Notes: generated from the letters alone by a model not told the origin. Shown: positions 1 through 42,355, counted from the stretch's first letter. The stretch is 42,355 bases of DNA from Candidatus Uhrbacteria bacterium (GCA_003576745.1 QEVR01000004.1:1-42355), one strand, 5' to 3'. Translations and numbers: made by a program.

Positions 1-3000
1 TCCGCAACGTCAACGAATTTCTTTTCGACAAATGTGCTCTTTACGGGTGCCACGGGAACCAATGCCAATCTTACGGGGTCATTAAATGTGGCCGGCGTTA
101 CCTCATTGCAAAACCTCACCTTCACCATTACAACCGGAACGAGCGCAACGACCACGAATTTCTTTGCCACAAATCTTCGCTTTACCGGCGCAACGGGAAC
201 GAATGCGGAGCTCACTTCATCCCTTACGGTTGGCGGCGTATCCGTATGTCTCCAGAATGGCACAAATTGTCCTGCATCCGGCAGCGCAACGAATTTTTGG
301 TCCTATACGGCCGCAACAAATTTGCTATTCCCAGCAACGAATACGGTGAGCTTTGCGCTCGGAGGCGCCACGGAAAATACCGCGCCGTTCTTTTTCCGCC
401 GCAATACCACTTCCACCCGGCTTATTCTTGGCGGCAACGGTTCCTCTACCGATGTGGTTATTGGCGCTACCACGGCATCGAACATGCATACGGCCTTCCA
501 GCTTTCGGGGGATGACCTGTTCGTGGCAGGCAATATCGGCTCCGCATCATCCGTCTATACGAATGGCGCATTCATCGCTGGAACCGGCACCACCCTGTTC
601 GGAAGCGGATTTATCACGAACACGAATGCCACGCTTACGGTGTCGGCATCAACCACGCTCATGCAGGGGAGTTTCGATCAGGTGATCACGTCATCGAACA
701 GCTCCTACTTCGACTTTGTCCGTGTGACCAGCACGCCCGCAGGGACGGATCCTTCGAATGTTCAGGTTGTCGGTCGGTATGCGTATGTTGTGAGCAAAGC
801 TTCAAATACATTCCAAATATTCGATGTGACAGATCCTGCGGCCCCCTCCTCAACCGTAACGACAAGTACATCTGCATCGCCGATGGAAGTGGCAGTTGCT
901 GGAAGATATGCTTATGTGGCGGCAAACGGGAACCTGAATATATTTGATATATCAAGTTCAACCGCGATCACGTTAATGTCGACACTTGCCTTTACCGGCA
1001 GTGCGACGGAAGAGGCAATACATGTTGAAGGGAAGTACGCGTATCTTGCGGCCGCTTCGACATTCACCATCGTCGACATTTCAAATCCGAGCAGTCCATC
1101 CATTGTCAAAACCGTCTCTGTTGGCAGCCAGCTGAACGATGTATTTGTCCGCGGCGGATATGTGTACCTCGCGAGCTGGTATCAATTCCCCCTTCCCTAC
1201 AACTTCTTCATCGTTGATGTGCGAGACCCGGTGAATGCCTATGTCATAGGCCGCACGAACGTAAAGGAGGTTTCAGGCGATGCTGGTCCGTGGGCCGTGT
1301 ATGTTCAAGGGAGTTATGCCTATGTCGCCAACCAGTTTCATGACACATTTTCCATTATTGACGTTTCCAACCCCGCTTCTCCGAGGGTTCGTGATGAAAT
1401 TACGATCGGCGATGCCCCAAAGGGCGTTCAGGTTCAGGGGCGTTATGCGTATGTGAGCCAAGAAGGAACGGGTGCGGGCGGGAACAGCATTGCGGTTATC
1501 GACATTTCGAGTTCCACGAATGCCGTGCTTGTGAAACAAATTCCGCTCGGCACCGGCACGACTCCGCACGATCTATTTGTGAGCGGAAGGTATTTATACG
1601 TTGTGCAGCCGGGGAATGAACAGCTGTCGATATGGAAAATCCCCGGTTCGGAGCTTGTGTCGCTCGAAGCGAACAGCGTTGAAGCAGGCACTCTGCAAGT
1701 GCGCAGCAAGGCATGGGTGGACAACGAGCTCTTTGTGGGGCAGGCATTGAACGTGGGCACGGGCGGCATTATGACGAATGGCGTTTTGTCCGTTTCGGGG
1801 ACGGCGACGTCGACCATTGGCGGCCCGCTGACGGTTCAGGGAAAACGCGTATGTCTGTCTGACGGAACCAATTGCACGGCCGATGCAAACTGGACGTATA
1901 ACGGGGCCGGCAATTATCTGACCACGGGCACAAGTACGCTGAACGTTCTCGTAGGCGGTGACCTGACGGCGAGTTCGTCGCTTATCGTGAACAATCCCAA
2001 TAAGATGGTGAGTGTAAATAACTTTAAGCCAAATGGAAGCGGGACGATCAATGGCAGCTATGTTCGTGGGAATTATCTTTATGCCGCGGGCGGTGCGAAC
2101 TTTTATACCATCGATATTACCAATCCCGCGGCACCTGAAGTTGTCGGGACCTCCACGGGATTTACGAACGCCCAGTGGGTGGATGTCGCAGGCAAGTTCG
2201 CCTACGTGATCGACAACTCCACGTTCAAGATGACGATTGTTGATATTTCGCAGGCGGCTACTCCGACAAGGTTGGGCGAAGTCTCTTTCGGAACATTCGT
2301 GTATCCTATTCATGTCAAAGGAACGTATGCGTACGTACCCAACTATACGAACGGACTTCGCATCGTCGATATTTCAAGTTCCACAAACCCATACATCGCC
2401 GCATCTATTGACCCGGGCGGGTTCGCGGCCGGCGTGGACCTTCTCGGAAATTATGCGTATGTCGGGAACGGGACAGGGGACCCGGATTTCTATGTGGTTG
2501 ATATTTCGAATCCGAAAAGCCCCGTCCTTAAGAGTCCCGCAACCTTTAATCCCGGGCACAACAACCTTACTGTCTATGCGAGCGGACGCTATGCATATGT
2601 CGCGGGATGGGACGGAGCGCTGACCATATACGATATCGCGAGTTCAACGAACCCAGTGACCAAAGGACGGGTGACCGGGCTTAGCACACAGAACGATGTT
2701 AAGGTCGCCGGGGACTATGCATATATGGCAGGAACGAACCTTTTTACTGTGCTCAATGTTTCCACGGCATCCAGTCCCACGGTTGTTGTTGCAACATCCA
2801 CGCCGGGTGCGAGTTACGTTACGATTGCCGGGAAGTATGCGTATGTCGGAGGGGGTACAAGCGGCCTGTATGTGATGGATCTCCAGGGTGCGAAGATCTC
2901 TACGGCGAATATTGGGAATTTGAGCATTCAGGACGGGTCCGTGCAACGCGATTTCGAGATCGGCAACCGCCTGAACGTGGGCGGCGACATGCAGGTGTAT

Positions 3001-6000
3001 AAGGACATGACGGCCGGAGGCCTACTTACTATCCTTGGCAATGGAACCTCCACATTCCTCGGCTCCGTCTCCGCGACGCGCGGCGAGTTTACGAACGCTC
3101 TCACGGTGAATGGCGTGAATGTGTGTCTTTCCGGGAACATCAATTGCACCGGCGTGGGCGGCTGGAATTACAATCCGTCAACAAATAGTCTCGCAACCGC
3201 GACATCCAGCATTGACGTGCTCGTTGGCATTGAAACCGGTACATCCACCTTTAATGTCCTTGAGGAAGTGGGATACACAGATTTGGGCGGGAACGGCGCG
3301 TCGCCGCAAATAGCGGTGCAGGGCGATTATGCCTATCAGGTGGATTTGGGGCTGGAGGATCTGTTCACTATCGTTGATATTTCCGATCCCGTGCGCCCGC
3401 GCGAGGTGGCGAGTACCACGGTGCTCGATCCCACGGATGTAACGGTGCGCGGACAATATGCCTATATTACGGAAACCCTGAATGACCGGCTTCGTATTAT
3501 TAATATCTCAAGCTCCACACGTCCATTCGAGGTAGGATCTTTGGCCACAGGCGCCGATCCGAGCGTGGTTGCCGTGCAGGGCGCGTATGCCTATGTGGTG
3601 AATGCATCCGCGGGAACGTTGAGTATCGTGGACATCTCCGACCCAAAAAGCCCCATTGAAGTTTCGGAATCGTTCAGCTCCGCAACGATTGGCAGCAGTG
3701 TGCAGGGCATAGCCGTAAGCGGGGACTTTGCATATCTCACCACCATTAACCTTCATTCGACCACGAAAAACTTTACAGTCATTAATGTTAAGGATCCTTT
3801 GAACCCCCGCATAGAAGGGAGCACGAATACGCACAATGGCGGAACAGCCGATTGCGATCCGCGGGGCGTGGTGATTCAGGGCAAATATGCCTATGTGGCG
3901 AATGATGTAGCCTCTGCAACCTGTACGCAAAATGCTATTGCCATTATTGATGTGAGCGATCCGTCGAATCCCACCTTTGCGGGCGGAACCAATTTGGGCG
4001 CCACGAATGTGGTGGCTGCGCGCGCCATTGCCGTGGCCGGGCGGTATGCGTATTTGGCCTCCACAAATGTGGGTGGCGGAGACACCAATCAGGTGGCCAT
4101 GGTGGATATTTCAAGCTCCACCCGGCCGCAATTCATCAATCGTATCGGCTTGAGCAATAGCAAGCGGCCTCTCGACATTGCTTTGCAGGGAAATTATTTC
4201 TATGTATCGGACAATGACAATAATGAATTTACCGTCGTAAAAATCAAAGGCGTTGAAACCCAGTCGCTCGTGGCGCATGCCGCGGAAATCGGGCGCCTGG
4301 AAGTGCGATCCGACGGCTATGTTGCCGGCAATTTCGCCATTAGCGGCGGACTTACGGTTCAGGGGAATGCCGTGTGTTTGGCAAATGGCAGCGGCTGTTT
4401 GTGGGGCATTACCGCGGACGGAACCATTACACCGAACAGAAGCCTCGCGGACATTCGCGTTACCGGCGACGCAGAATTCGCGAACAGCGTCATTGTTCTT
4501 CCCACGAGCACTACTGCCTTTACCACGAGCACGATTTTTACATTCACCACCCCGCAGTACGGCATTAAAATCCAGGGCGATTATGCCTATGCCGGAGTCG
4601 GAGGGCGGCTGGCGATTTTCGATATTTCCCAGCCGAGTTCCACGCAACTCGTATCCAATGTGTTCTGGAACAGCTGCAGCGTGTGTCTTCCGGATATGTT
4701 CCATGTGGCGGGGAATTACGTGTACCTGATCCAGGACAATAACTCGGGCGACACCATGTTCCAGGTTATTGATGTCACGGATCCCAGAAATCAGCGGCGG
4801 GTGGCGACATTCGATCTCGGGAATGCGGGTTTTCAGGCTATTGACGGAGTAGGGAAATATGTCTATCTCGTTAATAATACCGACAATATTCTGGTTTCCG
4901 TTGATGTGAGCAATCCATTGAGTCCATCCTTGGTTTCCTCGGTGGCCGTAAGCTCCACGCCTCGCGACATCCGCGTGCGAAACGGGCTCGCCTATATCGT
5001 TTCCGAAGGCACGGATACCATTTCCATCTTTGATGTGTCCAATCCCAAGGCCATGCGCGAGCTCGCTACCACGAGCACGAGTTTGACCCAGCCGAACAGT
5101 TCGGATCCGCGGAATTTGGACATTCAGGGACCTTATGCCTATGTAATGGGACGCACATCAAGCACGCTTTCCATTATCGACATTTCAGCCACAACCACGC
5201 CGCGCGTGGTGTCGCAGTACACCACCACGAATGCAAGTCCGGACAGCGTACATGTGAGCGGCCGTTATGCCTATATTCCCATGGAGACAAGCTCCTATGG
5301 CATAGACGTGGTGGACATTTCCACGTCCGGTACGCCCCGCAGGGTTGGGTTTATTGGGACGGGCGCTGTTCCACAAGATATTGCCATTAAGGGGCGTTAT
5401 GCCTTTATCGTTGAGGGGTCCGGCAATATGCGCGTAATGGACATTGGGGCTGCCATTGAAACGAATGGCCTTGTGGCGCATAACGCGGAAATCGGTCAAT
5501 TAAATGTGCGCGGCAATGAAAGTATCGGCGGCGATCTTGTAGTGCGCGGTGGGGCATATGTGGGTCGAGGCGGGCTTTTGGTAGACGGCGGCTTTGCCGT
5601 GATATCGGCCGCAACGTCGAGTTTTGGCGGGAATATTCATGTATCCGCGGCGGGCGAATCCAGGTTCGAAGGATCTCTGTATGTGCGCACCGCAACAACA
5701 AATACCTTCCTTGGCTTTGTATCGTCCACGCGCGGAGAGTTTAGTCAGGGGCTTTCCGTGGGCGGTAGAGCCGTGTGTTTGCGCGACGAAACAGGCTGTC
5801 CGCCGGATGCGCTTATTTGGACGTATAACAGCGCATCCGACACCGTACTCACGGTTTCGAGCACGGTGGACGTAAAAATCGGCGGGTCCATAGACAATAC
5901 GCTTGTGGACGGAGACAGCTTTAAGAATGTTTCCACGTCCACCTTGGACGGCGATCCCAAGGCGGTAAAAGCGCAGGGGCAATACGTGTATGTGGCAAAA

Positions 6001-9000
6001 GGGAATGGCAAACTGGAAGTGTTCCGCATTGGGTTAAACGGGGTGGCGAGCTCTACGGCGAATGTCATGGTAACGTCCACGGCCATTCAGGATATGGAGG
6101 TGCAGGGGCGATATGCCTATTTCAGCCTGAATGTGGGGACGAATAACTTTAAGGTCGTTGATTTGCTTGATCCGACAGCGCCCACGTCCGTTGGAGCATC
6201 CAGCGACGATAGTTTTAGTTCAGCATCGCATTATCTTGCTGTGCGCGGGAAATACGCTTATATGAGCGGCGGCGGCAAATTTTCAGTGTTTGACATTACG
6301 AGTTCGACGAGTCCTTTCAGAGTCAGTCAAATCAGCGTGGCCGGCGGGCAGGATGTGTACATTTCCGGCAATCGCGCCTATCTCGCATCCGCTAGCAATA
6401 ACCAGGACCTGCAAATCGTGGATATTTCCGATCCCCTGAATCCGGTATTGCTGAACACCATCGACATTCCGGGTAATGGAACCGCGGACGTTCATGTGAA
6501 CGGCCATCTTCTGTTTACCGTTCCAAATGGAACAATATCCGCTGATACGCTTCGCATTTGGGATGTGGCGAGTTCCACGAATGCGTCGGTGCTGGGTTCT
6601 GCAACCATTGATTTTCAAACAGCGGAAACGCGCATTGTGGTTTCCGGAAGATATGCGTATGTGAGCGATGCGCAAGTTTGTAATGCATCCGGAAATCGCG
6701 GACGCATACATGTGTTCGACGTGGTGAGCTCCACAAGACCCATACGGCAAATACAGCATCTTGTGCGGGACAATGCGCATCGCGTAACCGAGTTCGATAT
6801 TCAGGGGAAGTATTTGTTCGCCGGCCTTACGGATTCCGGTACAAGCTGTGCGAATGACGGCACGGACGCCCTGATGGTGATTGATATTAATGGCGTGGAA
6901 ACGAATGGCCTCATTGCGCATTCGGCGGATTTGGGACAGGTGTCCGTACGCGGTGATGCGCGATTTTTCGAAGACGTATCGGTTGACGGCACCTTTATTA
7001 GCTACGGGGATTTCTTGAGCTTCGGCGATTTCCAAATCGGCGGCGACTTGAGCGTGGGCGGGAGCATTTCAGCTTCCGGGACGCTTCAGATTACCGGCAG
7101 TATTACCTCGGGCGACCTGCTTCCGAATATTCATAATACCTATGATATAGGCGCAAACGGGACCGCATGGAAAAATATTTATGCGTCCGGAACCATTCTT
7201 GCCACGGGGTTCGGCCAGCAGATGAAGTCAGCATGGACCATTACCACGTCTTCGGCCGATATTTTCGCGTCCGGGCTTCGGAATCCGTATACCGTGCGCG
7301 TGCTGGGCGACTATGCATATGTGTCCGGCTTTACCGGAAATACCGTGGGCATATTAAAGGCGGCCGACGGAGAAGCGCCCGCTCTGCAGTCCACCATTGC
7401 CATGAGCAGCACCACGCTCGCGCTCGATGTGTCCGGCAATTATTTGTACACGGTGGGCTATGACGACAGAACATTCAAAATTTTCGACGTGAGCAGTCCC
7501 GGCGATCCTTTGGAAATGTCGAGCAGTACGTCCTTTACCGTTTTGGGAGCCATTGACATGCGCGTGGTGGGGAAATACGCCTATGTGAGCACGAACAGCA
7601 GTCCTGGCACGCCCGGCATTACCATTATCGACATTGCAGATCCGAGAAAGCCCAAGCAGGTGGGGCGGTTGGATGGGCTCAATTCGCCCTCGCGATTCGT
7701 AGTGCGCGGCAATACGCTGTATCTCGCCGATAATACGAATTTCAGAATCATTGATGTTACCTCGTCCACGAATCCCGTGGTGCTCGCATCCACATCCTGC
7801 AGCGGCAACTGCTATTCTATTGATGTGAACGGGCATTATGCCTTTGCCCTCACTAGAGGGGCGCCCGGGAGAATTCTTACCTTTGATATTAGCCGTTCCA
7901 TCAATCCCCTGCAGGTGGCAACCACCACGCTTTCCGTAACCACGGATTTAGGGACGAATCTTATTGCGCGCGACGGTATTGTGTACTGGACGAGCGGCGG
8001 TTCTGCTGCGCGCGCCGGTGCGTATCGCTGGAATCCCGCCGCCCTTGCCATGTCATTTATCGGCGAAATCGCCGATGCCACGAAGTTAACGAATAATGAC
8101 GCGCTGGACATTCAAGGCAATCGCCTGTTCATGACCGGATCGAATGCCGGCAATACCGAAACGTATGTAAGCATTATTGACATCGGCGGGACCACGGTGG
8201 ATTCGTTCAAGGCCGGTTCAGCCGCCATCGGTTCGCTCGATGTTTTTGGCGATGCGCGCTTTGACCGCAATCTCAATGTGCTGGGTGGCGTTCAGGTGGG
8301 GCCGAGCGGTTTGTACTCTGCCGGGGATGTGGGGATTAGTAAAAATCTGACCGTAGTGGGGAACATGACGAATATTCTTACGGGAAGCTCCACACTCGAC
8401 CGTGCGGGCTCATTGTCATTCAGCTCCGCAAGCCTCACGAGTATTGCCCTGCAGGGGAATTACGTGTATCTCTCCGATTCGCGCGAACACAAAGTGTATG
8501 CCGTCGATACGACAGTCAAGTCGTCGCCGGCAACGGTGAATACGGTTACGGTTGGCGACGGCACGGGAGATATTTTCGTCACGGGCAATTATCTCTATGT
8601 CACGAATATCGCGTCGCCCACGAGTTCGCTCGAGATCGTGGACATTTCCAACCCCGGCTCCATGACGACGGTCGCAACCACGAGCCTGCTCAATCCGAGA
8701 AGCGTGTTCGTGCAGGGGAAGTACGCTTATGTCGGCGGGAGCGATTTCAGCATTATCGACGTTTCACAACCAACAGGTCCGACGGTTGTGACCTCGAGCG
8801 ATCCAGGATACGGCGTCATCACCGACGTGTATGTGCAGGGCCGGTATGCCTTCCTTGCCGACACCACCGTCTCAAGTCTTCATATCGTCGATATCAAGGA
8901 TCCATCCAATCCGACCATTGCCAGTTCCACGTTTATGGATGCAAATCCGCGTACGGTGTATGTGCAGGGCAGATACGCCTATGTTGGAGGAGGGGACGGG

Positions 9001-12000
9001 ACAACGAATGAGCTTCGCGTGTACAACATCGCCCTCCCGAGTTTCCCCGTGCTCCGCGACAGCGTTACGCTCGAAGGCCGTCCGGATGAGGTTGTCGTAC
9101 ACGGCAGGTACGCCTACGTCACGGATATCGACAATAACAAAATCGTCGTTGTTGACGTGTCGGATCCGACAGACATTTTTGTTGTAAACCGGACGCGGAC
9201 AACGGATCAGCCCGTCTCTATGGCTGTCGGCGGCAGATACGCGTATGTGTCCGGCAAGGGTTCGAGCAAACTGGAGATTTTCGACATTCGGGGATCGGAA
9301 GTGAACGGCCTTATCGCGCATTCGGTAGAGTTCGGCAATATGCAGGTGCTGGGGAATGGAAGTATTTATAATGACTTGAGCATCGGTGGCGGACTCAATG
9401 TGGGTATCGGCGGCATACAGACGGGCGGGTCCATTGGGGCGGGCAAAATCACGTCAAAGCCGCAAGTGACCATTCATGCGAAATATTCGAGCACGGATCA
9501 GCTTTCCGCGTCCCATGTGGCCGTGCGCGGCAGATACTTATATATGGTGGGCGGAAGCAATATTCTCGAGGTTATTGATGTGCAAAATCCGCAGGCGCCC
9601 GTGCTCATTGCCACGTCCACGCTTACGACCAGTATTAACCGGCTTGCCGCCGAGCAGGGACGATACATCTTCGGCGTGGGCGCCGGATCATCCATTGATG
9701 TTATTGACGCATCCAAACCGGCAAGCACCACGCGCGTGCATACCTTTACTGTCGGCGGTACGCATGAAGATGCCTTTGTGAGCGGACGCTTCCTGTATCT
9801 CATCGATAGCTCGAACAGTGTTATCCGCATTGTAGACGTAAGCGACCCGTTCAATCCGGTCTCCAGAGGAGCGGCATCCCTGCCGAGCTGTACGGAAAGC
9901 GATGTGTTCGCGCAGGGACACTTTGTGTATGCCACCTGCCGTGGCGTGAGCGGACTCTTTTACATTATTGATGCCTCGGACCCGGATAATCCCGTAAATG
10001 TGGGAAATTATACGCCGGGCAGCGCGGTTATCGACATACAGGTGCAGGGAGGTTACGCCTATTTGGCAAAACTCGATGACACCATCGACATTGTAAACAT
10101 TACGAGCTCCACAAATCCCACGCTTAAAAGCACTATTTCGGGCGTGGAGGATCCGGCCATTGCTTTGGGAGGGAAATATTTGTTCGCAGGGTCCACCGGA
10201 CTTACGACAAAAGAAATCCGGGTGTATGACGTGTCCAATCCTTCGCAGCCCGCGCTCGTGGATACCTTGACGTTGGGAAGTTCCTTTGTGGGCGAAACAG
10301 CCAGTCTTGTGTTGAGCGGCAGATATCTATATTTCGGCGAGGCGAGTCCGGGAAATGTGCGCATTATTGATACGGGCGGCATGGACACGGGAACCCTGCA
10401 GGCCGGCGCTGCGGAAATTGGAGATCTCCAGGTGTTGGGAAGCGGCTATGTGCAGAACAATCTTCATGTGGAAGGCGGATTCTCCGCGGGGCAGAGCGCC
10501 GAGTTCCATGACTATGTGTCCATTCACAGCAGGGTGAGCTCCACGCAGGGAATCCTTCAGGTGCATTCGAATTGCGGCGGATCCGTGTCCGCGCGCGTGG
10601 CGAGTTTCCTCGATGCGTCGAATCATCTTGTTTCCATCCGCTGCAATGGCCAGCTCTTTGCCGACAACGGCACCATCGGCACAGGAGGGGACTATGCGGA
10701 ATACTTTATTTCAAATGACGCCACGCTTGCAGGGGGCGATGTTATTGCCATCGATCCTTCATCCGCCACCACGGTGACCCGCGGCTCTTCTCTCCTCCGT
10801 CCGTACACGCTCGGCGTCGTATCCTCGAATCCCGTGGTTACGGGCATGGGTAGTCTGGAAGGAAATGCTTCCGCAACGCTCGTGGGTCTTTTGGGACAGC
10901 TTGATACGAATATCAATGCTTCAAGCACCCCCATCGCCATCGGCGACAAACTCATGGCCGGAGACAATGGCATGGCCGTGAAAGCCAAGGGCCCCGGCAT
11001 GGTGCTTGGCACGGCGCTTGAATCCCTTGCTTCAGGTACCGGCACCATACGCGTCTTTGTGAGCCCTCATTGGTGGGCAGGCGATCTCTTTATTGCCAGC
11101 GATACGGGCTCTCTCCTTGTTGCCGACCTCACGATAGCGAGTTCCACCATGGCCACGGCCTCTTCCACCCTCGTGGACTCTCCGCTCTTCTCCTTCCGCG
11201 GCTCTGCCTATGACACCGGCTCCAGTACCACGGTCACCTCCACCTTTAGTTTGTGGAATGACATGATCGATACCACCACCACGAGATTCACCCTGTCCCA
11301 TGACAGCACCGGCACCTCGCTTCTCACCGTGAACTCCCTTGGCGACCTCGCCATTTCCGGACGCTTCTATCCCTCGGATGAAGGCATGCCCCAATTCGAC
11401 AAATATATCTTCTATCAGGCCACGGGCACCCCGGGAGACTATATGCGCACCAATGCCTCGGGATGGGGCACGGGCTCCTATGACTTTGCCGAGTTCTTCC
11501 CCTCTGCCGAAATCCTTGAACCAGGAGACATTGTGGTGGTTGATCCCTCGACTCCGGAACGCGTAAAGAAATCCACCCATATCGGCGAAGGAGCCATTGT
11601 GGGCATTGTCTCCACCAAGCCCGGATTCCTCGGAGGCGAATGGAAGGAAGGCCATCATGCCATTGCCCTGGCAGGACGCGTTCCCACCAAGGTGAGCACG
11701 GAAAACGGCATCATCCGCGCCGGAGACTATCTTGCCCCTTCAAGCGCGCCCGGCATTGCCATGCGCGCCACCAATCCCGGCCCCACAGCCGCCATTGCTC
11801 TTCAGGACTATGACGGCACCAGCGCCACCGCCACCATTATCGCCTATGTATATGTGGGGTGGTGGGGCGGCGACGGCGATTCTGGATCGGCAGCATCCGG
11901 CGGTACGGGAAGCGCGCCTCGCGCAGGGCTTGCGGAAATATTCTCTGGCGACAAGAGCGTGGAAGTCACCTTTGAGAGCCTTGGGGCATATCCGATTATC

Positions 12001-12249
12001 CATGTGACCCCGTATGATTTGCCCACCGGCGAATATGGCATACGCAATGTCACGGACATCGGCTTTACCATCGTTCTCATGCAGACACAGACCATTGATC
12101 TCCGGTTCGCATGGACCGCGGAACCTTCGCCGGGCAGTCCGATACTCTTCAAATCAAACGGTACCAGCGCACCATACAATCAGACGACCGGGGAAATTAT
12201 CCAAAGCGATTCGACCGAAGGAGGAAGCCCAACCGGCGGTTCTCCATAG
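1..12249 (+). CDS. Giant LVIVD beta-propeller surface protein, 5'-partial
   Basis: The frame is open from base 1, and the first codons already encode the SATSTNFF-type repeat, so the true start lies upstream; 4,082 residues are visible. It begins with Thr/Ser/Asn-rich repeats (NFFATNLRFTGATGTN type), then has eight modules of about 300-350 residues. Each module is built from blades of the type GxYAYVx..(F/I)xIVDISNPxxP, typical of LVIVD/YVTN-like propellers. Modules are joined by linkers of the form IGxLxVxGxxxxxxxLxVxGG. Five linkers carry a VC-x6-C loop that could form a small disulfide. A tail-fibre-like patch (YDIGxNxxxWKNIYASG) lies near 7135-7190. The C-terminus holds two DYAE/DFAE modules (about 10690-11060 and 11480-11860) resembling the peptidase G2/intramolecular-chaperone fold of phage tail proteins. 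Propeller and surface location are inferred from composition and known families; the signal peptide is outside the window. Adhesion or cell contact is a plausible role but not shown. Confidence 0.85.
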   Translation, partial: SATSTNFFSTNVLFTGATGTNANLTGSLNVAGVTSLQNLTFTITTGTSATTTNFFATNLRFTGATGTNAELTSSLTVGGVSVCLQNGTNCPASGSATNFWSYTAATNLLFPATNTVSFALGGATENTAPFFFRRNTTSTRLILGGNGSSTDVVIGATTASNMHTAFQLSGDDLFVAGNIGSASSVYTNGAFIAGTGTTLFGSGFITNTNATLTVSASTTLMQGSFDQVITSSNSSYFDFVRVTSTPAGTDPSNVQVVGRYAYVVSKASNTFQIFDVTDPAAPSSTVTTSTSASPMEVAVAGRYAYVAANGNLNIFDISSSTAITLMSTLAFTGSATEEAIHVEGKYAYLAAASTFTIVDISNPSSPSIVKTVSVGSQLNDVFVRGGYVYLASWYQFPLPYNFFIVDVRDPVNAYVIGRTNVKEVSGDAGPWAVYVQGSYAYVANQFHDTFSIIDVSNPASPRVRDEITIGDAPKGVQVQGRYAYVSQEGTGAGGNSIAVIDISSSTNAVLVKQIPLGTGTTPHDLFVSGRYLYVVQPGNEQLSIWKIPGSELVSLEANSVEAGTLQVRSKAWVDNELFVGQALNVGTGGIMTNGVLSVSGTATSTIGGPLTVQGKRVCLSDGTNCTADANWTYNGAGNYLTTGTSTLNVLVGGDLTASSSLIVNNPNKMVSVNNFKPNGSGTINGSYVRGNYLYAAGGANFYTIDITNPAAPEVVGTSTGFTNAQWVDVAGKFAYVIDNSTFKMTIVDISQAATPTRLGEVSFGTFVYPIHVKGTYAYVPNYTNGLRIVDISSSTNPYIAASIDPGGFAAGVDLLGNYAYVGNGTGDPDFYVVDISNPKSPVLKSPATFNPGHNNLTVYASGRYAYVAGWDGALTIYDIASSTNPVTKGRVTGLSTQNDVKVAGDYAYMAGTNLFTVLNVSTASSPTVVVATSTPGASYVTIAGKYAYVGGGTSGLYVMDLQGAKISTANIGNLSIQDGSVQRDFEIGNRLNVGGDMQVYKDMTAGGLLTILGNGTSTFLGSVSATRGEFTNALTVNGVNVCLSGNINCTGVGGWNYNPSTNSLATATSSIDVLVGIETGTSTFNVLEEVGYTDLGGNGASPQIAVQGDYAYQVDLGLEDLFTIVDISDPVRPREVASTTVLDPTDVTVRGQYAYITETLNDRLRIINISSSTRPFEVGSLATGADPSVVAVQGAYAYVVNASAGTLSIVDISDPKSPIEVSESFSSATIGSSVQGIAVSGDFAYLTTINLHSTTKNFTVINVKDPLNPRIEGSTNTHNGGTADCDPRGVVIQGKYAYVANDVASATCTQNAIAIIDVSDPSNPTFAGGTNLGATNVVAARAIAVAGRYAYLASTNVGGGDTNQVAMVDISSSTRPQFINRIGLSNSKRPLDIALQGNYFYVSDNDNNEFTVVKIKGVETQSLVAHAAEIGRLEVRSDGYVAGNFAISGGLTVQGNAVCLANGSGCLWGITADGTITPNRSLADIRVTGDAEFANSVIVLPTSTTAFTTSTIFTFTTPQYGIKIQGDYAYAGVGGRLAIFDISQPSSTQLVSNVFWNSCSVCLPDMFHVAGNYVYLIQDNNSGDTMFQVIDVTDPRNQRRVATFDLGNAGFQAIDGVGKYVYLVNNTDNILVSVDVSNPLSPSLVSSVAVSSTPRDIRVRNGLAYIVSEGTDTISIFDVSNPKAMRELATTSTSLTQPNSSDPRNLDIQGPYAYVMGRTSSTLSIIDISATTTPRVVSQYTTTNASPDSVHVSGRYAYIPMETSSYGIDVVDISTSGTPRRVGFIGTGAVPQDIAIKGRYAFIVEGSGNMRVMDIGAAIETNGLVAHNAEIGQLNVRGNESIGGDLVVRGGAYVGRGGLLVDGGFAVISAATSSFGGNIHVSAAGESRFEGSLYVRTATTNTFLGFVSSTRGEFSQGLSVGGRAVCLRDETGCPPDALIWTYNSASDTVLTVSSTVDVKIGGSIDNTLVDGDSFKNVSTSTLDGDPKAVKAQGQYVYVAKGNGKLEVFRIGLNGVASSTANVMVTSTAIQDMEVQGRYAYFSLNVGTNNFKVVDLLDPTAPTSVGASSDDSFSSASHYLAVRGKYAYMSGGGKFSVFDITSSTSPFRVSQISVAGGQDVYISGNRAYLASASNNQDLQIVDISDPLNPVLLNTIDIPGNGTADVHVNGHLLFTVPNGTISADTLRIWDVASSTNASVLGSATIDFQTAETRIVVSGRYAYVSDAQVCNASGNRGRIHVFDVVSSTRPIRQIQHLVRDNAHRVTEFDIQGKYLFAGLTDSGTSCANDGTDALMVIDINGVETNGLIAHSADLGQVSVRGDARFFEDVSVDGTFISYGDFLSFGDFQIGGDLSVGGSISASGTLQITGSITSGDLLPNIHNTYDIGANGTAWKNIYASGTILATGFGQQMKSAWTITTSSADIFASGLRNPYTVRVLGDYAYVSGFTGNTVGILKAADGEAPALQSTIAMSSTTLALDVSGNYLYTVGYDDRTFKIFDVSSPGDPLEMSSSTSFTVLGAIDMRVVGKYAYVSTNSSPGTPGITIIDIADPRKPKQVGRLDGLNSPSRFVVRGNTLYLADNTNFRIIDVTSSTNPVVLASTSCSGNCYSIDVNGHYAFALTRGAPGRILTFDISRSINPLQVATTTLSVTTDLGTNLIARDGIVYWTSGGSAARAGAYRWNPAALAMSFIGEIADATKLTNNDALDIQGNRLFMTGSNAGNTETYVSIIDIGGTTVDSFKAGSAAIGSLDVFGDARFDRNLNVLGGVQVGPSGLYSAGDVGISKNLTVVGNMTNILTGSSTLDRAGSLSFSSASLTSIALQGNYVYLSDSREHKVYAVDTTVKSSPATVNTVTVGDGTGDIFVTGNYLYVTNIASPTSSLEIVDISNPGSMTTVATTSLLNPRSVFVQGKYAYVGGSDFSIIDVSQPTGPTVVTSSDPGYGVITDVYVQGRYAFLADTTVSSLHIVDIKDPSNPTIASSTFMDANPRTVYVQGRYAYVGGGDGTTNELRVYNIALPSFPVLRDSVTLEGRPDEVVVHGRYAYVTDIDNNKIVVVDVSDPTDIFVVNRTRTTDQPVSMAVGGRYAYVSGKGSSKLEIFDIRGSEVNGLIAHSVEFGNMQVLGNGSIYNDLSIGGGLNVGIGGIQTGGSIGAGKITSKPQVTIHAKYSSTDQLSASHVAVRGRYLYMVGGSNILEVIDVQNPQAPVLIATSTLTTSINRLAAEQGRYIFGVGAGSSIDVIDASKPASTTRVHTFTVGGTHEDAFVSGRFLYLIDSSNSVIRIVDVSDPFNPVSRGAASLPSCTESDVFAQGHFVYATCRGVSGLFYIIDASDPDNPVNVGNYTPGSAVIDIQVQGGYAYLAKLDDTIDIVNITSSTNPTLKSTISGVEDPAIALGGKYLFAGSTGLTTKEIRVYDVSNPSQPALVDTLTLGSSFVGETASLVLSGRYLYFGEASPGNVRIIDTGGMDTGTLQAGAAEIGDLQVLGSGYVQNNLHVEGGFSAGQSAEFHDYVSIHSRVSSTQGILQVHSNCGGSVSARVASFLDASNHLVSIRCNGQLFADNGTIGTGGDYAEYFISNDATLAGGDVIAIDPSSATTVTRGSSLLRPYTLGVVSSNPVVTGMGSLEGNASATLVGLLGQLDTNINASSTPIAIGDKLMAGDNGMAVKAKGPGMVLGTALESLASGTGTIRVFVSPHWWAGDLFIASDTGSLLVADLTIASSTMATASSTLVDSPLFSFRGSAYDTGSSTTVTSTFSLWNDMIDTTTTRFTLSHDSTGTSLLTVNSLGDLAISGRFYPSDEGMPQFDKYIFYQATGTPGDYMRTNASGWGTGSYDFAEFFPSAEILEPGDIVVVDPSTPERVKKSTHIGEGAIVGIVSTKPGFLGGEWKEGHHAIALAGRVPTKVSTENGIIRAGDYLAPSSAPGIAMRATNPGPTAAIALQDYDGTSATATIIAYVYVGWWGGDGDSGSAASGGTGSAPRAGLAEIFSGDKSVEVTFESLGAYPIIHVTPYDLPTGEYGIRNVTDIGFTIVLMQTQTIDLRFAWTAEPSPGSPILFKSNGTSAPYNQTTGEIIQSDSTEGGSPTGGSP
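661..10430 (+). repeat. Eight LVIVD-type propeller modules
   Basis: Eight repeated modules within the giant gene lie at roughly 661-1690, 1981-2930, 3241-4300, 4480-5500, 5890-6945, 7220-8240, 8400-9340 and 9470-10430. Each ends with a closing strand like (V/I)xDIxGxE(T/V)xxL followed by (A/S)AEIGxLxV. Blades within a module are about 40-50 residues. Modules 3-6 mostly use gcc for the Ala of the YAY motif, whereas modules 1, 2 and 7 mix gcg, gca, gct and gcc, so the modules may differ in age or origin. Boundaries are approximate and read by eye. Confidence 0.75.
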
Positions 12250-12335
12250 CGGACGAATCATGCAGGCGGACGCGTCCCATGTGCAGGGACGCAAGACAAA
12301 ATTCCCTTCATAAACACAAAAAACGTGCGTACACG

Positions 12336-12370
12336 AAAAAGGCGGTCCTGATCACCGCCTTTTTCTTTTT
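12336..12370 (+). terminator. Rho-independent terminator of the giant gene
   Basis: A GGCGGT/ACCGCC stem with a 7-nt loop is flanked by A5 and a T-rich tail (tttttctttttt). It lies about 90 nt after the stop of the giant gene. Confidence 0.85.
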
Positions 12371-12422
12371 TACGGTATGAAGAACAGGTAATGGGGAATT
12401 GCACAGCATATTTGACGCCCTG

Positions 12423-12431
12423 TGGTATACT
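12423..12431 (+). promoter_or_regulatory. Extended -10 promoter of the O-antigen ligase-like gene
   Basis: TG-G-TATACT is an extended -10 element. Its end is 26 nt before the ATG at 12458, so a leader of about 20 nt is expected. No -35 at good spacing and no Shine-Dalgarno site are seen. Confidence 0.55.
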
Positions 12432-12457
12432 GAAGACCACATTTCATCATAACGCGT

Positions 12458-14914
12458 ATGCCAGACGGAACACTCTCACAAGGCGCTTTAGCTGTACTCA
12501 AGCGCTCATCATCCCTTCCCGGGATACTCGGGAAGATTATTGACGGGTCGGTCATTCTCGTGGCCGTCCTTACGCCACTGTGGTTTTTGCCGGTGACGCT
12601 CGACGTGATCGAGCTCAACAAACAAACCCTGTTGGTCGTGCTCACCATGATTGCGGTGATCGCATGGGTGGCCAAGGCTCTGCTCGAACGTTCATTCAGT
12701 CTGGCGCGATCATGGCTGCATCTCGTGGTCCTGTTCTTTTTGATCGGCTATAAGCTCATCAGTTTCTTTTCCGTTGACTGGTACCTTTCGTTCGTGGGCA
12801 ATGTAGGGCAAATGCAATGGGCATTCGCAACCATTGCCGCGCTCGTGCTGCTTTACTTCGTTTTGGTAAACCGGTTTCGGACGGCGGGAAACGTGTATGA
12901 CCTTGTGCTGTGGTTTTTGCTCGGTTCCGGGCTCGCCGGTTTGTACGGGTTACTGCAAATGGCGGGCATACATGTGTTCGGCAGCAGCGGCATTACCGCG
13001 AGCAATGCGTTTAATACCCTCGGAACGGCGAATGCGCTCGCGGTGTATATGGTGGTTCCCACGGTTATCGCCGCATCGCTCACGGTGCTGGGATGCCGCG
13101 AACGGACCTGCGTGCTTGCGCGCGGCAATTGGGTGTCGTCATTCTGGCAGGGGGTCATTTGGGCCACGCTCATTCTCGGCCTTCTCGTTAGCGTGGTAGT
13201 GGACTTTTGGGTTGTGTGGGCCGGACTCTTGTTCGGCATGGTGCTGGTTGTGGTTATTCCCTTCCTTCGCACGCGGCGCTTTGGCCAGCCGGTGATGCTT
13301 GCGGTTCCCACGGTTCTCGCCGTGGTGGCCGTTCTTCTTTTGCTGTTCCGCACGCCGCTCAATTTGAATGTTCCGTCCGAAGTGTCTCCGTCGGCCATGC
13401 ACTCATGGAATATCGCGCGGCAAGTATTGCGCGATCAGCCGCTGTTCGGTTCCGGCCCGGGCACATGGATTTATGATTACGCCAAATACCGCTCCGTGTC
13501 CGTGAACGTGTCCCAGTTCTGGACCATCCGTTTCGAGCGCGGGCTCTCCGCCTTCCTTACCATGCTCGCCACGCTCGGGCTTATCGGAACCACGCTGTGG
13601 CTTTTGCTCGTCATATCTGCAATCGCGAAATCCGCGCATCATCTTGTGACCGAACGGAATGACGATGCCTGGCAGGCCTATCTCACCGTGTTCGTGGGCT
13701 GGGCAACCACGGTATTCCTTGCATTCTTCTATAATTACAATGTCGCGCATCATGTGGCGTTCTGGTTCCTACTCGGCCTGCTGGGCATTCTTGTAACGCG
13801 CGAACGCTGGACATGGGACAGCCGCCACGGGTGGGTTACGTCCGTGTTGTCCGTGGCATTTATCGTCCTTGCCGTGGGCGCCATTTCCGTGACATGGCTT
13901 GCGGGACAGCGGCTGGTGGCCGACGCAAAATACTCCCAGGCCGTCCGCGCCTTCCAGCGCGGGGATGCCATTGAGGATTCCATCGGTTCGCTTGAATCGG
14001 CGGTGTCGCTCAATAAACTCAATGACGTGTATTATCGGAATTTGTCGCAGGCGCTCTTGGTGAAGGTCGCGCGCGACATGCAGCAGGAACCCACGGAAGA
14101 GCTGGCAAAGCAGGTGAATGTCCATGTGGCGAAGGCGGTTGAGGCGGCCAAGCAGGCCACGGAAATATCGCCGGCAAATGTCGACAACTGGTCCAATCTC
14201 GCCATTGTGTATCAGGCCATTGCGAGCTTTACGCGTGGCGCGGACGAATTCGCCATCCGCCATTACAGCGATGCGCTTGAACGCGAACCCAACAATCCGG
14301 TGTTCATGAATGAAATCGGCAAGCTCTATGTACTCCGCTCCGACGCCTATCGCACGCTTCTGAATTCTCCGGAACAGGCCGCCCGCGATGAGGCGGAAGC
14401 CAATATTAAGAATGAACTTAGCAAAGCCGCCGAATGGTTCAACAATGCCATCACCACAAAGCCGGATTATGCCGCGGCCCACTTTAATCTTGGGCTGGTA
14501 TATGAACGCCAGGGCAATCTGAAGGATTCCATACGCAAGCTTGAAGAGGTGCTCGGCGTGAATCCGCAGGATATCGGCGTGGCGTTCCAGCTGGCCATTC
14601 TGTATTACCGCGACGGGAATTCGGACGCTTCCCGCCAGCTCTTTGAGCAGATTGTGCAGGCGGAACCGAATTACGCGAATGCCCGCTGGTTCCTGTCGTC
14701 CGTATATGAGGAACAGGGCCTCTATGATCTCGCTATCGAACAGGTGAAGGAAGTCAAAAAGACAAATGCCGACAATCCGGCGGTGGATCAAAGGCTTGCC
14801 GACCTCGAGCAAAAGAGGGCCGAGGGAGCCAAGCCCACGCCGCAACCGTTGTTGAACCCGCTTGAACAGAATATCCAAGGCCCTGAAGAACAGAATCCCG
14901 TTCAGGCCCCGTAA
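12458..14914 (+). CDS. O-antigen ligase-like (Wzy_C) polytopic membrane protein with C-terminal TPRs
   Basis: This 818-residue protein has about 12 hydrophobic segments in residues 25-470, followed by a hydrophilic region with TPR repeats from about residue 570 to 795 (for example AAHFNLGLVYERQGNLKDSI). A loop near residues 331-337 reads GSGPGTW, followed by a conserved Tyr, like the GxGxGxF loop of the Wzy_C/O-antigen ligase family. Such enzymes join glycan chains to a lipid or protein acceptor on the outer face of the membrane, and a TPR extension is common in Gram-positive and CPR versions. Glycosylation of surface proteins, perhaps including the giant neighbour, is an inference. The gene is monocistronic, with a terminator on each side. 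Confidence 0.75.
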   Translation: MPDGTLSQGALAVLKRSSSLPGILGKIIDGSVILVAVLTPLWFLPVTLDVIELNKQTLLVVLTMIAVIAWVAKALLERSFSLARSWLHLVVLFFLIGYKLISFFSVDWYLSFVGNVGQMQWAFATIAALVLLYFVLVNRFRTAGNVYDLVLWFLLGSGLAGLYGLLQMAGIHVFGSSGITASNAFNTLGTANALAVYMVVPTVIAASLTVLGCRERTCVLARGNWVSSFWQGVIWATLILGLLVSVVVDFWVVWAGLLFGMVLVVVIPFLRTRRFGQPVMLAVPTVLAVVAVLLLLFRTPLNLNVPSEVSPSAMHSWNIARQVLRDQPLFGSGPGTWIYDYAKYRSVSVNVSQFWTIRFERGLSAFLTMLATLGLIGTTLWLLLVISAIAKSAHHLVTERNDDAWQAYLTVFVGWATTVFLAFFYNYNVAHHVAFWFLLGLLGILVTRERWTWDSRHGWVTSVLSVAFIVLAVGAISVTWLAGQRLVADAKYSQAVRAFQRGDAIEDSIGSLESAVSLNKLNDVYYRNLSQALLVKVARDMQQEPTEELAKQVNVHVAKAVEAAKQATEISPANVDNWSNLAIVYQAIASFTRGADEFAIRHYSDALEREPNNPVFMNEIGKLYVLRSDAYRTLLNSPEQAARDEAEANIKNELSKAAEWFNNAITTKPDYAAAHFNLGLVYERQGNLKDSIRKLEEVLGVNPQDIGVAFQLAILYYRDGNSDASRQLFEQIVQAEPNYANARWFLSSVYEEQGLYDLAIEQVKEVKKTNADNPAVDQRLADLEQKRAEGAKPTPQPLLNPLEQNIQGPEEQNPVQAP

Positions 14915-14930
14915 TCCGTCCGGCAACAAG

Positions 14931-14960
14931 AAAAACGCTTCCGCTTTGCGGGGGCGTTTT
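14931..14960 (+). terminator. Rho-independent terminator
   Basis: AAAACGCTTCCGC pairs with GCGGGGGCGTTTT (two T-G wobbles) across a TTT loop, ending in a T run. It lies 17 nt after the stop of the O-antigen ligase-like gene. Confidence 0.8.
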
Positions 14961-14981
14961 GCATCCGGCTCCGTTCGCCCA

Positions 14982-14990
14982 TGCTACACT
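14982..14990 (+). promoter_or_regulatory. Extended -10, leaderless promoter
   Basis: TG-C-TACACT ends 7 nt before the ATG at 14998, so transcription should start at or beside the A of the start codon. The core ATGCTAnAnT recurs before 19062 and 20962. Confidence 0.65.
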
Positions 14991-14997
14991 ATGGATT

Positions 14998-15798
14998 ATG
15001 AACGGAAGCGGACATTCTCTTTCCGAACGGCTCGCCCTCTGGCTCGGCCGCGCATCGCGCGAACCGTTCGCGAACGCAAAAGAAACGGCCCGGGCTATTG
15101 AGGAGCTCCAGCGCGAGCAGACGCGTTTGGCCGGGGAATTGGAATCTCTGCTTGTGGCATATGATAAAAAATCGCGGAAGCTTTCGACGCGTCTGGCTCG
15201 GGCCATGCTGGGAGGCGATGTGAGTCCTGCCGAGCTTGCGAAACTCGCGGAAGAGCAGGAGGCGCTCTGGCGGCTTATCCGTCGGGGGCAGGCGGCAGGC
15301 CGGAGTACGCGCGCGCTCGAGCAGGAGTTGCGGGAATGGTGCAGTCGGAGCGAAGCGTATGTCGGAAGACGCCATCCGGATCATCCCGAACAGCGCAGGG
15401 AATTCGTGGCATCCGAGCTTCGGAGCCGCGGCAGAGATCCCGAAGCTTTTATGGAATATGTGCGTCGGCCTTTTGAAGGAAGCGCCAGAGACGTGGATGC
15501 GCTCGGGGATGCCATAGTGGGTCCAGAAGACGGGAATGACATTATGCTCTCCGATCCCATGATGCCGGCGGAAAACGCGCATGTCGTCTGGGACACCGAG
15601 GGATCGGAAGACGTCATCCTTCGGGAAATCGCCTCATGCCGGCGGGAAATCCGCCGCCTGCTTGCGCATCCGGATTCCCGACACCTTGGCGGCGAGCTTG
15701 CATCATTCCACGCGCAGCTGAAATATCTCCATGCGCATTTGCGTTTGCAGGATCGTAAACGCGGGGAGCGCCGCCAGCGGCTCGTTATCGGAGCCTGA
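14998..15798 (+). CDS. Hydrophilic coiled-coil protein of unknown function
   Basis: The protein has 266 residues if started at ATG 14998. An in-frame ATG at 14959 lies inside the previous terminator and upstream of the -10 box, so it is rejected. The protein is soluble and rich in Arg, Glu and Leu, with predicted helices at about residues 27-62 (ARAIEELQREQTRLAGELES) and 75-120, and a C-terminal helical pair (about 205-255). The centre is acidic (VGPEDGNDIMLSDPMMP). There is no signal peptide or membrane segment and I do not recognise a family. It lies just upstream of tRNA-Ala and ends in TGA. Confidence 0.75.
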   Translation: MNGSGHSLSERLALWLGRASREPFANAKETARAIEELQREQTRLAGELESLLVAYDKKSRKLSTRLARAMLGGDVSPAELAKLAEEQEALWRLIRRGQAAGRSTRALEQELREWCSRSEAYVGRRHPDHPEQRREFVASELRSRGRDPEAFMEYVRRPFEGSARDVDALGDAIVGPEDGNDIMLSDPMMPAENAHVVWDTEGSEDVILREIASCRREIRRLLAHPDSRHLGGELASFHAQLKYLHAHLRLQDRKRGERRQRLVIGA

Positions 15799-15802
15799 TA
15801 CG

Positions 15803-15831
15803 TTGACGGATACGAAAATTTCGGCCATACT
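15803..15831 (+). promoter_or_regulatory. tRNA-Ala promoter
   Basis: TTGACG, a 17-bp spacer and CATACT place the start at about 15838, 14 nt before the mature tRNA. The tRNA-Ser promoter at 35904 has the same TTGACG box and the same 17-bp spacing. Confidence 0.75.
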
Positions 15832-15851
15832 CATCCCGCAAAAACAAAGAC

Positions 15852-15927
15852 GGGCCGTTAGCTCAGCTGGTAGAGCGCTTCCATGGCATGGAAGAGGTCA
15901 AGAGTTCAAGTCTCTTACGGTCCACCA
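15852..15927 (+). tRNA. tRNA-Ala(GGC)
   Basis: The 76-nt cloverleaf folds fully: acceptor GGGCCGT/ACGGTCC, anticodon stem CTTCC/GGAAG with loop ATGGCAT (anticodon GGC, U33 present), and T stem AAGAG/CTCTT. G3:U70, the alanine identity pair, is present, the discriminator base is A, and CCA is encoded. Confidence 0.97.
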
Positions 15928-15966
15928 ACACGACACTCCGGCATGACCGGAGTGTTGTTGTTTTAT
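15928..15966 (+). terminator. Terminator of tRNA-Ala
   Basis: A perfect ACACTCCGG/CCGGAGTGT stem with a 5-nt loop is followed by a T-rich stretch (tgttgtttta), directly after the tRNA. Confidence 0.85.
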
Positions 15967-16282
15967 AGGAAGTGGGGAGTAGGGGGTGGCCGTGGGCCAT
16001 GGGTCGTGAGGTATGGGTTATGGGCCGTGAGCCTTGAGCCGTGAGCCATGAGCCCCGAAACCCGAACCCTTTACCCTCTACCCTCTACCCTCTGCCCTTT
16101 GCCCTGGGTCTGTAGGATCGTAGGTCCGTAGGGTCATGTGCTGTTTATCCTAGACCTATAACCCGCAACCCGATCTCCATTCATTTCCCACAACTCCCTC
16201 AACCCGAAAATTCTAGAACGGTTCTTTATAGACCCTACGCAACCACGTCCTACGCAACCACGCAACTCTCTACCTACCATCC
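15967..16282 (+). repeat. Intergenic short-period repeat array A
   Basis: This 316-bp spacer has no gene. It starts with a G-rich segment, then ten heptamers of the type RGYYRTG (ggccgtg, ggccatg, ggtcgtg, aggtatg, ggttatg), then taccctc heptamers, then octamers (gtaggatc, gtaggtcc) at 16106-16132, and finally a reverse-oriented 15-nt unit near 16237-16275 (ctacgcaaccacgtc). The same words recur in arrays B-F. Confidence 0.85.
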
Positions 16283-16311
16283 TTGCCCGGTTCGCTGATT
16301 TCCTCTATCCT
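16283..16311 (+). promoter_or_regulatory. ychF promoter, leaderless
   Basis: TTGCCC, 17 bp and TATCCT. The -10 box ends 9 nt before the ATG at 16321, and there is no Shine-Dalgarno site. Confidence 0.6.
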
Positions 16312-16320
16312 CGCCGCGGT

Positions 16321-17412
16321 ATGGCATTGCAGGTCGGAATCGTCGGTCTTCCGAACGTAGGGAAATCCACGCTGTTTTCCGCAATCACCAATAGCGCAGT
16401 TGATTGCGCGAATTTTCCGTTTTGCACCATTGATCCGAATGTCGGGGTGGTGGAAGTGCCGGATGAGCGGCTTCGCCAGCTTGCGGAGGTTTCAAAATCC
16501 CAAAAGGTTATTCCGACCACCATTGAATTCGTGGATATCGCCGGGCTCGTAAAAGGCGCATCCGAAGGACAGGGACTTGGGAACAAATTCCTTGCTCATA
16601 TTCGAGAATGCGACGCCATCGCGCAGGTCGTCCGCGCATTCGAAAACCCCGACGTGATTCATGTGGAGGGCGCCATTCATCCTGAACGCGATGCCGAAAC
16701 CATCGGGGTAGAGCTCGCGCTTGCCGATCTCGAAACGGTCGAAAAAAGGCTCGACACGGCGCGCAAGCAGGAGAAAGCCGGGAAAACCAAGGAGCTCACG
16801 GCTCTCATCGAGGCGCTTGAACATGCGAAAACGCTCCTCTCGGACGGAATGGCACTGCGCGATGAGCCGTGGACTGTCGATATTCAAAAAGAACTTCGGG
16901 CCTTACAGCTTTTAACATTTAAGCCCATGCTGTATGTGGTGAATGTAAGCGAGGAGCAGCTGACGAACGGGTCGTGGAGCGAGCGCGTGCGAAATCTTGT
17001 CTCCGCAGGGCGCGAAGTGGTCCCTGTGTGCGTGAAAATGGAAGCGGAATTATCCGGCATGTCCAATGAAGAAAGGTATGAATATCTCGCGTCGCTCGGG
17101 CAGGAAGAGTCGGGATTGGACAGGCTCATTACAGCGGCCTATCGGATTTTGGGACTCATCACGTTTTTGACGAGCGGTGAAAAAGAATCGCGGGCATGGA
17201 CCGTGGTCGCGGGAAGCACGGCGCCGGTTGCCGCAGGAAAAATCCACTCGGATTTTGAAAAAAACTTTATCCGCGCCGAGGTCTGCGACTGGCAGGATTT
17301 TGTTGCCCTCAAAGGGGACGCGGGTTGTCGCGATGCAGGAAAGCTACGCATCGAAGGAAAAGAGTATGTCATCCGCGACGGGGACGTGTGCCATTTTCGG
17401 GTAGGGGCGTAG
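16321..17412 (+). CDS. ychF: YchF/OLA1-family ribosome-binding ATPase
   Basis: This 363-residue protein has the normal family length. The P-loop GLPNVGKS is at residues 9-16 and G3 DIAG at 72-75. The G4 position reads NVSE (208-211) rather than NKxD, the feature that gives this family ATP over GTP preference. A coiled-coil insert spans about 130-185. The C-terminal TGS domain ends in the usual AGKLRIEGKEYVIRDGDV pattern. YchF is a conserved cytosolic protein that binds ribosomes and modulates translation under stress. The gene stands alone between two repeat arrays and appears leaderless. Confidence 0.95.
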   Translation: MALQVGIVGLPNVGKSTLFSAITNSAVDCANFPFCTIDPNVGVVEVPDERLRQLAEVSKSQKVIPTTIEFVDIAGLVKGASEGQGLGNKFLAHIRECDAIAQVVRAFENPDVIHVEGAIHPERDAETIGVELALADLETVEKRLDTARKQEKAGKTKELTALIEALEHAKTLLSDGMALRDEPWTVDIQKELRALQLLTFKPMLYVVNVSEEQLTNGSWSERVRNLVSAGREVVPVCVKMEAELSGMSNEERYEYLASLGQEESGLDRLITAAYRILGLITFLTSGEKESRAWTVVAGSTAPVAAGKIHSDFEKNFIRAEVCDWQDFVALKGDAGCRDAGKLRIEGKEYVIRDGDVCHFRVGA

Positions 17413-17803
17413 GGGTGCGTAGGCCATGGGTTATGGGCCGTGAGCCATGGGCCTTGCGCCCCGAAACCCGAAATCCATTCTCCGTTCTCCATTCCCCTTT
17501 GCCCTGCACTCTTGCACGGAAGTTCTAGGGTTGTTGCTATTGGCAATGAGCAAAAGGGCAAAGGGGAACAGGTTATGGGTTATGAGTTATGGGTTACGGG
17601 AAGATTGCAACTGGGAGCTATTGGCTATTAGCAATGGGGCCGTTCAAGAGTTCCAGAGTTTTAGGGTTCTAGGGTTGGGAAAGAGAAGCTCTAGAACTCT
17701 GGAACCCTGAAACCCTTGGCTCACGGCCCACGGCTCAAGGCTCACGGCCCATAACCCATACCTCACGACCCATGGCCCACGGCCTTCCCCCATTCCCCAC
17801 TCC
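17413..17803 (+). repeat. Intergenic short-period repeat array B
   Basis: This 391-bp spacer has no gene. It holds heptamers (tgggtta, tgagtta, ggctatt) and octamers (ttttaggg, ttctaggg), and ends in a reverse-oriented heptamer block (about 17722-17785) that nearly mirrors the start of array A. Segments 17437-17468, 17477-17543 and 17641-17723 are repeated in direct orientation in array C on the other side of galU. Confidence 0.85.
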
Positions 17804-18685
17804 CTACTTCCTACCACCCATTCCCTTCATCATCCGTTTTACATCATCCCTCATATCCTTCCGTTCCATGGCGAGCTCGATATTTGCTTTGAGCCAGCCG
17901 ATTTTTGAACCCGTATCGTAGTAGCGACCCTCGATTTCACGGGCATATACGGCCCGTTTTTTCATGAGCCGGAAAATCGCATCGAGCAGAACATATTCCC
18001 CATTGTGTCCGGGCTTTAATGCGCGAATTTCGTCAAAAATGTCCGGCGTCAATATATACGCTCCCATGGCCGCGAGCCTTGAAGGCGCCCGTTTTGGCCC
18101 GGGTTTTTCCATCATGCCTTTTACTTCGTAGGTGCGCGTATCCACCTTTTGTTTCGGGTCGATAATGCCGTAGCGCTTGGTTCCCTCCGCATCTACGGGG
18201 AACACCGCGAGCACGGGGTCATGATAGCGTTCATATGTTTCAATCATCTGGCGGAGTCTCGGAACGTTTCCCGAGATAATTTCATCGCCGAAGAGCACGG
18301 CGAATGGTTCACTGTGAATGAGATTCGCCGCGTTCAACACGGGCGTGGCATTTCCATACGGTCCTTTTTGCCGGATATAGATGAAGTTCGCGAGTTTCCC
18401 GACATGCTGGACGTCCGCGAGAATGTCTTTTTTTCCGGTTTTCCGAAGCCATGCTTCCAATTCCGTGTTCACGTCGAAATGATCTTCCACGGGTCGCTTC
18501 GTATGCGATGTTACAAGGATAACTTCCTCAATCCCGCTTTCCACCGCTTCTTCCACCACGTACTGGATAACAGGCTTGTCGATAATCGGGAGCATTTCCT
18601 TTGGCATGGCCTTGGTGGCGGGAAGAAACCGCGTTCCGAAGCCTGCAACGGGAATAATCACCTTTCGGACGGAGTATCGTTTCAT
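17804..18685 (-). CDS. galU: UTP-glucose-1-phosphate uridylyltransferase
   Basis: The protein has 293 residues from the ATG at 18685. A frame extension to 18736 would add residues encoded by repeat array C, upstream of the -10 box, so it is rejected. The nucleotidyltransferase signature GFGTRFLPATKAMPKEMLP is at residues 15-33, with the substrate-binding Lys in PKEM. DKPVIQYVVEEAVESGIEEV and FGDEI follow as in GalU. It makes UDP-glucose from UTP and glucose-1-phosphate for glycan synthesis, and could supply the TreT-like enzyme at 39989. The segment QKGPYGNATPVL differs from the more usual GLGHAV pattern, so exact sugar or nucleotide specificity is less certain. The last codons and the stop fall in repeat-like sequence. 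Confidence 0.85.
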   Translation of the reverse strand: MKRYSVRKVIIPVAGFGTRFLPATKAMPKEMLPIIDKPVIQYVVEEAVESGIEEVILVTSHTKRPVEDHFDVNTELEAWLRKTGKKDILADVQHVGKLANFIYIRQKGPYGNATPVLNAANLIHSEPFAVLFGDEIISGNVPRLRQMIETYERYHDPVLAVFPVDAEGTKRYGIIDPKQKVDTRTYEVKGMMEKPGPKRAPSRLAAMGAYILTPDIFDEIRALKPGHNGEYVLLDAIFRLMKKRAVYAREIEGRYYDTGSKIGWLKANIELAMERKDMRDDVKRMMKGMGGRK

Positions 18686-18693
18686 ATAGCAGG

Positions 18694-18699
18694 ATTGTA
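18694..18699 (-). promoter_or_regulatory. galU -10, leaderless
   Basis: TACAAT on the minus strand ends 8 nt before the ATG at 18685. No -35 or Shine-Dalgarno site is visible. Confidence 0.55.
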
Positions 18700-19040
18700 C
18701 CGCATGGGGAGGGAGTGGGGAGTGGGGGGTGGCCATGGGTTATGGGTCATGCGCCGTGAGCCATGGGCCTTGCGCCCCGAAACCTATTCTCCGTTCTCCA
18801 TTCCCCTTTGCCCTGCACTCTTGCACGGAAGTTCTAGGGTTGTTGCTATTGGTAATTGGTACCGAGGTCGTTCAAGAGTTCCAGAGTTTTAGGGTTCTAG
18901 GGTTGGGAAAGAGAAGCTTTAGAACTCTGGAACCCTAAAACCCTTGGCTCAAGGCTCACGGCGTATGACCCATGCCTCACGACCCACGGCTCACGGCCAC
19001 CCCCCCACTCCCTACTCCTACTTCCTCCTCGTCCTGCGCG
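18700..19040 (+). repeat. Intergenic short-period repeat array C
   Basis: This 341-bp spacer has no gene. It opens with the G-rich segment, then heptamers, then long blocks shared with array B (18753-18784, 18786-18852 and 18869-18951), and closes with reverse-oriented heptamers (about 18945-18995). Confidence 0.85.
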
Positions 19041-19044
19041 ACAA

Positions 19045-19053
19045 TGCTATACT
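19045..19053 (+). promoter_or_regulatory. Extended -10, leaderless promoter
   Basis: TG-C-TATACT ends 8 nt before the ATG at 19062; there is no Shine-Dalgarno site. Confidence 0.65.
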
Positions 19054-19061
19054 GACCGTGT

Positions 19062-20483
19062 ATGAAGCGATTCAATAAGATTTTTGCCGTTTTCCTCACT
19101 CTTGTTCTGGTCGGTCAGGGATGCACAAAGGGTCCCACGCCCGAGGCCCAGCAGCTCTCCAAGCCCACAACGCTCAATGTCTGGTCCGTCGTTGACGATA
19201 TCGACGTCTACCAGCCCATCCTGAACGATTTTCGCGCGGCATTCCCGAATGTCGAAATCCGCTTCCGACGCTTCCGGCTCGAGGAATACGAGAATGAAAT
19301 CCTCAATGCCTTGTCCGAAGACAAGGGACCGGATGTTTTTCTGATTCACAATACGTGGGTGGGAAAATATCTCCCCAAAATTCAGCCGGCGCCGCCATCC
19401 GTACGCGTTGCCCAGCAGGTGGTTACCGGAACGGTGCGCAAACAGGTGGTGTATGAAGTCGTGGAAGCGAAAACAATCTCTCCGCGGCAATATCGCCAGG
19501 ACTTTGTGGATACTGTGGCAAAAGACGGCATTCGGCGAGTGAATGTTTCCACGGTAGCGGATCAGCCGAAATTCGAAGACCGCGTTGTCGCCATTCCCAT
19601 GAGCGTGGATACGCTCGCCCTGTATTACAATAAAGACCTTTTGAACACAGCGGGCATTGCCACACCGCCGGAAGGCTGGGATCAGTTTCAGGCGCAGGTG
19701 CGACGGCTGGTGAGGCAGAATGCGCTCGGCGAAATCGTGCAGGCCGGCGCCGGTTTTGGAACCGGAAGCAATGTGGAACGTTCGCCGGACATTATGGCGC
19801 TTCTCATGATGCAAAACGGTACGGTCATGGCGGACGATAACGGCTATCCCACGTTCGAACGCATTCCGCCAGATCTCGCGAGCGAACGCGATACGCCGCC
19901 CGCATTCGAGGCGCTCGGTTTTTACACGGATTTCGCGAATCCGTCCAAGGACGTGTATTCCTGGAATTTCTCCATGCCGAATTCCCTTGACGCTTTTATT
20001 CAGGGAAGTTCCGCTTTTTTCCTCGGGTATAGCTATCATCTTCCCGTTATCCGTGCCCGCGCGCCCAAAATCAATCTCGGCATCACCAAGGTTCCGCAGA
20101 TTACCGGCAATCCCGAAGTGAATTTTGCAAATTACTGGATGTGGACCGTTTCTAAAAAAGCGAAAAACTCGGATCTTGCCTGGCACTTCGTGAATTTTCT
20201 CACCAATGCCACGGAAGCGCCGAAATACCTCGAAGCCGCAAAACGTCCGGCAGCTCGGCGCGCTCTTTTAACGAGCCAGCTCGAAGATGAAGATATCGGC
20301 GTGTTTTCATCGCAAGTCCTTACGGCAAAAAGCTGGTATCGCGGCGTGGATCCGAAAACCGCGGAGCTTGCCATTATAGATATGATTGACGGCGTTGTTC
20401 AGGGGACGCTTGATCCGCGCAATGCTCTTCGTCTTACATCCGAAAAAATTGCGCAGACTATTCAGGCGCCGAGGACACAATAG
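19062..20483 (+). CDS. Extracellular solute-binding lipoprotein (ABC family 1 type)
   Basis: The 473-residue protein begins with MKRFNKIFAVFLTLVLVGQGC, a lipoprotein signal with the lipid-modified Cys at 21. The mature part looks like a family 1 (sugar or oligosaccharide) binding protein: TTLNVWSVVDD near the start, FPNVEIRFRRF, GPDVFLIHN, then MSVDTLALYYNKDLLNTAG followed by PPEGWDQF, and late DLAWHFVNFLTN. These proteins hand substrate to a membrane permease and ATPase, but no such genes lie in the window, so it is an orphan here. The substrate is unknown. It is leaderless and bounded by repeat arrays. Confidence 0.8.
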   Translation: MKRFNKIFAVFLTLVLVGQGCTKGPTPEAQQLSKPTTLNVWSVVDDIDVYQPILNDFRAAFPNVEIRFRRFRLEEYENEILNALSEDKGPDVFLIHNTWVGKYLPKIQPAPPSVRVAQQVVTGTVRKQVVYEVVEAKTISPRQYRQDFVDTVAKDGIRRVNVSTVADQPKFEDRVVAIPMSVDTLALYYNKDLLNTAGIATPPEGWDQFQAQVRRLVRQNALGEIVQAGAGFGTGSNVERSPDIMALLMMQNGTVMADDNGYPTFERIPPDLASERDTPPAFEALGFYTDFANPSKDVYSWNFSMPNSLDAFIQGSSAFFLGYSYHLPVIRARAPKINLGITKVPQITGNPEVNFANYWMWTVSKKAKNSDLAWHFVNFLTNATEAPKYLEAAKRPAARRALLTSQLEDEDIGVFSSQVLTAKSWYRGVDPKTAELAIIDMIDGVVQGTLDPRNALRLTSEKIAQTIQAPRTQ

Positions 20484-20940
20484 GGAAGTTGCGTAGTACG
20501 TAGTTGCGTAGGACGTGGTTGCGTAGAGGGGAGCACTATCTTCCCCGAACCCTATGCCCTTTGCCCTGGGTCTGTAGGATCGTAGGTCCGTAGGTTCGTA
20601 GGGCATGGGTTGTGAGCCATGCGGGAGGAGGGAGAAGAGAGTGGGAAGCAGGGCGTAGGGTGTGAGTCGTGAGGTATGGGTCGTGAGTCATGCGGAATAC
20701 CTAAATCCGAAAATCCAATTACCAATTGCTCACTGCTAACAGCTCCCACCTACAATCTTCCACATAACCCATAGCTCATAACCCGTAACCTGTTCCCATT
20801 TGCCCTTAGCCCTGGGTCTGTAGGATCGTAGGTCCGTAGGGCATGGGTTGTGAGGGATGGGGGGAGTTGCGTAAGGCATCCCTACGTTCCACGCAACTAC
20901 GCCACTACGCAACCCCTGTTACTACTGACCCGCGCGAGAA
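20484..20940 (+). repeat. Intergenic short-period repeat array D
   Basis: This 457-bp spacer has no gene. It starts with an alternating 8+7-nt unit (gttgcgta, gtacgta, gttgcgta, ggacgtg), carries two copies of the gtaggatc/gtaggtcc word (20568-20594 and 20814-20840), and has heptamers in both orientations. It ends in reverse copies of the gttgcgtag word. Confidence 0.85.
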
Positions 20941-20942
20941 CA

Positions 20943-20951
20943 TGCTAAAAT
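20943..20951 (+). promoter_or_regulatory. Extended -10, near-leaderless promoter of the Cys-rich pilin operon
   Basis: TG-C-TAAAAT ends 10 nt before the ATG at 20962. It shares the ATGCTA core with the promoters before 14998 and 19062. Confidence 0.6.
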
Positions 20952-20961
20952 CCATACAGGT

Positions 20962-23682
20962 ATGAATCGGAGGACCGTTTTGTTCGGCCTTTCCGCAATC
21001 TTCGCGATTGCTTTCGTATTCTTTATTTTTCAAAAGGCCGATGCGGCGTTTCCGGCCTGCCAATGCTCCTGTATTTCGAGCGAAGATACGCAGAATCTGC
21101 TTCGGGTACCCCAGCCCGATGCAGCCTCCTGTTCTGCCACGGTATGTCCGGCCGCCTGCTCCGAAATCGGATCGACGTTGGTGAGTACGGAATATAATGC
21201 GTCTAGCAATCGCTGCGTTTGCGGCTGTTCTAAAACAGCGCAATCTTGGACGTATGCCAAGAAAACGCCGGGAAGCGCTTCTTGTCTCGGGGACTGTTCA
21301 GAGGCCTGCGGCGGCTTGGCGAATGTCGATTCGAATCAAAATCAGTCCTTGAATACCGTCCAGATCGCCTGCATCACGAGTAGCGACTGTTCGGTGGGCC
21401 AGTTCAGCGCGTATAGCGACGTGTCCTGCATTTTTCAGCCGGTAGGGCCGAATGAAAATCCTTCATTATGGCCGCCGGATGGAAAAAAGCCCGTCTGCCA
21501 GATCGAGCCGACAAAGGAAAACGCGGATAAGGAATGCCAGAATTACGGAGGCGTTGCAAAAAACGGCATCTGCACCTTTATTTCAAGCGGGGAAAATCCG
21601 GAAGCATCGTTTAAGTCGAGGCCGTATATAAAGGCTGACGGGACATATGCCAATATCGATTTTACCAATACATACGGAACCGCAGATGCGCTGAACACTG
21701 TTATCGATGCGTCGACAACGAAGGCGCCCAATGTGGCGGGCCTCTGCGAATTGTACGGAAAAACCCAAGGATCCGGACGCTATCTCTGCATCAAAAGCAA
21801 AAAGAATACCTGTGGAACGGTTACGCCGCCGAGCAGCCTTACCATCAAAACCAAGAGCAGTTATGAGTGCGTTCTTACGTCCACGCTCGACGCGCAGGGT
21901 CTTGATAAGGGAAAGCTTTGTTTTCCGTCCACGGGAGGCCCTGCGGGCACGGATTATGCTGATCTCTGCATTAATAAGCCCGGATCCCTTTGCTGCGCGC
22001 AGGCCGCCGGCGGCTGTTTAGGTAATCAGGATTGCTCGCTCGACGGGTCCATGATTTGCAAGGGAGCGAATTTGAGCACACTCACGTACGGCACCTGCGA
22101 GTGGAATGTCGTTTGTGATCCGGCGGCTGTCGATCGCCGCTGCCGATACGCATCGCCGGCGGAAGTCGTGAACAATGAAATCTGTTCGCCGGAATCCATT
22201 TTGCAATCGGTTCAGCGCCGGTGCCCGAATCAGTCGCAGTATTGCTGCAAGGCCCCGGATACGCAGGCGCTTTCGAGCTGTGCCGCGGACATGAGCACGA
22301 ACCTTACCTTTAATAGCGGCGGAAGGAGCTATAAGGATTATACGTGCATTACCGGCACGCAAATTCCCGATTCCGAGTATGTTCCGGGAACGAAAACCTT
22401 GAAACATTGGGAAGACGGTGGAAACTGCCTGCGGAGCGATATTCCGGCTGGAGGGCAGGCCGGAGGGACGACGATTACGCGTTGCGGCTCCGGACAAATA
22501 TGCTGCAATGCCAAACAGCTGCAATTCACGCAGGACGTAAAGGATTTTTACAGCCGGCCGGGCGGGGGGCAGAATTGCGGCATCGGCACGCCGCAAAAAA
22601 TTTGTACGGCCCCTTCGGCCATCGTTAAAGACGAGGCGGAAGCGCAAAAACGGGGATATCCCTCGCTGGACGCGTATTATGCCGCGCTTGCAAGTTCCCC
22701 GGGATGCGACATTACGCCGTATAGTCCGAGCAGCTTTACGAACAATAAGGAATGCTTTACGGGATTCCTCTGCTGCATTCCCGATTATTCAACCGGCGCC
22801 GGTTTTTGCGCAAAGGATAGTGATTGCGATCCCAATAATTATTGCGCGCCGAACTCTTCGAATCCCGGAGCATGTAAAAAGTGCGATTTAGGCACGCGCC
22901 TGTGCGTTCCCGGCGGTTTGTTGGAAAAGCAATTATCCGACAGCAGCTGTTTTGTGCGGGCCACGGCACAGGGCGCAAAAACCGATCAGGCGCTGAATGT
23001 GAGCGGAGCCACGAAAGAAAGTTATTCCTGCCAGCTCGTATTTACAGAATCGCTTGGCGTGAACGGATGCGTCCCGCAGGGCTGTGATGCGGAAAACGCC
23101 GCGGGCGGCGCTGAAAGCGGCGCAACCTTCCAGTGCTGTCCGCCGGGCGTGGGTGCTGCGCCAGGCGCTGCAGCCGCGGCTCCGGCACCAGCCGCCGAGG
23201 CCGATGTAATTGCCCCGGGAACCATCGGGCTTCCGGCCTGCATCCGAAGCGGCCAATGCCAGCTCGGAGACATCATTTGGACAGGCGCGCAATTTGCGAA
23301 TTTTCTCATCAGCATTTCCGGCGCTGTCTTTTTGGCCATCTTTGTATACGGCGGCTTTTTGTACCTAACGGCAGGAGGCTCGGATGATCGCGTGGGCAAG
23401 GCCAAAAAGATGATCGTGCAGTCGACCATCGCCATGGTGCTCATGATGGGCGGATTCATTTTTATTCGCTTCATTCAGACATCACTTATTGCCACTTCCG
23501 CAGGGCAGGATGTATTAAGCGGCAGAGCCTGCGCCGAACTTTCCAACGATAAAACCCAGTATGCCTGTATCTTTTTGACCACGGATCCCCAAAGCGATCC
23601 CAAAGGGTATGATGCAGAGGCAAAAGACCGCGGCTGTGAGCGCGGCAAATGTCCGGGAGCTTCCTTATGCTGTCCTCTGTAA
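20962..23682 (+). CDS. Large cysteine-rich protein with C-terminal two-helix pilin-like domain
   Basis: The 906-residue protein has a signal peptide (residues 1 to about 28, ending KADAAF). A long extracytoplasmic region (about 29-770) is very rich in Cys, with repeated modules closing in CC: SLCCAQ, QYCCKA, QICCNA, FLCCIP and FQCCPP. Two membrane helices at about 776-802 and 813-836 are separated by a short basic loop (GGSDDRVGKAKK), the pattern of TrbC/VirB2-type (T4SS_pilin) proteins. A C-terminal tail again has Cys and ends SLCCPL. With the loop inside, both Cys-rich parts are outside the membrane. It is first in an operon with two smaller proteins of the same plan. The domain call is solid by pattern; adhesion, pilus tip or secretion roles are guesses. 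Confidence 0.75.
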   Translation: MNRRTVLFGLSAIFAIAFVFFIFQKADAAFPACQCSCISSEDTQNLLRVPQPDAASCSATVCPAACSEIGSTLVSTEYNASSNRCVCGCSKTAQSWTYAKKTPGSASCLGDCSEACGGLANVDSNQNQSLNTVQIACITSSDCSVGQFSAYSDVSCIFQPVGPNENPSLWPPDGKKPVCQIEPTKENADKECQNYGGVAKNGICTFISSGENPEASFKSRPYIKADGTYANIDFTNTYGTADALNTVIDASTTKAPNVAGLCELYGKTQGSGRYLCIKSKKNTCGTVTPPSSLTIKTKSSYECVLTSTLDAQGLDKGKLCFPSTGGPAGTDYADLCINKPGSLCCAQAAGGCLGNQDCSLDGSMICKGANLSTLTYGTCEWNVVCDPAAVDRRCRYASPAEVVNNEICSPESILQSVQRRCPNQSQYCCKAPDTQALSSCAADMSTNLTFNSGGRSYKDYTCITGTQIPDSEYVPGTKTLKHWEDGGNCLRSDIPAGGQAGGTTITRCGSGQICCNAKQLQFTQDVKDFYSRPGGGQNCGIGTPQKICTAPSAIVKDEAEAQKRGYPSLDAYYAALASSPGCDITPYSPSSFTNNKECFTGFLCCIPDYSTGAGFCAKDSDCDPNNYCAPNSSNPGACKKCDLGTRLCVPGGLLEKQLSDSSCFVRATAQGAKTDQALNVSGATKESYSCQLVFTESLGVNGCVPQGCDAENAAGGAESGATFQCCPPGVGAAPGAAAAAPAPAAEADVIAPGTIGLPACIRSGQCQLGDIIWTGAQFANFLISISGAVFLAIFVYGGFLYLTAGGSDDRVGKAKKMIVQSTIAMVLMMGGFIFIRFIQTSLIATSAGQDVLSGRACAELSNDKTQYACIFLTTDPQSDPKGYDAEAKDRGCERGKCPGASLCCPL

Positions 23683-24422
23683 GTTATCGCCGAAATACGC
23701 ACGCTATTGCCGCTCTTTGGATGGTCGGGATGCTTGCGGCCATGGCCGTATTTAGTTTTATCGGCATACATTCGGCGAGCGCAGCCGCCTGTCTTGATAC
23801 GTCAAAACTCCCCGGCATTACGAGCGACTGCAAAGCCAGTGCCGCGGCCGATGAACTGGATACCAGCCAGTCTACCTATTGGTTCGATAATAAACTCACG
23901 ACCGGCCCCGGCTGCGCGCCGAATATCTGCGCCGTAAAGCGAGGGAGCGCGCTGTGTGCGGCGCTCGCTACATTCGCCAAGAAGACCGGCACATACCAAT
24001 GCGTAACGACATGCGCAGGAGAGGCGCTATCGCAGAGCGTTCCGGTTGCCGGGAGCGCCTGCTTGTCTGGCCAGTTTTGCTGTGCCGTGACGGCCGCCCA
24101 ACAGCAGGCGGCAGGCGGAGCCGCCGCCACTGCCGGCCAAAAAGCGCCTGTGACCGGCCCCAAAACGCTTCCCGATCCTTTGGGCGGTGTGAATATTCCC
24201 ACGCTTATCGGCAATGTCATCCGTACCTTCGCGGGTGTGGCGGGATCCATCGCGCTTCTCATGTTCGTATGGGGCGGGATTTCGTGGATTCTTTCCGGAG
24301 GGGAGCAGGCGAAAGTCGCACAGGCCAAAAAGACGCTGGTGAATGCTTCCATCGGCCTCGTGCTCATTTTTGCCGCCTTCAGTTTTGTCTCCGCCATTAT
24401 CGACGCCATTCTGGCTGAATAA
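23667..24422 (+). CDS. Cys-containing two-helix pilin-like protein
   Basis: The protein has 251 residues from ATG 23667, which has GGGAG 7 nt upstream and overlaps the previous gene by 16 nt. An ATG at 23649 is possible but less well placed. A signal peptide ends near HSASAAAC. A Cys ectodomain (about 45-150) includes SGQFCCAV. An Ala/Gly linker follows, then two helices at about 184-206 and 219-245 flanking GGEQAKVAQAKK. It has the same layout as the 906-residue neighbour, with one CC module instead of several. Translational coupling is likely. Confidence 0.75.
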   Translation: MLSSVSYRRNTHAIAALWMVGMLAAMAVFSFIGIHSASAAACLDTSKLPGITSDCKASAAADELDTSQSTYWFDNKLTTGPGCAPNICAVKRGSALCAALATFAKKTGTYQCVTTCAGEALSQSVPVAGSACLSGQFCCAVTAAQQQAAGGAAATAGQKAPVTGPKTLPDPLGGVNIPTLIGNVIRTFAGVAGSIALLMFVWGGISWILSGGEQAKVAQAKKTLVNASIGLVLIFAAFSFVSAIIDAILAE

Positions 24423-24426
24423 CGAT

Positions 24427-25188
24427 ATGCCATCACAAGGACAGCCGCATGTGTTCGCCTCCGTACTCGGAATGCTTGCTTTCGGTATTTTTTTGCCGGC
24501 CGCGGCTTTTGCCGTTACATGCCAGGAAGCGGTGAATCAGGTTTCTTCGGTTGGGGATGTGGGCATTTGTTTGACCCAGCCGAATCCTTCCAGCGCATTC
24601 AATGGAACGGAATTTTTTAGCCTTGCCAAAGTACAGGTTTCCTGTGACGGCCAGGGAGAAAGCTGTTATGTGAGCCCGGCATCTTTACAAACCGGCTATT
24701 ATTGCAGTCAGCTCGGCAAACTCAAGGGTGTTACGGATGCGGCCTGTAAGAACGGGAGCGCATGTCCCGAAGGTCAGACAGCGCTTGCCTCGGATGCGAA
24801 TGCGGATCCTTGCGTAGATGCCGGCGGACCGCGCACATGCTGTACCGCCTCGGCGATCGGGAGTCCCGCTGCCGGCGCAACAACGGCCGCGGCGGTAAGC
24901 GAAAAAGGAATCACGCGCACGTCCTTTGGCCTCAAGAATCCGCTTGGCCGACGCACGGTCCCGCAAATCCTCGGGAGCGTGGTCGGATGGCTCGGCACCT
25001 TTGCCGGAGGATTGTTTATGCTCTACCTCATTTGGGGAGGCGTTCAATGGATGGCTGCGGGAGGGAGTACGGAACAGGTGGAAGCCGGGAGAAAAAAAAT
25101 TATCGCCGCCGTGTCCGGTATCGTCGTTATTCTTTTGTCATATCTCATTGTCGATGCCGTAATCAGTTTTACGACGATACGTCAGTAA
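24427..25188 (+). CDS. Cys-containing two-helix pilin-like protein
   Basis: The protein has 253 residues from ATG 24427, 4 nt after the previous stop. The frame is open further upstream, but that part overlaps the helix codons of the preceding gene and lacks a signal-like start. The signal peptide (LAFGIFLPAAAFAVTC) precedes a Cys-rich domain with GPRTCC. The two helices at about 185-210 and 222-248 flank GGSTEQVEAGRKK. It is the third member of the operon. Function unknown; probably a membrane-anchored surface or pilus-like component. Confidence 0.75.
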   Translation: MPSQGQPHVFASVLGMLAFGIFLPAAAFAVTCQEAVNQVSSVGDVGICLTQPNPSSAFNGTEFFSLAKVQVSCDGQGESCYVSPASLQTGYYCSQLGKLKGVTDAACKNGSACPEGQTALASDANADPCVDAGGPRTCCTASAIGSPAAGATTAAAVSEKGITRTSFGLKNPLGRRTVPQILGSVVGWLGTFAGGLFMLYLIWGGVQWMAAGGSTEQVEAGRKKIIAAVSGIVVILLSYLIVDAVISFTTIRQ

Positions 25189-25534
25189 TCCGCTAGGATA
25201 GTAAGTCAGTACGTAAGTGGGGTAATAGGCGAAAAATCGTTTTAGAGTTTTAGGGTTGTAGAGTTCGAGGGTTCTGGGGTTGGGAATGAGTTTCGTGTCT
25301 TTGATAAACAGCACAAGGACCTACGGACCTACGATCCTACAGACCTAGGGCAAAGGGAACGGGTTACTGGTTACGGGTTCGGGTTACGGGCGCATGGCTT
25401 ACAGACTACGGTCTTACGGACCTACGATCCTACAGACCTAGGGCAAAGGGAACGGGTTTCGGGGAAGATTATGCTCCCCCTACGCAACTACGTCCTACGC
25501 AACCACGTACTCTTTCCCCCTACGCAACCCCATC
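25189..25534 (+). repeat. Intergenic short-period repeat array E
   Basis: This 346-bp spacer has no gene. It carries octamers of the type TTNTAGRG (ttttagag, ttttaggg, ttgtagag), two reverse copies of the octamer word (25320-25345 and 25414-25438), and a reverse-oriented 8+7-nt unit at the end (ctacgcaactacgtc). Confidence 0.85.
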
Positions 25535-25570
25535 TTGACGGCCTTTCTCGACCCGTAAGAAGAAAAAATG

Positions 25571-25605
25571 TACAATAGAAGGCATCATGAAACAGAAAGG
25601 AGGTG
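25571..25605 (+). promoter_or_regulatory. -10 box and perfect Shine-Dalgarno of the small pilin operon
   Basis: TACAAT at 25571-25576 is followed by AAGGAGGTGA (25596-25605), a full match to the 16S rRNA tail, 10 nt before the ATG at 25616. This is the strongest ribosome site in the window and contrasts with the leaderless genes. A TTGACG at 25535 is too far away (30 bp) to be its -35. Confidence 0.6.
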
Positions 25606-25615
25606 ACACATTGGC

Positions 25616-26017
25616 ATGACGCACACAACAAAGAAGATCGCGAGTTTCGCGGCTTCCGTTGCGCTCGCGGCTTCGATTGCGCTCCCAGGTGTCGCATTGG
25701 CTCAGGGAACCCTGAATTCCAATGATCTCGGCGTCGGCGCCATCCAGAGCGATATTAAACTCGGCGCGGGAGACGTCCGTCAAACAGCGGCCCGCCTTAT
25801 TAACGTCGCGCTCGGATTCCTTGGCATTATCGCCGTTCTTATCGTACTGGTCGGCGGATTCAAATACATGCTCTCCGGCGGCAATGAGGAAAAGACGGCC
25901 GAAGCGCGGAAACTCATCGTATCCGGCATTATCGGTTTGGCCATCATCTTGTCCGCATGGGCAATTACGAGCTTCGTTATTTCTCGGCTCATCTCGGCGA
26001 CGGCAGATACTCCGTAA
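25616..26017 (+). CDS. Two-helix pilin-like protein (TrbC/VirB2, T4SS_pilin type)
   Basis: The 133-residue protein has a signal peptide ending GVALAQG (about 30), a short linker, then helices at about 60-85 and 97-125 around GGNEEKTAEARKLIVSG. It has no cysteines. The mature form is about 100 residues, like VirB2/TrbC pilins. It is first of four similar genes and the only one with a strong Shine-Dalgarno site. Confidence 0.8.
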   Translation: MTHTTKKIASFAASVALAASIALPGVALAQGTLNSNDLGVGAIQSDIKLGAGDVRQTAARLINVALGFLGIIAVLIVLVGGFKYMLSGGNEEKTAEARKLIVSGIIGLAIILSAWAITSFVISRLISATADTP

Positions 26018-26065
26018 ATACAGAACGCGCCTCATGCCTCTGCGTGGGGCGCCGGGCACTCTTCC

Positions 26066-26521
26066 ATGAAGCCTTTTCGATTCGCGGCCGTTCTCCTCGG
26101 CCTTGCACTCAGCATGGCGCCCATTGCGGGCGGCACCGCTTTGGTGCAGGCACAGGGGTTCGAATCCAAAGATACGGGGCTTGTCGAAGCGGGGCAGAAG
26201 GCCGGATTTAACACCCAGCTTCCATGTCGCACCGAACCCGGTGGATGCATTCCATTCTTCATCGGGACCGCGGTGAACGCTCTTCTCGGCATTTTCGGCG
26301 CGCTTTTCCTGGTCCTTATTTTATGGGGAGGCGTGCAGTATATGTTCGCCCAAGGGGAACCTGACCGTATCAAGAAGGCAAAACAGACCATTATCAACGC
26401 CGTTCTCGGCATGATCATCGTGGCCGCATCTTACGCCATTGCGAACTTTGTTCTCACGACCATCTCCAGCGCCACCGGGGGCGGAGGAGGCGCAGAAACA
26501 GGCGCGCAAACGAGCCCCTAA
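26066..26521 (+). CDS. Two-helix pilin-like protein
   Basis: The 151-residue protein has a signal peptide ending LVQAQG and a Cys pair in the short ectodomain (LPCRTEPGGCIPF). Helices at about 70-92 and 105-135 flank QGEPDRIKKAKQTIINAV. The tail is Gly-rich. It lies 48 nt after the preceding member, with no clear Shine-Dalgarno site. Confidence 0.8.
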   Translation: MKPFRFAAVLLGLALSMAPIAGGTALVQAQGFESKDTGLVEAGQKAGFNTQLPCRTEPGGCIPFFIGTAVNALLGIFGALFLVLILWGGVQYMFAQGEPDRIKKAKQTIINAVLGMIIVAASYAIANFVLTTISSATGGGGGAETGAQTSP

Positions 26522-26525
26522 CCGT

Positions 26526-26939
26526 ATGAAAGCCGCTCTCCAACGAGCAATCCTGTTCGGCACACCCCTCTTTTTTCTTCCGCGTGCGGCTCTTGCCCAG
26601 GGGAAGAGCTTTGTGGACAGAATCCGTAGCGGGGTAAATACCGCAGGCGCTCCCGCAGGCCTCACCCAGTCGGCGCCGCTCGAGGTCCTTATCGGCAATC
26701 TCATTAATGCGGCGCTCGGATTCGTTGGCGTTGTCTTGCTGGGCGTGCTCCTGTATGCAGGATTTTTGTGGATGACGGCGGGAGGAAACGTGGACCAAGT
26801 GAAAAAGGCGAAAGCGATGATTACCAATTCCGTCGTCGGCCTCGTGATCGTGGCGGCGTCATTCGCCATTGCGAATTTCGTATTAGGCGCTATCACGGGC
26901 GCAACGACAGGCGGCGGTGGCGCGCAAACGTCACCTTAA
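26526..26939 (+). CDS. Two-helix pilin-like protein
   Basis: The protein has 137 residues from ATG 26526, 4 nt after the previous stop. The open frame extends upstream to 26439, but the signal peptide (MKAALQRAILFGTPLFFLP) starts here. The helix-loop-helix has GGNVDQVKKAKAMITNSVVG, and the tail is Gly/Thr-rich. It is very similar to the next gene, which suggests recent tandem duplication. Confidence 0.8.
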   Translation: MKAALQRAILFGTPLFFLPRAALAQGKSFVDRIRSGVNTAGAPAGLTQSAPLEVLIGNLINAALGFVGVVLLGVLLYAGFLWMTAGGNVDQVKKAKAMITNSVVGLVIVAASFAIANFVLGAITGATTGGGGAQTSP

Positions 26940-26947
26940 TCCAGCTT

Positions 26948-27334
26948 ATGAAGAATACATTCAAATTTTTAACCTCCGCAATCGCGGCCACCGGAAGCCT
27001 CACGCTCCCGTTCGCGGTTTTGGCGCAGAATCCGTTTCAACAGGCGCAAAACCTCGTGGGGAATGTGGCGCAGTCGGCGAATGTGGGCCAGCAGCAGGAG
27101 CTCCCCGTGATCGTGGGACGCATTATCAATGTGATCCTCGGTTTTTTGGGAATCATTCTGCTCGTCCTCGTTCTCTATGCAGGGTTTTTGTGGATGACGG
27201 CCGGCGGCAATGAAGACCAGGTGAAAAAAGCAAAACAGTACATCACCAATTCGGTCATCGGCCTCATCGTGATTGTGGCGGCATTTGCGATTTCCAACTT
27301 CGTGTTGAATTCGCTCATCAACGTCACCCAGTAA
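26948..27334 (+). CDS. Two-helix pilin-like protein
   Basis: The protein has 128 residues from ATG 26948, 8 nt after the previous stop; an upstream in-frame extension to 26768 is a shadow of the previous gene. The signal peptide ends FAVLAQNP. The loop GGNEDQVKKAKQYITNSVIG is nearly that of the preceding paralogue. It is the last gene of the operon and is followed by a terminator. Confidence 0.8.
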   Translation: MKNTFKFLTSAIAATGSLTLPFAVLAQNPFQQAQNLVGNVAQSANVGQQQELPVIVGRIINVILGFLGIILLVLVLYAGFLWMTAGGNEDQVKKAKQYITNSVIGLIVIVAAFAISNFVLNSLINVTQ

Positions 27335-27336
27335 CA

Positions 27337-27388
27337 TTCGCTGCGCAGCGAAGGCACTCCCGGGCTTGTCCCGGGGGTGTTTGTATTT
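27337..27388 (+). terminator. Double hairpin terminator of the pilin operon
   Basis: The perfect 16-nt palindrome TTCGCTGCGCAGCGAA (27337-27352) is followed by a 10-bp stem, CACTCCCGGG/CCCGGGGGTG, at 27355-27379 and the tail TTTGT. Confidence 0.75.
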
Positions 27389-27401
27389 CGAACACGAGTA
27401 C

Positions 27402-27443
27402 ATAGTAAATGGTGAAGTAAATAGTGAATAGCAAATAGTAAAA
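27402..27443 (+). repeat. AT-rich heptamer array, left flank of four-helix gene
   Basis: Heptamers of the type AGYRAAT (agtaaat, agtgaat, agcaaat, agtaaaa) repeat about five times. A reverse-oriented copy lies after the gene. Confidence 0.7.
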
Positions 27444-27508
27444 TATGGGCTGGTGCTTCAGTTTATGCACAGTTGACGTCCGTGCTTTTGTTTGAGACGG
27501 AATAGAAT

Positions 27509-27859
27509 ATGAGATCAGGATATAAAGATTTGATCGTATGGAGAGAGGCGATACAGCTGAACACATTGGTTTTTCAAATGTCCGGCGCATTGCCGTCCCG
27601 TCTTCGTTTTGTCTATGCCGACCAAATGCAGAGAGCTTCCCTTTCCATTGCTTCTAACATTGCAGAAGGATATGGCCGTTCATCACGCGCTGAACTAAGG
27701 CGCTTCTGCCGGATTTCTTTTGGCTCTGCGATGGAGCTCGAAACACAGCTTTGTTCGCTTGAGGCTCTTGGAAGCTTCCCCGACCCAAAGCTGGAACACG
27801 TACAAGAAAAATTAAACCTCGTTCTTCGTTTGTTGTATGGGTTTATTCAGTCATTATAG
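27509..27859 (+). CDS. Four-helix bundle (S23/23S rRNA IVP family) protein
   Basis: The 116-residue protein begins with YKDLIVWREAIQL and carries the family core ADQMQRASLSIASNIAEGYG, followed by RAELRRFCRISFGSAMELETQL. The family forms small four-helix bundles first noted in 23S rRNA intervening sequences, but no rRNA is near here. Molecular role unknown. No Shine-Dalgarno site is seen; TAGAAT lies directly against the ATG. A second member lies at 34860. Confidence 0.9.
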   Translation: MRSGYKDLIVWREAIQLNTLVFQMSGALPSRLRFVYADQMQRASLSIASNIAEGYGRSSRAELRRFCRISFGSAMELETQLCSLEALGSFPDPKLEHVQEKLNLVLRLLYGFIQSL

Positions 27860-27876
27860 AGTTGATTCAAAACCAA

Positions 27877-27907
27877 TTTGCCATTTACTGTTTACTATTT
27901 ACTTTAT
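27877..27907 (-). repeat. AT-rich heptamer array, right flank of four-helix gene
   Basis: On the minus strand it reads agtaaat, agtaaac, agtaaat, ggcaaat. These are the same heptamers as at 27402-27443 in inverted orientation, so the gene sits between inverted arrays. Confidence 0.7.
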
Positions 27908-27910
27908 AAC

Positions 27911-27946
27911 GAAACCGCCCGTCTCAGATTTCTCCAAGACGGACGG
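27911..27946 (-). terminator. Terminator of the lipoprotein operon
   Basis: On the minus strand CCGTCCGTCT pairs with AGACGGGCGG (one T-G wobble) across a 12-nt loop, followed by TTT. Confidence 0.7.
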
Positions 27947-27995
27947 GTAAGGGTTGAGGTTTGGCTTCCGAAGAAGGCGTGTTGGGGTCTCGAGG

Positions 27996-28769
27996 CTAGT
28001 AGGTCTCGATGCCCCGTGTTGCGTTGTACACGGTGCGGACGGCTCCCCAGGCATAGGCCGTTGGGCCTTCGCGGTAGGGGAAACCGATGCGGTCTTCCCA
28101 CATACCGACGGGCTGAAGATACGGCTGCCCGGGAATGCGGTTGTACAGCACCACGCGGATACTGTGTTTCCCGTTCCCGTCCAAGACGGTCTTTACCATT
28201 TCGCCCGGAGGGACGAGAGGGAGAAGGCTCGCTTGGCGTCCTCCGCCGATCTTTGCGGCATTCGTGGGAGCGAGCAGTCCCTGAAAGCCGTTATAGAGCC
28301 GTACCATCTCGCGCCCGTCGATGATGACATGCGCCCAGTACGGACTTTGATTTTTGATGGCGAGACACATGCCTCCGCAGGGCTGGCCGTCCATGGGATC
28401 CCGGTTCAGGTATCCCACGGACGGTCCAACACTTCCGGCAATGGGTGCCGGGGCGAAGGTTCCGAGCACGGTCGTGCCGGGGGCTCCGCGCGTGAGGCCG
28501 AGCAGTTGGCGTCCGCCGTCGGCAGGCGCCGCTTCCGTCCTTCCTTCGGCTTCGGCGCGCGCCTGTGCCGCCGCCACCAGGTCTGGCCGAGGTTCGGCCG
28601 CCAGCCGCTCGAGCTTTTCGTTCTCGAGTTTTAGGCGCTCATTGTCGCGCGCCTGGCTCTCGATCTTTTGGATGTAACGGGCCGTCTCGTCGCGTGACGG
28701 TCCGGATGCGCATCCGAAGGCGCCGAAGGCGATGCACGAAACGCATACGATCATGAGAATCTTGTTCAT
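27996..28769 (-). CDS. Lipoprotein with coiled coil, unknown function
   Basis: The 257-residue protein has a lipoprotein signal (CIAFGAFGC, Cys 20). A coiled coil follows at about 28-75 (YIQKIESQARDNERLKLENE), then a low-complexity linker, then a globular C-terminal part with CGGMC and aromatic motifs (YWAHVIIDGREMVRLY). AAGGAG lies about 8 nt upstream of the ATG. It is the last of three lipoprotein genes on this strand. I do not recognise a family; the C-terminal part looks like a small beta-rich domain. Confidence 0.7.
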   Translation of the reverse strand: MNKILMIVCVSCIAFGAFGCASGPSRDETARYIQKIESQARDNERLKLENEKLERLAAEPRPDLVAAAQARAEAEGRTEAAPADGGRQLLGLTRGAPGTTVLGTFAPAPIAGSVGPSVGYLNRDPMDGQPCGGMCLAIKNQSPYWAHVIIDGREMVRLYNGFQGLLAPTNAAKIGGGRQASLLPLVPPGEMVKTVLDGNGKHSIRVVLYNRIPGQPYLQPVGMWEDRIGFPYREGPTAYAWGAVRTVYNATRGIETY

Positions 28770-28789
28770 CTGGAACTCCTTGTCTGGAA

Positions 28790-28807
28790 GACGCGACGCA
28801 TCGCGTC
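28790..28807. repeat. REP-like palindrome 1
   Basis: GACGCGA/TCGCGTC arms around a 4-nt loop lie just upstream of the 257-residue lipoprotein gene. Confidence 0.6.
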
Positions 28808-28882
28808 CCTGCCTCCCCCGTTGGGGCGTTTTGTTGCCCGTTGGTCGGGGACGTTGATGTTTGTTGGGGCGCGGTTGGGGCG

Positions 28883-28910
28883 CGGTAGGGGCGCAGCTGC
28901 GCCCCTACCG
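28883..28910. repeat. REP-like palindrome 2, 28 bp perfect
   Basis: The arms CGGTAGGGGCGCAG and CTGCGCCCCTACCG form a perfect palindrome, 8 nt after the stop of the 200-residue lipoprotein gene (minus strand). There is no T tail, so it is not a typical terminator. Confidence 0.7.
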
Positions 28911-28917
28911 GTATTTG

Positions 28918-29520
28918 TCATTCGGACGGCGTTTCATCTGCTGCCGTCGCCTTGGGGTTTTTGTCCTTGGCGTCGCCGCCCTGCGGGGCGGAGCATGCTC
29001 CGCCCCTACGGGCGGTCAAACATCCGATTGCGCGCGTGTTTTTGTGCACCCGCTTAGCGACCGTTCCTATGTCCTTTTGATATTCATCGCGGGACACGAG
29101 CGGGGGAGCTGCCTGACTGTAGCGCGCGTATCCGGCTTGCGTCGGATCCGCTTCGCCTACCATGAGAAAGCTTCCGCTGTACTCGTTGGGACCCGGGGGA
29201 GCCGGCATCACGTAGGACGCAGGGCCGTATCCCATAGAACCGCCGTAGCCTGGAACGAAGGCTCTGCCACCGGAGGTGACGTTCCTGCAGTACGCATCGG
29301 CCTGGGACGAACCCATGGTCGGCGCATTGTACGCGCGGCATTCGCGGAATGCCTTGTCGGTCACGATGACCTCGGAATGATCCGAGGAATACGGTCCCGC
29401 ATTGTCCTTCACCGTCCGCTCGCCCGAGGCATCGCGAACGGTGGTCGTGCGCGTATACGTACCGCACCCCGCAAGGAGGAGCAGTGATACTGCGAGTACG
29501 AGAATGATGAACCTGGTCAT
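28918..29520 (-). CDS. Small lipoprotein, unknown function
   Basis: The protein has 200 residues from the ATG at 29520, which has AAGGAGA at good spacing; the longer open frame upstream overlaps the previous gene and is rejected. The lipoprotein signal is MTRFIILVLAVSLLLLAGC (Cys 19). The mature part has a Thr-rich start, a middle with Cys (FRECRAYN, ADAYC) and a Gly/Pro/Tyr-rich stretch (GYGGSMGYGPASY). The C-terminal part RRGGACSAP is encoded by a perfect REP-like palindrome, so the last ~25 residues may have been added by element insertion. No family recognised. Confidence 0.65.
   Translation of the reverse strand: MTRFIILVLAVSLLLLAGCGTYTRTTTVRDASGERTVKDNAGPYSSDHSEVIVTDKAFRECRAYNAPTMGSSQADAYCRNVTSGGRAFVPGYGGSMGYGPASYVMPAPPGPNEYSGSFLMVGEADPTQAGYARYSQAAPPLVSRDEYQKDIGTVAKRVHKNTRAIGCLTARRGGACSAPQGGDAKDKNPKATAADETPSE
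28985..29006. repeat. REP-like palindrome 3, inside a coding region
   Basis: GGGGCGGAGCA/TGCTCCGCCCC is a perfect 22-bp palindrome within the 3' part of the 200-residue lipoprotein gene. It resembles palindrome 2 in its GGGGCG...CGCCCC arms. Confidence 0.65.
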
Positions 29521-29530
29521 TGCGTTCTCC

Positions 29531-29830
29531 TTAGTAGGGGGAATAACCGTAGTAGTACAGGGGAGCGAATTGTCCTGGACGTCCGCCCCAGACCTTTCGC
29601 CGGCAGTAGTCTTCCTTGTCGGGGAATCCGTTGAGCTCGGCGAGACAGTCCTGGTAGTCGCTCGTTGTCGTTGTCTCGCTGTTCGAGTGCGATCTATACG
29701 GCCCTGTTTTGACGTCGTGCTTGGTTTCCTGCACCGGGGACTTGGCATCCGCGCTGAACGCATGATTGCCGCATCCTCCTGCGGAGATCAGGAACACGAC
29801 AAGGCCGGTCGCGATGAGAGGGATTTTCAT
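29531..29830 (-). CDS. Small lipoprotein, unknown function
   Basis: The protein has 99 residues from ATG 29830, with a lipoprotein signal (LVVFLISAGGC, Cys 20). An alternative ATG at 29851 would add MGGERFV ahead of a good signal. It contains a Cys pair (DCLAELNGFPDKEDYC) and ends Tyr-rich (YYYGYSPY). The pattern xDCLAELxxFPDKEDYCRRK resembles the FRECRAYN...ADAYCRN part of the next gene, so the two may be distant paralogues. It is first in the operon, 10 nt before the 200-residue gene. Confidence 0.65.
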   Translation of the reverse strand: MKIPLIATGLVVFLISAGGCGNHAFSADAKSPVQETKHDVKTGPYRSHSNSETTTTSDYQDCLAELNGFPDKEDYCRRKVWGGRPGQFAPLYYYGYSPY

Positions 29831-29928
29831 GACGAACCTTTCTCCTCCCATCGGGAGGTTTTCCCTGATGGGATTGAAGTCTTCTTCTGTCGAAATTCCG
29901 TCGCCGGAGACACTCCGGACGAAAATAT

Positions 29929-29957
29929 TTTATATCACAAAACTTCTATTTTGTCAA
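29929..29957 (-). promoter_or_regulatory. Consensus promoter P1 of the lipoprotein operon
   Basis: On the minus strand: TTGACA, 17 bp, TATAAA. The spacer contains the dyad ACAAAA...TTTTGT, and CAAG-N4-CTTG overlaps the -35. The box sequence and geometry are nearly identical to promoter P2 at 33119-33147. Confidence 0.85.
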
Positions 29958-30014
29958 GCCTTCTTGTCAGATTCTTTGTCCGTAAAGCTATCTTTATTTT
30001 TTCGCTGTATTGAG

Positions 30015-30072
30015 CCAAAAACAGATAATTACCAACAAATAACCAATAACGAATAACCAATTCCCAATTGCT
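30015..30072 (-). repeat. AT-rich heptamer array
   Basis: Read on the minus strand: agcaatt, gggaatt, ggttatt, cgttatt, ggttatt, tgttggt. This is the same seven-nucleotide rhythm as the long arrays, in an AT-rich version, between two minus-strand operons. Confidence 0.65.
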
Positions 30073-30073
30073 A

Positions 30074-30118
30074 CAAAAAAAGACGCCCATTCCGCTTTTT
30101 GCGAAACAGGCGTCTGTT
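30074..30118 (-). terminator. Terminator of the 379/554-residue operon
   Basis: On the minus strand AGACGCC..TTTCGC pairs with GCGGAA..GGGCGTCT around AAAAA, followed by a T7 run. Confidence 0.85.
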
Positions 30119-30138
30119 GGTCCGAAGACCGAGTGAAG

Positions 30139-31803
30139 TTACGGCGTGCGCGCACCGAACTTCGTGAAGAACTCCGCCTCGTCTTGAGTAATCTGGACGG
30201 GGTCACAGTCCTTTTGGGGTTCTGTGCTTGCGACGCGCGATGGGGGCGTCTTTTTGGGATGCTTTGGCAGGATCTCCGGCGCCGGCTTTGGCTTTTCCTT
30301 GCCCTCTTCCTTTGCCGGAGTATCGATCGACGGCGTCTTTTTACTCGATGCCGTCGCTATCGTCGATGCCGTCGCTATCGTCGATGCCGGAGAAAGATCG
30401 GGCGAGGCCGATGTGACCACGGGCAGACGCACCTCGTTCTTCCCTGCGATATTCGCGGCGAGCCCGGCGCCGGACCAAAGCGATACCGCGAGGAACACGG
30501 CCGCGATGCTTGCGAGCGCGTAGAATGCTCCGCGATGCAGGAATCCCGGCTTCCCGTCTCGCGCATTGGGTCGAAGCCCGAGGGCGAGCGCAAGAACGAT
30601 CAGGAACAAGGTTCCTGTGAGCACGCTGATAAGCAGGTTCTGCCACCAGCTCCGGAGAAAACCCATGCCCGACTGCCCTGATCCGAATCGGAGCAGGCCG
30701 TGATACTGATCGATCCAGAAGGCTTGGAAGCCCTCGGGAAGGAGCGGTACTACGTGGCGCACGCAGAGGAGCGCCACGGTGACGGCCGGAACGCCGTAAA
30801 ACATGATCCTGGCAAACGTGTAGCGCATGCTCTGCACTTCGAGTTCGCCGCCGTTCTTCGACAAATACCAGCCGGCAAGGCCGGTAATGAAGAAGAATGC
30901 TCCTGCGAGCACGGCCGTGATCGGGTGCGGGTAGGCCGTCATGAGCATGGCGAATGGCGTGATAAAGACGGCGAGCGCGGTCGCGGCATTCCGAATGCGC
31001 GCGGCCGCGGCCTCCTCTTCGATAATGTTCACGCCGAAGGGCAAATGCTGCTCGATATTTTCGCGGGTAATGTTCGGCAGAGCAAAGAGCGCCTGCCTCG
31101 TGATGACGGTTGCGACTTTTTCGAGGAGTTTCGCGCCCTTTTCCACCGCCCAGGCGATGAAGCCTGCCATGAGCCGTATGGCTGCCAGCGCGGCGTAGAA
31201 CGAGAAAGCGCCGAGCGCCGTGAGAAAACGGCTTTCCGTCATGATGCCCGCGTAGCCCCAGCCAATGCCGAGGCCCACGAAGGCGAGCACCGCATAGGCG
31301 AGGCATCGCCGCAGGTGGAATCGTTCCGGCCGATAGCCCACGTACCGCTCCAGTTCCTCTACGATAGCCGCCTGATTCGCATCTGGGACGACGTTTCCGG
31401 CGGCGTCGAGGAAGGCGCCTTGCGCATTCGTCCTCGGCACATTGTGGTATCGGGGCCGCGCCGCGCCAATGGCAATGGCTTCGAGGAGTTCGAGCGCCAT
31501 GACGGCGACCGTGAAGATCCCGATGGTCATCGGGAACCAGTTCATGCCCTGCCAGGCAGCATTGTTCTGATCGAGCGCGGCAAGGCCGAAGGCGGCAATG
31601 ACAACTTGCACAATTACCGCCAGAACCAGCATTATCTGCGTCGGACCTACGGCGAGCCCGCTGTACAGGAGCCGCGTGCGTTCGTACGCATTGCGGCCCT
31701 GACTTTTTGCATCGCGAAGCGTCTGGAGAATGGCCTCATCCACGCCAAAACGCGGTGCGAGCCCGAAGGCCGTGAGAAGAGCCAGAAAACCGAGAATATC
31801 CAT
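30139..31803 (-). CDS. Polytopic membrane protein with charged C-terminal tail, unknown
   Basis: The 554-residue protein starts at ATG 31803, with AGGAGA 7-8 nt upstream. It has about eight to nine hydrophobic segments: near residues 50-75, 90-112, two or three around 160-220, three around 270-350, and one or two around 395-450. A 30-residue loop (about 115-145) carries NAQGAFLDAAGNVVPDANQ. After the last helix an extracytoplasmic or cytoplasmic tail of about 100 residues is rich in Pro, Lys, Ser and Thr and includes STIATASTIATAS, encoded by an 18-bp tandem repeat. I recognise no family. It follows the 379-residue gene by 66 nt and is presumably cotranscribed. Confidence 0.7.
   Translation of the reverse strand: MDILGFLALLTAFGLAPRFGVDEAILQTLRDAKSQGRNAYERTRLLYSGLAVGPTQIMLVLAVIVQVVIAAFGLAALDQNNAAWQGMNWFPMTIGIFTVAVMALELLEAIAIGAARPRYHNVPRTNAQGAFLDAAGNVVPDANQAAIVEELERYVGYRPERFHLRRCLAYAVLAFVGLGIGWGYAGIMTESRFLTALGAFSFYAALAAIRLMAGFIAWAVEKGAKLLEKVATVITRQALFALPNITRENIEQHLPFGVNIIEEEAAAARIRNAATALAVFITPFAMLMTAYPHPITAVLAGAFFFITGLAGWYLSKNGGELEVQSMRYTFARIMFYGVPAVTVALLCVRHVVPLLPEGFQAFWIDQYHGLLRFGSGQSGMGFLRSWWQNLLISVLTGTLFLIVLALALGLRPNARDGKPGFLHRGAFYALASIAAVFLAVSLWSGAGLAANIAGKNEVRLPVVTSASPDLSPASTIATASTIATASSKKTPSIDTPAKEEGKEKPKPAPEILPKHPKKTPPSRVASTEPQKDCDPVQITQDEAEFFTKFGARTP
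30345..30388 (-). repeat. 18-bp tandem repeat in the 554-residue gene
   Basis: The unit tcgatgccgtcgctatcg occurs twice exactly (30345-30362, 30363-30380) plus 8 nt. It keeps the frame and encodes the STIATA repeat in the tail, so copy number could vary without frameshift. Confidence 0.8.
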
Positions 31804-31869
31804 GGTGTTCTCCTGTGAAACAGCTGTGCCCTCCCCACCGCGTAAGAGGCGGGGAGGGGCGGGTTTGTA

Positions 31870-33009
31870 TCAGAGCCAGCTCCGGATTTTCGCCAGCCAG
31901 TTCGGCAGGCGAAATCCCGTCCGCGGCTGTTCCGTCTGCGCCCGAAGGCGCCGTGTATCGCGTTCGTATGCCGCAGTTTCGCGTTCCTTCGCGAATGCGA
32001 GGATCTGGCCGCGGATGCGTTCCGCATTCGGATCTTCCTCGCCCGTGAAAAAGTTCTGCAACGCTTTTGCGCCGCGCACGGCAATGGCCTCTTCCTTCTC
32101 CTTCACGAAACTTTTCAGAATCGTGATGAGCCGGGAGGCCTTGGTCGCCGGTTGATCGCCGGGCGCCGGTGCTGGCGTGCTATGTACGGTCTGGAGCACG
32201 CGCACGGCGATTTCCGGACTCCATTGTTTGCTCGCCTGCATGTCGTGAAGCTGTTTCTGCTCCGACCGTGTGGCGCTGGTGAGCCACCCGAAGTACTCGT
32301 CAATGAGCGCCACCTTCTCGGCGTCGTCCTTGAACGTCTTTTCGATGTTCATGACGGCTTCATGAAAGGTGAGCGCCGGCTTGGCGTACTTTTCCACAAT
32401 GTCCGCGGCGGACTTCCCGCAACAGGCGCCGGTGGTCGCCGCATAGCCGTTTTTCATGGCCCAGTCCAGCGGCACTTTTCTGCATCCCTCGAGGAAGTTG
32501 GTGAACTTCTTCTTTTGGTCGCCCTTGCCCTGTTCGCGGTCTCCGCGCCAGCACATGGGGCAATGCAGGTGGTGAATGGTCCGATCGTACGAATTGATGA
32601 TGCACTCCGATTTGAAAATCTCCTCGAAGGCATCCTTCTTTTCGTCGAAGGATTTTGCGACGGCTTGCTGGAGGGCGTCGCCGCGATTGCCGCCGCGTTC
32701 GATGACCGAGGTGGCGGAGAGCACGGCCGCGTCGATGGACTCATTCAGCCAGTGCTGAATCTTCGTGCCGTCGTATCCCATCTCCGTGAATCGCGCCGCG
32801 AGTTCGTCGGGGGCGTGGAGCAGGGCCGCGGCAATAATGCCGCCGGCGGAAAATCCGTAGTGGGCGATTTGGTCGTCGCCCAGCATGGCGCGGAGTCCGT
32901 CGCCGATTTTCTGCAATGGCGCCAACCCGCCAATGCGATTGCCGAACTTGCGTCCGAACTGCTCGCCGGCAACTTTGGCGATTTCGTCTCTGATGTCCGC
33001 AATAGCCAT
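31870..33009 (-). CDS. Soluble protein with CxxC-type metal-site candidate, unknown
   Basis: The protein has 379 residues from ATG 33009, with AAGGAG 7 nt upstream; the open frame runs to 33147, but that part contains promoter P2. The N-terminal half is helical and acidic. A central motif HHLHCPMCWRGD is followed by TGACCGKSAADI; His/Cys spacing suggests a zinc or iron site. The C-terminal half is helical and ends with a basic amphipathic stretch (LPNWLAKIRSWL) that could touch the membrane. It has no signal peptide. It is first in an operon with the 554-residue membrane protein, and the pair likely works together. Family not recognised. Confidence 0.7.
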   Translation of the reverse strand: MAIADIRDEIAKVAGEQFGRKFGNRIGGLAPLQKIGDGLRAMLGDDQIAHYGFSAGGIIAAALLHAPDELAARFTEMGYDGTKIQHWLNESIDAAVLSATSVIERGGNRGDALQQAVAKSFDEKKDAFEEIFKSECIINSYDRTIHHLHCPMCWRGDREQGKGDQKKKFTNFLEGCRKVPLDWAMKNGYAATTGACCGKSAADIVEKYAKPALTFHEAVMNIEKTFKDDAEKVALIDEYFGWLTSATRSEQKQLHDMQASKQWSPEIAVRVLQTVHSTPAPAPGDQPATKASRLITILKSFVKEKEEAIAVRGAKALQNFFTGEEDPNAERIRGQILAFAKERETAAYERDTRRLRAQTEQPRTGFRLPNWLAKIRSWL

Positions 33010-33118
33010 GATGTACTCCTTCCCCCGCGGGGGTGTATCCCCGAAGGGAGGTTGAATGTGTTCTGAATTGTCGAAATGACATATCTCCGGGCCTGTTTGG
33101 GCACGAAGATGAGAAATT

Positions 33119-33147
33119 TTTATATCATAAAATAGCCATTTTGTCAA
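33119..33147 (-). promoter_or_regulatory. Consensus promoter P2 of the 379/554-residue operon
   Basis: On the minus strand: TTGACA, 17 bp, TATAAA. CAAG-N4-CTTG overlaps the -35, as in P1. A 9-bp inverted repeat (plus-strand AAAATAGCC at 33129-33137 and GGCTATTTT at 33156-33164) brackets the -35, and a further GGCTATTTT copy lies at 33194-33202. An operator is plausible. Confidence 0.85.
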
Positions 33148-33195
33148 GTATTCTTGGCTATTTTGTTCATATGCATTTTTGGCTCTGTGAAGCGG

Positions 33196-34812
33196 CTATT
33201 TTGTATTTCCTGATTCCGATACAACCTCGAATGCCGCAGAAACGGCATCACGCGCAATCTCACGAAAGCGGGGGTCCTCGCGCAGAAGTCGGTCGAAATT
33301 GGGGTGTCTTACAGGCGTTTCGAAGACAAAGCGGGATCCTGTTCGTTCCACAATCACCTCCCAAAGCGTGGAGCTTGCCTGTCCCGTGACAAGCTCAAAT
33401 TGGGCTTTGGAAAGCTCCGGATTTTTTGCATACAGAAAGGCAGGGTCAAGGCCGAAGAGGTATTTCAATCGGTCATCCGCGGCCCAGAGCATGGGGAATT
33501 CGTCCCAGTTGCTTTGGAAGACGCGGTCGCCTGGTTCCGCGCGGTCCGATATGGCGGCCATCGTGGTCCGAAATGTATCGAAACGAAAATACTCGGCATG
33601 CAGAACCCTCCACGAGGCAAAAGCGTGATGCGCGGCAAGAGCGGCGACAAGAATGGGGAACATTCGGACGAACGCTCCCGTGAACGCGCGACGTTTCAGG
33701 CTTTGCATCCATGCGCGAAAACGGTTTGCATCGATAAGCGCAGACAGGCTGGCGAGCCAGAGGGCAAGACTCGGCACGAAAAATTCTGCGTATCGCCGAC
33801 TGTTTAGCGTCATGGCCAGCGTAAGGGCCACGGGGAGCGCCAGAAGAAGAGCGCGCTTGATCGTTGCTCGGAATTCGCCATGCGCGCCCGGGAGAGCCGG
33901 ATCGGCATCGTCTTGCGCTATTCGCCGTGCGGCAAAGAGGAGACCCGCGCCGATCATGATCGCGACGATCACGAGCGGCGCTGCGTCCTGTACCACATCC
34001 CCGATGGTCGAAGGATTCCATTCGCGTCCCTGGTTCAGGACCGCGCCGGTCGAGAAGATGCTAACCTGTACCACTTGCAGCCAGAGAAAACGCAGTATCT
34101 CCATTCGATTCGGGTGGACGAGGAGCCCGACGGCGATGCCGAGCGGAAGAGCGGCAAGGGTTTTCCACGGGAGGTCCTTCAACGACCGTTTCCATGTCCA
34201 TTCATCAAGCATGACCCGGCTCACCAGCATTCCGGCCGACAAGAGACCCGTGACAACGACGGACAGAATCCAGCCCCCATGCGACAGGGCAAAAAGCATG
34301 GCGGCAACAAACATCAATACAGGTTTTCGGAACAGAAAGGCTCCGATGATGACGAGAAAAAATCCGATGGCGAGCGGGGAGGCCTTGGCGAGCAACAGGC
34401 GCTGGGTGAAATTCGGGGACAAAAGGGTGAGGAAAACAAATATCGCCGCATACGGCGCGTTCATTCGCCTCAAAAGACCCCAGAGCGCGAGAGCTGTTAT
34501 GGTTGCCAGCACGGGGGCCATGAGCTGGGTTCCCCAAAATTCACCGAAGAAAAAAATCGCCGGTCCGAGAATGAGATGGAAGAGATAGTGATGGTCCGCG
34601 AATTGCGTTCCGAGCGTGGTCAGATCAAGCCAGGGAAATGCCTGAAGCGGTCCGGAATCCAACATGAGCTTTGCGATATGCGCATGATAAAACGCATCCG
34701 GATCCGGGAATGTCCCCCAGGGGGTCATGAGGGCGAACCACAAGAGGAGGGCGAAAGGGAACAGGCCGTGGGCCTTGGGCCATGAGCTTTGGGCCGTTGA
34801 GGAGCTCATCAT
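33196..34812 (-). CDS. GT-C-like polytopic membrane glycosyltransferase (candidate)
   Basis: The 538-residue protein has about 10-12 hydrophobic segments in residues 15-420 and a soluble C-terminal domain of about 120 residues. The first outside loop reads FPDPDAFYHAHIAKL and the second ADHHYLFHL. Acidic and His/Tyr motifs at these places are typical of GT-C enzymes (STT3/AglB and PMT-like) that use lipid-linked sugars outside the membrane. A match to the exact family is not certain. Residues 4-18 (SSTAQSSWPKAHGLF) are encoded by a heptamer repeat array, so the protein N-terminus seems partly repeat-derived. Leaderless by its -10 box. Confidence 0.6.
   Translation of the reverse strand: MMSSSTAQSSWPKAHGLFPFALLLWFALMTPWGTFPDPDAFYHAHIAKLMLDSGPLQAFPWLDLTTLGTQFADHHYLFHLILGPAIFFFGEFWGTQLMAPVLATITALALWGLLRRMNAPYAAIFVFLTLLSPNFTQRLLLAKASPLAIGFFLVIIGAFLFRKPVLMFVAAMLFALSHGGWILSVVVTGLLSAGMLVSRVMLDEWTWKRSLKDLPWKTLAALPLGIAVGLLVHPNRMEILRFLWLQVVQVSIFSTGAVLNQGREWNPSTIGDVVQDAAPLVIVAIMIGAGLLFAARRIAQDDADPALPGAHGEFRATIKRALLLALPVALTLAMTLNSRRYAEFFVPSLALWLASLSALIDANRFRAWMQSLKRRAFTGAFVRMFPILVAALAAHHAFASWRVLHAEYFRFDTFRTTMAAISDRAEPGDRVFQSNWDEFPMLWAADDRLKYLFGLDPAFLYAKNPELSKAQFELVTGQASSTLWEVIVERTGSRFVFETPVRHPNFDRLLREDPRFREIARDAVSAAFEVVSESGNTK
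34749..34799 (+). repeat. Repeat words inside the GT-C-like gene
   Basis: The plus strand reads agggcgaaagggaacagg, then heptamers ggccgtg, ggccttg, ggccatg, agctttg. These match the intergenic array words but lie within codons of the minus-strand gene. Confidence 0.75.
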
Positions 34813-34819
34813 CGGGCGT

Positions 34820-34825
34820 ATTGTA
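34820..34825 (-). promoter_or_regulatory. -10 box, leaderless promoter
   Basis: TACAAT (minus strand) ends 7 nt before the ATG at 34812; there is no Shine-Dalgarno site on that strand. Confidence 0.55.
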
Positions 34826-34859
34826 TCTATTTGACAGGAGGAACGATACCCGTCACTAA

Positions 34860-35192
34860 ATGGAATATATGCCCGGATATCAAAATCTTACAGTATGGAA
34901 AGAATCGCTCTCTCTTGCGAAGCGCATTGTGATGGTGGCGGATTCATTTCCGCGGCAGCATCAATATGAGGTCGCATCACAGATGAGGAGAGCAGCGGTT
35001 TCTATTATGTCGAATCTTGCCGAAGGCAGCCGGAAAGGCCGCAAAGAAGAGGCCCAGTATGTCCGTATCACCCTTGGCTCTGCTGCGGAATTGGAATCCC
35101 AGATCATCTTGTGCAGGGAATTAGGTTTTGCGAATTCAGAGATTTGGAATGAGCTCTTGCGTACCATCGATCGTATTTCGCGGCAACTCTAG
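34860..35192 (+). CDS. Four-helix bundle (S23/23S rRNA IVP family) protein
   Basis: The protein has 110 residues (107 if started at the ATG at 34869, before PGYQNLTVWKESL). The family core is SQMRRAAVSIMSNLAEGSRK, then EEAQYVRITLGSAAELESQI. It is a second copy of the family seen at 27509, with clear sequence divergence, so it is not a recent duplicate. Short similar segments (cgatacccgtcacta before, cgataccaccggtcacta after) bracket it. Function unknown. Confidence 0.9.
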   Translation: MEYMPGYQNLTVWKESLSLAKRIVMVADSFPRQHQYEVASQMRRAAVSIMSNLAEGSRKGRKEEAQYVRITLGSAAELESQIILCRELGFANSEIWNELLRTIDRISRQL

Positions 35193-35230
35193 CGATACCA
35201 CCGGTCACTATCAAGATAACCGTCTTTCTC

Positions 35231-35263
35231 AGGGCCATGGCTCATGGCTCACGGCCCAAGGCC
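35231..35263 (+). repeat. Short heptamer array remnant
   Basis: It reads gggccat, ggctcat, ggctcac, ggcccaa, ggcc. It is the only intergenic GC-rich heptamer block inside the 28-37 kb stretch. Confidence 0.7.
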
Positions 35264-35324
35264 AAAAAAAACATCCCCCTCGCGCTTCCGAGCTTCTCTC
35301 CAAGCTCAAGAGCACGAGGGGGAT
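35264..35324 (-). terminator. Large two-step terminator-like hairpin
   Basis: On the minus strand ATCCCCCTCG pairs with CGAGGGGGAT, with an inner GAGCTT/AAGCTC stem, followed by T8. No protein-coding gene ends here, so it may close a non-coding transcript or act as a second terminator for the 71-residue gene. Confidence 0.65.
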
Positions 35325-35460
35325 CGCAGTGCTTGTCCCAATTCGTCGCGAAGCATGGGAGCGGCGAATCGAGGCGAAACATCAGTGGCCAGCTGTTCGT
35401 CTGGCCGCTCTGCCCACGTAGCCCGACGTATCGGGAAACGGAGGCAGAGCAGGCAGGCGA
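35325..35460. other. Non-coding stretch between two minus-strand terminators
   Basis: No convincing ORF is seen. Together with the terminators on either side it forms part of a 417-bp gap (35193-35609). It contains the small dyad CCCGA-N4-TCGGG near 35422-35435. A small minus-strand RNA is possible but not shown. Confidence 0.4.
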
Positions 35461-35485
35461 AATAAAGAAACCCGCTGGTGCGGGT
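35461..35485 (-). terminator. Terminator of the 71-residue gene
   Basis: On the minus strand ACCCGC-acca-GCGGGT is followed by TTCTTTATTT. It lies about 125 nt after the stop at 35610. Confidence 0.65.
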
Positions 35486-35609
35486 GTTGCCTCTACCGTC
35501 CGTCGTGCAGAACGTCGGAACTTGCGGCGGCGAGGATGCTGTATCGGAGCATGAGAGATTTTTACGTTGCGCGATACAAAGAGTCAATATCTCTCCGTGG
35601 ATAACTTCT

Positions 35610-35825
35610 TTACGGCGAAGTCTGTTCGCCCTGTACGGGCGGAGCTTCATCAATCCAAAGGTTCAGCTCATCGAGCGTTTTTTCCGTGAGCTCTTCCGCA
35701 TCGTCCACGTCCATCATTTCATCGAGAATTAAATGGTTAATGAGCGCGGCGCGGCAGTCGGGTTTGGATTTCGGATTGCCGCTGTCGTCATAGCAGAGTG
35801 CTTTCAGTTGTTCGGTATTCGCCAT
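35610..35825 (-). CDS. Small acidic protein, unknown
   Basis: The protein has 71 residues from ATG 35825; the longer open frame to 35864 overlaps the promoter. It starts MANTEQLKALCYDDSGNP, with two Cys 14 residues apart, then an acidic helix (LDEMMDVDDAEELTEKTLDEL) and a Pro-rich end. It is soluble, with no known family. It has a well-formed leaderless promoter, which supports it as a real gene. Confidence 0.6.
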   Translation of the reverse strand: MANTEQLKALCYDDSGNPKSKPDCRAALINHLILDEMMDVDDAEELTEKTLDELNLWIDEAPPVQGEQTSP

Positions 35826-35835
35826 AGATTTTTCA

Positions 35836-35864
35836 ACTATAGCCCCGTCCCGCCTCATCTGCAA
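35836..35864 (-). promoter_or_regulatory. Leaderless promoter of the 71-residue gene
   Basis: On the minus strand: TTGCAG, 17 bp, TATAGT. The -10 ends 10 nt before the ATG at 35825. Confidence 0.6.
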
Positions 35865-35903
35865 TTCCGGCGCGAAGGATCATGTCGTGGCGCGCATGCG
35901 CGC

Positions 35904-35932
35904 TTGACGGCGCGCTTGTTCAACCGTACCCT
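35904..35932 (+). promoter_or_regulatory. tRNA-Ser promoter
   Basis: TTGACG, 17 bp, TACCCT; the start is expected near 35939, about 40 nt before the mature tRNA. Confidence 0.7.
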
Positions 35933-35977
35933 CGCACCGAATGTCTGCTGGACGGTGCCTCGTTCGGCGGCATAACT

Positions 35978-36067
<90 letters not shown>

Positions 36068-36073
36068 CGGAAT

Positions 36074-36101
36074 GGGCGCCGCAATCCCGGCGCTCTTTTT
36101 G
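36074..36101 (+). terminator. Terminator of tRNA-Ser
   Basis: GCGCCG-caatcc-CGGCGC is followed by TCTTTTTG, just after the tRNA. Confidence 0.8.
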
Positions 36102-36116
36102 TCTGTTACGTCAATT

Positions 36117-36239
36117 TCAGAGCACGGGGATGAAGGCACGGATCGGCGTCGTGGCGGGCTTGATGGCCGTGTGGTGACCAGGATGTTTTGCAACGTGTCC
36201 GCGTTCGAGCGCCTCGAGCATATCTGTGAAAGCATTCAC
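36117..36239 (-). CDS. Possible small or decayed ORF
   Basis: A 40-residue frame from GTG 36239 reads VNAFTDMLEALERGH and ends FIPVL. The same frame stays open upstream for about 20 more codons to a TGA, with protein-like text (TALENIRVLPDISI) but no good start. It has no Shine-Dalgarno site. It could be the end of a broken gene or chance. Confidence 0.25.
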   Translation of the reverse strand: MNAFTDMLEALERGHVAKHPGHHTAIKPATTPIRAFIPVL

Positions 36240-36305
36240 GGTGATCGAAATGTCCGGCAATACGCGGATGTTCTCGAGTGCCGTAGGAATATTCCGTCAA
36301 TGTGT

Positions 36306-36342
36306 AAAATCCCCACGGCGTTCGAAAACGTGGCGTGGGGAT
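36306..36342 (-). terminator. Terminator of the 63-residue gene
   Basis: On the minus strand ATCCCCACG pairs with CGTGGGGAT around a structured loop, followed by TTTTAC. It lies just after the stop at 36347. Confidence 0.75.
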
Positions 36343-36346
36343 GTGT

Positions 36347-36538
36347 TCAGCGGTATGTTGCGACGATATATATCGCATAGCAAAGGTACACGAGAAAGGG
36401 CATGGTCGTGAGAAACCAATCCTTCCAAGAGAACGCTTTCACGGTTTTCCTCCCACGTCTCTCGTGAAAGGAATAAATGCTTGCCAGGACGCTCAGGACA
36501 AATGTCGTGCAAACAACCCATTTTTCGATCGTTGCCAT
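36347..36538 (-). CDS. Small two-helix membrane protein, unknown
   Basis: The 63-residue protein starts at ATG 36538, with AAAAGGAGAG 8 nt upstream. Helix 1 spans about 6-22 (WVVCTTFVLSVLASIYS), a basic loop follows (HERRGRKTVKAFSWKD), and helix 2 spans about 42-61. It lies next to the SemiSWEET-like gene on the same strand, with its own promoter and terminator. Function unknown. Confidence 0.65.
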   Translation of the reverse strand: MATIEKWVVCTTFVLSVLASIYSFHERRGRKTVKAFSWKDWFLTTMPFLVYLCYAIYIVATYR

Positions 36539-36579
36539 CCGAGACTCTCCTTTTGGGACGTCTGTCGTTTGATGAAGAT

Positions 36580-36608
36580 GTCTTAGACGAGTGGAGGAAT
36601 TTTTTCAA
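36580..36608 (-). promoter_or_regulatory. Promoter of the 63-residue gene
   Basis: On the minus strand: TTGAAA, 17 bp, TAAGAC. The -35 context cTTGAAAAAAT resembles that of P1, P2 and the promoter at 36955. Confidence 0.45.
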
Positions 36609-36639
36609 GTTCTGTTGTTCGACACGGCAAAGGCCCCTA

Positions 36640-36915
36640 TCACAGGGCCTTTGAGGGGGACTTCTTCATGATGAGGACCGTAATCCACATCGCGAACAGG
36701 AAGCCGGGAATGTTTGGAAGGAATAATGCCCAGTCTTTTTGGAGCACACTGTGCGTCATCCAGAGCAGATGCGCGAGATCGATGATGAGCCATTTCGCCA
36801 CGGGGATGCCGACGCAGACAGGGACGTTTTTCAGTTCTCTGATTTGGAGCGGATACCCCATAAGCACGACGAGCATTTGGACGCTCATAGCGAGGACGGC
36901 GATTGTACCGGACAT
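36640..36915 (-). CDS. SemiSWEET/PQ-loop-like small membrane protein
   Basis: The 91-residue protein has three hydrophobic segments (about 5-22, 38-60 and 66-84), the size and layout of a SemiSWEET half-transporter. Matching features are MGYPLQIRELKN after helix 1 (the PQ-loop position), LLWMTHSVLQKDWAL before helix 3, and LPNIPGFLF in helix 3. SemiSWEETs form dimers that move sugars across the membrane. The P of the PQ motif is present (YPLQ). Shine-Dalgarno AAAAGGAGAG lies upstream. Substrate unknown; the family call is by pattern only. Confidence 0.6.
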   Translation of the reverse strand: MSGTIAVLAMSVQMLVVLMGYPLQIRELKNVPVCVGIPVAKWLIIDLAHLLWMTHSVLQKDWALFLPNIPGFLFAMWITVLIMKKSPSKAL

Positions 36916-36954
36916 GTTTCTCTCCTTTTATTTGGTGAAAGTTTAAAACATACA

Positions 36955-36983
36955 AACTTACAGAATATTAAAGATTTTGTCAA
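36955..36983 (-). promoter_or_regulatory. Promoter of the SemiSWEET-like gene
   Basis: On the minus strand: TTGACA, 17 bp, TAAGTT. The -35 context cTTGACAAAAT is identical to that of P1 and P2. A dyad AGTCTA-g-TAGACT lies just upstream of the -35. Confidence 0.6.
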
Positions 36984-37086
36984 GTCTACTAGACTCGCGG
37001 TGACTGGATATTTTTATTCTTAAGGCAGTTTTCGTCATTCATATATTTTCGTAAGGCAGTCTCACGACAGACCGTTGCATTGCCTA

Positions 37087-37092
37087 TACAAT
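37087..37092 (+). promoter_or_regulatory. Possible -10 for the right-hand cluster
   Basis: TACAAT lies 52 nt before the ATG at 37145. There is no good -35, so this is weak. Confidence 0.35.
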
Positions 37093-37144
37093 AAGATGGT
37101 CTTTTATGCCGAATGGGGAAATACACAAGCGAGTCAGGATGATC

Positions 37145-37276
37145 ATGAATACTTATAAACGGTTTATGGCCAGTCTCTTCCCTCTCGAGAAGCGCCAGGA
37201 TGCTATTATTGAGGACGCTGTGAAACAGGAGGATGAAGAGAAGCTGGCCGACATCCGACGCCGGCTTGGGCAATAA
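37145..37276 (+). CDS. 43-residue microprotein
   Basis: The frame from ATG 37145 begins MNTYKRFMASLFPLEKRQD and ends ADIRRRLGQ, with stop TAA. AGGA lies 5 nt upstream. It is a charged helical protein and lies 8 nt before the 780-residue gene, so the two are probably cotranscribed and coupled. Codon text and spacing support a real gene. Function unknown. Confidence 0.65.
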   Translation: MNTYKRFMASLFPLEKRQDAIIEDAVKQEDEEKLADIRRRLGQ

Positions 37277-37284
37277 TCGGACAT

Positions 37285-39627
37285 ATGGCGAATCCCGCGA
37301 TAGAAGAAAACGATCCAAAGCAGGAACAAATTCCGGCACCGCAGGAACGCGGCATGGAAACCGTAGCGGAGCTCCGGAGTTTTGCGGGCGCGCGGAAAGC
37401 AGACATGCGCCGGCGCACCCTGGAGGCCATCAATCGCGGCAAGCAGGCTTTGGAAATGCCGACCCTGCCGGCAGAAGCGCGGCAGGCGCTTACATCCATT
37501 GGACGAGAAATGGAGGTTTTGGAACGCCAAGCGGAACAGGAGATGGAACACATCGTCGAAACCCCGATTTCTGTCGCGGAAGAAGCGGTGCCTGCTGTTC
37601 CAAGCGTGCCCGAGCAGGCGGCATCGGAAGCGCAGGAGCAACGGGAACAGGTGGATCCTGCGCTGGAACGCTTGAATCGCGACCTTGAGCTTGCCGAAAC
37701 GGTTACGAAACTCGAACAGGGAGGAGAGCTTATCGAACAGGAACGTCGTCAGCTCGCCGGCATGCTCGAACATCGCGGATGGCACAAGCTGTTCAATCAG
37801 GTTCGGCCGGGCCAAGCAGTCATTGCCACGCTTGCGCCGAGCGGCGACGCGTTCAGCATCAAGAATTTTAATGACAATTTGTTCGGAATGCAGCGGACGG
37901 ACGACATTATTATCGAGCGGCGGAATATTCTGTCGAATTCCTTAAAGGAAGCTGGCCTGGAGGAGCTTTCCCAGAGTTTCAAGGACGGGTATTTCACCCT
38001 TCCGGCCGATCAGGTTGATACGGAAGAAAAACGACGGGCCGTTATGGAGCGTCTTGCCGGCGTCATGACAAAAGCCAATGCGGACATTACCGCCTTTATC
38101 GCTTCGGTCGCGGAACGGGAGGTGGCCATGCCCGGGAATGCGCGCCGCGAAGCGCTGCGCGCATTCCAAGAAGAGCTCAAAACTTCTGGCGGCTATCGCG
38201 GCAGTTTCGGTATGGCGCTGGCCGGGGAGGCCGCGGGGGAAGGGGATTATACATATATCGAAAAAGCTGTAGGCGATGCGCTCAAAGGCGCCAAACTCGG
38301 CCGCGAGCATCCGTCATATGGGCAGGAATTCACGGCCGCGAGCCCCGAACGGATTCTTGAATTCGCTCGCGAGCTAAGAGAAGCGCTTTCCGAGAAAAAA
38401 GAAATCGTGGATGCGAACGGGCGCTCTTTCGTTATCTTTGAAATGCTCGCGGACGGAACCAAGCAGCTGAATTTGGACGTGATTCGGGATGTGCGAAAGG
38501 GGAAATTCAAGCCGCTCAATGCCGATCAGGCGGAAACGCTTCGCGATATCAGGGATTACATGGAGCGGATAAATATTCTGGATGTGCTGAAACCATATAC
38601 GCATGAGGAGTTGTCCGGCTCTCCCGTATACGGAACGGATGAAACGCTCTCTGCACAGGTTACGGAAACGAATACGCTCGTCGACAAGCTCCGCGCCGGC
38701 GGGGCGCTTGCGCCGGAAGACCGCGAACGTATTGCCGGACGCATTAAGCAGGAAGGCAAGGACCGCACCTGCACGTCATCCATTGAATTCCATTCCCGCG
38801 CGCTCGACATTCCGAACTGCACCTATCTCAATATGGACGTGCTGGACGTAGGGCCGAAGCTGCTGCAGGAATTCGACCGCCTGCTCCAGCAGGTGGAGCG
38901 CGGCGATATGAGCTTTGCGGAAGCATCGCTCATCGCCGGCGACGAGACCACGCGCAATATGCGCGAATTCCGCGCAAAGATTACCGAGGCATACCGAAAC
39001 CTCACCGGGGGAGAAACACCGCTCATGCTCGTGGGCGGAGACGAGGCGGCCATTGCCATGGACAGCTCGCTCGTCGATGACGCGTTCCTTATGGAACTCC
39101 GGCGGGCCACCAACTCTCGCGTGGTGGAGACCGTGGTCGCCGGCAGCGAACGGCGGTCATCCGGCGATGATACACAGATAAGGCGCGAACATTTGGCCGC
39201 GCAGAAGCTCGCGGAACAAGGATCGGAGCTGGCCAAGAATATCGAGTCTGGCGTCCGCAATCTGCGGCTCGCCATTGCCGACCTTCCGAGCGAAGAGCAA
39301 GCGCCATTCCTCGCGCAGGTGAACGGACTCAATATCCGGCAATTCGCCGTGAAACAGCGCAAGGAGGCGCAAGGATTCGATCTTATCGTCGAGGATCCGG
39401 CGAATCCTCGTGCGACCATGACGGTGGATGCCGATCGCGTGCTCGCAAGCATCGATGATCTTCGGCGCATTGTGTCCCAGGCCGTCGGGGAGCGCCGCGC
39501 CGCCCTGCTCGCCGAGCTTTCGCCGCGCTATCCGAATATTGACGCGTCGAATATTGCCCGCGTCATTCGCATGAAAAATATGAGCGCGCCCGAGGAATAT
39601 CAGGCGTTTCTCGATGCCATGAAATAA
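37285..39627 (+). CDS. Large helical protein with GGDE motif, unknown
   Basis: The 780-residue soluble protein has no signal peptide. The N-terminal 150 residues are Glu/Gln/Ala-rich and probably coiled coil. The middle region has several charged helices. Around residue 513 it reads TYLNMDVLDVGPKLLQEFDRL, and at 580-590 LMLVGGDEAAIAM. This recalls the D-x-D strand and GGDEF turn of diguanylate cyclase-like palm domains, but the spacing (about 66 residues) is longer than usual and the F of GGDEF is missing. It may be a degenerate palm domain or chance. The C-terminal 150 residues are helical. It is the second gene of the right-hand cluster. Confidence 0.7.
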   Translation: MANPAIEENDPKQEQIPAPQERGMETVAELRSFAGARKADMRRRTLEAINRGKQALEMPTLPAEARQALTSIGREMEVLERQAEQEMEHIVETPISVAEEAVPAVPSVPEQAASEAQEQREQVDPALERLNRDLELAETVTKLEQGGELIEQERRQLAGMLEHRGWHKLFNQVRPGQAVIATLAPSGDAFSIKNFNDNLFGMQRTDDIIIERRNILSNSLKEAGLEELSQSFKDGYFTLPADQVDTEEKRRAVMERLAGVMTKANADITAFIASVAEREVAMPGNARREALRAFQEELKTSGGYRGSFGMALAGEAAGEGDYTYIEKAVGDALKGAKLGREHPSYGQEFTAASPERILEFARELREALSEKKEIVDANGRSFVIFEMLADGTKQLNLDVIRDVRKGKFKPLNADQAETLRDIRDYMERINILDVLKPYTHEELSGSPVYGTDETLSAQVTETNTLVDKLRAGGALAPEDRERIAGRIKQEGKDRTCTSSIEFHSRALDIPNCTYLNMDVLDVGPKLLQEFDRLLQQVERGDMSFAEASLIAGDETTRNMREFRAKITEAYRNLTGGETPLMLVGGDEAAIAMDSSLVDDAFLMELRRATNSRVVETVVAGSERRSSGDDTQIRREHLAAQKLAEQGSELAKNIESGVRNLRLAIADLPSEEQAPFLAQVNGLNIRQFAVKQRKEAQGFDLIVEDPANPRATMTVDADRVLASIDDLRRIVSQAVGERRAALLAELSPRYPNIDASNIARVIRMKNMSAPEEYQAFLDAMK

Positions 39628-39641
39628 CCGTCCATACGCCT

Positions 39642-39992
39642 ATGAATGAAATGAAGCTGGCGCCAGAGATATCCGGCACCGTGCAGAAATCGCTGTCGGA
39701 AACGGCGCAGGAAAACGTAAAGAGCGCCGTCACGAATGCGCTGGAACAGCCGTCCGTGCATGAAGCGTCCAAAGCGCGGCTTCGCACGCGCATTCAGGAA
39801 ATCCAGCGCGCGCATCCCGACCTTATTTTTCCCATGCGGGAGGAGGAGCTTGAAGGATTTGTCCGAGCCTTCCAGCATAACTGCATCAATGGGTCCTGCC
39901 TGCCGGAAGACGTGGATGCCATGATTCTGGACAACCTGTCCCTATTGAAACGCGCGCATGAACGGCGCAGATCCAAGGCGAGAGCGGCATGA
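39642..39992 (+). CDS. Small helical protein, unknown
   Basis: The 116-residue protein is hydrophilic, with a basic C-terminus (AHERRRSKARAA) and a Cys pair (NCINGSC). No Shine-Dalgarno site is seen; the gap to the upstream stop is 14 nt. Its stop overlaps the start of the next gene (ATGA), so translation is likely coupled. Family not recognised. Confidence 0.65.
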   Translation: MNEMKLAPEISGTVQKSLSETAQENVKSAVTNALEQPSVHEASKARLRTRIQEIQRAHPDLIFPMREEELEGFVRAFQHNCINGSCLPEDVDAMILDNLSLLKRAHERRRSKARAA

Positions 39993-41242
39993 CTCATCTT
40001 CTTCGCGTACGCACTCGGCACGCATCCCCGCGCGCCTATGATCCGTATATAACTGCGGCGGAGCGGCGGGATCTTCAAGGCGCTGCGGCCGTTCTCAAAG
40101 GCATTCGTATTCTTCATGTGAACGCCACGCCGAAAGGGGGAGGAGTGGCGGAAATGCTGTCTTCGCTCGTGCCGCTCGAATGCGGCATGGGCCTTTGCTC
40201 CTCTTGGCATGCAATGGAAGCCCCGGCGCGGTTTTTCCGCATCACGAAAGAAATCCATAATGCGGTGCAGGGAAAACAGTTTAGGCTCCCATCCGCCGAT
40301 ATCGAATATTACCGATCCGTGAATGTAAAACTCGCTTCGCGTCTTGCCCGCCTTCCGTTCGATATCGCCGTGATTCATGATCCCCAGCCCATGGCTGTCA
40401 TCGCCTCCGTTCACGACAGGCCCATGATTTCGCGCCTGCATATCGACTGTTCGCACATGGATGCTCGCGTCCGGCGCCTTCTTTATCCGTATGCGCGCGC
40501 ATATGACCGCGTTGTCGTAAGCCGTCCGGAATGCCGTCTGGGCCTGCCCCGATCGATTGTCTCCGTGATTCAGCCTGCCATTGATCCTCTGTCACCCAAA
40601 CATCGCGACATGACCCGGGCATATGCCCGGCGCCTGTTGGCGCGGCTCGGCATTCATCCGAAACGTCCCTTGCTCGCTCAAGTTTCCCGCTTTGATCCCT
40701 GGAAAAATCCCTTGGGCGTTCTCGAAGCCTATCGTTTGGCCAAGCGGCGCATGCCCGATATCCAGCTCGTTCTGGCGGGCATTATGGCCGCAAGCGATGA
40801 TCCGGAGGCGTCGTCCGTGTTCCGCGAGGTGAAGAAGGCGTCGAAAGGGGATCCTGACATCCATCTTTTTTCAGATATCAAACAGCTTCGCGGCATTACG
40901 AATGACCGTTTCGTGAATGCCATCCAATGCGGCGCGGATATCGTTCTCCAGCTTTCCACGCGCGAAGGATTCGGACTCACGGTTACGGAGGCCATGTGGA
41001 AGGGCGCGGCCGTGATCGGCGGATCGGGCGCCGGAATTCGCTTGCAGATTCAGCATGGAGAAAACGGATATATCGAACACACCTCCCGGGCCGTTGCCCG
41101 CCGCATTGAAATGCTCCTTGGGCGTCCTCGCCTTCGCGCAGCCATTGGACGCCGCGCAAAAGCATCCGTGCGCGAGCAATATCTTGTTCCGCGCCTGCTT
41201 CGCGATCATCTTCGGCTTTACACCTCGTTCATATCGACGTAA
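39989..41242 (+). CDS. GT4 glycosyltransferase, trehalose synthase (TreT)-like
   Basis: The 417-residue protein has two Rossmann halves. N-terminal features are NATPKGGGVAEMLSSLVPL (45-63) and FFRITKEIHNAVQG. C-terminal features are VSRFDPWKNPLGVLEAYRL (232-250), AGIMAASDDPEAS and REGFGLTVTEAMWKG (325-339). This set closely follows TreT, which joins NDP-glucose and glucose to make trehalose. The E-x7-E-type donor site is present (E326...E334). Glucosylglycerate or another alpha-glucoside is also possible. It starts in the ATGA overlap with the 116-residue gene. GalU at 17804 could provide UDP-glucose. Next to MscS, this fits osmotic protection. Confidence 0.75.
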   Translation: MTHLLRVRTRHASPRAYDPYITAAERRDLQGAAAVLKGIRILHVNATPKGGGVAEMLSSLVPLECGMGLCSSWHAMEAPARFFRITKEIHNAVQGKQFRLPSADIEYYRSVNVKLASRLARLPFDIAVIHDPQPMAVIASVHDRPMISRLHIDCSHMDARVRRLLYPYARAYDRVVVSRPECRLGLPRSIVSVIQPAIDPLSPKHRDMTRAYARRLLARLGIHPKRPLLAQVSRFDPWKNPLGVLEAYRLAKRRMPDIQLVLAGIMAASDDPEASSVFREVKKASKGDPDIHLFSDIKQLRGITNDRFVNAIQCGADIVLQLSTREGFGLTVTEAMWKGAAVIGGSGAGIRLQIQHGENGYIEHTSRAVARRIEMLLGRPRLRAAIGRRAKASVREQYLVPRLLRDHLRLYTSFIST

Positions 41243-41251
41243 TGTTTCGAT

Positions 41252-42097
41252 ATGAATTTCCTCGCATCCTTGCAACTTTGGCTTTCGACAAACGGCTTTC
41301 GCGTCGTCATCATTCTTGCGGGAGCATATCTCATCGATCGCGCCGTAAAACTTTTTATCTCGCGCATTATCCGAAAGCTAGTGAAACCCAATTTTTATGC
41401 GAGCAAGCAAGCGGAACAGAAGCGGGAGGATACGCTCATTCGCGTATTGTCCGGCACGTTCAGCGTCGCCCTCTGGCTCATGGCGTTTTTACTGCTGCTC
41501 TCTGAATTCGGACTGAACATAGGCCCATTGCTTGCCGGGGCGGGTATTGCGGGTCTCGCATTCGGCTTTGGCGCGCAGTATCTTATCCGCGATATTATCA
41601 CCGGGCTGTTTATTATATTGGAGAATCAGTTTCGGGTCGGAGACGTCATTTGTATCGACGGAACCTGCGGCGCGGTTGAAGACGTGAATCTGCGCATTAC
41701 GACGCTTCGGGATTTGGACGGGGTCGTCCACCATATTCCGAACGGGGAAATCAAAAAAACATCGAATCTGTCCAAAGATTTCGCGCGCGTCAATTTGAAC
41801 GTCGGCGTGGGATACGGTTCAGACTTGGATCACGTTATTCAGGTGGTGAATCGCGTCGGGAATACGCTTGCGCTTGACCCCGCATTCCGGGAGTCCATCA
41901 AAAAAGCTCCGCAATTTTTACGCGTCAATGATTTTGGGGAATCGAGCATTCAGATAAAAATTCTCGGCGACGTGGCTCCGCTCAAGCAATGGGAGGTGAC
42001 GGGCGAACTCCGAAAGCGGCTCAAAATCGCTTTTGATAAAGAAGGCATAGAAATGCCTCTTCCGCAAAGGGTAGTGTACATGAAGGGGAGGGAGTAG
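41252..42097 (+). CDS. Small-conductance mechanosensitive channel, MscS family
   Basis: The 281-residue protein has three membrane helices at about 8-30, 62-85 and 88-115. The pore helix has the family Gly/Ala pattern GPLLAGAGIAGLAFGFGAQ followed by LIRDIITGLFIILENQFRVGD. A beta domain (IDGTCGAVEDVNLRITTLRD, HHIPNGEI) and a C-terminal alpha/beta domain follow. MscS channels open under membrane tension to release solutes on osmotic downshock. It is last in the cluster, 9 nt after the TreT-like gene; no Shine-Dalgarno site is seen. Confidence 0.95.
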   Translation: MNFLASLQLWLSTNGFRVVIILAGAYLIDRAVKLFISRIIRKLVKPNFYASKQAEQKREDTLIRVLSGTFSVALWLMAFLLLLSEFGLNIGPLLAGAGIAGLAFGFGAQYLIRDIITGLFIILENQFRVGDVICIDGTCGAVEDVNLRITTLRDLDGVVHHIPNGEIKKTSNLSKDFARVNLNVGVGYGSDLDHVIQVVNRVGNTLALDPAFRESIKKAPQFLRVNDFGESSIQIKILGDVAPLKQWEVTGELRKRLKIAFDKEGIEMPLPQRVVYMKGRE

Positions 42098-42152
42098 GGA
42101 GTGGGATAGGGAACCGTTTTAGGGTTCTAGAGTTGTAGAGTTTTAGGGTTGG
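42098..42152 (+). repeat. Intergenic short-period repeat array F
   Basis: A G-rich segment (ggagtagggagtggg) is followed by octamers ttttaggg, ttctagag, ttgtagag, ttttaggg, the same words as in arrays B, C and E. Confidence 0.8.
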
Positions 42153-42195
42153 ATGAGCTCTGAAATACTTGAGCGGTTTTTTTGTCCTTTCCTGA

Positions 42196-42296
42196 ATCCC
42201 GGTGAAACCGGGATGAAGGATCCCTCTCTCGACTTGAACGTCTTTGCTTGTACCGATCCCTGAGAGAAAAAGACGTTCACGTCTCGACAGGGATCC
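42196..42296. other. Strongly structured stretch, possible ncRNA
   Basis: There are three stems: ATCCCGGT-gaa-ACCGGGAT (42196-42214), outer GGATCCCT (42218-42225) with AGGGATCC (42289-42296), and nested GAACGTCTTT (42236-42245) with AAAGACGTTC (42269-42278). No ORF of note. A T7 run lies upstream near 42177-42183, likely the end of the mscS transcript. Confidence 0.45.
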
Positions 42297-42355
42297 CTCG
42301 TCACGCCTGCGGCGCTTCTCGGGAAGGAAGAATTGAAACGTCGGATGCTAAATGC

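Follow-up and report, generated by a model that had tools for sequence, protein, structure and literature searches.

What do seven tandem pilin-like genes encode together when three of them carry large cysteine-rich heads and four are minimal? The genes lie on one strand at positions 20962 to 27334 of a 42,355-nucleotide stretch of DNA (hereafter the window), which is contig C4 of a 1.06-Mb genome in four contigs. The named relatives of the lead pilin come from Candidatus Uhrbacteria in nearly all cases, and by these matches the source genome is that of a Patescibacterium close to Ca. Uhrbacteria, a tiny organism that probably depends on a host. An earlier sequence-only reading had described the genes as two-helix pilin-like paralogues in two adjacent operons. 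The array and its closest neighbors are as follows, in window coordinates.

17804-18736, minus strand: GalU-like UTP-glucose-1-phosphate uridylyltransferase, named from sequence; outer neighbor of the block
19062-20483, plus strand: SBP_bac_1-like lipoprotein, 473 aa, lipobox Cys21; PF01547 E 2.6e-30; directly upstream of the array
20962-23682, plus strand: ORF1, lead pilin; signal peptide, ~750-aa head, VirB2-like hairpin at aa 776-838, six-Cys C-terminal module
22933-23154, plus strand: last N-terminal six-Cys module of ORF1 (aa 658-731); profile match E 2.6e-17
23524-23679, plus strand: C-terminal six-Cys module of ORF1 (aa 855-906); homologous to the last N-terminal module
23649-24422, plus strand: ORF2, headed pilin, 257 aa, 10 Cys in the head; PF18895 E 1.9e-12
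24427-25188 (longest frame from 24343), plus strand: ORF3, headed pilin; PF18895 E 1.2e-9
25189-25615, no strand: gap of 427 bp between headed and minimal genes; two dispersed-repeat copies and a Shine-Dalgarno before ORF4
25616-26017, plus strand: ORF4, minimal pilin, most conserved member; position 4 has 82% mean hairpin identity in 14 arrays
26066-26521, plus strand: ORF5, minimal pilin; PF18895 E 1.9e-10
26526-26939 (longest frame from 26439), plus strand: ORF6, minimal pilin; PF18895 E 3.6e-8
26948-27334, plus strand: ORF7, minimal pilin, 128 aa; PF18895 E 2.2e-9, NF045849 over cutoff

The ORFs exist as first described, the three headed members (ORF1 to ORF3) being followed by four minimal ones of 128 to 151 aa; the likelier starts are 24427 for ORF3, 26526 for ORF6 and 26948 for ORF7. 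The proposed common plan was found in all seven, namely an N-terminal signal peptide with an AxA-type end (judged by eye), a helix, a basic loop containing GG and a second helix. Against Pfam PF18895 (T4SS_pilin), ORF2 to ORF7 score 33.8 to 47.5 bits, over the gathering cutoff of 26.6, and ORF1 scores 18 bits (E 0.003), under the cutoff, but reaches E 4e-20 against a profile made from the neighboring array pilins. When ORF1, ORF3 and ORF7 were scanned with NF045849 (Mbov_0395 pilin-like conjugal protein; cutoff 40 bits), ORF7 scored 45.7 bits, ORF3 fell under the cutoff with 21.6 bits, and ORF1 gave no match. The best score for Pfam PF04956 (TrbC/VirB2) was that of ORF2 (20.2 bits, E 7e-4), which does not reach the cutoff of 27.9; therefore, the proteins were filed as T4SS_pilin, VirB2-like, rather than as TrbC/VirB2. 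Far from falling into unrelated families, the seven share PF18895, and chance is excluded because of the profile scores and the conservation of the array in 20 of 20 fetched relatives. By these profiles, all seven ORFs are firm members of the T4SS pilin family.

Cysteines number 62 in the N-terminal head of ORF1, 10 in that of ORF2 and 11 in that of ORF3, the last count taking in one from the doubtful extra start. The large ectodomain was confirmed, and its length, previously put at up to 740 residues, is refined to about 775 aa before the hairpin of the 906-aa ORF1 plus a 68-aa tail with six Cys after it. The ORF1 head shows repeated Cys modules ending in CC, and the modules on either side of the hairpin are homologous (hhalign probability 95.3, E 2.4e-8). 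Such disulfide-type modules flanking the lead hairpin fit a topology in which the N and C termini would both lie outside. Across relatives, the shortest lead-gene heads have about 140 aa and 8 Cys and the longest about 850 aa and 61 to 62 Cys; in about a dozen arrays a six-Cys tail of 63 to 87 aa extends past the hairpin. An even Cys count, expected if disulfides pair, was found in 47 of 53 Cys-rich members, a figure inflated by the kinship of the sequences. The C..CC motif was observed 85 times versus 42 in shuffles (maximum 59); because this excess is modest and comes from related proteins, we put the weight on the profile homology.

AlphaFold2 modeled ORF7 as two helices (residues 52 to 84 and 89 to 127), with pLDDT of about 90 to 95 across most of the hairpin. 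A fold search of the minimal-pilin model against the PDB returned generic two-helix matches and no pilus, so no pilus claim is based on them; profile and single-sequence searches of PDB sequences likewise found no pilus, a result with which kinship is compatible. The lead-protein model was weak (mean pLDDT 65), and we therefore claim no fold for the head; among the matches listed for this model, the highest probability belonged to 8dfu, a conjugation pilus of Aeropyrum pernix (0.89; E 0.81).

As to the two adjacent operons, the gap between headed and minimal genes is present and contains a good Shine-Dalgarno match, AAAGGAGGTGA, ahead of ORF4, but in the operon-split test promoter-like matches around the gap were no better than those in shuffled sequence, and a promoter dividing the array was rejected as a signal within chance. 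The intergenic regions of the window also contain a 30-base dispersed repeat, CCTACGATCCTACAGACC(T/C)AGGGCAAAGGG, at 16095, 20557, 20803, 25328 and 25421, five copies versus none expected; on other contigs, similar sequence seems intergenic too, read there as junk ORFs. Elsewhere in the window, a 4,071-aa ORF at the contig edge (34-12249), in which 21 LVIVD beta-propeller repeats and further matches to propellers were found, is likely a giant surface protein, and two small lipoprotein-like ORFs (28918-29763 and 27996-28769) lie downstream of the array on the minus strand.

The clustering is conserved. The 20 relatives that share the array belong to the same family and class (one locus is interrupted at a contig end), and the block is also found in named Uhrbacteria contigs. 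Relatives have 1 to 4 Cys-rich headed genes and 2 to 8 minimal ones, as a rule with the headed genes first and the minimal genes last. In a hairpin tree (90 sequences, 14 arrays, one family), which rests on few alignment columns and gives the later minimal positions no resolution, position 1 forms a single clade (14 rows, support 100/100), as does position 4 (14 rows, 99/100), and positions 2 and 3 share one clade (96/86). For 81 of the 90 hairpin members the best match lies in another genome, and mean identity is 82% at position 4 and 39 to 56% at the other positions, with 34% among the window paralogues themselves. These position-specific clades, together with the almost frozen position 4, favor the view that the subunits are positional orthologues, an old and specialized fixed set with one frozen member, over recent variants.

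No VirB4, VirB6 or relaxase was seen within the window, as the first reading had stated, and the distant VirB4-like ATPase that it proposed to look for was found on contig C3 (C3:293720-295648). This protein, the single VirB4 of the genome, scores 355 bits against NF045971 (CD1110 VirB4 family, monoderm), over the curated cutoff of 325, and also matches CedB weakly; 37 of 38 class genomes encode it, mostly at 64 to 88% identity. The array on C4 is unlinked to virB4, and the two are far apart in low-contig relatives too; the pilins closest to virB4 belong to another set (C3:269-274 kb). A coupling-protein-like ATPase (PF02534-like; 30 bits, cutoff 20.1) is located at C3:21745, no relaxase of the PF03432 class was found in the genome, and the TrbL_3 profile (PF19590) gave zero matches in the genome and likewise zero in controls, so that this negative does not speak against a VirB6. 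Around virB4, three sequences are without a Pfam match: L020:11067-11714 (215 aa, one TM), L020:15351-20000 (764 aa) and L058:1-714, part of a large multi-TM protein spanning the locus join. By position, they are candidates for VirB8 or VirB6.

In total, the genome has 15 PF18895 matches at E <=0.1, in three main groups plus a few weak scattered ones, so that besides the array (Set A) there are two further headed-pilin loci. Set B (C2:154-168 kb), present in most class genomes, encodes a hairpin protein of 615 aa with a Big_5 domain (600 to 660 aa in class genomes) and a giant protein (about 4,000 aa; L021:12459 on into L025; C2:156458-168.6 kb; an N stretch lies near its end in the own genome), in which an N-terminal T4SS-pilin hairpin is followed by TIG, Big and Cys-rich regions. 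In relatives, the giant has 2,900 to 3,700 aa, with about 150 to 160 Cys in those counted. Set C (C3:269-274 kb and 384 kb; L019:7273-11799, L023:6431-8395) comprises hairpin proteins that extend into long C-terminal domains (one FGE-sulfatase-like, barely over cutoff), and most members have Cys-rich N-terminal heads; a DsbA-like thioredoxin gene lies beside each group. The first group of Set C is about 20 kb from virB4, and its kin are 2 to 15 kb from virB4 in some relatives. Two by-eye assignments in this set, the L019:7273-8766 tail as SLT-like and L019:10522-11799 as NlpC/CHAP-like, were rejected, as Pfam, NCBIfam and PDB sequences gave them no support.

The lipoprotein encoded directly before the pilins scores 106.9 bits against SBP_bac_1 (PF01547; cutoff 26), has maltose-binding-type relatives, and is the sole SBP_bac_1 match of its genome; such a match occurs in 37 of 38 class genomes, nearly always as one protein each. 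In the class loci, the lipobox Cys21 hardly varies, nor do a dozen aromatic residues. Its gene directly precedes the pilins at 19 of 21 array loci, with a homologous GalU-like gene beyond it at 14 of the 21, and adjoins pilins in 34 of 37 class genomes (a hand count from coordinates), the other three being fragmented assemblies. Across the phylum, a homologue at E 1e-15 or better is found in 180 of 240 genomes, and 23 of the 33 loci fetched have a same-strand pilin within 3 kb downstream, mostly as the next gene; the remaining 10 homologues have no neighboring pilin gene. Given about ten pilins per 1-Mb genome, we estimate this adjacency to be far above chance. The ABC permease family BPD_transp_1 (PF00528), detected in 14 of 14 control genomes, has no match in the own genome or in 36 of 38 class genomes. 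The linkage and the missing permease suggest that the sole SBP of many such genomes may work with a pilus and not with an importer.

Taken together, we consider it somewhat more probable than the contrary that the genes of the block specify VirB2-type T4SS pilins in a fixed set, together with a lipoprotein receptor at the surface, forming a mixed pilus or patch; assembly by VirB4, filament formation, the ligand and host contact are parts of this model that we infer. The hairpins would insert in the single cytoplasmic membrane so that both termini face outward and the basic GG loop lies inside, and the VirB4-driven T4SS would draw them into a short pilus or a membrane patch of mixed composition. 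The minimal pilins would make up the shaft or base, with ORF4 as the constrained core subunit, and the headed pilins, the lead above all, would be placed at the tip or surface as disulfide-hardened binding heads, oxidized by DsbA-like enzymes; in a helical shaft, there may be too little room for the 775-aa head. The lipoprotein would bind a ligand at the cell surface, probably a carbohydrate or glycan, and act as receptor or adhesin for the pilus without feeding an importer. The likely use would be host-cell contact or uptake from the host cell. The idea of a shared anchor with variable heads is borne out at the level of the genes, which encode one pilin family with a common hairpin and heads of differing length. 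The first reading had overlooked the SBP-like lipoprotein gene next to the array, the positional orthology, the two additional headed-pilin loci and the fact that arrays of this type had been published for Patescibacteria.

The hairpin might instead be a membrane anchor only, with a mixed patch that involves neither polymerization nor VirB4. Heads of up to about 850 aa here, and proteins of about 2,900 to 4,000 aa in the second pilin locus, fit a shaft poorly, and the array is unlinked to virB4; yet the proteins match conjugal pilins at the family level (ORF7 exceeds the NF045849 cutoff), the minimal members carry no head that would need an anchor, and the pilin array is essential in the T4SS cluster of a Saccharibacterium (PMC10633639), which leaves this explanation doubtful. 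We regard as more improbable still that the pilins were recently amplified for antigenic or host-range variation. The low paralogue identity (mean 34%) and fast-changing heads of very different lengths would agree with it, but the tree shows old positional types and no within-genome bursts, 81 of 90 best matches lie in other genomes, and position 4 is almost frozen; head variation within fixed positions is possible.

The lipoprotein could also be an ordinary sugar-uptake protein whose permease is non-homologous or very distant, and its position ahead of the pilins would then be of historical or regulatory origin only. Its PF01547 match, maltose-binding-type relatives and conserved aromatic residues speak for this, but the pilin linkage is retained over much of the phylum, and a single SBP per genome coexists with the absence of BPD_transp_1 permeases from 36 of 38 class genomes, so that we think it unlikely. 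Compared with the fixed pilin set plus receptor, a more specific proposal is speculative and, on our present estimate, improbable: having lost its ABC importer, the SBP lipoprotein would bind a ligand at the surface and either pass it on to a mixed T4SS-type pilus whose heads consist of disulfide modules or be presented by that pilus. If true, such an SBP-coupled pilus would be a phylum-wide contact or uptake machine of Patescibacteria distinct from conjugation and type IV pili.

VirB2-like pilin arrays of 2 to 11 divergent tandem genes have already been described in Patescibacteria (PMC12102498) and reviewed (PMC12857230), so the core finding is of a known kind. In Ca. S. epibionticum ML1, a Saccharibacterium and the one strain tested, both the T4SS and the pilin array proved essential (PMC10633639), and in enriched Patescibacteria T4SS pilins were among the genes that combine high expression with an unknown function (PMC10936435); the T4SS of Saccharibacteria, which are the best-studied Patescibacteria, has been described as having a completely unknown role (PMC11665869). 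Antigenic or host-range variation by VirB2 arrays has been proposed for Bartonella and suggested for Patescibacteria (PMC12102498). In a partial literature search, which is no proof of novelty, no description was found of the SBP link, the double-sided Cys modules, the positional orthology or the giant pilin-anchored proteins, and PMC12102498 uses none of the terms solute-binding, substrate-binding, sugar, ABC transporter or disulfide in its main text; the SBP link, the heads and the constant order of the subunits thus look unreported. A fixed headed subunit set with a linked receptor-like lipoprotein offers named targets for surface labeling, pull-down and ligand screens.

Like the published Patescibacteria arrays (PMC12102498), the present one consists of tandem divergent VirB2-like pilins of PF18895 with a monoderm-type T4SS; the published ones mostly have no relaxase, and here the search with PF03432 found none. 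Unlike them, the present array lies away from virB4, has three Cys-headed members, shows positional orthology and is led by an SBP-like lipoprotein. The Mbov_0395 family of mycoplasma ICEs (NF045849) is matched by ORF7 over the curated cutoff, but Mbov_0395 is a small protein of a conjugative element, whereas the genes here are chromosomal, multi-copy and in part headed. To our knowledge, known conjugation pili have tiny pilins and no large Cys-rich heads. The array shares the hairpin pilin with archaeal conjugation pili (8dfu, Aeropyrum pernix; the lead fold match is weak) and with VirB2/TraA pili, and differs from them in its large Cys-rich heads and in that its filament is a prediction from genes. 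The upstream protein, for its part, resembles maltose-type ABC substrate-binding lipoproteins in its PF01547 family and lipoprotein-type signal, but its genome lacks an ABC permease of the usual family and its gene is tied to pilins.
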